Positions 1-64,000 of a stretch of DNA of 64,000 nucleotides are shown here, in pieces. Numbering within the stretch: position 1 is the stretch's first letter; each line of letters begins with the position of its first letter. Origin of the DNA: Rhynochetos jubatus (Eukaryota; Chordata; Aves; Eurypygiformes; Rhynochetidae); assembly GCA_027574665.1 (NCBI GenBank), contig CM050654.1, positions 43,421,722 to 43,485,721 of the forward strand, in the 5' to 3' direction. Under the pieces are notes generated by a model. That model did no database searches, was not told the origin of the DNA, and was given only the letters and a program-made list of their open reading frames with translations. The translations under genes were made by a program, and so were the position numbers.

Positions 1-1789
1 GCCACCAAATGGCTCAGACTGCTAATAAAAGGGTATAGCATCAACCTTCAAGTAATCCAGACTCTGCATTGCATTGCACAGGGCGAATGTAGTGAGTGGT
101 GTAACATCTTTCTGAGCACACCCAGTAAATCCTCTTCTGATGATAGTGAAACTGAGGTGAAGAGTTCTAAAGTTTTGTATTGAACGGAGCTTACCCTACC
201 TACCTTTTCACTTGCTTTTAAGAAGAAAAGCATAACGGACTTGCTTAGTGGTTGTCATGATATATCCTGGCTGCAGGAGGGCTGTATGCTCTGTTCTCTA
301 CAGTCACACGGTCATCTTACTTGACCTATAAATTACAGTTGATTTGTGCATGACAAAAATACAGAATGCCTCCTTGAATGTAATGTCCACTTCACTCTTT
401 CTATGTGTTCTTGTTTGCTACCCAGGAAAAAAGGCAGCCACTGCTGCTGGGACAATCCGTGAGGTCCATTCCCAGCTGTCCTGTTTCTCTAGAGGAGGAC
501 ATGCCAAACAGATGGCGTTGGGAAGGGCAGCAGGCTGCCTCAGGCTGCTATAGACAAGATTTTTTTCCAAGTCCTGTAAGATTACGTTGGGCATACTGGT
601 GGAAGGTGACATGCCCATCAACAAAACCCAGCAGCCTTGCTCTCCTACCAGTTTGTGCTCAACTGCTTCTCTCTGCTTACAGCTCTTCCCAGCCCTTCTC
701 CCAATCACTAGTACTTTGCCCACCCCTTCTCTATGGAAAAGAATCAGGGAACAAAACCCCTCACAATCCAACCATGGAAAAACACATTGGAAAGCATGAA
801 TGGGAAACTGACTCAAGATTATTGCTAAACATAGGACCGTCCTGTAATTTAGAAATGCTATCTGGCTAGTTTCTAACCAGCCTGGCTGGTGTTACATGTC
901 CCAGAGCTCTTCAGGCATGCACACACTGAATCTGTAGGTGTTGTAGTCCTGTGCCAGTGTGGCTGGTTGTGTTTTCTGGTTTTTTGGGTCGTTTTTTTTT
1001 TTTCTTTTTTCCTCCCTTGAAGAACGCCTAACCTGCTACTACTGCACACCCCTTTATCTGAGTTGCAGCAATGCAATCTGGGGCACGCACTGTGATGCTG
1101 GGATTCAGGCAAGCTCTGTTGCAGACTGATGACAGACGGATATTGGATCTGTAAAATACTGAGTGGTGTGACTGCAGTGGTAGAAGCCTAGGCTCCATGG
1201 TAACAACCCAACATGTCTTCTTCAGAATCTGGCCCAGAAAACACAAGAGTGTGAGACCTCTGCCGTGTTCTGCAGTGGGCAGGGAAGCTGGGAACCAGCT
1301 TTGGTTTAGGACTGCCAGAGAATTTGCGAAGGCTTGGCATCTTCAGAATGTGGGAAGATTATCTCCTGATTTTGTAAGTCATGCAAAATCCTCCCCTCAA
1401 GTGAAAGGGTCTGCAAATGTCTAATATTTTCAAGAGGACAAAACTTAAGCCTGAAAACAGTTAAGATTTCCACTGCTCTGCAACTGAGGCGGCTTTTTCC
1501 AATATCCCCATCTCACCAAGTCCTTCAGGGAACTGAGATCAAATCCAGGCTACGCGTGGCTGTCCATGAGACAGTGGATTTATTTAAAAACAATACTGAA
1601 ACTAGGAAGCGTAGGCAGCACCGAGAAAAGTCAGCGCCTCTCCTTGCCGTTATGAGCTGAACGTTGAACGTGCAAGGAGACTCGCGCTGTGGCTTTTGGG
1701 CTGTGTCTCCACAGAAAAAGGAAGGAAATTGTGTCTTTAATATGAAGGGTTTCAGAGCTCCTCTCTGTTCCGCAGTGCCGTCAGTCGAA
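1..1789. other. Upstream intergenic DNA without recognised gene
   Basis: This is AT-balanced unique sequence with only short open frames that have no supporting splice signals or recognisable peptides. A T-rich homopolymer stretch lies near 990-1015. In mammals the neighbour upstream of MARCHF7 is BAZ2B, transcribed divergently, so the far edge could hold its 5' flank. I see no exon to support that. Confidence 0.5.
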
Positions 1790-1905
1790 GCCCCCCCAAC
1801 CTCAGGCGCCACGTCCGGCCGCCCCGCGGCACCACACGCCCGGCGCGCGCGCGCCCCGCCCCCTGCACCCCGCCTCCCGCGCCACGGGGCCGCTCCTGCC
1901 GCGGC

Positions 1906-1915
1906 TCTCGCGAGA
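1906..1915. promoter_or_regulatory. TCTCGCGAGA palindrome
   Basis: This is a perfect 10-bp palindrome of the CGCG element found in many TATA-less vertebrate promoters, reported to be bound by ZBTB33/KAISO-type and related factors. It lies about 60 bp upstream of the likely MARCHF7 start region, the usual place for such an element. Function here is inferred from motif and position. Confidence 0.6.
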
Positions 1916-1964
1916 GCGGCAGGGGCGTGGCGCGCGCGGTGATTGACAGCCGCGCGCTCGGCGC

Positions 1965-2083
1965 GGTCGCCATTGTGCGGAGGGCGAGGCGCTGGCCTGC
2001 GGTGGCGGCTCGTGGCCCGGCCCGGCCCGGCCCGGCTCGGCTCCTGCGGCGGCTCCGCACTCCCGCATGTCCGCGCCGTGAGA
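1965..2083 (+). other. MARCHF7: Candidate non-coding exon 1 of MARCHF7
   Basis: The proposed 5' UTR exon starts near the YY1-like GCCATTGTG and ends before GTGAGT at 2084-2089. An overlapping GTGAGA at 2078 is an alternative donor. The next acceptor in the gene is at 4007-4008, which would make an intron of about 1.9 kb. Both ends are inferred from motifs alone; transcript data would be needed to fix them. Confidence 0.35.
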
Positions 2084-2089
2084 GTGAGT

Positions 2090-4008
2090 GCAGCGCGCTG
2101 GCGCGGTCGGGACGGGGGAGGTGTCCCTGCGCGGCCCGGCTCGCGTCGGTGTGCGGGGCCGGGTCTGGCGGCTCCGCTCCGGGGCGGAGGGAACCATTTT
2201 GTGTCGGGCTGCGGTGGTTCCGCCGCAGGGCTCCGCGCTGTGCCCCCCTGTGCCCCCCGGCCTGCGCCTCCCTGCGAGGAGCCCAGGGCAGAGCGGCCGG
2301 CGCTGCCCTTCGGCCCCACTTTGGCGGTGACTTGGAGCGCGGGCCGGGGCCTGGGCGAGCCCAGCACTGGGGTGTAAACGTGAGCCGGGAAACTTCACGC
2401 GTTCCTGGTTTCGGGTTCCTGCTCCAAAGCTGGGCGAGGGAGAATCTCAGATTCCCGCACTGGCGATGTCTTTGACGAAGGCGACTTGGGTTGCTGGCGT
2501 CGGAAGCATGGTCTGGAAGCTGCAGTACTCCATTGTACAACTCAGTGCTCTAGTACATGAATGTAAACGTTTGCTTCAACTTGGAATGCTTTATGTTACA
2601 TATATTTTTTTAAACTAAACTAAAAAAAGATACTGCTTTCAAGATGGAGCGTTTCTTACAGGTTTACCTTGCGACCGGTGGTGTAAAGCTGGCAACTGAA
2701 CGGCTACCAGAACAGGGGTTGAAAGTCCTTCCCTTGAGGACGTTGTCCTCACTGTCCACCCGTGTGCTCAGCAGAGTTCTGGCCGAGCTGGCTTTTGCCA
2801 GATAGGATATGGAACGCTGCAGGACTTGCAGCTCAGGTGGACAGTGTTGGGTCTGTGAACTCGGAACTGCAGCCAGACGTGAGCTGGGTCAGGATTGATG
2901 GAGCAGCTTTTCGTGGACTGTTACTGATGAGCATGGCTGATGTGTGGAAAAAAAATGCTTCAGTGACTGATAGTGGTTTTTTTCTGATCTAGCTGTTCCC
3001 ATTCTCAGAAGGTTAGGCTACAATTAAAAGTGGTTAAATAAAGCAGATTGTCCTGCTGCTGCAAATGGCGTTACACCAATGGAGCCCTTGGCCATCTGGG
3101 TTAGGTTGGTAGCCACCATGCTAATCCTCTCACCACACCACTGAGAATACTGCAGTTCTTTGGCCTTTTGTGATTCAAGAGCTGCCTTTTGTGGTCTGAT
3201 TCTGCCTGTACCATTCCTGAGCCAGAAGTGTCTGAGAATGTTTGCAAACCAGGCAGCTAGTGTTCTGGAGTTCCAGAGCAGTATGGAATCAGCTATCCTT
3301 TCAGGGACTGGAATGACTACAGGATCATTTCTTGTGTGGAAAAGGCACCAGCATTTCTTTTGAAATACCTAGAAATAGTAAAAGAGGAAATAAACAATGA
3401 GCAACTCCAAGGTACATTTATATATACCTGTGAGACAGCATGTACTCTTTTGTGTACAGTGATTTTCATGGAGTTGTCCTTGGAGAAGCTCAATATTTCT
3501 TTGAGGCAGGTAGACTGCAAATGTATTTTTTTCACAGGAGGGTGAAGTTTCATAGTTTTGACCATGAAGAATAAGTCTGAATCTAGTTTCCTCAAGTGTT
3601 GAGATGCAGTTAATTAGCAAAAAAGTAATGTATAATTGAGGAAATCTGAGAACTCTTTTTCTTGACTCCTGGCTCGGTTTGTGTTGGTACTAGTGCTGCA
3701 GAGTTCTTAAGGGAGTTCCACTTGGAATGTAATCGCAAGAATATATTGCAATATAATAATAAGAATAGTAAAAATGGGCTATGTTTCTAGTTTTCTAACA
3801 CGTAATGGGAGGAGATGTAAAGAAGAGGTTACAAAACCTAGGGTAAGAACTGATTTCCCCCTCTTACTGACGCACAGTCAGACCACAGCGCTGTGTAAAT
3901 ATTTGTATGTGAGTCATGTTTTTATGATACACTCAGAATGACTTGTGCGTGTTTTGCATGTAGGTCCCTGCTTCTAAAAATAAAAATAATCAATGTGTCC
4001 TTATACAG
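2090..4008 (+). other. MARCHF7: MARCHF7 intron 1 (inferred)
   Basis: This stretch links the CpG island to the first coding exon. It contains unique AT-rich sequence, no recognisable repeat, and no open frame that matches a known protein. It ends in a polypyrimidine-poor acceptor, TTATACAG. Confidence 0.4.
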
Positions 4009-4165
4009 GATAGAAAGGATGGACTCAAAACCCTCAAGAATTCCTCGAAGGATATCTGTTCAGGCCTCCAGTTCTTCGCTTGGATCTAGAACCTTGACTG
4101 GAAACAATTTAGCTGGTGCATATAGTGCAAGAGAATCTTCACGGAGATTAGAATCTGGATACCAG
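4009..4165 (+). CDS. MARCHF7: MARCHF7 exon 2, first coding exon (ATG at 4019)
   Basis: The acceptor is TTATACAG and the donor CAG|GTAATG. The first ATG in the exon opens [15 protein letters not shown], which matches the start of vertebrate MARCHF7, so it is the chosen start. Forty-nine codons end in phase 0. Reading on past the donor reaches a stop at about 4196, as expected for an intron. Confidence 0.95.
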
Positions 4166-7100
4166 GTAATGTGTTTTGTCTCTTTCTGCAAATTATAAAT
4201 GAATTTCTTGTCTGTTTTTCACCAAGAAAAATCTTAAAACCCAGGAAAAACAAAAAAAGAAGTCACACCCAGGGCCTTGCATTTGTGAATGAAAAGGTCA
4301 GTTCTAAGATGCCAGGACTTGCTGGCAGGCCAGTGGCAATATTCTGCAGTGGGAACTGGTAGTTCTAGGTTTGCCATCTTTACCTGCACCTTTCAAAATC
4401 AGCTGTTGGAATGAAGGGCATCCTGATACCATGGGTCTGTTTTGGCACTAGTCACTGCGGTCTTAAACCTGGGTAAATGGGCTTTTCTGTTGAGGGAAGG
4501 TGAGGATTTTGGTTGAATTTTGCTGTGTACAGACCATTACGCTTCCTGTGTGGGTGATGCAAAAAGTGTGAACTGTGGTGCGGTTCTGAGCTGACATAGG
4601 TGGTACAGCTCTTGGTACCTGCGTTCCTGGCGTGCCATGGAGGTGAGGTAACCTCTGGGCTTCCATCGGCCTGCCATGGGCTGCATGTGGAGAGACAGCA
4701 CGGGGAAAGGTGTTGCTGCTTCTAAGGCAACATCTTACACTAGCCACATTGCTGTTGTGGGGAGGGAAGCCATGCTCAGCAGTAAGTCACTTCACAGGCA
4801 CTTTCACTTTAAAAGTGTGAGAAGGGGAGTAGAGATTAAGTTACTTCAGAAGTTATTTTGGGGCACTTGGAAACGACATTGGCTGTTTGGCTCAAATCTC
4901 CTATTATTTTGGTTCAGCTCCTGTCAGCAGTTCTCACCTCAGGATTGGACCCAGAAGTGTAAGTCTTGGTCTTTGAAATCGCAGGAACTTAACTCTGATT
5001 AGATATTCGTATGTTTTGATACAATGGTTGGAGTCTGGTGCCTGCTGAGAAGCTATCTAGGACGTGGTATAACTGTATTATGTAATGCCTTTTCCAGAAA
5101 CGATTTTACAAGAAATAGCACATTCATGATTTGTGGCACAATTACAAGTATATGCGTGATGTTCGCCATACCTAGCGCACATGTGTTTATTAGTATATGG
5201 GCTGTAGGGAGTGTCTAAGGGTAGTCTTCAGACATTTTTGCTTTTTGGATTCCTGTATGTTTATTACACGTTTACAGATTTGTTAAATTCCGCTGTCTGC
5301 TCAGCACAACCAAATCAGATAGTCTTACTGGTTCTGTAGGGGTTTATGGACCCACGCAGTCTACACATCACACTGAAAGCTGCTGATGAGAAGATGAGTC
5401 TTGAGTTTTACTGTTGCTCTGAAGTTGGATGTGTTCCTGCTGTTCCGAAATGGTAACACACGAGTTCTGTACTTCACGTGATTTCATTTCCTACCTGAGC
5501 TGCAGTGTGTTCACCGCTCTGCCTGTTACCTTGTGACCATTGTCTGTTGAGACAAGGGCTGCTTCTCTGAGGAATGAGCTTTAGGACACTTTCCAGTTAA
5601 AACAGAGGGGAAAATAATTGTATAGCAGATTTGTACCACTCCTTTCCACCCTAATTCATAGAATGTAGCCTGAGAGCTTGTTACACAAGACTAGTGCTTA
5701 GTGATAAAAGCGTGGGCAAGCTCCCTCTCGTGACGGACGTGGGTATGTCCAGAGCAGGTAGGAACCAATGCCATCGGTGCTTGCAGGTGAAGATGGCAAG
5801 GGGCTGGGGCAAGAGAAACAAATAGTCTAAATAGGATTAAGTCCAGTCAGATAGGAATGGAATGGGAAGGTCTTTTCACTTTGTTCAGCTATTAAGAGCT
5901 GCTTCAGTTCCAAATAATGTCAAAGATTTGTCATTTAGAAAAAAAAACCTCTATGGCTGTGAGTACACAGAAGAAAGAGAACTTGGAGATGTGGCTTTTG
6001 ACTATCAAGGCATTACTGCAGCTGAGCCTACTTGGTTATTGTCGAGCTGAGCTTCTGGAGACTGGGCAGTCAGACTTGGAGTATTTGGGTTTGACTAGGG
6101 CTGGGGAAAAAAAAAAGGTTTCTATCGGGTGTGTTTGTTCTCCTTCCCCTTCCCTTTTTTCCATGCAGGTAAGGATTCTTGTATGTCACACACCTTTGAA
6201 ATCGGTCTGGGTAGTAGCGTCTGCTCATCTGAGGAGGCGTAGCGAGCAGGTTAGTTGTTAGTCTGATGTGTGTGACACAGCATTGATGCCGGGTGACTTC
6301 AGTACAGAAGTCAAGTTAGTGTAATGGTGTGAGCAAACAATCTCTGCTGTATGATACAACATTGTTAACCATTTCCAGAGAAATGAAGTGGGTGTTTCTG
6401 TGTGGGTTTGTGGGTTTTTGGGGCTTTTTTTGGTAATGGAGCAATAGGGTCAAGTGTAATGTATAAAATCGTTTGGAATGTTTTCCCGATCACATCTTTC
6501 TGCTGCTGGAAATAGACACCAAAACCAGAATACCTTATGTAATGATTTGTGTTAACTTCTGCCAGGGGACATTAAAAGGTCTGCAGATGAACTGAAGGAA
6601 GAAAGCAAACTGAGCTTTGTCTCCGTTTCAGACAGAGCAGTTAGGTTGAGCTTTCTTGACATCATGCCTGATAATCTACTTTTTCTTACAGCCACTTTTT
6701 TGATACCCAGAGTGTTGCTTTTTTTCGTTCTATTTTGGCCTTGGGACATCTTTCAGAGAAACGAGCACAGCACAGAGATGACGCAGCTTCCAAAAGCTAT
6801 GGTGGCGTTGGAACAGTAGATGGTGCAGTTCCATTCGCTGCCTTTCCGTGCTGTGCTGGTGTGAGGGTGTTGTTTGTGAGTTAAGGTCTGTCCTGCGGTG
6901 ATCCAGACATGTACTCTGACGTTCTCAGATCTTCAGACTCTAGCAGCTGGAGAAAAGACAGGTTTTTCAAGGTTGGTTCAGTGTGCTGCTATGGCTCATG
7001 TCAAGGAAGTTTTGTGTTTATCTTAAAGTAAAAGGTTGTATAGTCTCGTGCCCTTGGGCAGATTGTCCATATATGAGAGAACTTACTGGCTGGTACCTTT

Positions 7101-10100
7101 ATTTTCAGGTTTAATTTTGCTTATGAGAGTGGTGAGCATGAATATTCTTCAACATTTTAATCCTAATACAGCTCTAAGAAACGGTGACAGAAACTACTGT
7201 AGTTGTAGTATTAATAGTTCATAGAAAAAGGATGGACAAATAATCAGTTAGAACTCAGCTGTAACAAAGTGGTTGACCTCTGTTAATTCTGTTTTACTAA
7301 TTTCAACAATTATTCTGTGGAGAAAATAAAATTGCAATGTCTTTGCTTAATTATCACCTATTCACTGAAATTCAGTGAAACCAGCAGTGTATATCTTCAT
7401 CCCTTAAGTTACCTTTAAGGTAGCTGGATCGGTGTATTCAGCAGTCCCCATCTGCTTATTAGAAACTTGCCTGTGTAGCCAGGGTGGAGGTTGGAGCTCC
7501 TGAGTTTCTTGGCAGAGCAAACCCAAAAAGAACAGGTACAGTTATGGCCCTGCAGACATCAGACTTCAGATAAAGTGAGCACTTAGTTCTGGGGTGACGC
7601 GCAGGCTGGTTATTTGCAGGACTGCTTTGCTGAGGTGTCTTAGTTCCTGATGTGTATCCAGCTGGGGATTCAGTGTCTGTGCTGAGATTGGCTCCTGGAA
7701 CTATTTACTTTGTTTCTGAAGCCCAAAGTGCTTTTGTCCCCAGTGCTGTTCACTGCTTCATGGTGGTCTTCAACAGGAGTGGTTTATAAGAAACTGAGAG
7801 ACACGAAAGTTTCAGTTTTGTAGTGAAAAATGGAAATGTATGTAATTGGCATGAATCATGACTAAGTAGCAAGCCTTCCCTACAAGCAGCACAGTGATGG
7901 ATTATTAGAACAGGCTGCAGAGAAGTACAAAGCATAAGCAGTGGTAAAAGGAGGTGTTTAAGACTCGGAGGAGATAGCGTGTAATTGCCAGTAGCGTGGT
8001 GTATTGCGGAATAGCAGCTTCATGGCATGCTTTACAGTTGTTGTCCCATCTGTTACCCTAGGACAGGTTGCACTCTTGTGTAAAAATAATTACCTGCGAA
8101 TAGGCCCAGAACACGATTTTTTTTTTTCTCCCTCCTCTTTGCACCCACTCTTTCCTGTATTAGAGTGATGAGCATGGCAAGATAGAGCTTCCCTCAGTCG
8201 CCAGGCAGCCACTTCTGCTGGGGCACTGTTGCTGTCGCGGAGGCTCTTCACACGTGGGGGGTTTGTTACTGAACGCTCGACAGTGAGGCCCTTCGTTCTG
8301 CCCTGTTGCTGGGGTAGCTGAGTTGGAACAAGGCTTCAGAAGCCTTGCACTTCAACTTTTTACTGTCCACAGTCAGGAGGACAGAGAAAAGAGGTGATAA
8401 TTGCTGGGCAGTAGTTAAAAAAGTATTTGTCTTTTGCCAGTGACTCTCTCTCAAGCCTTTTCCGCTTCTGCTTGCCTATCCCTTGAAGTTTCTCATGAAA
8501 GGTTTCCAGATTTGTTAGTACCTCCCTTCCCTGTGTTTTCAGTATTGAGATCAGATGTTAGTTCTTTGTGGGTTACAACGTGCATATCGTAAGAATGTTG
8601 TTCTCCAGGAATCCAGTGTACTGAATGGTTCCAGCAGAGACTGGGGGATCGGAGAGAGAGACGCCCGTGAGACTCCCTGGAAGCTTACTACATCCTCTCC
8701 AACTCGCTATTCAGGGACACTTGAGCATCCGCATTCTGGAAGATTTTTGGGAAGCAGAAGCAGATTGGTGAGAATCATTAATGTCTAATATTTAAACAAA
8801 AAAACCCCCACCCCAGCAGGGCTTCACCTCGGCCTTCCTAGCGTGCAGAGCTGCCAGCAGGGCTCCCTGTAATGTTATGGGACAAGTAGATCTTCCAGAG
8901 CTAGGATGGAGGGAAGGCAAGAACATAGTGATGTGAAGAACTTACTCCAGGGCTGAAAATAATAATGCCTAATATTTTTACAAAAAAAAAAGTCTGAAGT
9001 GAGAGTGGCTCTGCAGGTATCCATGGAAAAAGAGAACAGGAGGGGGTGACTTGATTCCTGTATATGTTACATTCCTACAGATGACAAAATTCATGTTACT
9101 TATACTCTGCTTGTTCCGTCACGTGTTTCTGGAGGGTGTTTTGTAGATGGTACCAGCTTTGTGAGTTAACACCATGTTTATAGTTTTGGAGACTGTTGTA
9201 GTTTCATGACAAGCTTGTTCTACCACTCCGCCCCGCCCCCCCCCGGTGAGGAAGGGTCGGAGGAACAAACCGAGGAAAAGCCCGTAGGAGTTGAGATAAG
9301 AACTATTTAATGATATAAATGAAACTTAGGGAGTTACTAACAATGCTAGTGCTAATGAGTAATTTAAGGAACAGAGGAAGGGGGTAGAACAAATGATACA
9401 GGATCCCGCCCCATGAAGGGAAAAAAGGAAAGAAAACCCACCCGAAGGGAGCAAACCCCCCACGAAACCGCCCGGGGGGGCTGAGAGACTAAGAGGGAGA
9501 AAAAAAACTTTCAAACCCCAACTCCCAGACCGATCTGCCTGGCAAGACGCTGGCTCTGCCCGGAGCACCAACCACTCGCAGTGAGGTCCCACAACAAACA
9601 AACCCCAAGCCCCCTCGGCCAGAAGCCCCCTTAGACCCTTCCCCTTCCCAGGGTCATGCCCAACCACAAGCCTTTCCACCCATATCCCCACCCCCTCCCC
9701 GCCGGTCCTGCAGTGCCGCGGGCCCCGGGCTGGCACCGCCTATGCAGCTGGATGTGTTATGGGGTGAAGCAAAACATAGACCAGCCGGTGCAAAGCTAAG
9801 ACAGAGACGCACTTCAGAAAGTGTCAGTGTGGAGGAGCAGTTCACGGTGTGACCGTGCTCGCATACGTGCTGCGTGTGGCATGCTGGGCAGGGCAAGGGC
9901 GGGGAGCTGTCGCCTGCTGCAGGACCCAGGGCTAAGGCCCTAACGGTCTGAACTGAGTTCCAGTACGTGCCTGCCCAACCCTCCGTGGAGTTTGCTGCTT
10001 GGACATGCCGAGACGCTGGAGACTGAGAATACAACCCTTTCAGTTGCAGTAGAAAAGCGGAAAACAGCGATGAGTCCTGGTGGGGAGGTAGTGAACAAGG

Positions 10101-13100
10101 GAAAATTCTGCTTGTTTTCCCACTGAAAGATGTTAGGGGAGTTGAGAGCGCTCTCATCTTGTGTAGGTGTTTGCTTTCTTACTATGACTGGGATGTGAAG
10201 GTACTTGGAAGTGAGAGGGTGGTAGGGAGGGACTGGTGCGAAGATGCTGGCCTTCGGGGGCAGTCATGGCAGGTGTTGCTACACAGTGGAAATGCAGACG
10301 GAGGCTGTGGTAGCAAGTAGCCTACATACCTAGTTAGTTTGATGCTGTAGACTTTTCAAAATGATACCTTTTTCCCATGAAAGTTAATTTTTCTCTTAAA
10401 TTAAGTTCTAATGCAAGTCAGTGTTGTAGAAAACACTCTTGTTCCACTTATCAAATAGCAAATGATTAAACCAATTTAGAGGTGCTTCATGAGGATCATG
10501 AACCTGGCTCTGTACTTGGTTTGTGACATTAGTTTCTGTGTCTCCCCACCTGTTTTTTATGATGGAATAAGAGAAATACTTAAATTCTTCCTGGTTTTAA
10601 AGAGTAAAAAGTAGTGGCATAAGCTCAATAGAAAATAGAACAAAATGAAAGTAAACCTCAACTGTAACATCTACTCCAACTTGGTTGATCCTTAAAGGAT
10701 CTTGGGTTTAGATGCTTTCTAGGAGGACAAACAGCTCAATGGAGCTTCTTGATTGAGGTCAACTTTCTTATATCAAACAGGAAAATCAGAACATTTCAAA
10801 TAGAAAATGAATGCATGGCTGCAAGTAAGCCCACCAATAGTTTGATTGGCAATCCCTTTTTTTAGTACTGGGTTTTGAATGCTGTTTTACCTCGGTGCTG
10901 TACACTGCGGAAGTGCGTTTGTACCCATTCTTTACTCTGAACTGTTTCAGTTGCTCTTGAGCATAATGTAATCAAAACATCTGGTCTCAGCAGAAGCGAG
11001 AGCTGACTTCTTAGCTAAGTGTATTTCAGGTTGGTAAAAAATCTGAGTTAGTTAAACTGTTAAATAACATAATGAAGCTGACCAGTTGGGGCCATTTCCG
11101 GACAGCAAAATTATCAATTAAGTTTCCATGGAGATCTGTAAAGCTATACTTGATCATGTTTATAGCATCATACAAGGCAGGAATACCGTTTCCCCCTGTA
11201 AGCCACATCTGTCTATAAAGGAAAAATAATGCTGATTATAATAGAAACCAGCTTTTGTGGTAGGACTGTCTTGAGTAAACCTGGGAATCCTGATCAAGAG
11301 CACAAGCATAAATGCTACATTATCTTTAAATAAAAAGGCTTTGTATCTTAAAGTTGTTCAATGCTTTTGAGTCTTACATGATGTGCACTTTTGTTCAGTG
11401 TAAGGACATCTAAAATACTGTCTGTAATTTTTTTTTTATGTTATTTCAGTCTACGTCTTCCTCTCATTTTACATCGGGGTGTTATGGTGAGTCTGAGAGA
11501 ACTCAGGGACCATATTCAAGACTGCATAGCCAGCAGCGAGATAGTGACTCAAAGAGACCTAAGCTGTCTTGTACACCTACCTCTTCTGTGGGAAGTAATG
11601 GCTTGACTGCCTTTTCAGGTGAGAGGTTGATTACTAGAGCTGAGTTACAAGAAAATTGTCTGACTAGCAATATCAGGTTTTGTCAAGTTTTAAAAGACTT
11701 GCTTTGAAGCATTATGCTTGTATTCTTAAATATGAAAAACCTGTGCCTGCCAGAAGAGTATCCTCACACTGACAGCAGTATCCAAAATGCTGAGAATGCT
11801 GCTAACATGGTCTTTTGAAAGCTCAGTTGTACTTATGTCATTTCACATTCATTACCTGTACCTATGGCATTTGCAGTAAAGCTGAACTTCCTGGCTCAAA
11901 TAGGACTGAGTTGGTTAAGATTTCAAGGAAAGCATGAGTGTAGCTGCTGTTATTTGGTGAGTCAGATTGTGTTGGTAAACCTGCGTGTGCCACGGACAGC
12001 AGAAAGGAAATCTTTACCTTATTTGGCCCTGTGTTCCAAGATGCAGGGTGTCGGGGCAGGAAGAAAGGCTGCTTCTTCAGCAGCACCCAAACTCACTCTG
12101 CAGACCAGGCAAAAGTGAACGCTCCACACTAGGAGCTCTTTCAGGAAATGCTAAGATTTTCATTGCAGCTGTAAATAAGTGTGTGATACTTGGATAGATG
12201 CAAGTTAAACAATATGCTAATGGAAGTCTAAAGGTCAGGAAATAACGGTCAGAACTTTACACTGAAAATGTTCCAGAAATATCTTGAAACAGGCCGTCGG
12301 ATCCATTCCGATTAGCCTTGGGAGAATGGATCCATCTTCTTGTATCACCTTATGGAACCACACAGCCACCCAAATAAAAGGTTAACAAGTCTTGCTTAAG
12401 GCCTAGTACTGGTGATTCTTTCTTTTTGTTAATAAAATGACCCCCATTAACACTTTTCATTATGCTGTAGGACTACCTGTCTGTCCATTTCTAGACTGGT
12501 TGGTTATCACATTGCTGACCAGTGAATGCTTCAGCTGGGATTTATAAGTTAGCAGTAAAACAAAACCAGAGTGGATTTTTCAGAGCCACTGAAGAACACT
12601 TTTTTTGGAACAAGAGTTTTGCTCACAGCTGAAGTATGTACAGTTCCCTGTGCAGTTGTTGGAGTGGTTAGCAAAAAACAAGATGCCTTTTTAAACTGAA
12701 GTGTTTCACTGTGCAGTATGAGCAACAACAGTATTAGTCATGGTCCTTAAAGTTGTGTCTAAGCTGCGTTTAAGCTTCAGCCATCTTTCTTGAAAATGAA
12801 TTCTAGGAGCATGTGAGAAACGTCAGTAGAATGGCAGCCTTTACTGAGTCTTAAGCTGCTCTTTCACCCTACTGTGAAGCCATATTTAATAACTAGTTAC
12901 CATTAAAAAGCAAGATGCTATTTCTCTTCCTCCTCCTGTCCTGTATGAGTGGTACTGGGTCTGAGTCCTCACAAAAGTATTCCTTTTTCCTGCACTACCT
13001 TTCAGAACTAAATCTTTGCCAGATGAAGTAAGTGCTGGCATCAGCAGAGTGCTACTTACTCTTGGCTTGGTTAGCAGTTGCCCACTTGACCAGCTTAGTG

Positions 13101-16100
13101 GTATTGTTAAACTCACACTTGATACGGTAGAACCAGAATGCATGCAGAAGTACCAGCTTTAATGGGTTTTTAAATGATTACAGAAACATGGGATTGATTG
13201 GACTTGTTTCTTTCTAGATTCCTCTTGGAGGTACAGTAGGATTCCTAGATCTTCATCAGTGATGCTTGGCTCCCTTGGAACGGAGCTGGTGAGAGAGCGA
13301 AGAGAGTTAGAAAGAAGAACAGATCTGTCTGTTAATAACCTGGTGGATCACAGCTACAGAAACAGTGACTTTCCAGCTTCACCATGTATGTATTACACAG
13401 CTGACAGCTGTAAGCCATGGCTTGCAGGCCTGTTAGGTTCTTGAATGTTTTCTTCACAACACAAAGCCGAAGGATCTCTTCGGTTTTAAGGTATCCTTTT
13501 CAGTCAGGTTGGTCGGCCACTTGCCATGCGTTGGCTGACACATCAAAGGATACGTGAGTGGTCTAGCTTGTCAATGCATTTAGTCATAAGGAATTGGCAT
13601 CAGTGTTTGCCACTGTGACTGTGTAAAATGTCATTAAGCCTCTTGTTCATCTTATGATCTCGTATTTAGGTATGGGAAAAGCAATAATGTTCGTTTGACT
13701 CAGGAAAGGGTTTTCATGAAGGTGCCCATGGTGTATAGCCTCTTTCTGTTTGGGTTCTTGAGTGATTATTTGGGAAAACTGCTAGACCACAGAAAATAAA
13801 AATGAGTGAACACATATTCGTGTGAGGGGAGAGATTGGTTCCGTGGTGACTGAGGACTAGCAGGGGCTTGTGCGCTCATTTTCACTTTCTGTTCAGAGTG
13901 CAGTGGCCTTTTAGAGCTGTTTCAGAGGAAGCTCATCATTAGTCTTGATCTGCTGCCTTTTGCAGACACATTAGTTGTATTTTATATGCAGAAGTTAAAA
14001 AAAAAAAAAAATTGTTTTTACAAGTATAGAGGATAAGCAGAAAAGATAAAACCTGTTCCAGATTCCATCCTGCAGTCTTGCCTTAACAGAAGAGTGTTTT
14101 ACTGTTGTCGTAGTCTACGTTTATTTAATAACTGGACTTAGTTCTCACTGTGTTGAGGTACTTAGAATATTTTCTATAAATACTGTGTAAGAATCATAGA
14201 ATGGTTTGGGTTGGCAGAGACCTTTAAAGGTCATCTGGTGTCCCCCCTGTGCAGGGAGCAAGGGCATCTTCAGCTAGATCAGAGGGCTCAGAGCCCCGTC
14301 CAGCCTGACCCTGAGTGTTTCCAGGCGTGGGGCGTCTGCCACCTCTGGGCAGCCTGTGCCAGTCTGTTACCACCCTCTGCGTAAGAAGTTTCTTCTTATG
14401 TCTAGTCTGAATCCACCCTCTTTCAGCTTAAACCCATTACCCCTTGTCCTGTCACTACAGGGCCTGTTAAAAGGTCTGTCCCCGTCCTTTTTACAGTCCC
14501 CTTTTATATATTGAAAGTCTGCAATAAGGTCTCCTCTGAGCCTTCCCTTCTCCAGGCTGAACCCCCCAACTCCCCCAGCCTGTCCCCATGGCAGAGGGGC
14601 TCCTGCCCTCGCAGCGTTCTCGTGGTCTTCCTCTAGACCTGCTCTTACCAGTTCTGTGTCTTCCCTGTGCTGAGGATGGAGCTGGATGTGGTGCTCCAGG
14701 TGGGGTCTCACCAGGGTGGAGTAGAACAGAATCTCCTCCCTCTACCTGCAGGCCACGGGGAGGCAGCGGGTGATCAAAAGTACACTTAGAAAGCAGGGGA
14801 GGACACAGCAGTGTGGTGATCGTTACCTAATTGACTATAGGTAATGAAGGTACCTGGGGAAGCAGATGAGATCACTAATCCAGAATGGTTGAATCTGACG
14901 GTGTTTTAAGACAGTTGTGTAGCTGAACTTACGAACTAACTTAGCTGTCGCATTTCTTCGATAAAAGCAATAGCTAGATAACCGTGTTGGGCTGGAACAG
15001 TGGGATTACAGTATTTCTGTATTCTTTTTATTTTTGAGTTCTTGCTTTCAAACATTATTATAGTCAGATACATGTCGAATTTAGGTACTATTCCATCTCT
15101 GTTATCCCAAGTCAGTAATTCTATGCTACCTTTAAGTCATGTTTGTAACTGCAGCTCTTGCTGCTCACGTGATGAGAATAATAAGGACAGCCTCTGGGGA
15201 ATACACTTGGCTGTAGCCATGCATTTATTTTGGGTGCTCTGGTGTCTGCCACACTGCCGAAATTTTGATTAACCTGTCTCTCTCAGTCTACAGGCAGGAT
15301 GGACCTTTAAGTTACAAACAGTCTTGTGTATAGTTTGCTGGTTGTATTTCAGGTGCTATTCTTACCCAACTTGTGGCAGGTGGTCAGAATTTTCATATTG
15401 GCACATTAGAAATGTGTCATACCTTGATGATCTGAAGACTTTGGAGGTTTAGATTCCAAATGGATTTACCAGACTGAAACCAATCTAGGTTTCAGTTTAA
15501 CTTTACCATTCCGGTAAGTACATTTAAATTTAATGTTGCTCTGGAATCTACCTGCCAAATTTGAAACAATTTTGGGTAAGGATCATGAAATCCTGAACTT
15601 GTGCATTTACGCTTCATTACCACTGGTATCCATCTGGAATGGAGTACTTAGAGCACGTCTTGTCATAGCATTTTCTTCCACTTTTCTGCACCAGATCTTC
15701 CAGACAGGCCTGCCTCTTCATATGCAGAGGGAGCAAGACCGAAAGAGAACTCGTTAAGCACTTTGAGGCTGAATGCATCCGTGAGCCACCAGTTGCATTC
15801 TGATCATCAGCCATCCTTTTTCAGCAGAGACTCCAACATGAGCTCTTCAAGATCCAGCTATTCTTCAAGACAAAGGAGAAGTGATTTGGAATCTCCCCAG
15901 AGGAGCATGCAGCCAGCATTTTCTCTTACTGCCATTAGGGATGAAAATCCTTCCTCAAGTGGTTCTGAAAGGGTTCTGTCTTCGCAGAGGTCATTGAACG
16001 AGCCTGCAGCTGACAGCGAAGGGAGGCGCACGACCAGACAGCTGCTGTCTCGTTTAGCGTCTAGTATGTCCTCAACATTTTTCTCTCGGCGGTCTAGCCA

Positions 16101-19100
16101 AGAGTCCTTGCACACAAGGTCATTAGGCTCTGAAGAGTCATCAGTGGTCCCAAGAGTTCAAGCTTCTGCTCTGTCAAGCAGTAATGGAGCTGCAACTCCA
16201 GAAGTTCCAGGACTTCAGACATCTGAAGCTTCTCAGGGATTCAGTTTTCTTAGACGAAGATGGGGTTTATCCGGAGTTTCACAGAACCATAACTCTGATT
16301 CATATGGGGAAAGTTACAGACCAGACTCTGAAAGTAGGAGCACAGGATCCTGGTTATCATCATCTTTGAGGAACAGATGTACTCCTCTCTTTTCCAGAAG
16401 AAGAAGAGAAGGAAGAGATGAATCCACAAGGATCTCTGCCTCTGATATATCTGCTAGATCACAGCATGTCTTCAGAAGAAGAGAGTCAGGTGAGGACACC
16501 TCTCTTGACGCATCAGATAGCCCTCCTCGGGCTTCTGTTAGCAGACCACCGCCATCTGCAGTATCTGGTAGTCCTACAGCTACTGCCTCCCCACCAGAAT
16601 CAGCCCACAGTAGGAGAAGTTCTGGAATGCTGCCTGGTTCTCTCTTTCGCTTTGCAGTGCCTCCAGCATTAGGAAGCAGTCTGTCTGACAATCTTATGAT
16701 AACTGTAGATATTATTCCCTCTGGCTGGAATCAGTCTGATGGACAAGAAAGTGGCAAGTCTAAAATACCTGCATCAAGAGATCCAGAAAGACTCCAGAAA
16801 ATTAAAGAGAGGTAAATTAGTGTGTTATTTTGAGATAATGAAATGTACCTGACTTGACATGGGGGGATGTTCTGTAACGGTGATGTTAAAAAGCAGCTTT
16901 CCTTTGGCACAGGAGGCAGCTCAGTCCTCTGTCACTTGTGTTCTCAGTTTGTCTTTAGAGAAACTTGTTTTAATCCTCATAGGTTTGGGAACAGTTTGAT
17001 GAATAGAATTGTCTTTATAAAGTCTTACATGAAATGTGTTGCAGCATTTGTTGATGTTCTTCCCGTTTAGTCTGCTTCTAGAAGAATCAGAAGATGAAGA
17101 GGGTGACTTATGCAGAATCTGTCAGATGGCCTCTGCAAGTTCGGACAACCTTTTAATACAGCCATGCAAATGCACTGGAAGTCTGAAGTATGTTCATGAG
17201 GAGTGCATGAAAAAATGGCTGCAGTCCAAGATTAATTCAGGTAAAACAGACTCCGGACCAGGGTGGAATACCAGTTACATGGGGAGGCTTAGCAGCAGGA
17301 TAACATTTTCTGCTGGTAAGGTATTGATTTGAAAACAAGCAGTTGGGGACAAACAACAGCGTGACACTTCCCAGCTTATTGTGTGTCTGTGCAGCCTCTC
17401 GTGAGTATTTCCAAGGACAGAATTTGTCATTCAGAGGCTTATATTGTTGGGATTGTCTGCTGTGGCATTGCAGGGTGGTGTTCAGAGTTCCTCTGCCACT
17501 TGCGGTGAGTTTGTTCCCCACCCTTCCTCGTGCACATAATTCTAGTTCTGAAGACTCTTCCAGCCAGGCTGACTGTAGCAGAGCGAAAGGAATTTGAAAA
17601 TCCAAAAACGTTTTTCTGCTGTAACTATACTTAAATACCGTTTTTAAGATCCTGCGGTTCAGGGCAGTCACAACTGCTTGTTCAAAACTTCACTTCAGAG
17701 AACATACATAATTTTTTTAAGAAACCCTTGAGAAATGGCACATCATACAAATGTTTTATTTAACTTGGTAATAAATTGACCAGTTTGTATCTGTAGTATT
17801 TTTAAGACTTAAGAATAGGTGGCTTGGGAGAAGACATGATGATCGAGTGGCCGAGGCCACTGTGTGAGGGGCAGCAAGGCCAAGTGCCGGGTCCTGCCCC
17901 TGGGCCACAACAACCCCTGGCACCACTGCAGGTGTGGGGAGGAGGGGCTGGAAAGCTGCCCGGTGGAAAAGGACCTGGGGGGGTTGGTGACAGCGGCTGA
18001 ACATGAGCCAGTGTGTGCCCAGGTGGCCAAGAAGCCAACGGCATCCTGACCAGCATCAGGGACAGTGTGGCCAGCAGGACCAGGGCAGGGATTGTTCTCC
18101 TGTGCTGGGCACTGTGGAGGCCGCACCTCAAATCCTGAGGTCAGTTTTGGGCCCCTCACTGCGAGACAGACCCTGAGGGGCTGGAGCGTGTGCGGAGAAG
18201 GGAACGGAGCTGGGGAAGGGTCTGGGGCACAATTGCTGTGGGGAGCGGCTGAGGGAGCTGGAGGTGTTCAGCCTGGAGAAGAGGAGGCTCAGGGGAGACC
18301 TGATCGCTCCCTACACCCCCCTGACAGGAGGGTGCAGAGAGCAGGGGTCAGACTCTTCTCCCCTGTGACAAGTGATGGGACAAGAGGAAAGTTGTGCCAG
18401 GGGAGGTTTAGGTTGGATATTTAGATTAGGTGTTAGGGAAATTCCTTCCTGGAAAGGGCTGTCAGATGTTGGAAGGGGTTGCCCAGGGAGGAGGGAGTCC
18501 CCATCCCGGGAGTGGTTTAAGAGACATGTGCACGTGAGGGACTCGGGTTAGTGGTGGGCTTGGCAGTGCTGGTTTAATGGTTGGATTTGATCTTAAAGGT
18601 CTTTTCCAACCTAGAAATTCTATGACATGAAGATAATGGAATACATTTTACCAAAGGATGGTGCTAACATCTATGTACTTCTTTTTTTACTCAGTGTCAG
18701 AGGACCCGTGTCAGAGTTGGGATGTATTAGAATCCTCAGCCAGGAGAGGAAATTAATTTGAACTGTTTCCTGTATAAGACAAATCTACCACAACCTTGCG
18801 TTCTTCATCTTGTTGATTATGGAGCAGCTTGTTTTAAGCCTGGTACTTTAAGACAAAGTGTTACTGTGGCAGTAACTTTATGATATTCCAATATATAATT
18901 ATTTTTGTATATGTTTGGATTATGCTGTAGAGTTCAAACAGCACAAGCAGCAGTTTCATGCCACACTTTCAGTAAGAGGTGTATAGTGTCCAAAATGCAC
19001 ACAAGGTGAAATATGTGGAGCTGGATAGAGAATAAACATTCTCTATGTTTACCTGGTGCCAGGCTTTCTTTCTTTCTAACCCTGCTTTGCCAAACAAAGC

Positions 19101-22100
19101 CAAGGATTCGTTACATTCTGTAATGCCTGCGTCTGATGTTAGGCTGGTGCAGTTTGACACTGACTTTTCCCCTGACCCCCCCCCCCCCCCCCAGGTTCTT
19201 CTTTGGAAGCAGTAACCACTTGTGAGCTCTGCAAGGAGAAGTTGCATCTGAATCTGGAAGACTTTGATATTCACGAACTCTATAGGGCACATGCAAACGA
19301 ACAAGTGAGTACCTTTGGCCTACTGTGAGCAGTGTTGGTTACTTCACATGCAGAACAGTCCTTCTGAGCAGTGGATGCCGTTTCCTTCTCTGAAGAAGCG
19401 CGCTCTCCCAGCAGCAACGTCAGCAGGGAGCAGATGTGTCTCCTCAGTATTCAGACAAACTCTGTCTCCCTGCTGTGCTTCCTACACCTGAACCTGCAGG
19501 AAGTGGGATCTGTCTCTTACCCTTCTTTTAGTTGCAGGTCTGTCATCTAGCTTTGCAGTGCAGTGTCTGCCACATGGGTGCAGTGGGAATACTAGAGATC
19601 CCATGGAATTTTGCAGTAGGAATTGTCTTTGCTTTTCACTGTTCTTTATCACACTTAAGTGGTTATTTTAAACACACCATTAAAAACATCCTTTTGTTTC
19701 ATTGGAGTGGTAGAAACTAACCTCTTTTCTAACAGCTTCTTACTACTTCTTCAGGTACTCTCCTAAACTAAAAATAATTAAAAGCCCATTAGCATTACCT
19801 TTGTAATACAGAGTACGTTATCTTAGAGCTACTGAATTGTGCAAATAACAAAAAGCTGACATAATTGTAATGAACCATATTCCTAGGGTTTTCCTTTATT
19901 CTCTGGGCTGTACTCTGAGAATGTGGAAAGGTTGAAAATTCTGCCTCAGAAGTTGAAAGAAAATACAGAGTGACACCAGTTTTGGGGACAAACATCAACC
20001 TCTTATTTCCTTATTATTTAGAGTAAGCTCTTACCCCAGTACCCCAATTCTTGTCACTTGGGCCAGGCTCTGCTCGAGAGTGCCAGAGTCTTGCATTTTA
20101 GCACTGCTGGTGGTTTGTTACTGTGCTTTGATCTAATGAGAGCTTCAACACTTTTTCCTTAAAAATTGACTCTAAATGATCAGTTTGACAGGAGCATTTG
20201 GAAAGATTATCTTATCAGGGAAAATAGTTTTTCAAAATATTTATAACCTCATAGTGTTACATTTATAACATCATTCTTTATCGTATTCGCCTTTATTTTG
20301 GCTTTTGGTGAAGCAGTGGGACCACTGTAAAGAAACCAGGAAAATTTGGTTTTATTTTCCCCAGTGTCTAATACTTGGATTCTCAGATTCCTTCCTGTGA
20401 AGTAATCCTGCTGACTGAGATTCTGCTTGCAGAACTCTTTCTGTTTGTCTTAGGCTCACAGGATGGTTTGGGTTGGAAGGGACCTCAAAACCCATCCAGC
20501 TCCACCCCTGCCACGGGCAGGGACACCCTCCACTAGCCCAGGTTGCTCCCAGCCTCATCCAGCCTGGCCTTGGACACTCCCAGGGATGGGGCACCCACAG
20601 CTTCTCTGGGAACCTGTCCCAGTGCTCCCCACCCTCTGCGGGAAGAATTCCTTCCTGATGGCCCATCTCCATCTCCTTCTTTCTGTTTAAACCCATCACC
20701 CCTTGTCCTGTCACTCCCTGCCCTTGGAAAAAGTCCCCCCCAGGCCCTGGAAGGGGCTCTGAGGTCTCCCCGTAGCCTTCGCTTCTCCAGGCTGAACCCC
20801 CCAACTCCCCCAGCCTGGCCCCATGGCAGAGGGGCTCCAGCCCTCGGAGCATCTCCGCGGCCTCCTCTGGACTTGCTCCAACAGCTCCGTGTCCTCCTGC
20901 TGTTGGGGGCCCCAGGGCTGGACTCAAGACTGCCTTCAAGGATAACATGTTACATCTGCAGTGGAGGAGAGCCACTAAAAGTGTAAATAGCTTTTTGGTG
21001 ATTAAAATTTTTTGGTATTAATTTCAATTGCAAATATATGATATTTCCAGTAAAATGCCATTGTTGTTCTACTTCTTGAATCGTATATGTAGACGTATCT
21101 CTGACATTCTGAATGTTTCTTTTGATATCCCTTAAGGCAGACTACGAATTTATCAGCTCTGGTCTCTACCTTGTGGTATTGTTACACTTGTGCGAGCAAC
21201 GCTTTTCTGATATGCTGGGAACGGCGAGTGAGGCCAGCACACGTGTCAGAGTAAGTATGCAGTGATGATGTGGCAGGAGTTGCTTGTACAGAGAACTTGG
21301 AACTAGATAGTTACCTTGAGGAGCCTGGGAGCTAGATACCCAAGAAGCATGCGTACTGAACAACTTGAGGCCTACAATCTCCGGGTTTGTCAGTGCAGCG
21401 TTAGATTGGAAACAGAAGGTAGTACTTCATTGCAGTTACTGTAGTGCAAAATCATTTATTGCAAGGTTGTTGATAATTAATTGTTTTGCATGTATGTTGA
21501 CATGACTATTGAGAATTTATGCCAAACGGGAAAGTTAACCTCCCTTTGTGCACAACGTGTAGTTAAGAACGTTGGACTGTCTTATTGGATGCATTTTTGA
21601 CATGATGCCAGTCTGCAACGCAAAGGTCTGCACCATGTGGTGCTTGGCTGCTGGGTTACACCCCCGTGTGTACTGGAACATGACGTTCTGAAGCTGACTG
21701 CCTGTAGTGAGATTTTCTGGTATTAGTCAGAACTCTTCCACTTGTATTGGACTGGATTCTTGTCACTTCACCAGCTTGGCTTAGCAATGCAGTATTGCAT
21801 GGTTGAGCAGCAAGAGCTCTTTGGTCCGTTACCTCTGCAGAGTGCTGCATCCAGCAGCCCTGTACACTGCAGTTTATTTGATACTCGATACGGAGTCGAT
21901 GCTCTGTGTCAGCTGAGCTTCTGAAAAGCAGGTGAGGTTTTCTTGAATTACCTACAAGGAATTGACAATATGAAGCTTGTCCAATGCTGATTTGAATGGC
22001 TGCTAGCAGGGTTCTAGGCCTTTGGGGTGGAGGGAGGACTTTGCTCTGATGTCTTACAGTATTAGAACAGTGGTCCTCTTTTCTCTGCACATCTAATGTA

Positions 22101-24951
22101 GAGCTTGTGCTCCATGATCCACAAATGAAATGGCTAGTTTTCTCTGCTACCAATGTAGAGACATAAAAAATGTATCATCCTATAGCAGCCAGCATCCCAT
22201 ACAGGTTATTGGCCCAAGTGTATTGCAGAAACCAGATGTTTTTATTGGTTTTTCATCAGACGTGGCATCATGCCTCTGTTGTGTGATACTGCATTTTAAA
22301 CCAGTGATGGCACCAATGTCCCTTTGGATACGGAGCGTGTAACTGAGCTACGGCAACTGTAGAGTTAGATTCTTGTTTCATTCCATGTGCTGTGTCTCAC
22401 CATCCGGACTGTCACTGAAAGAGGGATGTGGGTTGTCACTGATAAAACACCAGTTGACAGGGGCTTTCAGAGTTGTCTAAGGAACTCGTATTCCCAGGGA
22501 TTTTGGGTTTGGGTTTTGATACCATGTACATCAAACTGACACCATTGCCTAGGAGTAATCCTGCTCTTAAGCCTTTTACTTACGGTTGAAGTCGTACAGG
22601 TATTGATGCATTCCTCATTAACCTCATTGGGTTTTGCCATGTGAATAGCACAGTAAACGAAAGGGATCCAATGAAGGCAGTCCTTGGGGGTTATGTTTTT
22701 CTGCATTACAATTTCTAGGAATGATTTGTCATAAAACTGGCACTTGTTTGTGTGTGCTGCTTTCAAAACTGATGTGTTTTACAGACTGTCGAACATGAAG
22801 ATGATGCCACTAACTGCCACCAGAAACTTTTGACATAGAGTGGAAGCTGAAATAACTGTGCAATAGCTATTTGAAGTCTAATGTGTGGGGATTTCTCTTC
22901 AATTTTGCATTGATTTTTTTATAAGTTGGGTGAATTGGTTAGGACCACCGACATCTGGGATGAAACTTTGGGATGTAAAAAGCAAAGAAAAAGTGACGAA
23001 AACTTTGCTAACATGTTGCAAATTTCTGCAGATAACTTTGCAACTTTTAAACGACTTTCTCTCTGCCTTGTTTCTAGTTTATTAACCTTGCAAGAACTCT
23101 TCAGGCACATATGGAAGATATTGAAAGTAGGTGCTTCTCCTCTTCCCCTCCTCTCCCTTTAGAGCTACTCGAAGTTACATGAGTAGGATCCTGCTTGCCA
23201 AGATTCATAATACCAAAGTTAATTACCGCAAATTGTGACTTTGCCTAGCAGTGCTTTTTCCATTATCAGTAGAATTATTCCAAGGGGGAACTGGTTTTAA
23301 TTCTCCATGATTACTTTCCCAGCAGTGTAGAGTTGATTAGGCCACAGGAGTGTTTTCTGCAAGTGCTAACAAGATTCCTCACTAGTTGCGGTTGGGTTAT
23401 GGTGATCCTGGCACTACACACTTAGGGAATTGGTGGTGACCTCCAGGTTGTAGCCTTGTGAATGAATCCTAGGCGAAAAGAAACGTGTAAAGTTGAATTT
23501 CACCGCACTTAAATTACCGTACTGCTCTTGATATTTCCTCTTCTCCCCTTTCCTTTTTTCTATCCACACTTTTTGGTTGTGTGTATTCCTTGCTCAGACC
23601 TGTCCACTTCAGCAGTGAAGTTTATCAGTTGCCAGTTTTGGCAAAGGACTAGCCTATTTTTCACCTAATGGCTTCTTCAGTGTGCTGAAACTCACCACTA
23701 TATGCTGGCTTCTGGTAAATGTGTCATGAATCTGAGGATAATTGATGGGCACGATGAAAAGGTGATAGAAGGGCAGTTGATTTGCCTTTTTCTTTCTAGT
23801 TGTGTATGTGAATGTCCACACTTCGTTTGTATCTGGATTTCCAGTGCATAGAACGTATTTGGAGAATTATAAGGAATATTATGTTTGTGTAAGCTTTAGT
23901 TCAAAGAGCAGACTGTTATTTCTGCATTCAAAGCAGACAAAGGTGGACTTGGGCACAGAATCAATTCCTAAACTATGTGCATCCTTATTAGAGTAAAAAT
24001 TTGAGTGCCATTCTACACAGTAATTGAATCTGTATTTGATTCATATTTGTCTAACTTGCAGGTGAGGAATACTGAGGTGTAGATTTATTTTTGGTCATAC
24101 TTTAGTTACATTTCTCTTCTAAGAACTGGAGAAGTGAGCAGACAGACCTTGCTGCTTTCTGTGTTCAGAGGTGGAACAAGTTACGTGTAGATACTTTCTG
24201 GACTGCAGTTTGCTTAAGAGGACAGATGAAATTCCTGTTACAGACCAGCTAATGCTTTACAAACCTGTTGTAGGTGTGTGTGCTGACTTTTTCTGTCGTA
24301 GTTGACAAGTGTGTGTGTGTGTCTGAATTCACCTTACACCAACAAAATCCTGTAATATGTGGGCTTTATGTTCATTTTGCATGTGCTGAAGGAATGGGGA
24401 TGGAGAGAGGAGCTTCTTCCAAATAGGCCTGACTTACTTGCATTAAGCAACATACATAGATATAGATCTCTCCCTATAGAAATTCAGTCTTTCTGTTTGT
24501 TTAGACTGCTGAACCTTTGTAGATATTTTAGTATCCAAATTTTTAACTCTGAATCTTTCCGGTATGTTGGGTGCTGCTGTCATGGATTGAATATATTCTC
24601 CTCTGACTACTGTTGGAATTAGCCACTGTAAACGCTCCATCCAAGCTGAATCTCTGGCGTAATTAAGTTTTCTTCCTTTGATTTTTGAGGAAGAATGGCA
24701 GGAGGGACACTGCATTTCATAATGTCGAGTTTCGATTTGAAAATGCTGTACTTCTCAGACATGAGATGCTTTTAAAAATTCAGCTCTAATTACACAAGGT
24801 TTGAGCAGGTATTAAAATCTGCGATTTAATATTAGAAAATTACCTTTATTTCCACTACTCATCTTAAAGTGCTCTAATTTCAGACGCTTATCAAGGCTTC
24901 TGATTATACTGTGTTGTTCCAACAGCTTCTGAAGATGATTCTGAAGACTGA
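4019..24951 (+). CDS. MARCHF7: MARCHF7 (axotrophin), RING-CH E3 ubiquitin ligase, spliced CDS span
   Basis: MARCHF7 is a RING-CH type E3 ubiquitin ligase. In mammals it is linked to T-cell quiescence and neural stem-cell biology, and it lacks the membrane helices of most MARCH proteins. Joining 4019-4165, 11450-11618, 13218-13385, 15695-16811, 17071-17240, 19195-19304, 21137-21250, 23078-23126 and 24926-24951 gives 690 codons including stop, with every phase compatible. An optional exon at 8609-8767 would add 53 residues. Residues 1 to about 530 are Ser/Arg-rich and disordered. The RINGv C4HC3 ligands are C548, C551, C566, C568, H576, C579, C600 and C603, followed by a conserved helical tail containing an [16 protein letters not shown] segment. 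The start begins [15 protein letters not shown], the family N-terminus. Human MARCHF7 is about 704 residues. Here the C-terminus ends early, at SEDDSED. Confidence 0.96.
8609..8767 (+). CDS. MARCHF7: Probable MARCHF7 cassette exon (53 codons, phase 0-0)
   Basis: A 159-bp open block sits between TTCTCCAG and ATTG|GTGAGA. It starts and ends in phase 0, so it can be included between exons 2 and 3 without shifting the frame. The peptide ([15 protein letters not shown]...[14 protein letters not shown]...) is rich in Ser, Arg, Gly and Pro, like the disordered N-terminus around it. Its GC content is higher than the intron around it. I do not recall this block in human MARCHF7, where the equivalents of exons 2 and 3 are directly joined, so it is either a lineage-specific or an alternatively used exon. 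Confidence 0.65.
9194..9776 (-). mobile_element. Probable solo LTR of an endogenous retrovirus
   Basis: The block begins TGTTGTAG and ends AAAACA on the + strand, the TG...CA ends expected of an LTR. Read on the minus strand it contains an ATTAAATAGTTCTTATCTCAAC-like stretch followed by a G-rich tail, a pattern I associate with avian ERVL-type LTRs. The bases AGAC occur just outside the left end and one base beyond the right end, a possible imperfect target duplication. No internal retroviral sequence is present. The family assignment is from memory. Confidence 0.5.
11450..11618 (+). CDS. MARCHF7: MARCHF7 exon 3
   Basis: The acceptor is TTATTTCAG and the donor TTTTCAG|GTGAGA. The exon encodes [20 protein letters not shown] and then the [12 protein letters not shown] block that is well conserved in MARCHF7. 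It starts in phase 0 and ends with one base of a split Asp codon that exon 4 completes. Confidence 0.95.
11619..13217 (+). other. MARCHF7: MARCHF7 intron 3-4
   Basis: Unique intronic sequence with no recognised repeat or embedded gene. It ends in a clear TTTCTTTCTAG acceptor. Confidence 0.85.
13218..13385 (+). CDS. MARCHF7: MARCHF7 exon 4
   Basis: It encodes [20 protein letters not shown] followed by [21 protein letters not shown], a strongly conserved MARCHF7 segment. The acceptor is TTTCTAG and the donor CCAT|GTATGT. It enters and leaves in phase 1, with a Tyr codon split across the next junction. Confidence 0.94.
13386..15694 (+). other. MARCHF7: MARCHF7 intron 4-5
   Basis: This intron contains one minus-oriented CR1 fragment (about 14193-14770) and an A-homopolymer at about 13997-14011. 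The rest is unique sequence. It ends in TTCTGCACCAG. Confidence 0.85.
14193..14770 (-). mobile_element. CR1 LINE 3' fragment
   Basis: The left end is ATCATAGAATGGTTTGGGTT, the reverse complement of a CR1 3' terminus (AACCCAAACCATTCTATGAT). Inside are the usual CR1 3' features read in reverse, including a segment resembling CCCCTTGTCCTGTCACTACA. The fragment is about 580 bp, 5'-truncated and non-coding. Confidence 0.92.
15695..16811 (+). CDS. MARCHF7: MARCHF7 exon 5, large central exon
   Basis: This 1117-bp exon encodes about 372 residues of the Ser/Arg-rich central region. It includes [12 protein letters not shown] near its start, [19 protein letters not shown], a [17 protein letters not shown] block, [20 protein letters not shown], and [20 protein letters not shown] shortly before the end. 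These blocks are diagnostic of MARCHF7. The acceptor is CTGCACCAG and the donor GAGAG|GTAAAT, leaving a split Ser codon. Confidence 0.97.
17071..17240 (+). CDS. MARCHF7: MARCHF7 exon 6, first part of RINGv domain
   Basis: It encodes an acidic linker (EESEDEEGD) followed by [20 protein letters not shown] and [18 protein letters not shown]. This supplies six of the eight zinc ligands of the C4HC3 RING-CH domain (C548, C551, C566, C568, H576, C579). The acceptor is CCCGTTTAG and the donor TTCAG|GTAAAA. The Gly codon is split with exon 7. Confidence 0.97.
17241..19194 (+). other. MARCHF7: MARCHF7 intron 6-7, splits the RING domain
   Basis: The intron contains a plus-oriented CR1 3' fragment (about 17845-18626). 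It ends in an acceptor whose pyrimidine tract is a run of 17 C residues directly before AG. No gene is embedded. Confidence 0.88.
17845..18626 (+). mobile_element. CR1 LINE 3' fragment
   Basis: About 780 bp end in CCTAGAAATTCTATGAC, a CR1 3' terminus with ATTCTATGA. Typical CR1 tail sequence precedes it (GTTCAGCCTGGAGAAGAGGA near 18268; TTCCTTCCTGG near 18443). The open frames across it are remnants of the reverse-transcriptase end, 5'-truncated and not functional. Confidence 0.92.
19195..19304 (+). CDS. MARCHF7: MARCHF7 exon 7, end of RINGv domain
   Basis: It encodes [20 protein letters not shown] and then [17 protein letters not shown], providing the last two zinc ligands (C600 and C603). 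The donor is CAA|GTGAGT in phase 0. The acceptor has a 17-C run. Confidence 0.96.
19305..21136 (+). other. MARCHF7: MARCHF7 intron 7-8
   Basis: It contains a minus-oriented CR1 fragment at about 20457-20945; otherwise it is unique AT-rich sequence. The acceptor is weak (GATATCCCTTAAG), with a competing AG four bases downstream that would break the frame. Confidence 0.85.
20457..20945 (-). mobile_element. CR1 LINE 3' fragment
   Basis: It begins TCACAGGATGGTTTGGGTTG and continues GAAGGGACCTCAAAACCCAT, the reversed CR1 3' end. It runs about 490 bp, closely parallel to the fragment at 14193-14770. 5'-truncated and non-coding. Confidence 0.9.
21137..21250 (+). CDS. MARCHF7: MARCHF7 exon 8
   Basis: It encodes [20 protein letters not shown] followed by [18 protein letters not shown], 38 codons in phase 0-0. 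The hydrophobic [13 protein letters not shown] stretch is conserved after the RING domain. I place the acceptor at CTTAAG, before GCA, because this keeps the frame and the family's Ala-Asp/Glu-Tyr-Glu-Phe sequence. Confidence 0.94.
21251..23077 (+). other. MARCHF7: MARCHF7 intron 8-9
   Basis: Unique intronic sequence, no recognised repeat or RNA gene. It ends in CTTGTTTCTAG. Confidence 0.85.
23078..23126 (+). CDS. MARCHF7: MARCHF7 exon 9 (49 bp)
   Basis: A very short exon encoding [16 protein letters not shown], identical or nearly so to the mammalian protein. The acceptor is TTTCTAG and the donor GAAA|GTAGGT. It ends with the first base of a split Thr codon. Confidence 0.92.
23127..24925 (+). 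other. MARCHF7: MARCHF7 intron 9-10
   Basis: Unique AT-rich sequence with no recognised element. It ends in GTTCCAACAG. Confidence 0.85.
24926..24951 (+). CDS. MARCHF7: MARCHF7 exon 10, terminal coding segment
   Basis: It completes the split Thr and adds SEDDSED before TGA at 24949-24951. The mammalian tail continues for about ten more residues with an acidic stretch and a TF motif. In the +1 frame immediately downstream the sequence reads TDDGGGSTF, similar to that tail, so the shorter end may reflect a one-base difference at about 24946-24948. Confidence 0.85.
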
Positions 24952-25817
24952 TGATGGCGGTGGCAGCACTTTTTCATACTGCAAGAGACAAATGGAATTT
25001 CTGCAGAAATGCTGAACTGGCAAGAACATCCACATGCATTTGGTTTTTTCCTCTCCTTAGTGAAAAGCGCATTGAATATTACCGTAGTTCTGGAAGCATT
25101 GTTGAATTCAAACCCAACTGCTGCACTTGAGAACTACTCAGCATGTGTGAGGATTAGATACATGTGAAGCAACCTCCCTTTTTAAACGAGGAGGAGGATG
25201 TGCTTTGTTTTGGAAGACATCAGATTTTGAATATTTAAGGAAGCTCTATCTCCCTTTATGTTTCCTTCTTACTGTAGTCAGATTTCTGGTTTTGTCTGTC
25301 GAGTTTTGCTCCTCTACTGACACTAAGTGGTTATAGTGGGTTTCAGGGCGAGGGTGGGCAGGGAGGGTGGGGATGTCCATGTACTTAAATTGGTTTTGTT
25401 TGGGTTTTTTTCAATGCCTATGTTGCTGCATCATATAATAACCAATTGCTTCCGGTGTTAATGAATGAACGGGAGGATGAGCAAGATACTGTAGAGGTTG
25501 TTTGGGCTTTGATTTATTTGAAGATAATTATTTAACTCAAAAAGCAATAAGAACTTGCGGTGGTCTTCTAACACTTAGGGTTAGTGATGGCTTTTTTTAT
25601 GTGCCGGCTTGGAAATTGGAAATTATATTTGATATTATGTGGCTGTTCCATTATGGAATATTGCAGGTGCAAACTCTTGCATTTCAGCATTCCTGGCAGA
25701 TAAGCAACTTGACAAAGACCTAAGGTTGTTTAGTTGAATCAGACTTTTTTAGATCCCACCTTCACTGTTCCAGGCACTGGTTATTGATGTGTTTTCTAGT
25801 GTTGTCACTTCTTTATA

Positions 25818-25823
25818 AATAAA
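25818..25823 (+). terminator. MARCHF7: Polyadenylation signal AATAAA (proximal)
   Basis: A canonical hexamer in TATAAATAAAGCC, about 870 bp after the MARCHF7 stop. It is the first of two candidate signals; use of both would give alternative 3' UTRs. Confidence 0.6.
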
Positions 25824-26019
25824 GCCGATCGAGGTATGCATCTCTGCTGGTATTGGCCATCTCATTTAAACATGGATATCTACCAGACCTTACACTTGAA
25901 AACTTAGAGAGCTCTGTAGTCTGTGGTATATCTTTAGTAATGTTTGTAAATTCTTACGCAGATATTTAAGATTGTTTCTGACCATTTTGGATTGAAATGC
26001 TTTATATGAACGGTGGTAC

Positions 26020-26025
26020 AATAAA
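26020..26025 (+). terminator. MARCHF7: Polyadenylation signal AATAAA (distal)
   Basis: A canonical hexamer in TACAATAAATTGTC, followed within 30 bp by TG/T-rich sequence (ACATGTATTGGAATTGTATT) that could serve as the downstream element. Confidence 0.65.
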
Positions 26026-26045
26026 TTGTCATACATGTATTGGAA

Positions 26046-28200
26046 TTGTATTGCTCTAAATATTTATGTTAGCCTGTTTAATTACTACAGTAGCAATGTA
26101 TCTGCAAAGAGTGCAGTATGTTGAAATACTGTGAGTTTGATTATTACAGTACAGAAAATGTAACTTGTGCAGAAGAAAGGATGTGCCGTCACAGCTGAAA
26201 TGAACTCCTGTGATGTTAAGACTTGACTTTGCTAATATTCCATGAGATGGCTCGGTCTGGTAACCTTAGGCATTGGATATTGAGTGCTGGCACTCAGAAG
26301 TATCATTACAGCAGGTAGTTGAAATACAGAATGGCAGCCATAGATTTGAAAGGTGAAGGGCCAGGTATACGTGACAGTGTTCAACTCCTTTCCAAAGAAA
26401 GCGAAATCAGGTTTATAGTACAAGTGAAATGTTTAATCCTTTTGAATTTAGTTGGTATAGCATAATGAAACATCATACCGTGAAGCAGAGAGCATTTCAT
26501 ATGCTCTCAGTATACTCAGAGTTACAAACATGAGCTCGGATAGACTAATAAATTGATGTAGGATATATTTTTTCTTTTTCTGTCCTTAGAACAAATAGCA
26601 TTCCATGGAGATGAGCAGTTCCATGCACAAATTCAGTTCAAATGAATTGTGGCTCTTGTCCTGCAGCCTTGTTGAGCTGCAGTACGAGCGAAGGATTGAT
26701 GTGGGAATATTGTGGTGGAATCAGTGAAGAGCAGAGGGCCTCACTGCATCAAGTAGGAGTAATACCGTGACAGCCCCAGCTGCACCCCCCAAGGAAGGCT
26801 CTGCCTTGCAACCCTGACCTTCCCCTAGCTATAGAAGGGTCGAGGCTGGCTGGCAGCAGCCAGGATTTGTAGTTTTGCGTATACCTGTTCTGAGAGCACT
26901 GCCCATGGGAGCATCTGACTGGGCAAGCCCTGGTGGTTCTGTGCATGCACATTTGAGTCAACACAAAGCATGTCCGTGTCCATGCACGTGTCTGTGCCAG
27001 CCTGCATTTGTCTTGTCTGCTGTTTTACGCCTGCACCATGTTCTCTCTGTGGGCTTGGAGATGTGGGTAATGGCCAGGGCTTGTTGCCGGTTCTAGCTGT
27101 TGCTAGATGTACCTGATGCTCAGTGATGGGCCCACATCTCCCCAGTGAGGGCTATGATGGCAGATGCAGCAGTGGATGGCATCCTACTGGTGAGAATAAG
27201 CTGCAGAGTTGAGTGCCTCATCTCATTCTGGGGTCAGTTAAGGGCTGCAAAGTTGATGGGGCCCAAAGGTGTTGCTCAGTGCCATTGTGAGTGGAGGGCT
27301 GTGGCTCCCTCAGGTGGTCTTGGCACCCTCAGATGGAGATGCCTGCAGGCATCCGACCTGGATTCTACAACTGCTGCTCTGTTGGGGCAGAGGGGGGGGG
27401 AGGGCATGTGTTTCCATGTCCCAGTTCTGACTTGCGCTACTGTGTATGTACTGTTCTTTTGTTGTGTGCCAACCTCATGTTCCAGGTCGCTTGCACTGTA
27501 CTGAGCTTTGCCGTTTCAGATGTCCTTCATCTTGTGCAGTGTTAGGCTCCTCCCAAACCTGCCCACGCTTCTGGCTCTTCTGCCATTCCCGCATTACGAG
27601 GAGGCGACTTCAGGCTTGATACCACCTCTGGGCAAGCGTATTACACAGGAGGTCTAGAAAGTTGCTGGAATGTGAAAGGGTGAGCATTGGGAGCCTTCAA
27701 CAGGTTAATGAGCTCAGAACAGAAAAGCCAGGAGTTGTGGGTCATGTGCATATAACAAGGGTAGCACTGGTGCTGGAAGGGTGTGGGGTTCAGTTCCAGC
27801 TGCAGGGTCTGTGGTTTGGGCAGTGGGTGTGAATGGTGTTTGTATGCCCTGTCTGACTGAACTGTTTCACAGCCAGGTGGGTTTGTGTGTGGGATGCTGT
27901 GTGCTTCTTGGTTGACGGTGAAGGGGAATTCCCTGTGGACCACCATGTGGTACTGCTGGGGCACTATTAGAATCTTGGGACCTCTCGTAAAGGAAGTGGG
28001 TGCAGGCTTTGTTGGTTCCTTGATATGTATCTACCCTTGTGTTTCAGGGTCAGGTTGTGGTGTTGCACATGACAGGAGCTGGGAGACAGTGATTGCCTGT
28101 GTCTTGTGACTTGTCATCTAGGTGTTTTCTGCAGTCCGAGCACTCGGAAGGAATTGTCAGCTGTGGCTGGCTGAGGAAAATCCTGCGTTGAGTGTTTGCT
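26046..28200. other. Intergenic DNA between MARCHF7 and the subtelomeric repeats
   Basis: Single-copy-looking sequence that rises in GC from about 26.7 kb onward. The open frames are short, lack splice context and resemble no protein I know. It contains no recognisable CR1, LTR or RNA gene. In mammals CD302 and LY75 lie here; neither is seen. Confidence 0.6.
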
Positions 28201-28529
28201 TTCCACCAAACAGCATGAAGGTGGGTGTGGAGGCCTGACCCGGGCTGGAGGGTGGGTGCCCACCAGGCCCCTCCATCGCTCCCCTCCTCAGCTGGGCAGG
28301 AGGGAACACAAAAAGGCTGGTACACTGCCACAAGGGCAGGGCCAGGGCAGTCGCTGCTGACCGGAGGTTCGAAACACACTGGAGGGGGGGTAACTCATTT
28401 AACTGGCACCCAATCAAATCCGAGGAGACAAGAACTAAAACCTCATCTTCAGCCAACTTTCCCGCGGCCCATTCCCGCGGCTGTGCGCGTGCTCCCGAGG
28501 GGTGGAAAGTAGCACTGGAGTCGGACTGC

Positions 28530-28885
28530 CGCGCATGCGCGTCGCTTTTCTCGCTGCTGCCACCCTGCGACCAACATGAGATGCTGCAGGCGCGGAGACC
28601 CGCATGTGCAGCGCTATGCTTTGTCGTGCTCGTGGCTGTCGCGCGGTGACCAGTATCGGGAACCGCAGGCGTGGAGACCCCTCGCGCAGAGCTGCTCTTG
28701 ATGCTGCCCGCCGCTCCCGTCTGCGAACGACAGGAAGGGCTGCAAGCTGGGGAGACGCGCATGCGCACTGCTAAGCGTCGACGTCCTTCGTACTGCCGCC
28801 TTTCGACGAATCGAAGGCAATGCGGCCGCGGCTAGGCGCATGCGCAGTGCTGCGCTTTACCCTGCTGCTGCTCCTGCTGCTGCCG
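28530..28885 (+). repeat. Degenerate 79-bp-family minisatellite, left edge
   Basis: Several diverged copies of the monomer that forms the two big arrays further right: CTGCTGCCACC...GCAGGCG.GGAGAC..GCGCATGCGC. Perfect or near-perfect GCGCATGCGC palindromes occur near 28540, 28757 and 28838. The copies are more eroded than those of the internal arrays, as expected at the proximal end of a subtelomeric block. Confidence 0.7.
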
Positions 28886-29872
28886 GGAGCTGGAAGGGAG
28901 CTGTAAGACCGTCTGATTCCAAGCCCCCGGACACCTGCCCCGAGCCCACGGAGCCTTTCGGGCCGCAGCCCTTCCTGTTCGCTCTGTGTCCCGTGCCCGG
29001 TAACAGCGGGGCGATGCTGCGGTGCCTGCGGGGTGCTGCCGCCGCGCTCGCCGCTGCCGCCCCGGACAGAGACGCCGCTGCCGCTCCAACGCGCGCGGCG
29101 TCGCGGGTCGCCGGGAGGGCAAAGAGCGGAACTGCAGCGCCGGTGTAGCCCCAGCACGCGCCGCCCGCCGCACGCTCGCTGCCGCCGCCGCCCGGAGACC
29201 GGTCCTGCAGCCCCGTGGGCGCGCGCCGGCTCGGCCCCTCCCGCGCGCCGGGGACGCATGCGCGGTTTTGGGAGCAGCAAAGGCGGCCCGCGGGTGTGTG
29301 TCCCGGCAGCGGAGGACTGAGGCCACGGGGGAGGCGAGTGAGTCCCTTGGGTGGGTGCGGGGTTGTTTCTTGGCCGCCCGGGAGCGGCGGCACGGGAAGC
29401 TCCAGCCCTCCCGCTGCGGGAGCTGCCCGGCCGCTGGAGGCGGGCCGGGGCGGGGCAGCCCCGCGTTCAGCCCGGAGCGGACAGCGGGGGAGGGCGCAGA
29501 GGACGGGCACCCTCCGGCCTCAGGCTGGGCTGGGTTGTCTGTACCTGGGCACGGGGTGCCGAGGGGCAGCCGGACACTCCCGGGCTGTGGCCCGGGGCTG
29601 CCGGGGCCAGAGCCGGAGAGGCCAGATGGAGGAAGAAGGAACCAGTGGCCATCTGGCCGGCAGCTGCCTCCTGCTGCCAGCATGAGAGAGCCAGTTTCTG
29701 GCAGGGGGGAGGCTCCCTCTCTGCAGGCCGCAGCAGGCCGGGCTGCCAGCGCGCACCGCGGGGGCTGTGCGCGTCCCCAGAGCGCGGTCCGGCCGCGGAG
29801 TGCGCGAGCGAGGCCGTGTGTCTGGGGAACCCTGTCTGGGCAGAGCTGTGAGACGCCCCTTTGTTCCCTCAG

Positions 29873-29978
29873 GTGGAAGCAGCCAAGTGAGCGGAGTTAT
29901 GGGTGGAAAGGGAGGCGAGAAGGAGAAAGAAGTGTCTGAACCGGCAAATTCTCCCGGCATCGCCCAGAGAGAGCTGCG
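29873..29978 (+). other. Exon-like block e2, copy A
   Basis: A 106-bp block lies between TTGTTCCCTCAG and CTGCG|GTGAGT. One frame is open across it (GSSQVSGVMGGKGGEKEKEV...), entering with a one-base carry and leaving with two bases. The same block occurs in copies B and C, but C has a two-base insertion that breaks this frame. I do not recognise the peptide. It may be a non-coding or decayed exon. Confidence 0.35.
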
Positions 29979-29989
29979 GTGAGTCCCGG

Positions 29990-32900
29990 GCCCCCGGGGC
30001 CCTGTTCCTTTTCCGCATCCCTGTCACTCGCTGTGCCTCCCGCCCCCCCTCCAGCTCCCTGTCTTTTCCGTGCTGCTGCGATTCGTTTTCTCTCCCCTGT
30101 CCCTCTTCTCCCTGTTCTGGTGTGCCGCTTCTCCCTCTTTGTCTCCCCGCTTTGGTTCTGTCCTGCAGCCCCTGGCTGGTTTTTCCCTCTCCATCCCTTC
30201 GTCCTGCTCTGCATCCAGCTCTTTCTTTCCCCACGGTGTCTCTGCCCTCTTCCCTCGTGTTCTTCTCCTCTCTGCTCCGGACGTGCTGCTCGGTGTCCTG
30301 CCGGCCTGTCTCTCTGTCTCCGTCCTTCTCTTGCTCTCGCTGTCCCTGTGTCTTGCTCAGGGCCGTCGGGTTTTTCACTGTGCATCTCGCTGTCTCTGCC
30401 CTGCTTCCCGTTCATCCCTTGCTCTCCCTGACCCTTTGTGCTGCTCCCTGCCCCTTTGGTTCTTTCTCTCCCTGCAGGGCTCCTCATCTCTCTCTCTCTC
30501 TTCCCCCAGCTGCTGTCCTTCTCACAGTTTCTGTCTTCCTCCCATGGTCATCGCTCTTGTCTGTCCCTCTGTCCCGCTTCCTGTCCCATTGTTTCTCCCT
30601 GTATCCCTTAGTCCTGCTCCCTGCCCACATTCCTGTGCCTCTGTCCTGTTGACTCTCCCATTTTCCCTCTTTCTCCATCCTGCTGCTGCTCTCTCTGCCC
30701 TGCTCCCTTCCTGCTGCTCTTTCTGCCTCTGTTTCTCTGGCCCTGCTGCTTTTTTCTCCATTTCTGTCCCGATCCCTGTCCCTTTCTTTCCCTCGCTGTC
30801 CTTCTGCCCTGCTTCCTCTCCCTGTCTTTTCTGTCTGTCTCTCTCTGGCCCATTCCCTCTCCCATCCCCGTGTCCAGCTCACTGTCCCTTCTTTCCTTTC
30901 CGTCTTCCGCGGTGTTGTTCCCTTCCTCCTCCTTGTCTCTCTCCCACTGCCCATCGCAGTTGCTTTTCCCTCCAGCGCTGTCCTGCTCTCTGTCCCTTTT
31001 CTCTCTCTCTCTCTCGTTCTCTGATGCCCCCTGGGCCATGTTTCATTCCCCCGTCTCTGCTGTGCGGCCCGTCGCTATTTTTGCCCTCTTCCAGCCCTGT
31101 GTCCTGCTGCCGGACCTCTGTTCTCTCTGCCTTTCTTCTGCCTCTCGTCCCCTTTTCCTTCTCGCTCCATCTGTGTCCTGCTGGCCCTCCTGGGCTTTTC
31201 CCCTCCATCCCTGTCCTGCTTCACGTCTCTTTATATGTGCCTGTCTCTCGTGCTCTCCTGCCTCCCTGGCCCTTTTTTCCTCTCTCTGCATCGCCCTGTC
31301 TCGCTCCCTGGCCCTGTCTGTCTCTGATGGTCTCTGTCCTGCTCCGTGTCCTCCTTTTCCCCCCTTTCTCACCGGGGGGTTCCTATCATCCCCCAGGCTT
31401 CTTCCTGCCTTTATTTGTTCTTCCAGTTCTTCTGCCCCGATGCTTCTGTCCCCACCTTTGTCCTGCTCCTCGTTTCTGCTCGCTGTGCCTCTGTCCTGCT
31501 TCCTGGCCCTGTGTTTGCTGACTTTATTTCTTTGCCCCGCTGCCTGCCCAGTCGTTTCCTGCCCTCCCTCCCTGCCCAGCCAGCTCTCCCCTTTTCCCTT
31601 CTTCTTCTCCTCTCCCCTCCTCCTTGGCCCTTTTTTCCCTCCCTACCTCCCTCCCTCCCTCCCTCCCTACCTCTCCATCCTCTCCCCCTTTGCTGGGGTT
31701 TTAATTCTCATTTTTTCCCATCTCTGCACATCTGACCTTTTCTTTGTTTCTCCATCCCGTTCTCCCCTTCCCTGTCCTGTTTTTCTCCCTGGCTGTATGT
31801 CCTGCGCCCCGTCACCATCTCTGTCCCTCCTTTCTCCTTCCTCTCCTTCCCCCTGCCGCCTCTCTCTCTCTCTGTCCTGCTCACCGGCCCTACACGTTCT
31901 CGCTCCAGCTCTGCAGGGCCCCTCGGCCCCATTTTTCTTGGCTTCTCTCCCTCTCTGGCTGTTTCTGACCTTTCTGTCTCTGCTCCTTCGTCTCCTCCCT
32001 TGGCTTCTTTTTCTCTCTCCCGTTCTCTGTCCTGCTCCCATCACGGCATTTTCTTCTTCTGTTTCTCTGCCCCGCTCCCCATCCCTCTTTTTCTTTCTCC
32101 ACCCCGCTGTACTGCTCTCTGGCCTTCCTTCCCACCCTCCACCCCCCCTCATTATCCTTGTGTCCCTTGTCATCTCTCCACTCCTCTGTCCCACTCCCCA
32201 TCCCTGATTTTCCTATTCCATTTCTCTGTGCAGCTTTCGGTCCCTGTTTTTCCTCTGGCTCCGTCTCCCTGTCCTTGTTCCTGTTGCTCTCGCTTGCTCT
32301 CTATCCCAGTGTGCTGCTCCCCAGCCCTCTGTGTTTCTCTGGGTCCCATTTTCTTGCTCCCTGTCCCTCCCACCTGGATTTTCCTCTCTCCATCCCTCTG
32401 CTCCCATTGCTCCTTTCTCCATCCCTCAGTCCTGCTCCCTGCCCCTTTTCTCCTCTCGCTGTCCGTCCGTCCTGCTCCCTCTGCCGTTATTCTGCCTTTG
32501 TCCCTCTGTCCTGGTGCCTGTCTCCTGCTTTCTGGGAGTATGCCCCGGTCCGTCCAGCCGTCCCCGTTCTCCTTCTTCTCTTCCCTGCTCCGGCCCTACT
32601 TTCTCCTCCTCCCTCTCTGTCCCGCAGCCCATCAGCATCTTTTTTTCCTTCTCCATCTCTTTGTCTTCACCTGCATTTGGTGCCCCCCAGCCCCACCCCC
32701 AGTCCCTCTGTCCTCTTCCTTTCCCTGCTCTTTGTCTCTGCACATCCCGCACTCTGTTCCCGTCTCTCTCTCCCTGCCCTCGCGCCTTCCTTTTCCTTCC
32801 TTCCTTTTCCCCACGTTCCTCTCTCCTGCTGCTCCTCTCAGCTTTCCTCCCGTTCCTTTGTCCCGCTCCCTGGCCCTTACGGCCGTCAATCCCTCTGGCC

Positions 32901-33675
32901 CGTTGTCCGTCGTTAGTTTTGCCGGCTGCATCCCACCGCCCTGCTTCCCGTTCGTCTCCTCCGGCTTGGTCCTGCTGGTCCGCTCCCTGGCGGGATTTTC
33001 CCTTTCTCCAGCTCTGACTCGCTCCCCACCCTGCTCTGTCTCTCTCTGTCACCCTTCCCAGTTCCCTGTGCCCCTCTCTCTGTTCACCCCTGACCCTCTG
33101 AGCTGGTCCCTTCCCTCTCTTTCTCCGATTCTCTGTCTTACCTGTCCCCCTCTCCCTGTCCCTCCCTCTCTCCTGCTCCCTGTCCCCGTGATTTATGGCC
33201 TCGGCTCCGTCCCGCTCTCTCCTCCAGCGCTTTCCTCATGCCGCAGCTCGGTCGCTCTCGTTGGCTCTAGGTCCCAGCATCCCGCTCCCCGTCCCTCCCT
33301 CGCCCACCATCGCCCCTTTGGTCTCCCTGTCCCTGCCCCGTTTCCCTGTCCCTCTGTCCTTCGTCCTGTCTGTCCTTGGCCCTCTGGCTGCTGCCCAGCG
33401 CTGGCTTTTCTCCTTTCTCCGTCTCGCTCCTGTCGCTCTCTTCTCTGCGACTCTGACGTGTCTTCCTCCGTCTCCCCCTGCTCCCGGTCCCTTTTCCCTC
33501 CTTCTCTGTCCCCTGTGCTCCCCCTCCTTGACTCCACGGCTCTGTGCCACGGCCTGTCGCAGCGTTTCTCGCTGTCTCCCCTTGGCCAGCTGGCTGTTCC
33601 GTTTCTCCCCTCTGTCCTGTTCCCTGCTGGGTTTTTCTCCGCCTGCACTCCCTCACTGCTTTTCCTTTCTCCATC
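29990..33675 (+). repeat. C/T-rich (polypyrimidine) tract, copy A
   Basis: About 3.7 kb of + strand composed almost wholly of C and T with scattered G, built on degenerate CTGTCC / TGCTCCCTGTCC words. Purine runs longer than a few bases are nearly absent. It gives open frames of several hundred residues in multiple frames on both strands (all Ser/Pro/Leu/Cys on +, Arg/Glu/Gly on -). I treat these as compositional artefacts. Confidence 0.9.
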
Positions 33676-33678
33676 CAG

Positions 33679-33729
33679 CAGCGAAGCAGCGGAAGAATCA
33701 CAGAACCGGTGCCCGCAGGGTCTGCCCGC
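33679..33729 (+). other. Exon-like block e3, copy A
   Basis: A 51-bp block between TTCTCCATCCAG and CCCGC|GTGAGC. Joined to e2 it stays open (SEAAEESQNRCPQGLP) and hands on two bases to e4. It is present with the same length in B and C. Confidence 0.35.
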
Positions 33730-33824
33730 GTGAGCGAAGCACAGCGCGGCCGCGCGGGGTGGGGGGGCTGTGTCTGGGCAGCCTCGTGTTGGCAGCGCTG
33801 TGAGACCCCCCTCCGCTCTCTCAG

Positions 33825-33928
33825 GTGGATGACGGCCGAGTGCCTGGAGCTGCAGAGGAGGAAGGGAGGGGAGAGAGAGACCCCCGAGCCGCCCCGTTCT
33901 GCCAGCAGCTCTGAGGGCGGGAGCTGCG
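33825..33928 (+). other. Exon-like block e4, copy A
   Basis: A 104-bp block between CTCTCAG and CTGCG|GTGAGT. Joined to e3 (or to e1 in the B and C arrangement) it reads WMTAECLELQRRKGGERETP and on to SEGGSC without a stop. It is similar to e2 in its flanks and first bases, so e2 and e4 look like duplicates. Confidence 0.38.
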
Positions 33929-34251
33929 GTGAGTCCCGGAGCCTCGGGGCCACGCCAGGTCCCTGTCCCTGGGTTGGAATTTCTTCCCTCTCTGTCCCAG
34001 AGCCCGTTTTTGTCTTTATCACCCTCCGTCTGGCTCCCTGTCCCTGCGCTTGAATTCTTCTGTCTCTCTGCCCTTTCGCTCATCGCGGCTTTTTGCTGTT
34101 TCTCGGTCTCTCGCTGTCCCCCTCCTTGTCCCCTTTTGACCTCCCTCCTCTCTGCCCTCTGGCCCGTCCCCATTCCTTGTTTCCCCCATCTCTCAGGCTG
34201 GTTCCCTCTCCCTTTGGATCGATTCCCCCTCTCTCCTGTCGCCATCTCCAG

Positions 34252-34329
34252 CTGCCGAGGGGCTGCCCGGGCAGGCCGAGAGGGAACCATCGGGGAGGTG
34301 AAGGTCTCCTGCCGGCAGCGGGGTCTGTG
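34252..34329 (+). other. Exon-like block e5, copy A
   Basis: A 78-bp block between GCCATCTCCAG and CTGTG|GTGAGT. In the frame inherited from e4 it reads AAEGLPGQAEREPSGR and stops (TGA 34299-34301). It would therefore be the last coding exon of any product. Confidence 0.35.
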
Positions 34330-35340
34330 GTGAGTCGTGTGTCCCCTCCTCTGCGTCCGGGGCTGCCAGTGTCCCCCTTCTCCAGACGTCTGCCTCCCCC
34401 ACCCCTCCCTCTGCCCCTCCCCCTCCCTGTGCGGTTCTGGCATGGTCCGAGATGCAGCCAGACCCCGCGGAAAGGGCGTTGGGGGAGCACTTGGCTCTCA
34501 GTGGGTTTATTGCTGGGGCTTTCCACGTGCAGATTCGCTCCAAGGGATCCAGGAGCTGAGCGTGCTGTCCTGAAACGTCTCCGGTTCTGGGGGTGTCGTG
34601 TTGCCAGCGTTCTCTCCGCCAGCGCTTTGGGGACTCCTTCCTCCTTCGCACACCGTCGTTCGTGGCTCTGCAAACGGAGCTGCAATCAAACCGAGCGCGT
34701 TGGCTGTGGTCGGAATAGCGACGTCCGTCCGCAGTGTCAGGAAAAGCCCTGCAGTTCCCGTGGTCCCAGGCGCTGCTGTGACTGTCCGAGGGCGGAGAAC
34801 AGAGCTGCATTCCAGGGGGATGCGCTCTGCCCCGCGGGTGCATCGTGCCAGGCGCAGGACGAGCCGTCGGCATCGGCAGTGCCCGGCAGGGCGGTGCCCG
34901 TGGCTGGGATTTGCTGCCAGCTGCCATCTCCCCCCCATCTGCTGGAGCCGGACGGAACCTCGACGTGGCTCCATCCTCCCCGACGTGTTTTCCCCGAGCG
35001 ACTGAGCGGGACTTTGCGGTGGGGGTGACGATACGCTGCGTGGGCATAAAACCGGATTTGCTGTCGGTGTGACCCCAGCATCTGTTGTTAATGTGCCGGG
35101 GAACCGAGTGCAGCTCAAACCCTTCCTGCTCAGCAGGGCCCGGGGAAAGGAGATCCCGGGCATGCGCAGCCCCCCCCGCAACGGGCCAGGGGCTGACGTT
35201 CCTGTCCCAGCCCCGACTCCTGCCCACGGCGCGGCCGCTGTGTCGGGTGGGAGCCCCGAGCGGCAGGAAGGAGGGAGCTGGGTGGGGGTCGCTGGTTCCC
35301 TCGAGGGGAGCAGGAGCTGCCCAAACCCTGAGTGGGGCGG

Positions 35341-35372
35341 ACACACACACACACAGAGACACCCACACACAC
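35341..35372 (+). repeat. (AC)n-rich microsatellite, copy A
   Basis: A short run of ACACAC interrupted by AGAG and CCC. It is repeated at the same place in copy B (about 45022-45054) and is absent from C. Confidence 0.8.
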
Positions 35373-35450
35373 CCCCGGTTATTCCAGAGTGCGGGTGGGG
35401 GTTAGGGAATGGGTCAGCAGTGCAGGGGCAGTTCTGAGCTGTCCCGGGGT

Positions 35451-37431
35451 CGCTGCTGCCGCCCTGCGGCTGGGGCTGTGTAATGCAGGCGGGGGCACGC
35501 GAATGCGCATTGGTGCGTGTTGCCTTGCTCGATGCTGCCGCCCGGCGACCAGATTTCGGTACTGCAGCCAGGGAGTTGCGCATGCGCAGTGCTGCTCCTC
35601 GGCTTGCTCTCTACCGTTACCCGGCGCCCACTCTTAGGAACTGCCGCCGGAGAGCTGCGCGTGCCCCGCGCTGCGCTTTGCCTTGCTGGATTCTGCCGTT
35701 CTACGACCCAAGTGTGGTAGTGCCGCCCGGCGGGCGAGGAAGCGCATCGCTTCGCCTTGCCTCGCTCGCTGCTGCCGCCCTGAGAGCAGCAACTGCTGCA
35801 GCGGGGTGCGGCTCGTGCGCACGGCAGCGCTGCGGCTGGCTCCCTGCTGCCACCGTGTGGGGACAGTTCGGTACTGCAGGTACGATTACGCGAAGGTGCT
35901 TTAGCGCGCCTCGCCCTGCTCTCTGCTGCCACCGTGCGAATGACATGCGGTACTGCAATCGGAGAGGCGCGCATGCGCTTTACAGCGCAGCTCTCGGCTC
36001 TCTGCTGCCACCGTGCGAATGAAATGGGGTACTGCAGGCGGAGAGGCGCGCATGCGCTTTACAGTGCCTCGCTCAGCTCTCTGCTGCCACCGTGCGAATG
36101 AAATGCGGTACTGCAGGCGGAGAGGCGCGCATGCGCTTTACAGCGCCTCTCTCGGCTCTCTGCTGCCACCGTGCGAATGAAATGCGGTACTGCAGGCGGA
36201 GAGGCGCGCATGCGCTTTACAGCGCCTCTCTCGGCTCTCTGCTGCCACCGTGCGAATGAAATGCGGTACTGCAGGCGGGGAGGCGCGCATGCGGTTTACA
36301 GTGCCTCTCTCTGCTCTCTGCTGCCACCGTGCGAATGAAATGCGGTACTGCAGGCGGAGAGGCGCGCATGCGCTTTACAGCGCCTCTCTCGGCTCTCTGC
36401 TGCCACCGTGCGAATGAAATGCGGTACTGCAGGCGGAGAGGCGCGCATGCGCTTTACAGCGCCTCTCTCGGCTCTCTGCTGCCACCGTGCGAATGAAATG
36501 CGGTACTGCAGGCGGAGAGGCGCGCATGCGCTTTACAGCGCCTCTCTCGGCTCTCTGCTGCCACCGTGCGAATGAAATGCGGTACTGCAGGCGGGGAGGC
36601 GCGCATGCGCTTTAGGGCACACCCCGGCTCTCTGCTGCCACCGTGCGAATGAAATACGGTACTGCAGGCGGAGAGGCGCGCATGCGCCTTACAGTGCCTC
36701 TCTCGGCTCTCTGCTGCCACCGTGCGAATGAAATGCGGTACTGCAGGCGGAGAGGCGCGCATGCGCCTTACAGTGCCTCTCTCGGCTCTCTGCTGCCACC
36801 GTGCGAATGAAATGCGGTACTGCAGGCGGAGAGGCGCGCATGCGCTTTACAGCGCCTCTCTCGGCTCTCTGCTGCCACCGTGCGAATGAAATGCGGTACT
36901 GCAGGCGGAAAGGCGCGCATGCGCCTTAGAGCGCCTCTCTCGGCTCTCTGCTGCCACCGTGCGAATAAAATCGGGTACTGCAGGCGGAGAGGCGCGCATG
37001 CGCTCTACAGCGCCTCTCTCGGCTCTCTGCTGCCACCGTGCGAATGAAATCGGGTACTGCAGGCGGAGAGGCGCGCATGCGCTTTAGAGCGCAGCTCTCG
37101 GCTCTCTGCTGCCACCGTGCGAATGAAATGCGGTACTGCAGGCGGAGAGGCGCGCATGCGCTTTACAGCGCCTCTCTCGGCTCTCTGCTGCCACCGTGCG
37201 AATAAAATCGGGTACTGCAGGCGGAGAGGCGCGCATGCGCTTTACAGTGCCTCGCTCAGGTCTCTGCTGCCACCGTGTGGGGACAGTTCGGTACTGCAGG
37301 CGGGGAGACGCGAAGGGGCATCGCCGCTCCCTGCCCTGCTCCCTGCCGCCAACGTGCGAATACACCTCGGTACTGCCGGCGGGGTGGCGCGCATGCGCAC
37401 TGCTGCGCCTTGCCTTGCTGGCTGCCGGCGC
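35451..37431 (+). repeat. 79-bp minisatellite array 1, NRF1-like palindromes
   Basis: Eighteen regular monomers have GCTGCCACCGTGCG-type starts from 35925 to 37266 at 79-bp steps (one step of 77). They are flanked by diverged monomers from about 35451 and to about 37431. Nearly every monomer contains GGCGCGCATGCGC, a close match to the NRF1 site YGCGCAYGCGCR, plus GGTACTGCAGGCGG. Because 79 is not a multiple of three, frames rotate and no coding role is likely. The array is extremely CpG-rich and lies between copies A and B. Confidence 0.95.
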
Positions 37432-37549
37432 GAGCTGGAAGGGACCTTAAAGCTCATCTCATTCCCCCACTCGGACACCTCCCAGGAGCCCACGGAGATC
37501 TTGCCGCCGCAGCCCTTCCCGTTCGTCCTGCGCTCCGTGTTCCCGTGCC

Positions 37550-37985
37550 CGGTAACAGCGGCGCGATGCTGCCGTGCCCGCGGGGCGCTGTCGCCGCGCT
37601 CGGCGCTGCCCCCCAGACAGAGACGCCGGTGCCGCTCCAACGCGCGCGGTTTTGGCGGGCGCCGGACGGGCGAAGCGCGGAACTGCAGCGCCTGTGCCGC
37701 CCCGGCACGCGCCGCCCGCCGCGCGCTCGCTGCTGCTGCCGCCCGGTACCCGGAGACCGGTCCTGCAGCCCTGGGAGCGCGCGCCGCTTACGCCGCGCCC
37801 CGCCCCCGGCCCCCCCATCGCACTCCCCCCCTCCCCCCCTTGACGCATGCGCGGTACCGCGGAGCAGCATGGCGGCGCGCGGGGCGCGGGTCCCAGTGGC
37901 GTGGGAGGATCGAGCCCGCAGGTGAGGCGAGCGGACCCCTTGGGCGGGTGCGGGAGTGTCCCCGGGCCGGTGGCCGCGTGTAGGG
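37550..37985 (+). promoter_or_regulatory. CpG-island head of copy B
   Basis: Dense CpG with GACGCATGCGCGGTACCGCG just before GCAGCATGGCGGC, which matches the YY1 promoter motif (ATGGCGGC) placed over a potential start codon. The same head occurs in A (about 28990-29350), C (about 47300-47750) and partly in D. It looks like a TATA-less promoter; activity is inferred. Confidence 0.55.
37869..37921 (+). other. Exon-like block e1 with ATG, copy B
   Basis: The ATG at 37869 is followed by 17 codons (MAARGARVPVAWEDRAR) and a split codon before CGCAG|GTGAGG. Its phase fits direct joining to e4, giving a continuous e1-e4-e5 frame of about 69 residues with a stop in e5. Joining to e2 instead gives a stop after about 39 residues. 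Copy C keeps the same structure (47630-47682). I recognise no domain. Confidence 0.35.
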
Positions 37986-38755
37986 TCGGGACGTGAAGCT
38001 CCAGCCCTCCCGCTGCGGCAGCTGCCCGGCTGCTGGAGGCGGGCCGGGCCGGGGTAGCTCCGCGTTCAGCCCGGAGCGGGAGGGGGGGGGGGGGCGGAGA
38101 GCGGGCACCCCCCGGGCGCTGACCCGGACGCCTCCCCGGATCTCCCCGTTGCCTCTCCCAGCCCCGCTCGCCCCGTGCAGCAGCCCCTGGCTCCAGCAGC
38201 CCCCCGCAGCCTGTCCCGTAGACCCCGGCCGCCCCGAGCCCTGCGGTGCCGGTGGCTGGTGGCCCTGGGGGCGTCTCCAGTAGCCCCGGCAGGAGCAGGC
38301 GAGTGATGCCGGTAACGGTCGCTGCGGCTGCTGCCTTTCAAGTCTGCCCGGAAGACGCAGTTGTCTATTCCTGCCCTGGGGATGCCGCTGCCTGCACCCG
38401 CCTCAGGCTGAGCTGGGTTGTCTGTGCCTGGGCACGGGGTGCCGAGGGGCAGCCGGACACTCCCGGGCTGTGGCCCGGGGCTGCCGGGGCCAGAGCCGGA
38501 GAGGCCAGATGGAGGAAGAAGGAACCAGCGGCCATCTGGCCGGCAGCTGCCTCCTGCTGCCAGCACGAGAGAGCCAGTTTCTGGCAGGGGGGAGGCTCCC
38601 TCTCTGCAGGCCGCAGCAGGCTGGGCTGCCAGCGCGCACCGCGGGGGCTGTGCGCGTCCCCAGAGCGCGGTCCGGCCGCGGAGTGCGCGAGCGAGGCCGT
38701 GTGTCTGGGGAGCCCTGTCTGGGCAGAGCTGTGAGAGGCCCGTTTGTTCCCTCAG

Positions 38756-38861
38756 GTGGAAGCAGCCAAGTGAGCGGAGTTATGGGTGGAAAGGGAGGCG
38801 AGAAGGAGAAAGAAGTGTCTGAGCCGGCAAATTCTCCCGGCATCGCCCAGAGAGAGCTGCG
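38756..38861 (+). other. Exon-like block e2, copy B
   Basis: Same 106-bp length, splice signals and open frame as in copy A. Upstream, an open frame extends back to about 38470 only in this copy, because a TGA present in A and C (GCATGAG) reads GCACGAG here. Confidence 0.35.
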
Positions 38862-38874
38862 GTGAGTCCCGGGC

Positions 38875-41800
38875 CCCCGGGGCCCTGTTCCTTTTCCGCA
38901 TCCCTGTCACTCGCTGTGCCTCCTGCCCCCCCTCCAGCTCCCTGTCTTTTCCGTGCTGCTGCGATTCGTTTTCTGCTCCCCTGTCCCTCTTCTCCCTGTT
39001 CTGGTGTGCCGCTTCTCCCTCTTTGTCTCCCCGCTTTGGTTCTGTCCTGCAGCCCCTGGCTGGTTTTTCCCTCTCCATCCCTTCGTCCTGCTCTGCATCC
39101 AGCTCTTTCTTTCCCCACGGTGTCTCTGCCCTGTTTCCTTACGTTCTTCTCCTCTCTGCTCCGGATGTGCTGCTCAGTGTCCCTGCCGGCCCGTCTCTCT
39201 GTCTCTGTCCTTATCTTGCTCTCGCTGTCCCTGTGTCTTGCTCAGGGCCGTCGGGTTTTTCACTGTGCATCTCGCTGTCTCTGCCCTGCTTCCCGTTCAT
39301 CCCTTGCTCTCTCTGACCCTTTGTGCTGCTCCCTGCCCCTTTGGTTCTTTCTCTCCCTGCAGGGCTCCTCATCTCTCTCTCTCTCTTCCCCCAGCTGCTG
39401 TCCTTCTCACGGTTTCTCTCTTTCTCCCATGGTCATCGCTCTTGTCTGTCCCTCTGTCCCGCTTCCTGTCCCATTGTTTCTCCCTGTATCCCTTAGTCCT
39501 GCTCCCTGCCCACATTCCTGTGCCTCTGTCCTGTTGACTCTCCCATTTTCCCTCCGTCTTCATCCTGCTGCTGCTCTCTCTGCCCTGCTCCCTCCCTGCT
39601 GCTCTTTCTGCCTCTGTTTCTCTGGCCCTGCTGCTTTTTTCTCCATCTCTGTTCTGATCCCTGTCTCTTTTCTCCCTCGCTGTCCTTCTGCCCTGCTTCC
39701 TCTCCCGGTCTTTTCTGTCTGTCTCTCTCTGGCCCATTCCCTCTCCCATCCTCGTGTCCAGCTCACTGTCCCTTCTTTCCTTTCTGTCTTCCGCAGTGTT
39801 TTTGCCTTCCTCCTCCTTGTCTTTCTCCCACTGCCCATCGCAGTTGCTTTTCCCTCCAGCGCTGTCCTGCTCTCTGTCCCTTTTCTCTCTCTCTCTCTCG
39901 TTCTCTGATGCCCCCTGGGCCATGTTTCATTCCCCCGTCTCTGCTGTGCGGCCCGTCGCTATTTTTCCCCTCTTCCAGCCCTGTGTCCTGCTCCCGGACC
40001 TCGGTTCTCTTTGCTCTTGTTCTGCACCTCGTCCCTTTTTCCTTCTCGCTCCATCTCTGTCCTGCTGGCGATGCCAGGCTTTTCCCCTCCATCCCTGTCC
40101 TGCTCCACATCTCTTTATTTGTGCCTGTCTCTCGTGCTCTCCTGCCTCCATGGCTTTTTTTTCCTCTCTCTGCATCGCCCTGTCTCGCTCCTTGGCCCTG
40201 TCTGTCTCTGACGGTCTCTGTCCTGCTCCTTTTCCCCCTCTCTCAGCGGGGGGTTCCTATCATCCCCCAGGCTTCTTCCTGCCTTTATTTGTTCTTCCCG
40301 TTCTTCTGCCCCGATGCTTCTGTCACCACCATTCTCCTGCCCCTCATTACCGCTCGCTGTGCCTCTGTCCTGCTTCCTGGCCCTGTGTTTGCTGACTTTA
40401 TTTCTTTGCCCCGCTGCCTGTCCAGTCGTTTCCTGCTCTCCCTCCCTGCCCAGCCAGCTCTCCCCTTTTCCCTTCCTCTTCTCCTCTCCCCTCCTCCTTG
40501 GCCCTTTTTTCCGTCCCTCCCTCCCTCCCTCTCCATCCTCTCCCCCTTTGCTGGGGTTTTAGTTCTCAGTTTTTCCCATCTCTACACATCTGACCTGTTC
40601 TTTGTTTCTCCATCCCGTTCTCCCCTTCCCTGTCCTGGTTTTCTCCCTGGCTGTATGTCCTGCGCCCTGTCACCATCTCTGTCCCTCCTTTGTCCTTCCT
40701 CTCCTTCCCCCCGCCGCCTCTCTCGCTCTCTTTCCTGCTCACCGGCCCTACACGTTCTCGCTCCAGCTCTGCAGGGCCCCTCGGCCCCATTTTTCTTGGC
40801 TTCTCTCCCTCTCTGGCCGTTTCTGACCTTTCTGTCTCTGCTCCTCCGTCTCCTCCCTTGGCTTCTTTTTCTCTCTCCCGTCCTCTGTCCTGCTCCCATC
40901 ATGGCATTTTCTTCTTCTGTTTCTCTGCCCCACTCCCCCTCCCTCTTTTTCTTTCTCCGCCCCGCTGCACTGCTCTCTGGCCTTCCTTCCCACCCTCCAC
41001 CCCCCCTCATTATCCTTGTGTCCCTTGTCATCTCTCCACCCCTCTGTCCCACTCCCCATCCCTGATTTTCCTATTCCATTTCTCTGTGCAGCTTTTGGTC
41101 CCTGTTCTTCCTCTGGCTCCGTCTCCCTGTCCTTGTTCCTGTTGCTCTTGCTTGCTCTCTATCTATCCCAGTGTGCTGCTCCCCAGCCCTCTGTGTTTCT
41201 CTGGGTCCCATTTTCTTGCTCCCTGTCCCTCCCCTCTATCCCTCTCTCCTTCCTCCCTCCTGGATTTTCCTCTCTCCGTCCCTCTGCTCCCATTGCTCCT
41301 TCCTCCATCCCTCAGTCCTGCTCCCTGCCCCTTTTCTCCTCTCGCTGTCCGTCCGTCCCGCTCCCTCTCCCGTTATTCTGCCTTTGTCCCTCTGTCCTGG
41401 TGCCTGTCTCCTGCTTTCTGGGAGTATGCCCCGGTCCGTCCAGCCGTCCCCGTTCTCCTTCTTCTCTTCCCTGCTCCGGCCCTACTTTCTCCTCCTCCCT
41501 CTCTGTCCCGCAGCCCATCAGCATCTTTTTTTCCTTCTCCATCTCTTTGTCTTCACCTGCATTTGGTGCCCCCCAGCCCCACCCCCAGTCCCTCTGTCCT
41601 CTTCCTTTCCCTGCTCTTTGTCTCTGCACGTCCCGCACTCTGTTCCCATCTCTCTCTCTCTGCCCTCGCGCCTTCCTTTTCCTTCCTTCTTTTTCCCCAC
41701 GTTCCTCTCTCCTGCTGCTCCTCTCAGCTTTCCTCCTGTTCCTTTGTCCCGCTCCCTGGCCCTTACGGCCGTCAATCCCTTTGGCCCGTTGCCCGTCGTT

Positions 41801-43352
41801 AGTTTTGCCGGCTGCATCCCACCGCCCTGCTTCCCGTTCGTCTCCTCCGGCTCCGTCCTCCTGGCCCGCTCCCTGGCGGGATTTTCCCTTTCTCCAGCTC
41901 TGACCCGCTCCCCACCCCGCTCTGTCTCTGTCACCCTTCCCGGTTCCCTGTGCCCCTCTCTCTGCAGTCTCGTGTCCCGCTCCCTGTCCCTCTCTGTGCC
42001 GCTCCATCCCTGTCCCTGGCCTCGTGCCTGGTTTTCCTTGCTCCATGCCTGTCCCACTGCCCAGTGCTGGCCGGTTCCTTTTCCTGACTTGCTTGGGGTG
42101 TTTTCTCCTCTCTTGGTGGCTCTGCTGCTGTTCTTGGCCCTGATGTTTTCCCTCTCTCCATCCCTGTCCTGCTGGCTCTTCCCTCCCCCAGTGTCCTGCT
42201 GGCTCTTCCCCGTCCTCTCTGGGCATGTTTCCCCTCGCTCTATCCCTCTGGCTGCTCCCTGGCAGGATCTGGTTATTCTCTGGAGTTCCGCTCAGCCCGG
42301 CGCTATTTTGTCGTTCCCCGTCTCTCTCTGCTGCTCCCCGTCCTCCCCTTTCTCTCTCCTTCTTTTCTTCTTCCTGTCCCTCTGCTTTTCCCTACCCTTG
42401 CATCCCACTCCCTGCCTCCGTCCCTCTCTGTCACACGGTCTCGCTCCCCACCCCTCTCTTTCCTTCCACCCTTCAGGTGTGTGTGTCGTCCCCGTCCCCC
42501 CCTTTTCCGTGTCCCCGTGTTTCTCTCCATCCTTCTCTCATTCTCCCCTGGCTTCTCTCGCTCTCCCTCTCCCCGGCTGCCCACGGCTGTTTTTTCCTTT
42601 TCCGCTCCTCGGTCCCGCTCCCTGTCCGCGCTGCCCTTTGTTCTGCCTCCAGCCCGTCGTCGTTCTCTCCAGCTCTGGCCTTTCCCTGTACCTTGTTCTC
42701 TCTGCTCCCCGCTCCTTCTCCCCCGTCTCATTGCTCGTTCTGCCGTCGCCCTCTCTCTGTTCACCCCTGACCCTCTGAGCTGGTCCCTTCCCTCTCTTTC
42801 TCCGATTCTCTGTCTTACCTGTCCCCCTCTCCCTGTCTCTCCCTCTCTCCTGCTCCCTGTCCCCGTGATTTATGGCCTCGGCTCCGTCCCGCTCTCTCCT
42901 CCAGCGCTTTCCTCATGCCGCAGCTCGGTCGCTCTCGTTGGCTCTCGGTCCCAGCATCCCGCTCCCCGTCCCTCCCGCGCCCAGCACCGCCCCTTTGGTC
43001 TCCCTGTCCCTGGCCCGTTTCCCTGTCCCTCTGTCCTTCGTCCTGTCTGTCCTTGGCCCTCTGGCTGCTGCCCAGCGCTGGCTTTTCTCCTTTCTCCGTC
43101 TCGCTCCTGTCGCTCTCTTCTCTGCGACTCTGACGTGTCTTCCTCCATCTCCCCCAGCTCCCGGTCCCTTTTCCCTCCTTCTCTGTCCCCCGTGCTCCCC
43201 CTCCTTGACTCCACGGCTCCGTGCCACGGCCTGTCGCAGCGTTTCTCGCTGTCTCCCCTTGGCCAGCTGGCTGTTCCGTTTCTCCTCTCTGTCCTGTTCC
43301 CTGCTGGGTTTTTCTCCGCCTGCACTCCCTCACTGCTTTTCCTTTCTCCATC
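38875..43352 (+). repeat. C/T-rich (polypyrimidine) tract, copy B
   Basis: About 4.5 kb of C/T-dominated + strand, homologous to that of copy A but with an extra 795-bp segment (41954-42748). Long open frames on either strand follow from composition. Confidence 0.9.
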
Positions 43353-43355
43353 CAG

Positions 43356-43406
43356 CAGTGAAGCAGCAGAAGAATCACAGAACCGGTGCCCGCAGGGTCT
43401 GCCCGC
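43356..43406 (+). other. Exon-like block e3, copy B
   Basis: 51 bp between CCATCCAG and CCCGC|GTGAGC. Differs from copy A by a few bases and keeps the frame. Confidence 0.33.
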
Positions 43407-43506
43407 GTGAGCGAAGCACAGCGCGGCCGCGCGGGGGGCGGGGGGGGGGCTGTGTCTGGGCAGCCTCGTGTTGGCAGTGCTGTGAGACCCCCCTCCGCTC
43501 TCTCAG

Positions 43507-43610
43507 GTGGATGACGGCCGAGTGCCTGGAGCTGCAGAGGAGGAAGAGAGGGGAGAGAGAGACCCCCGAGCCGCCCCGTTCTGCCAGCAGCTCTGAGGGT
43601 GGGAGCTGTG
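43507..43610 (+). other. Exon-like block e4, copy B
   Basis: 104 bp with the same splice signals as in A. A few substitutions, including one Gly-to-Arg type change; the frame is intact through to e5. Confidence 0.36.
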
Positions 43611-43933
43611 GTGAGTCCCGGAGCCTCGGGGCCACGCCAGGTCCCTGTCCCTGGGTTGGAATTTCTTCCCTCTCTGTCCCAGAGCCCGTTTTTGTCTTTA
43701 TCACCCTCCGTCTGGCTTCCTGTCCCTGCGCTTGAATTCTTCTGTCTCTCTGCCCTTTCGCTCATCGCGGCTTTTTGCTGTTTCTCGGTCTCTCGCTGTC
43801 CCCCTCCTTGTCCCCTTTTGACCTCCCTCCTCTCTGCCCTCTGGCCCGTCCCCATTCCTTGTTTCCCCCATCTCTCAGCCTGGTTCCCTCTCCCTTTGGA
43901 TCGATTCCCCCTCTCTCCTGTCGCCATCTCCAG

Positions 43934-44011
43934 CGGCCGAGGGGCTGCCCGGGCAGGCCGAGAGGGAACCATCGGGGAGGTGAAGGTCTCCTGCCGGCAG
44001 CGGGGTCTGTG
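43934..44011 (+). other. Exon-like block e5, copy B
   Basis: 78 bp between ATCTCCAG and CTGTG|GTGAGT, with the in-frame stop at 43981-43983, as in copy A. Confidence 0.33.
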
Positions 44012-45130
44012 GTGAGTCGTGTGTCCCCTCCTCTGCGTCCGGGGCTGCCAGTGTCCCCCTTCTCCAGGCGTCTGCCTCCCCCACCCCTCCCTTTTCCCAT
44101 CCCCCTCCCTGTGCGGTCCTGGCATGGTCCGAGATGCAGCCAGACCCCGCGGAAAGGGCGTTGGGGGAGCACTTGGCTCTCAGTGGGTTTATTGCTGGGG
44201 CTTTCCACGTGCAGATTCGCTCCAAGGGATCCAGGAGCTGAGCGTGCTGTCCTGAAACGTCTCCGGTTCTGGGGGTGTCGTATTCCCAGCGTTCTCTCCG
44301 CCAGCGCTTTGGGGACTCCTTCCTCCTTCGCACACCGTCGTTCGTGGCTCTGCAAACGGAGCTGCGATCAAACCGAGCGCGTTGGCTGTGGTCGGAATAG
44401 CGACGTCCGTCCGCAGTGTCAGGAAAAGCCCTGCAGTTCCCATGGTCCCAGGTGCTGCTGTGACTGTCCGAGGGTGGAGAACAGAGCTGCATTCCAGGGG
44501 GATGCGCTCTGCCCCGCGGGTGCATCGTGCCAGGCGCAGGACGAGCTGTCGGCATCGGCAGTGCCCGGCAGGGCGGTGCCGGTGGCTGGGATTTGCTGCC
44601 AGCTGCCATCTCCCCCCCATCTGCTGGAGCCGGGCGGAACCTCGACGCGGCTCCATCCTCCCCGACGTGTTTTCCCCGAGCGACTGAGCGGGACTTTGCG
44701 GTGGGGGTGACGATACGCTGCGTGGGCATAAAACCGGATTTGCTGTCGGTGTGACCCCAGCGTCTGTTGTTAATGTGCTGGGGAACCGAGTGCAGCTCAA
44801 ACCCCTCCCGCTCAGCAGGGCCCGGGCAAAGGAGATCCCGGGCATGCGCAGCCCCCCCCGCAACGGGCCAGGGGCTGACGTTCCTGTCCCGGCCCCGACT
44901 CCTGCCCACGGCGCGGCCGCTGTGTCGGGTGGGAGCCCCGAGCGGCAGGAAGGAGGGAGCTGGGTGGGGGTCGCTGGTTCCCTCGAGGGGAGCAGGAGCT
45001 GCCCAAACCCTGAGTGGGGCGGACACACACACACACAGAGACACCCACACACACCCCCGGTTATTCCAGAGTGCGGGTGGGGGTTAGGGAATGGGTCAGC
45101 AGTGCAGGGGCAGTTCTGAGCTGTCCCGGG

Positions 45131-47184
45131 GTCGCTGCTGCCGCCCTGCGGCTGGGGCTGTGTAATGCAGGCGGGGGAGCGCGCATGCGCATTGGTGCGC
45201 TTTGCCTTGCTCGATGCTGCCGCCCGGCGGCAAGATTTTGGTACTGCAGCCAGGGAGTCGCGCATGCGCAGTGCTGCTCCTCGGCTTGCTTCTCTACCGT
45301 TACCCGGCGCCCACTCTTAGGAACTGCCGCGGGAGAGCTACGCGTGCCCCGCGCTGCGGTTTGCCTTGCTGGATTCTGCCGTTCTACGACCCAAGTGTGG
45401 TAGTGCCGCCCGGCGGGCGAGGAAGCGCATCGCTTCGCCTTGCCTCGCTCGCTGCTGCCGCCCTGAGAGCAGCAACTGCTGCAGCGGGGTGCGGCTCGTG
45501 CGCACGGCAGCGCTGCGGCTGGCTCCCTGCTGCCACCGTGTGGGGAAAGTTCGGTACTGCAGGTACGATCACGCGAATGTGCTTTAGCGCGCCTCGCCCT
45601 GCTCTCTGCTGCCACCGTGCGAATAAAATGCGGTACTGCAGGCGGAGAGGCGCGCATGCGCTTTACAGCGCAGCTCTCGGCTCTCTGCTGCCACCGTGCG
45701 AATGAAATGCGGTACTGCAGGCGGAGAGGCGCGCATGCGCTTTACAGCGCAGCTCTCGGCTCTCTGCTGCCACCGTGCGAATGAAAAGCGGTACTGCAGG
45801 CGGAGAGGCGCGCATGCGCATTAGGGCACCTCTCGGCTCTCTGCTGCCACCGTGCGAATGAAATGCGGTACTGCAGGCGGAGAGGCGCGCATGCGCTTTA
45901 GGGCACCTCTCGGCTCTCTGCTGCCACCGTGCGAATGAAATGCGGTACTGCAGGCGGAGAGGCGCGCATGCGCTTTACAGCGCAGCTCTCGGCTCTCTGC
46001 TGCCACCGTGCGAATGAAATGCGGTACTGCAGGCGGAGAGGCGCGCATGCGCTTTACAGCGCCTCTCTCGGCTCTCTGCTGCCACCGTGCGAATAAAATC
46101 GGGTACTGCAGGCGGAGAGGCGCGCATGCGCTTTACAGTGCCTCTCTCGGCTCTCTGCTGCCACCGTGCGAATGAAATGCGGTACTGCAGGCGGGGAGGC
46201 GCGCATGCGGTCTACAGCGCCTCGGCTCTCTGCTGCCACCGTGCGAATAAAATCGGGTACTGCAGGCGGAGAGGCGCGCATGCGCTTTAGAGTGCCTCTC
46301 TCGGCTCTCTGCTGCCACCGTGCGAATGAAATGGGGTACTGCAGGCGGAGAGGCGCGCATGCGCTTTACAGCGCCTCTCTCGGCTCTCTGCTGCCACCGT
46401 GCGAATGAAATGCGGTACTGCAGGCGGAGAGGCGCGCATGCGCTTTACAGCGCCTCTCTCGGCTCTCTGCTGCCACCGTGCGAATGAAATGCGGTACTGC
46501 AGGCGGAGAGGCGCGCATGCGCTCTACAGCGCCTCTCTCGGCTCTCTGCTGCCACCGTGCGAATGAAATGCGGTACTGCAGACGGAGAGGCGCGCATGCG
46601 CTCTACAGCGCCTCTCTCGGCTCTCTGCTGCCACTGTGCGAATAAAATCGGGTACTACAGGCGGAGAGGCGCGCATGCGCTTTAGAGCGCCTCTCTCGGC
46701 TCTCTGCTGCCACCGTGCGAATGAAATGGGGTACTGCAGGCGGAGAGGCGCGCATGCGCTTTACAGCGCCTCTCTCGGCTCTCTGCTGCCACCGTGCGAA
46801 TGAAATGCGGTACTGCAGGCGGAGAGGCGCGCATGCGCATTAGGGCACCTCTCGGCTCTCTGCTGCCACCGTGCGAATGAAATGCGGTACTGCAGGCGGA
46901 GAGGCGCGCATGCGCTTTAGGGCACCTCTTGGCTCTCTGCTGCCACCGTGCGAATGAAATGCGGTACTGCAGGCGGAGAGGCGCGCATGCGCTTTACAGC
47001 GCCTCTCTCGGCTCTCTGCTGCCACCGTGTGGGGAAAGTTCGGTACTGCAGGCAGAGAGGCGTGAAGGGGCATCGCCGCTCCCTGCCCTGCTCCCTGCTC
47101 CCACCGTGCGAATAGAGTTCCGTACTGTCGGCGGGGTGGCGCGCATGCGCATTGCTGCGCCTTGCCTTGCTGGCTGCCGGCGCG
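45131..47184 (+). repeat. 79-bp minisatellite array 2, NRF1-like palindromes
   Basis: Nineteen regular monomers lie between 45608 and 47018, mostly 79 bp with some of 77 or 75 bp, and diverged monomers sit on both sides. Each contains the GCGCATGCGC palindrome or a one-base variant. It separates copies B and C just as array 1 separates A and B, and shares the diverged left-flank monomers with it. Confidence 0.95.
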
Positions 47185-47629
47185 AGCTGGAAGGGACCTT
47201 AAAGCTCATCTCATTCCCCCACTCGGACACCTCCCAGGAGCCCACGGAGATCTTGCCGCCGCAGCCCTTCCCGTTCGTCCTGCGCTCCGTGTTCCCGTGC
47301 CCGGTAACAACGGCGCGATGCTGCCGTGCCCGCGGGGCGCTGTCGCCGCGCTCGGCGCTGCCCCCCGGACAGAGACGCCGGTGCCGCTCCAACGCGCGCG
47401 GTTTTGGCGGGCGCCGGATGGGCGAAGCGCGGAACTGCAGCGCCTGTGCCGCCCTGGCACGCGCCGCCCGCCGCGCGCTCGCTGCTGCTGCCGCCCGGTT
47501 CCAGGAGACCGGTCCTGCAGCCCTGGGAGCGCGCGCCGCTTACGCCGCGCCCCGCCCCCGGCCCCCCCCATCGCACTCCTCCCCCCCCCCCCCCCCCCCG
47601 TTGACGCATGCGCGGTACCGCGGAGCAAC

Positions 47630-47682
47630 ATGGCGGCGCGCGGCGCGCAGGTCCCAGCGGCGGGGGAGGATCGAGCCCGCAG
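47630..47682 (+). other. Exon-like block e1 with ATG, copy C
   Basis: The ATG at 47630 opens MAARGAQVPAAGEDRAR and ends in a split codon at GCAG|GTGAGG. Length and phase match copy B, while the residues differ at three places. Confidence 0.33.
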
Positions 47683-47720
47683 GTGAGGCGAGCGGACCCC
47701 TTGGGCGGGTGCGGGGGTGT

Positions 47721-47733
47721 CCCTAACCCTAAC
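47721..47733 (-). repeat. Two-unit interstitial telomeric motif
   Basis: CCCTAACCCTAAC is inserted in the first intron-like region of copy C where B reads CCCCGGGCCGGTGGCC. It is in the reverse orientation to the terminal array. Confidence 0.7.
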
Positions 47734-48522
47734 GGCCGCCTGTAGGGTCGGGACGTGAAGCTCCAGCCCTCCCGCTGCGGCAGCTGCCCGGCTGCTGGAG
47801 GCGGGCCGGGCTGGGGTAGCTCCGCGTTCACCCGGAACGGAGAGAAGGGGGGGGGGGGGGGGCGGAGAGCGGGCACCCCCCGGGCGCTGACCCGGACGCC
47901 TCCCCGGATCTCCCCGTTGCCTCTCCCAGCCCCGCTCGCCCCGTGCAGCAGCCCCTGGCTCCAGCAGCCCCCCGCAGCCTGTCCCGTAGACCCCGGCCGC
48001 CCCGAGCCCTGCGGTGCCGGTGGCTGGTGGCCCTGGGGGCGTCTCCGGTAGCCCCGGCAGGAGCAGGCGAGTGACGCCGGTAACGGTTGCTGCTGCCTCT
48101 GCCTTTCAAGGCTGCCCGGAGGACGCAGTTGTCCGTTCCTGCCCTGGGGATGCCGCTGGCTGCACCCGTCTCAGGCTGAGCTGGGTTGTCTGTGCCTGGG
48201 CACGGGGTGCCGAGGGGCAGCCGGACACTCCCGGGCTGTGGCCCGGGGCTGCCGGGGCCAGAGCCGGAGAGGCCAGATGGAGGAAGAAGGAACCAGCAGC
48301 CGTCTGGCCGGCAGCTGCCTCCTGCTGCCAGCATGAGAGAGCCAGTTTCTGGCAGGGGGGAGGCTCCCTCTCTGCAGGCCGCAGCAGGCGGGCTGCCAGC
48401 GCGCACTGCGGGGGCTGTGCGCGTCCCCAGAGCGCGGTCCGGCTGCGGAGTGCGCGAGCGAGGCCGTGTGTCTGGGGAGCCCTGTCTGGGCAGAGCTGTG
48501 AGAGGCCTGTTTGTTCCCTCAG

Positions 48523-48630
48523 GTGGAAGCAGCCAAGTGAGCGGAGTTACGGGTGGAAAGGGAGGCGAGAAGGAGAAAGAAGTGTCTGAACCAGCAAATT
48601 CTCCCGGCAGCGCCCAGAGAGAGAGCTGCG
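48523..48630 (+). other. Exon-like block e2, copy C (frameshifted)
   Basis: 108 bp, two longer than A and B because GAGAGAG near the 3' end has gained AG. Splice signals are retained, but the e2-e3-e4 frame no longer connects. Confidence 0.33.
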
Positions 48631-48639
48631 GTGAGTCCC

Positions 48640-51600
48640 GGGCCCCTGGGGCCCTGTCCCTCTTCCGCATCCCTGTCACTCGCTGTGCCTCCCGCCCCCC
48701 CTCCAGCTCCCTGTCTTTTCCGTGCTGCTGCGATTCGTTTTCTGCTCCCCGTCCCTCTTCTCTCTCTTCTTGTGTGCCGCTTCTCCCTCTTTGTCTCCCC
48801 GCTTTGGTTCTGTCCTGCAGCCCCTGGCTGGTTTTTCCTTCTACATCCCTTCGTCCTGCTCTGCATCCAGCTCTTTCTTTCCCCACGGTGTCTCTGCCCT
48901 GTTTCCTTACGTTCTTCTCCTCTCTGCTCCAGATGTGCTGCTCAGTGTCCCTGCTGGCCTGTCTCTCTGTCTCTGTCCTTCTCTTGCTCTCGCTGTCCCT
49001 GTGTCTTGCTCAGGGCCATCGGGTTTTTCACTGTGCATCTCGCTGTCTCTGCCCTGCTTCCCGTTCATCCCTTGCTCTCTCTGACCCTTTGTGCTGCTCC
49101 CTGCCCCTTTGGTTCTTTCTCTCCCTGCAGGGCTCCTCATCTCTCTCTCTCTCTTCCCCCAGCTGCTGTCCTTCTCACGGTTTCTCTCTTTCTCCCATGG
49201 TCATCGCTCTTGTCTGTCCCTCTGTCCCGCTTCCTGTCCCATTGTTTCTAACTGTATCACTTAGTCCTGCTCCCTGCCCACATTCCTGTGCCTCTGTCCT
49301 GTTGACTGTCCCATTTTCCCTCCGTCTTCATCCTGCTGCTGCTCTCTCTGCCCTGCTCCCTTCCTGCTGCTCTTTCTGCCTCTGTTTCTCTAGCCCTGTT
49401 GCTTTTTTCTCCATCTCTGTTCTGATCCCTGTCCCTTTTTTCCCCTCGCTGTCCTTCTGCCCTGCTTCCTCTCCCTGTCTTTTTTGTCTGTCTCTCTCTG
49501 GACCATTCCCTCTCCCATCCCCGTGTCCAGTTCCCTTCCCTTCCCCCACAGTGTTTTTCCCTTCCTCCTCCCTCTCCCACTGCCCATTGCAGTTGTTTTT
49601 CCCTCCAGTGCTGTCCTGCTCTCTGTCCCTTTTCTCTCTCTCGTTCTCTGATGCTCCCTGGTCCGTGTTTCATTCCCCCGTCTCCGCTGTGCGGCCCGTC
49701 GCTATTTTTCCCCTCTTCCAGCCCTGTGTCCTGCTCCCGGACCTCGGTTCTCTTTGCCTTTCTTCTGCCCCTCGTCCCCTTCTCACTCCATCTCTGTCCT
49801 GCTGGCGATGCCAGGCTTTTCCCCTCCATCCCTGTCCTGCTCCATGTCTCTTTATGTGTGCCTGTCTCTCACACTCTCCTGCCTCCCTGGCCCTTTTTTC
49901 CTCTCTCTGCATCGCCCTGTCTCGCTCCCTGGCCCCGTCTGTCTCTGACGGTCTCTGTACTGCTCCGTGTCCTCCTTTTCCCCCTCTCTCACCGGGGGGT
50001 TCCTATCATCCCCCAGGCTTCTTCCTGCCTTTATTTGTTCTTCCAGTTCTTCTGCCCCGATGCTTCTGTCACCACCATTCTCCTGCCCCTCATTACCGCT
50101 CGCTGTGCCTCTGTCCTGCTTCCTGGCCCTGTGTTTGCTGTCTGTATTTCTCTGTCCCGCTGCCTGTCCAGTCGTTTCCTGCTCTCCCTCCCTGCCCAGC
50201 CAGCTCTCCCCTTTTCCCTTCCTCCTCTCCCCTCCTCCTTGGCCCTTTTTTCTCTCCCTCCCTACCTCTCCATCCTCTCCCCCTTTGCTGGGGTTTTAAT
50301 TCTCATTTTTTCCCATCTCTGCACATCTGACCTTTTCTTTGTTTCTCCATCCCGTTCTCCCCTTCCCTGTCCTGGTTTTCTCCCTGGCTGTGTGTCCTGC
50401 GCCCTGTCACCATCTCTGTCCCTCCTTTGTCCTTCCTCTCCTTCCCCCCGCCGCCTCTCTCCCTCTGTCCTGCTCACCGGCCCTACACGTTCTCGCTCCA
50501 GCTCTGCAGGGCCCCTCGGTCCCATTTTTCTTGGCTTCTCTCCCTCTCTGGCTGTTTCTGACCTTTCTGTCTCTGCTCCTCCATCTCCTCCCTTGGCTTC
50601 TTTTTCTCTCTCCCGTCCTCTGTCCTGCTCCCATCATGGCATTTTCTTCTTCTGTTTCTCTGCCCCGCTCCCCCTCCCTCTTTTTCTTTCTCCACCCCGC
50701 TGTACTGCTCTCTGGCCTTCCTTCCCACCCTCCACCCCCCCCCATTATCCTTGTGTCCCTTGTCATCTCTCCACCCCTCTGTCCCACTCCCCATCCCTGA
50801 TTTTCCTATTCCATTTCTTTGTGCAGCTTTCGGTCCCTGTTCTTCCTCTGGCTCCGTCTCCCTGTCCTTGTTCCTGTTGCTCTCACTCTCTATCCCAGTG
50901 TGCTGCTCCCCAGCCCTCTGTGTTTCTCTGGGTCCCATTTTCTTGCTCCCTGTCCCTCCCACCTGGATTTTCCTCTCTCCATCCCTCTGCTCCCATTGCT
51001 CCTTTCTCCATCCCTCAGTCCTGCTCCCTGCCCCTTTTCTCCTCTCGCTGTCCGTCCGTCCCGCTCGCTCTCCCGTTATTCTGCCTTTGTCCCTCTGTCC
51101 TGGTGCCTGTCTCCTGCTGTCTAGGAGCATGCCCCGGTCCGTCCAGCCGTCCCCGTTCTCCTTCTTCTCTTCCCTGCTCTGGCCCTACTTTCTCCTTCTC
51201 CCTCTCTGTCCCGCAGCCCATCAGCATCTTTTTTTCCTTCTCCATCTCTTTGTCTTCACCTGCATTTGGTGCCCCCCAGCCCCACCCCCAGTCCCTCTGT
51301 CCTCTTCCTTTCCCTGCTCTTTGTCTCTGCACATCCCGCACTCTGTTCCCGTCTCTCTCTCTGCCCTCGCGCCTTCCTTTTCCTTCCTTCCTTTTCCCCA
51401 CGTTCCTCTCTCCTGCTGCTCCTCTCAGCTTTCCTCCCGTTCCTTTGTCCCGCTCCCTGGCCCTTACGGCCGTCAATCCTTCTGGCCCGTTGCCCGTCGT
51501 TAGTTTTGCCGGCTGCATCCCACCGCCCTGCTTCCCGTTCGTCTCCTCCGGCTCCATCCTCCTGGCCCGCTCCCTGGCGGGATTTTCCCTTTCTCCAGCT

Positions 51601-53046
51601 CCGACCCGCTCCCCACCCTGCTCTGTCTCTCTCTGTCACCCTTCCCGGTTCCCTGTGCCCCTCTCTCTGCAGTCTCGTGTCCCGCTCCCTGTCCCTCTCT
51701 GTGCCGCTCCATCCCTGTCCCTGGCCTAGTGGCTGGTTTTCCTTGCTCCATGCCTGTCCCGCTGCCCAGCGCTGGCCGGTTCCTTTTCCTGACTTGTTTG
51801 GGGTGTTTTCTCCTCTCTTGGTGGCTCTGCTGCTGTTCTTGCCCCTGATGTTTTCCCTCTCTCCATCCCTGCCCTGCTGGCTCTTCCCTCCCCCAGTGTC
51901 CTGCTGGCTCTTCCCCGTCCTCTCTGGGCATGTTTCCCCTCGCTCTATCCCTCTGGCTGCTCCCTGGCAGGATCTGGTTATTCTCTGGAGTTCCGCTCAG
52001 CCCGGCGCTGTCGTTCCCCGTCTCTGCTGCTCCCCGTCCTCCCCTTTCTCTCTCCTTCTTTTCTTCTTCCTGTCCCTCTGCTTTTCCCTACCCTTGCATC
52101 CCACCCCCTGCCTCCGTCCCTCTCTGTCACACGGTCTCGCTCCCCACCCCTCTCTTTCCTTCCACCCTTCAGGTGTGTGTCGTCCACGTCCCCCCCTTTT
52201 CCGTGTCCCCATGTTTCTCTCCATCCTTCTCTCATTCTCCCCTGGCTTCTCTCGCTCTCCCTCTCCCCGGCTGCCCACGGCTGTTTTTTCCTTTTCCGCT
52301 CCTCGGTCCCGCTCCCTGTCCGCGCTGCCCTTTGTTCTGCCTCCAGCCCGTCGTCGTTCTCTCCAGCTCTGGCCTTTCCCTGTACCTTGTTCTCTCTGCT
52401 CCCCGCTCCTTCTCCCCCGTCTCATTGCTCGTTCTGCCGTCGCCCTCTCTCTGTTCACCCCTGACCCTCTGAGCTGGTCCCTTCCCTCTCTTTCTCCGAT
52501 TCTCTGTCTTACCTGTCCCCCTCTCCCTGTCTCTCCCTCTCTCCTGCTCCCTGTCCCCGTGATTTATGGCCTCGGCTCCGTCCCGCTCTCTCCTCCAGCG
52601 CTTTCCTCATGCCGCAGCTCGGTCGCTCTCGTTGGCTCTCGGTCCCAGCATCCCGCTCCCCGTCCCTCCCTCGCCCAGCACCGCCCCTTTGGTCTCCCTC
52701 TCCCTGGCCCGTTTCCCTGTCCCTCTGTCCTTCGTCCTGTCTGTCCTTGGCCCTCTGGCTGCTGCCCAGCGCTGGCTTTTCTCCTTTCTCCGTCTCGCTC
52801 CTGTCGCTCTCTTCTCTGCGACTCTGACGTGTCTTCCTCCATCTCCCCCAGCTCCCGGTCCCTTTTCCCTCCTTCTCTGTCCCCCGTGCTCCCCCTCCTT
52901 GACTCCACGGCTCCGTGCCACGGCCTGTCGCAGCGTTTCTCGCTGTCTCCCCTTGGCCAGCTGGCTGTTCCGTTTTTCCCCCCTGTCCTGTTCCCTGCTG
53001 GGTTTTTCTCGCCCTGCACTCCCTCACTGCTTTTCCTTTCTCCATC
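48640..53046 (+). repeat. C/T-rich (polypyrimidine) tract, copy C
   Basis: About 4.4 kb, homologous to the copy B tract including the 795-bp segment that A lacks. The longest apparent frames of the window (over 600 residues) fall here and are compositional artefacts. Confidence 0.9.
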
Positions 53047-53049
53047 CAG

Positions 53050-53100
53050 CAGCGAAGCAGCAGAAGAATCACAGAACCGGTGCCCGCAGGGTCTGCCCGC
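53050..53100 (+). other. Exon-like block e3, copy C
   Basis: 51 bp between CCATCCAG and CCCGC|GTGAGC, nearly identical to A and B. Confidence 0.33.
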
Positions 53101-53195
53101 GTGAGCGAAGCACAGCGCGGCCGCGCGGGGTGGGGGGGCTGTGTCTGGGCAGCCCCGTGTTGGCAGCGCTGTGAGACCCCCCTCCGCTCTCTCAG

Positions 53196-53299
53196 GTGGA
53201 TGACGGCCGAGTGCCTGGAGCTGCAGAGGAGGAAGGGAGGGGAGAGAGAGACCCCCGAGCCGCCCCGTTCTGCCAGCAGCTCTGAGGGCGGGAGCTGCG
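53196..53299 (+). other. Exon-like block e4, copy C
   Basis: 104 bp, splice signals and frame as in A. It can join e1 of this copy to give an uninterrupted short frame. Confidence 0.35.
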
Positions 53300-53622
53300 G
53301 TGAGTCCCGGAGCCTCGGGGCCATGCCAGGTCCCTGTCCCTGGGTTGGAATTTCTTCCCTCTCTGTCCCAGAGCCCGTTTTTGTCTTTATCACCCTCCGT
53401 CTGGCTCCCTGTCCCTGCGCTTGAATTCTTCTGTCTCTCTGCCCTTTCGCTCATCGCGGCTTTTTGCTGTTTCTCGGTCTCTCGCTGTCCCCCTCCTTGT
53501 CCCCTTTTGACCTCCCTCCTCTCTGCCCTCTGGCCCGTCCCCATTCCTTGTTTCCCCCATCTCTCAGCCTGGTTCCCTCTCCCTTTGGATCGATTCCCCC
53601 TCTCTCCTGTCGCCATCTCCAG

Positions 53623-53700
53623 CTGCCGAGGGGCTGCCCGGGCAGGCCGAGAGGGAACCATCGGGGAGGTGAAGGTCTCCTGCCGGCAGCGGGGTCTGTG
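53623..53700 (+). other. Exon-like block e5, copy C
   Basis: 78 bp, with acceptor, donor and in-frame stop as in the other copies. Confidence 0.33.
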
Positions 53701-54067
53701 GTGAGTCGTGTGTCCCCTCCTCTGCATCCGGGGCTGCCTGTGTCCCCCTTCTCCAGGCGTCTCCCTCCCCCCACCCCTCCCTCTGCCCCTCCCCCTCCCT
53801 GTGCGGTCCTGGCATGGTGCGAGATGCAGCCAGACCCTGCGGAAGGGGCGTTGGGGGAGCACTTGGCTCTCAGTGGGTTTATTGCCAGGGCTTTCCGTGT
53901 GCAGATTTGCTCCAAGGGATCCAGGAGCTGATAGCGCCGTCCCGAAACGTCTCCGGTTCTTTGAGTGTCGTATTCCCAGCGTTCTCTCCGCCAGCGCTTT
54001 GAGGACTCATTTACACAACATTGTTCATGGCTCTGCAAACGGAGCTGCAATCAAACCAAGCGCGTTG

Positions 54068-56150
54068 ACGGTAAACACACACATTTTTTCCACATATCCC
54101 ATTGTGTCCTTTCCAGGCACAAGTTCCCTTTTTGAATGGCCCATTCCAATTCCCGGCCACTTCACGAGTGCAGTACCAAAACTACTGTCCAATGGGAACT
54201 GGAGACCCTAAAGCTGTGGGACACCACCACTGCCTTACCTTTGTACCATTAGCTTCTAATAAATCTTCTGACCCTCAACTTCCTGTCTCTGGCCTTTCTG
54301 TGCCGCTGCCACTCAATCAACCCCACTTCAGTCTGTCGGATTTATGGGAACAATCCAGGCGGTGCCTCAAGTACAGTGTTTGTAGCCACCTGCTTGTCGC
54401 CAAGGCCACTGACATTCCCTACTTCCTACATGAGCTGTTCCGGTTTGTGTGACAGACGATTCCTTTGCTCCCTGCACACAACTGCCAGTCTGTTCCGTCA
54501 GCTCCCCTTTCCCAGCTTTCCTCGGTTTGGCTAAAATCACTTGCCAGTTATTCTAAGGCTGGAGGTCCTGCTACCCACAGCCAGGATTTTCCACATGTCC
54601 AACAGCAGGTGAGATTAAAGACAGCTGTAATGTCCTCTCCTGTCCTCATGGACTGGTTGATCCCCCATTGTTCAGCATTATCATTTCCCACCCACCCACC
54701 CACTGAGCCCACAATGAACAAGCCCATTCCCACGCACCCAACAGTTTTCCCCTTAAACTTACGGTGATCGTCTTCAACTGTCCTCGAGGGACCCAGGGTG
54801 TCACTGGCGATGGACAGAGTTGCTCGGCTGTGCCCTCCTGGGTGGCGGTGTAGAGTTCTGTAAGCAAAGACAGGACAGTCTGGTCCTGCCACTTCACAGG
54901 AAGGGCAGAAGCTCCCAAGAAATTGCTGAGGTGTTTCTCAACATTGCCCATCACCGTTATCTCCTTATGGATTGCTGTGAGCCAGCAGCTTTTATTGGGT
55001 TAAGCCTAGAGTTCCTGCTGCAAAGCCGCGATCTCAGCCCCTTGTGCTCAGCTGTTCTCTCAGGCGGCAAGTCCTGCAGCCCCTGAGAGCACCCCTGGAA
55101 CTGCTTTTTCGCACTGTGTTTACACTTGGCCTGAGCTTGTACCTGGAGGATTCTGTCTGTTAAAGCCTGGGTGTCATCCCAGGGCTCTTGAGCCCATTGT
55201 TTCCCTGGGGGAGAGGGTTTCGCCTTAACCTTCTCCAAAACTTCCTCCAATGAGGGGGTTTTGTCCCTATCTCGATGGGGAAATTACAGCACAGGGAGGT
55301 ACCTCTTAAAATGCAAACTTCTCCCTTAACTCCCATGTGGCACCACTTCACACCCCACCCCTTCACCTTTCAACAGCTTCTGGACTCCATCACCGCTGGC
55401 TGTGAGCTGTGTGGGAATGTCGGACCGGCCCCCTTGCTTTCAAGACCCTCTCACTCAGGGGTGTAGGGCTCAGGGAGGCTAGACCGGCCCGTCCTTCCCC
55501 TGGTATAGACCGCACACAGCCTGCACACGCTGTTTGCCGGGATCCTGTCCGTGACACCAGTAAAAGCATACCACTCCCATAAGTGGATTCTGGCAATCAG
55601 AGCCCAAACCAGAAGCAGGGTCGGGGTGCACCAAGAGTGAACTTTATTGTGACAGGCTTCCCCGGGGGAATGAGGGTGAATAACCATAAAGCCAGGTAGA
55701 GGATTCTTAGAGGGAGGAGACGGGGAGAAAGGGAAAGGCACTCAGGGTGGCAGTGAAGAGCAGATAGAGAGGGGAGAAAGAGTGTCACCCCCTGGGGTCC
55801 AGCAGCATCCCGCTGCTCCCATGGCAAGTCAGTGGCAGTCTGGCCCTAGGTGCTGGCACCAGCTCTCTGTCTCTTTCCCCATTATATAGGACTGCACCAC
55901 ACGGCCCAGCCAGCCCCAACGGTGCTGCTGGGGACAGGGGTGAACTTGTGGCCAATCAGGTGACTTCCTTCTTGTCCTGTCCTAAACAACACCGAGCCCC
56001 TCATGCAGTTTATAAACCACCAAGGGCTCCTCCTCACTGCCTCCTAGCTTCAGCTCCGCCGTGGGCTGCAGCAGTGCAGTCAGCAGCTGCACTTTACCAG
56101 AGCACAGTGTTGGATACACAATGGTTTCTATGAATGTCTTCCTGCACAGA
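54068..56150 (-). mobile_element. Probable truncated endogenous retrovirus inserted in copy C
   Basis: This block interrupts the unit homology. On the minus strand it shows an LTR-like organisation: a TATA-like motif (+ strand ATTATATAGG at 55881-55890), then about 240 bp further an AATAAA (+ strand TTTATT at 55643-55648) followed by G/T-rich sequence, with a possible LTR edge near 55546. To the left lies a short minus-strand frame (55250-54957) whose charged, Gln/Lys-rich peptide could be a gag remnant. No polymerase or envelope sequence is seen, so it is truncated and non-functional. The family and primer site are unresolved. Confidence 0.5.
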
Positions 56151-56789
56151 TGCAGGACGAGCTGTCGGCATCACCCGTGCCTGGCAGGGAGGTGCCTGTG
56201 GCCGGGATTTGCTGCCATCTCCCTTTCTGTGCTGGAGCCAGAAGGAACCTCGACACAGCTCCACCATCCCAGACATTTTCCCTGAGCGACTGAGCAGACG
56301 GGAGTGACGATGGATAGTGTGGGCACAAAAAAGGATTTTCTGTCTGTAAAACCCCAGCGGCTGTTGTTAATGTGCCGGGGAACCGAGTGCAGCTCAAACC
56401 CCTCCCGCACAGCACAGCCCGACGGCAAAGGAGATCCCAGCTGTGCACAGAGTCCCTCAGCTGTGGGCCAGGGGCTGACGTTCCTGTCCCGGCCCCGACT
56501 CCTGCCCACAGCACGGCCGCTGTGTCGGGTGGGAGCCCCGAGCGGCAGGAAGGAGGGAGCTGGGTGGGGGCTGCTGGTTCCCTCGGGGGGAGCAGGAGCT
56601 GCCCAAACCCTGAGGGTGGGGGGCCAACACTAATGGTTATTCCTGAGTTCTGCTCCCAGGGGAGCAGGGAGGGAGCAGGAATGCTGCTCACCGTAGGCCT
56701 GAGGGATTGATGCCAGGTGGTGCTGACCAGGGAAGGGAAATGACAGAACGAGAAGAAAAAGTGGGAGAGTGAGAAAGAACTCACCAGCC

Positions 56790-56870
56790 CCGGTACCGGG
56801 ATGCGCACTGCAGCTCAGCGATCACACATAAGCGGTGCTGTGCTTTGCCTGACTCGCCGCTGTCGTCAGC
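56790..56870 (+). repeat. Remnant of the 79-bp minisatellite before copy D
   Basis: GGTACCGGGATGCGCACTGCAG and following CTGTGCTTTGCCTGACTCGCCGCTG resemble diverged edge monomers of arrays 1 and 2 (GATGCGCA in place of GCATGCGCA). It sits exactly where an array would separate copies C and D. Confidence 0.55.
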
Positions 56871-57238
56871 TGGAAGGGACCTTAAAGATCATCAGATTCG
56901 GACCGCCATGGACACCTGCCCCGAGCCCACGGAGCTTTCCGCGCCGCTGCCTTTCCTGTTCGCTCTGCGCTCTGTGTTCCCGTGCCGGCTAACTGCGGGG
57001 AAACGCTGCGGCGCGTGCGCGGTGCTGCTGCTGCGCTCGCTGCTGCCACCCGGTCACCAATGTTTAGTAGTGCAGCGGCGAAGACACGCATGCGCAATAC
57101 TAGATGGCCACCGCCCGCCCCCCCCCCCCGGACGGGCAAAGCTTAACACTGCAGCTCCGGTGCCGCCCCGGCACGCCTCGCCTGCCGCGCGCTCGCTGCT
57201 GCTGCCGCTCCGTTGCTGGAGGTCGGTCCTGCAGGGTC
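56871..57238 (+). repeat. Truncated fourth unit head, copy D
   Basis: It starts with CAGCTGGAAGGGACCTTAAA and GACACCTGCCCCGAGCCCAC, as in the heads of A-C, and runs through the CpG-rich head to CGGTCCTGCAGGG, where homology stops. It is the start of a fourth unit that ends after about 370 bp and is replaced by the 61/62-bp array. Confidence 0.8.
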
Positions 57239-57339
57239 CTAAAACCCTAAAGCAAATCCGAACTCCCGGCATACCCAAAGGATTCAGTATGACCGACCGC
57301 CGGCGGCATCCAGCTGTACTACAATGCCCGGGAGCATCA
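57239..57339 (+). other. Junction between copy D and the terminal array
   Basis: Short non-unit sequence beginning TCCTAAAACCCTAAAGC (degenerate telomere-like). It contains eroded versions of the array motif (ACTCCCGGCATACC; GTACTACAATGCCCGGGAGC). Confidence 0.6.
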
Positions 57340-58040
57340 AGGCAACGGACTACAGTTCCCGGCATAATGCGGGGAACAAACATGGCCGACGGGCAACGTC
57401 GCGTTTGCGTAGGACACTTCCCGGCATGCATCGGGGAACAAACATGGCCGACGGGCAACGTCGCGTTTGCGTAGGACACTTCCCGGCATGCTGCGGGGAA
57501 CAAACATGGCCGACGGGCAACGTCGCGTTTGCGTAGTACAGTTCCCGGCATGCATCGGGGAACAAACATGGCCGACGGGCAACGTCGCGTTTGCGTAGGA
57601 CACTTCCCGGCATGCAGCGGGGAACAAACATGGCCGACGGGCAACGTCGCGTTTGCGTCGGACACTTCCCGGCATGCTGCGGGAAACAAACATGGCCGAC
57701 GGGCAACGTCGCGTTTGCGTAGGACACTTCCCGGCATGCTGCGGGGAACAAACATGGCCGACGGGCAACGTCGCGTTTGCGTAGCACACTTCCCGGCATG
57801 CCGCGGGGAACAAACATGGCCGATGGGCAACGTCGCGTTTGCGTAGGACACTTCCCGGCATGCTGCGGGGAACAAACATGGCCGACGGGCAACGTCGCGT
57901 TTGCGTAGGACACTTCCCGGCATGCTGCGGGGAACAAACATGGCCGACGAGCAACGTCGCGTTTGCGTAGTACACTTCCCGGCATGCATCGGGGAACAAA
58001 CATGGCCGACGGGCAACGTCGCGTTTGCGTACTACAGTTC
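57340..58040 (+). repeat. Terminal array, type 1 (62-bp monomers)
   Basis: Eleven monomers have CCGGCAT starts at 57359, 57421, 57483 and so on to 57979, at exact 62-bp steps. The consensus runs CACTTCCCGGCATGC, GGGGAACAAACATGGCCGAC, GGGCAACGTCGCGTTTGCGT. ATGGCCGAC resembles a YY1 core, and TTCCCGGCATGC is the core of the ZNF143 motif, here mostly without its ACTACA half. Multiple CpG per monomer. The open frames on both strands are by-products of the tandem structure. Confidence 0.95.
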
Positions 58041-58660
58041 CCGGCATGCTCCGGGAACGAATATGGCTTCCCGGAAGCGTCGTGTTGCGGACTACATTTC
58101 CCGGCATGCTCCGGGATCGAACGCGGCTTCCCGGAAGCGTCGCGTTTGCGGACTACAGTTCCCGGCATGCTCTGGGCACGAACTCGGGTACCCGGAAGCG
58201 TCGCGTTTGCGGACTACAGTTCCCGGCATGCTCTGGGAACGAACACGGGTTCCCGGAAGCGTCGCGATTCCGGACTACAGTTCCCGGCATGCTCTGGGAA
58301 CGAACTCGGGTACCCGGAAGCGTCGCGATTCCGGACTACAGTTCCCGGCATGCTCCGGGAACGAACACGGGTTCCCGGAAGCGACGCGTTTGCGTACTAG
58401 AGTTCCCGGCATGCTGCGGGAACGAACGCGGGTACCTGGAAGCGTCGCGATTGCGGACTACAGTTCCCGGCATGCTCCGGGAACGAACACGGGTTCCCGG
58501 AAGCGTAGCGTTTGCGTACTACAGTTCCCGGCATGCTCTGCGAACGAACACGGGTTCCCGGAAGCGTCGCGTTTGCGTACTACAGTTCCCGGCATACTCC
58601 GGGAACGAACGCGGGTACCCGGAAGCGTCCTGTTTGCGGACTACAGTTCCCGGCATGCCG
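58041..58660 (+). repeat. Terminal array, type 2 (61-bp monomers, ZNF143-like sites)
   Basis: Eleven monomers at 58041, 58101, 58162 and on to 58650, at 61-bp steps (the first step is 60). The consensus has ACTACAGTTCCCGGCATGC followed by TCCGGGAACGAACACGGGTT and CCCGGAAGCGTCGCGTTTGC. ACTACA plus TTCCC(A/G)GCATGC is the long form of the ZNF143/STAF binding site typical of promoters. Ten of the eleven carry an intact ACTACA; one reads ACTAGA. Confidence 0.95.
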
Positions 58661-58763
58661 TGTCCGCCATTTTCTTTTCTCGGAGGACGCTGGGAACTGT
58701 AGTACTAGAGCTGCTTCCGCCCATCGGCCATTTTGATTACGATTTGAATTCCATTTAAAAAAC
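58661..58763. promoter_or_regulatory. Junction of the array and telomere, inverted motif
   Basis: TGTCCGCCATTTTCTTTTC (YY1-like CGCCATTTT) is followed by GCTGGGAACTGTAGTACTAG, an inverted ACTACAGTTCCCAGC site. A second CGGCCATTTTG and about 25 bp of AT-rich sequence come before the first TAGGG. The motif pair faces the array in the opposite direction. Confidence 0.6.
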
Positions 58764-59230
58764 TAGGGTTAGGGTTAGGGTTAGGGTTAGGGTTAGGGTT
58801 AGGGTTAGGGTTAGGGAAATCAGGGTTAGGGTTAGGGTTAGGGTTAGGGTTAGGGTTAGGGTTAGGGTTAGGGAAATCAGGGTTAGGGTTAGGGTTAGGG
58901 TTAGGGTTAGGGTTAGGGTTAGGGTTGTTAGGGTTAGGGTTAGGGTTAGGGTTAGGGTTAGGGTTAGGGTTAGGGTTAGGGTTAGGGGTTAGGGTTAGGG
59001 GTTAGGGTTAGGGTTAGGGTTAGGGTTAGGGTTAGGGTTAGGGTTAGGGTTAGGGTTAGGGTTAGGGTTAGGGTTAGGGTTAGGGTTAGGGTTAGGGTTA
59101 GGGTTAGGGTTAGGGTTAGGGTTAGGGTTAGGGTTAGGGTTAGGGTTAGGGTTAGGGTTAGGGTTAGGGTTAGGGTTAGGGGTTAGGGTTAGGGGTTAGG
59201 GTTAGGGTTAGGGTTAGGGTTAGGGGTTAG
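58764..59230 (+). repeat. Proximal telomere with variant repeats
   Basis: TTAGGG repeats are interrupted by variants: two GGGAAATCAGGG interruptions about 57 bp apart (near 58817 and 58874), one GTTGTTAGGG near 58925, and several TTAGGGG units near 58984, 58996, 59178, 59190 and 59221. Variant repeats concentrated at the centromere-facing edge are typical of a true telomere. Confidence 0.95.
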
Positions 59231-60869
59231 GGTTAGGGTTAGGGTTAGGGTTAGGGTTAGGGTTAGGGTTAGGGTTAGGGTTAGGGTTAGGGTTAGGGTT
59301 AGGGTTAGGGTTAGGGTTAGGGTTAGGGTTAGGGTTAGGGTTAGGGTTAGGGTTAGGGTTAGGGTTAGGGTTAGGGTTAGGGTTAGGGTTAGGGTTAGGG
59401 TTAGGGTTAGGGTTAGGGTTAGGGTTAGGGTTAGGGTTAGGGTTAGGGTTAGGGTTAGGGTTAGGGTTAGGGTTAGGGTTAGGGTTAGGGTTAGGGTTAG
59501 GGTTAGGGTTAGGGTTAGGGTTAGGGTTAGGGTTAGGGTTAGGGTTAGGGTTAGGTTAGGGTTAGGGTTAGGGTTAGGGTTAGGGTTAGGGTTAGGGTTA
59601 GGGTTAGGGTTAGGGTTAGGGTTAGGGTTAGGGTTAGGGTTAGGGTTAGGGTTAGGGTTAGGGTTAGGGTTAGGGTTAGGGTTAGGGTTAGGGTTAGGGT
59701 TAGGGTTAGGGTTAGGGTTAGGGTTAGGGTTAGGGTTAGGGTTAGGGTTAGGGTTAGGGTTAGGGTTAGGGTTAGGGTTAGGGTTAGGGTTAGGGTTAGG
59801 GTTAGGGTTAGGGTTAGGGTTAGGGTTAGGGTTAGGGTTAGGGTTAGGGTTAGGGTTAGGGTTAGGGTTAGGGTTAGGGTTAGGGTTAGGGTTAGGGTTA
59901 GGGTTAGGGTTAGGGTTAGGGTTAGGGTTAGGGTTAGGGTTAGGGTTAGGGTTAGGGTTAGGGTTAGGGTTAGGGTTAGGGTTAGGGTTAGGGTTAGGGT
60001 TAGGGTTAGGGTTAGGGTTAGGGTTAGGGTTAGGGTTAGGGTTAGGGTTAGGGTTAGGGTTAGGGTTAGGGTTAGGGTTAGGGTTAGGGTTAGGGTTAGG
60101 GTTAGGGTTAGGGTTAGGGTTAGGGTTAGGGTTAGGGTTAGGGTTAGGGTTAGGGTTAGGGTTAGGGTTAGGGTTAGGGTTAGGGTTAGGGTTAGGGTTA
60201 GGGTTAGGGTTAGGGTTAGGGTTAGGGTTAGGGTTAGGGTTAGGGTTAGGGTTAGGGTTAGGGTTAGGGTTAGGGTTAGGGTTAGGGTTAGGGTTAGGGT
60301 TAGGGTTAGGGTTAGGGTTAGGGTTAGGGTTAGGGTTAGGGTTAGGGTTAGGGTTAGGGTTAGGGTTAGGGTTAGGGTTAGGGTTAGGGTTAGGGTTAGG
60401 GTTAGGGTTAGGGTTAGGGTTAGGGTTAGGGTTAGGGTTAGGGTTAGGGTTAGGGTTAGGGTTAGGGTTAGGGTTAGGGTTAGGGTTAGGGTTAGGGTTA
60501 GGGTTAGGGTTAGGGTTAGGGTTAGGGTTAGGGTTAGGGTTAGGGTTAGGGTTAGGGTTAGGGTTAGGGTTAGGGTTAGGGTTAGGGTTAGGGTTAGGGT
60601 TAGGGTTAGGGTTAGGGTTAGGGTTAGGGTTAGGGTTAGGGTTAGGGTTAGGGTTAGGGTTAGGGTTAGGGTTAGGGTTAGGGTTAGGGTTAGGGTTAGG
60701 GTTAGGGTTAGGGTTAGGGTTAGGGTTAGGGTTAGGGTTAGGGTTAGGGTTAGGGTTAGGGTTAGGGTTAGGGTTAGGGTTAGGGTTAGGGTTAGGGTTA
60801 GGGTTAGGGTTAGGGTTAGGGTTAGGGTTAGGGTTAGGGTTAGGGTTAGGGTTAGGGTTAGGGTTAGGG

Positions 60870-60901
<32 letters not shown>

Positions 60902-63900
60902 AGGTTAGGGTTAGGGTTAGGGTTAGGGTTAGGGTTAGGGTTAGGGTTAGGGTTAGGGTTAGGGTTAGGGTTAGGGTTAGGGTTAGGGTTAGGGTTAGGG
61001 TTAGGGTTAGGGTTAGGGTTAGGGTTAGGGTTAGGGTTAGGGTTAGGGTTAGGGTTAGGGTTAGGGTTAGGGTTAGGGTTAGGGTTAGGGTTAGGGTTAG
61101 GGTTAGGGTTAGGGTTAGGGTTAGGGTTAGGGTTAGGGTTAGGGTTAGGGTTAGGGTTAGGGTTAGGGTTAGGGTTAGGGTTAGGGTTAGGGTTAGGGTT
61201 AGGGTTAGGGTTAGGGTTAGGGTTAGGGTTAGGGTTAGGGTTAGGGTTAGGGTTAGGGTTAGGGTTAGGGTTAGGGTTAGGGTTAGGGTTAGGGTTAGGG
61301 TTAGGGTTAGGGTTAGGGTTAGGGTTAGGGTTAGGGTTAGGGTTAGGGTTAGGGTTAGGGTTAGGGTTAGGGTTAGGGTTAGGGTTAGGGTTAGGGTTAG
61401 GGTTAGGGTTAGGGTTAGGGTTAGGGTTAGGGTTAGGGTTAGGGTTAGGGTTAGGGTTAGGGTTAGGGTTAGGGTTAGGGTTAGGGTTAGGGTTAGGGTT
61501 AGGGTTAGGTTAGGGTTAGGGTTAGGGTTAGGGTTAGGGTTAGGGTAGGGTTAGGGTTAGGGTTAGGGTTAGGGTTAGGGTTAGGGTTAGGGTTAGGGTT
61601 AGGGTTAGGGTTAGGGTTAGGGTTAGGGTTAGGGTTAGGGTTAGGGTTAGGGTTAGGGTTAGGGTTAGGGTTAGGGTTAGGGTTAGGGTTAGGGTTAGGG
61701 TTAGGGTTAGGGTTAGGGTTAGGGTTAGGGTTAGGGTTAGGGTTAGGGTTAGGGTTAGGGTTAGGGTTAGGGTTAGGGTTAGGGTTAGGGTTAGGGTTAG
61801 GGTTAGGGTTAGGGTTAGGGTTAGGGTTAGGGTTAGGGTTAGGGTTAGGGTTAGGGTTAGGGTTAGGGTTAGGGTTAGGGTTAGGGTTAGGGTTAGGGTT
61901 AGGGTTAGGGTTAGGGTTAGGGTTAGGGTTAGGGTTAGGGTTAGGGTTAGGGTTAGGGTTAGGGTTAGGGTTAGGGTTAGGGTTAGGGTTAGGGTTAGGG
62001 TTAGGGTTAGGGTTAGGGTTAGGGTTAGGGTTAGGGTTAGGGTTAGGGTTAGGGTTAGGGTTAGGGTTAGGGTTAGGGTTAGGGTTAGGGTTAGGGTTAG
62101 GGTTAGGGTTAGGGTTAGGGTTAGGGTTAGGGTTAGGGTTAGGTTAGGGTTAGGGTTAGGGTTAGGGTTAGGGTTAGGGTTAGGGTTAGGGTTAGGGTTA
62201 GGGTTAGGGTTAGGGTTAGGGTTAGGGTTAGGGTTAGGGTTAGGGTTAGGGTTAGGGTTAGGGTTAGGGTTAGGGTTAGGGTTAGGGTTAGGGTTAGGGT
62301 TAGGGTTAGGGTTAGGGTTAGGGTTAGGGTTAGGGTTAGGGTTAGGGTTAGGGTTAGGGTTAGGGTTAGGGTTAGGGTTAGGGTTAGGGTTAGGGTTAGG
62401 GTTAGGGTTAGGGTTAGGGTTAGGGTTAGGGTTAGGGTTAGGGTTAGGGTTAGGGTTAGGGTTAGGGTTAGGGTTAGGGTTAGGGTTAGGGTTAGGGTTA
62501 GGGTTAGGGTTAGGGTTAGGGTTAGGGTTAGGGTTAGGGTTAGGGTTAGGGTTAGGGTTAGGGTTAGGGTTAGGGTTAGGGTTAGGGTTAGGGTTAGGGT
62601 TAGGGTTAGGGTTAGGGTTAGGGTTAGGGTTAGGGTTAGGGTTAGGGTTAGGGTTAGGGTTAGGGTTAGGGTTAGGGTTAGGGTTAGGGTTAGGGTTAGG
62701 GTTAGGGTTAGGGTTAGGGTTAGGGTTAGGGTTAGGGTTAGGGTTAGGGTTAGGGTTAGGGTTAGGGTTAGGGTTAGGGTTAGGGTTAGGGTTAGGGTTA
62801 GGGTTAGGGTTAGGGTTAGGGTTAGGGTTAGGGTTAGGGTTAGGGTTAGGGTTAGGGTTAGGGTTAGGGTTAGGGTTAGGGTTAGGGTTAGGGTTAGGGT
62901 TAGGGTTAGGGTTAGGGTTAGGGTTAGGGTTAGGGTTAGGGTTAGGGTTAGGGTTAGGGTTAGGGTTAGGGTTAGGGTTAGGGTTAGGGTTAGGGTTAGG
63001 GTTAGGGTTAGGGTTAGGGTTAGGGTTAGGGTTAGGGTTAGGGTTAGGGTTAGGGTTAGGGTTAGGGTTAGGGTTAGGGTTAGGGTTAGGGTTAGGGTTA
63101 GGTTAGGGTTAGGGTTAGGGTTAGGGTTAGGGTTAGGGTTAGGGTTAGGGTTAGGGTTAGGGTTAGGGTTAGGGTTAGGGTTAGGGTTAGGGTTAGGGTT
63201 AGGGTTAGGGTTAGGGTTAGGGTTAGGGTTAGGGTTAGGGTTAGGGTTAGGGTTAGGGTTAGGGTTAGGGTTAGGGTTAGGGTTAGGGTTAGGGTTAGGG
63301 TTAGGGTTAGGGTTAGGGTTAGGGTTAGGGTTAGGGTTAGGGTTAGGGTTAGGGTTAGGGTTAGGGTTAGGGTTAGGGTTAGGGTTAGGGTTAGGGTTAG
63401 GGTTAGGGTTAGGGTTAGGGTTAGGGTTAGGGTTAGGGTTAGGTTAGGGTTAGGGTTAGGGTTAGGGTTAGGGTTAGGGTTAGGGTTAGGGTTAGGTTAG
63501 GGTTAGGGTTAGGGTTAGGGTTAGGGTTAGGGTTAGGGTTAGGGTTAGGGTTAGGGTTAGGGTTAGGGTTAGGGTTAGGGTTAGGGTTAGGGTTAGGGTT
63601 AGGGTTAGGGTTAGGGTTAGGGTTAGGGTTAGGGTTAGGGTTAGGGTTAGGGTTAGGGTTAGGGTTAGGGTTAGGGTTAGGGTTAGGGTTAGGGTTAGGG
63701 TTAGGGTTAGGGTTAGGGTTAGGGTTAGGGTTAGGGTTAGGGTTAGGGTTAGGGTTAGGGTTAGGGTTAGGGTTAGGGTTAGGGTTAGGGTTAGGGTTAG
63801 GGTTAGGGTTAGGGTTAGGGTTAGGGTTAGGGTTAGGGTTAGGGTTAGGGTTAGGGTTAGGGTTAGGGTTAGGGTTAGGGTTAGGGTTAGGGTTAGGGTT

Positions 63901-64000
63901 AGGGTTAGGGTTAGGGTTAGGGTTAGGGTTAGGGTTAGGGTTAGGGTTAGGGTTAGGGTTAGGGTTAGGGTTAGGGTTAGGGTTAGGGTTAGGGTTAGGG
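59231..64000 (+). repeat. Terminal telomere, (TTAGGG)n
   Basis: About 4.8 kb of almost pure TTAGGG that continues to the last base of the window. Rare one- or two-base deviations occur near 59553, 60888-60903, 61507, 61545, 62142, 63101, 63441 and 63494; these may be real or sequencing indels. The G-rich strand runs 5' to 3' towards the right, so the terminus lies beyond the right edge. Confidence 0.98.

Follow-up and report, generated by a model that had tools for sequence, protein, structure and literature searches.

Human TERRA arises largely from CpG-rich 61-29-37 bp repeats, of which the 29-bp repeat has NRF1 sites, and CTCF sites lie ~300 bp downstream (PMC6600276). The human 37-bp repeat is enriched in CAGE tags and H3K4me3 (PMC12242772). 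On the lampbrush chromosomes of chicken, turkey and pigeon oocytes, G-rich TTAGGG transcripts extend towards the terminus (PMC3648425). Unlike the array described here, these terminal transcription units are a cytological finding, for which the available text of the report gives no promoter sequence (PMC3648425). The PO41 repeat of chicken and quail is, like our array, an avian subtelomeric tandem repeat, and it is transcribed, including in somatic tissue. However, its unit is 41 bp, both of its strands are transcribed, and the available text does not describe it as a telomere-abutting promoter (PMC4301066). No avian TERRA promoter was found in the accessible parts of the open-licence literature searched. 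Among the matches listed for a pairing of ZNF143 with the subtelomere, none was on this subject by its title and the start of its abstract, and the core string of our monomer matched only in a paper on a human helicase.

We analysed a 64,000-nucleotide window (the whole stretch of DNA considered below), which is the end of contig C7 in a bird assembly of 1.33 Gb in 148 contigs. This genome has at least 150 matches to the Pfam keratin family PF02422 (150 of 197 candidates scored), which marks it as that of a bird; 14 control genomes had none. A CpG-rich tandem array abuts the telomere repeat in this window, and an earlier sequence-only reading had proposed it as a candidate TERRA promoter. The observation of a telomere-abutting array is confirmed, with a slightly corrected motif count, and is stronger than first thought. 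The promoter proposal is plausible and now has genome-wide support. We lean, with modest confidence, towards a TERRA-type chromosome-end promoter unit that would use ZNF143/THAP11, YY1 and ETS motifs.

Like the human 61-29-37 (Type I) family, the unit consists of CpG-rich tandem repeats near TTAGGG at many ends with the G-rich strand downstream, and it repeats sites for a methylation-sensitive promoter factor (PMC6600276, PMC12242772). Unlike that family, which is reported to use NRF1 (in the 29-bp repeat) and CTCF, it carries THAP11/ZNF143, YY1 and ETS motifs; transcription has been demonstrated for the human repeats only. The 61-bp period by itself is no evidence of kinship with the human repeat. 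The telomere-proximal repeat here lacks the NRF1 sites of the human family: the pattern GCATGCGC, which we take to be NRF1-like, is absent from the array, and its occurrences in the window are confined to the stretch from 28 to 54 kb and a single site at 57088. Two patterns that we take to represent CTCF sites had no match from 28 kb to the telomere and one match in the first 28 kb.

Structure of the array and linker

The array starts at 57348 and comprises 21 complete monomers, followed by a 22nd that merges into the linker after ~22 bp (monomer table). Eleven monomers are 62 bp long, nine are 61 bp and one is 60 bp. The TTCCCGGCAT core is present in 22 copies in register, counted from 57348. 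The 22 tandem monomers of 61-62 bp first reported thus stand as register copies of the core, while the complete monomers number 21 and range from 60 to 62 bp. TRF called the array at 57349-58658 with 21.3 copies. Monomers 1-11 (type A, 62 bp; 57348..58029, plus strand) combine the core with a YY1-like AACATGGCCGA. Monomers 12-21 (type B, 60-61 bp), together with the start of monomer 22 (58030..58660, plus strand), mostly carry the THAP11/ZNF143 composite and an ETS-like CCGGAAG. In the alignment, identity is 94.5% within type A, 89% within type B and 72.5% between the two.

The array ends at ~58660 and the first TTAGGG-type sequence is found at 58764. The gap of 103 bp agrees with the distance of about 100 bp noted originally, and the CpG richness noted with it was also borne out by measurement. 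The segment 57350-58763 (1,414 bp) has a CpG o/e of 1.39 and a GC content of 0.61, against a CpG o/e of 0.27-0.58 in 500-bp bins from 54.0 to 57.0 kb, and is a CpG island in character. On the centromere side the array is bordered by a flank (56640..57339, plus strand) that has copies at other contig ends in the own-genome search and, in the motif scan, an M4 site at 57318 and the NRF1-like GCATGCGC at 57088. On the other side, the terminal TTAGGG tract called by TRF occupies 58764..64000, its G-rich strand being the plus strand. Two AAATCAGGG interruptions occur near the array, at 58810-58890, within otherwise regular TTAGGG.

The linker to the telomere (58661..58763) holds one inverted monomer, on the minus strand, as a partial profile match. 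Within it the motif scan placed a first YY1-like site (58664..58674), an M4 (THAP11/ZNF143) site (58691..58703) and a second YY1-like site (58725..58735), all on the minus strand. In the profile search the inverted monomer (~40 of 61 positions) was found in all 16 genome copies of the linker with E-values from 4.5e-5 to 0.068, the weakest at the C54 start, and the inverted M4 is retained in 14 of the 16. In the same search, the C6 and C7 inner arrays had three inverted monomers at their outer end. As single-stranded DNA the linker can form a hairpin (z -3.45). We considered the hairpin as a functional element and read it instead as a by-product of forward and inverted M4.

Recurrence at chromosome ends

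Many chromosome ends carry the unit, on the immediate centromere side of the TTAGGG tract. The composite with at most one mismatch occurs at 672 places in the genome; the reversed control gave 0 and 1. Among the matches listed (100 of the 672, all exact, on contigs C4, C6, C7, C8 and C11-C14), every one is less than 110 kb from a contig end and faces that end. A 108-bp linker query has 16 genome places with 87-100% identity, 15 of them within 7 kb of a contig end, and the same 16 were recovered with a second query copy. They comprise the ends of C4, C7, C12, C18, C24 and C25, the starts of C8, C11, C14, C15 and C54, both ends of C13 and of C17, and one internal place at 3.30 Mb on C32. The only indels among the 16 copies are two single bases at the C12 end, and in every copy a TTAGGG-type repeat follows directly. 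This repeat is mostly variant at the C17 and C54 starts, with a TTAGGG fraction of 0.07 and 0.16 of the stretch examined. The variant units there, such as TTCGGG and TTACGG, contain CpG.

The 700-bp flank has at least 40 matches (40 of 206 candidates scored). Twenty-two of these, the window included, are 85-100% identical over essentially the whole flank, 16 are 76-79% identical, and two are partial at 96-97%. Thirty-four of the 40 are no more than 150 kb from a contig end, towards which every one of them is oriented; the remaining six, four on C32 and two on C46, lie 0.7-3.3 Mb inside. The monomer, which the sequence-only reading proposed to seek at other ends of this genome, is therefore found at many of them in one orientation and is not confined to a single end.

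Seven of ten contig starts (C1-C4, C9, C10 and C12) have neither telomere tract nor array core in the first 8 kb. Within the same distance C5 has telomere repeat between gaps, C6 has an array beside a gap, and C15 has both telomere and array. C1 begins within the flank of the unit, and C5 has 14 cores at 10-11 kb. Neither tract nor core is present in the last 4.5 kb of C6 or in the last 600-1,000 bases of C2, C3, C14, C15, C28 and C30. Among nineteen starts viewed over their first 600 bases, possibly too short a stretch, two are all N, C19 has nine TTAGGG, C22 has six CCCTAA, C32 has one TTAGGG and the rest have none. The ends that carry no telomere or array are probably unfinished. Some contigs are small (1-2 Mb or less), and their ends are not necessarily chromosome ends.

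Copies of the flank are found deep inside C32 (0.82 Mb and 3.30 Mb) and C46 (0.74-0.78 Mb), and the copy at 3.30 Mb on C32 keeps the linker and degenerate TTAGGG. These copies are either old chromosome fusions or scaffolding errors. At the C7 start (~1050-1065) a telomere-type tract meets the array in the middle of a monomer, without a linker, which looks like a healed chromosome end.

Motif content of the monomers

The consensus of the M4 element, a THAP11 half (ACTACA) joined to a second half, and that of the STAF site (SBS) are given in PMC5006282. In the 58,764 non-telomeric bases of the window, short M4 has 13 matches, 12 on the plus strand and one on the minus strand. All are located at 57318-58703: one in the flank, 11 in the array and one, inverted, in the linker. 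Dinucleotide shuffling of the array gives a chance expectation of 0.003. The long M4 consensus, RRACTACANNTCCCRRNRNRC, has seven exact matches against none in 300 shuffles, and 14 matches on the plus strand when up to two mismatches are allowed. Since copies of one monomer are not independent, this enrichment speaks for the monomer and not for each copy. Short M4 occurs in 10 of the 11 distal monomers and in monomer 1. The exact composite ACTACA-N-TTCCCGGCATGC is present in nine monomers, not in the ten distal monomers counted earlier.

The sequence-only reading had equated this composite with the ZNF143/STAF motif paired with THAP11. The M4 portion fits the published consensus, with seven monomers matching the long form exactly, but the full SBS consensus YWCCCRNMATSCMYYRCR has no exact match in the window. 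Near-matches to SBS in the array comprise four with one mismatch and nine with two, and another nine with two mismatches are found elsewhere in the window. M4 may also have other binders, because Ikaros-family and NF-kappaB proteins were recovered in the M4 pull-down as well (PMC5006282). The known element differs from ours in setting: it is found near gene starts with a peak at -89 (PMC5006282), whereas here it is in tandem, at chromosome ends, with imperfect SBS halves.

In the proximal type A monomers ACTACA is mostly lost; all 11 carry a AACATGGCC-type site, read on the plus strand, and the type B half has nine CCGGAAG sites. We take the former to be YY1-like and the latter to be ETS-like. 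A YY1 form, AANATGGCG, is given in PMC1088961. No Rfam match above the gathering score was obtained in the window, and the STAF-type sites therefore cannot be attributed to a known RNA gene in it. Viral contigs and prokaryote genome contigs gave no match in exact-pattern scans.

Motif conservation and CpG retention

Several observations suit a silent, promoter-derived satellite that spreads by end-to-end exchange, its sites inherited from a housekeeping-type promoter and its conservation a result of recent copying. Visual inspection divides the linkers into two sequence groups that are shared across ends. The telomeric arrays have between 10 and 28 monomer starts and yet keep their order, and there are duplicated inner copies at distances of 24-107 kb from contig ends. 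Each of the 17 arrays that have a telomere-side end begins, reading outward, with typed monomers of the YY1 type, and ETS or double types are on the telomere side, with interspersed exceptions, for example at the C12 end, C17 start and C18 end. Because the ends share ancestry and exchange sequence, the recurrence, orientation and order of the arrays are not independent events.

To weigh this we compared the identity of motif columns with that of other columns under circular shifts of the motif mask, in 10 of 20 excised arrays. The masks were drawn after the alignments had been seen; the motifs themselves had been named earlier from the window alone. In the inner arrays, whose monomers are ~75% pairwise identical, the motif columns are the conserved ones: 0.887 against 0.745 for the rest in the C6 inner array and 0.894 against 0.741 in the C7 inner array, although these two look like copies of each other and are hence not independent. 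None of 61 shifts was as good in seven arrays (the C6 and C7 inner arrays, the C11, C14, C15 and C54 starts and the C18 end). The C17 start (4 of 60 shifts) and C13 end (3 of 60) are intermediate, and the window's own array has a weak motif contrast (7 of 61 shifts as extreme), which suits the satellite. In the alignment of the 16 linkers, 5 of 36 motif columns are variable against 29 of 87 others, and none of 122 shifts was as extreme.

CpG o/e is 1.22-1.36 in the eight telomeric arrays measured, and of the nine CpGs in the linker, seven persist in 14 or more of the 16 copies. CpG transitions per site are 0.05-0.13 in the eight telomeric arrays and ~0.16 in two inner arrays. In the ten arrays they are 1.4-4.6 times as frequent as those at other C/G positions, and some germline methylation is therefore likely. 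The retention of CpGs and the o/e values nevertheless suggest mostly low germline methylation, with the reservation that young copies would look alike. In chicken and duck, telomeric regions are described as more methylated than the genome overall (PMC11745021). The conserved motif columns of the diverged inner arrays, and the CpGs largely retained in telomeric arrays and linkers, which suggest low germline methylation without proving it, lead us to regard the silent satellite as unlikely. Both features fit a promoter, and both come from one genome with sequence-sharing ends.

In the C6 inner array, ~60 kb from the contig end, several single monomers hold M4, YY1-like and ETS-like motifs together, and three inverted monomers come last. 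The DNA beyond it has the appearance, by eye, of an LTR-type repeat.

Predicted start and direction of transcription

The sequence of the unit, its presence at many ends, its orientation, the conservation of its motifs and the retention of its CpGs were established in this analysis. From these we infer factor binding, transcription and a start near 58729. In the TERRA-type promoter we favour, the array would act as a CpG-island promoter. ZNF143 and THAP11, with HCF-1, would bind the repeated M4, and YY1 and ETS factors would assist. RNA polymerase II would start at the outer edge of the array and enter the TTAGGG tract, giving UUAGGG RNA (TERRA). The predicted start, at ~58729, would be ~35 nt before the telomere repeat, and further starts inside the array are possible.

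The position of the start was predicted from two published spacings. M4 sites peak at -89 from starts (PMC5006282). In a 2005 promoter survey, YY1 sites that read AANATGGC on the sense strand were mainly located at +1 to +25, and those in the opposite orientation sat at -3 as an initiator (PMC1088961). The last forward M4 starts at 58640, which places the start at 58729, or at 58735 when the centre of M4 is the reference point for -89. The second YY1-like site of the linker (58725..58735) spans the predicted start and is oriented as an initiator when viewed on the plus strand. The -89 and -3 rules thus agree on ~58729; by our own estimate, such agreement would arise by luck in roughly one case in eight. 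In the type A block, 10 of 11 monomer starts (the exception is the last) have the YY1-like site of the next monomer 93 bp on. This spacing would also fit a plus-strand start, though the type A M4 halves are weak.

The inverted monomer of the linker would probably also start transcripts that run the other way, and bidirectional initiation is reported at some ZNF143 sites in a preprint (PMC11118474). We consider it improbable that the main product of the unit is RNA that starts at the inverted monomer and runs inward through the subtelomere. The linker does contain an inverted M4, and its two YY1-like sites read AANATGGC when taken on the minus strand, the orientation found mainly at +1 to +25 of starts (PMC1088961). 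However, this single inverted monomer faces 22 forward cores, each of the 11 type A monomers has its YY1-like site in plus-strand orientation, and none of 10 ORFs around or inward of the array matched a Pfam family. We think it just as improbable that ZNF143, YY1 and HCF-1 bound to the array form a boundary that blocks the spread of telomeric heterochromatin and anchors the ends without productive transcription: the array is located exactly between the subtelomere and TTAGGG, and ZNF143 has been linked to chromatin loops in the literature, but according to the title of a 2025 paper the action of ZNF143 is independent of both looping and CTCF, and neither of the two presumed CTCF patterns has a match near the array.

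Several observations count against the TERRA-type promoter itself, namely the weak conservation in the window's own array and the intermediate values of two others, the absence of an exact SBS, the ACTACA mostly lost from the proximal half, the decay of CpGs, the higher methylation of telomeric regions in chicken and duck, and the lack of a match near the array to either pattern presumed to represent CTCF sites, which are reported at human TERRA promoters. On the other hand, ZNF143, NRF1 and ETS motifs are among those held to set promoter structure in the preprint on ZNF143 depletion (PMC11118474). We also suggest, as a tentative extension on which we would not yet rely, that the arrays could be the start points of the telomere transcripts of bird lampbrush chromosomes, which have been known since 1994. 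They would then form a genome-wide class driven by ZNF143/THAP11 and independent of the human NRF1/CTCF type, and with a start ~35 nt before the repeat their RNA would be almost pure UUAGGG. A defined 1.4-kb unit with a predicted start makes the question of where TERRA starts in birds directly testable. If the unit is active, tandem CpG-rich repeats have become chromosome-end promoters in two vertebrate lineages that rely on different transcription factors for them, and TERRA in birds is tied to the ZNF143/HCF-1 programme.

Subtelomeric context

Twenty ORFs, a subset of those in the window, were compared with Pfam and gave no match at E 0.001. The stretch 29514-54067 consists of about two and a half tandem units of ~9.7 kb that are 94-96% identical. 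TRF and the motif scan placed a 79-bp array with NRF1-like GCGCATGCGC sites inside one such unit (35898..37398, plus strand) and a second in the next (45521..47162, plus strand), at least 11 kb from the telomere. The 79-bp repeat has at least 265 matches in the genome (40 of 220 candidates scored), and is found close to many contig ends in a single orientation: the matches listed on C2-C4, C6-C8 and C11-C16 face whichever contig end is closer. Kinship between the flank and the 79-bp array was considered and set aside as weak (local score 34, where 200 shuffles reached at most 30). The ~9.7 kb units also contain stretches of 3-4 kb in which the plus strand is strongly pyrimidine-rich, with an AT skew of about -0.75 and a GC skew of about -0.5 per kb.
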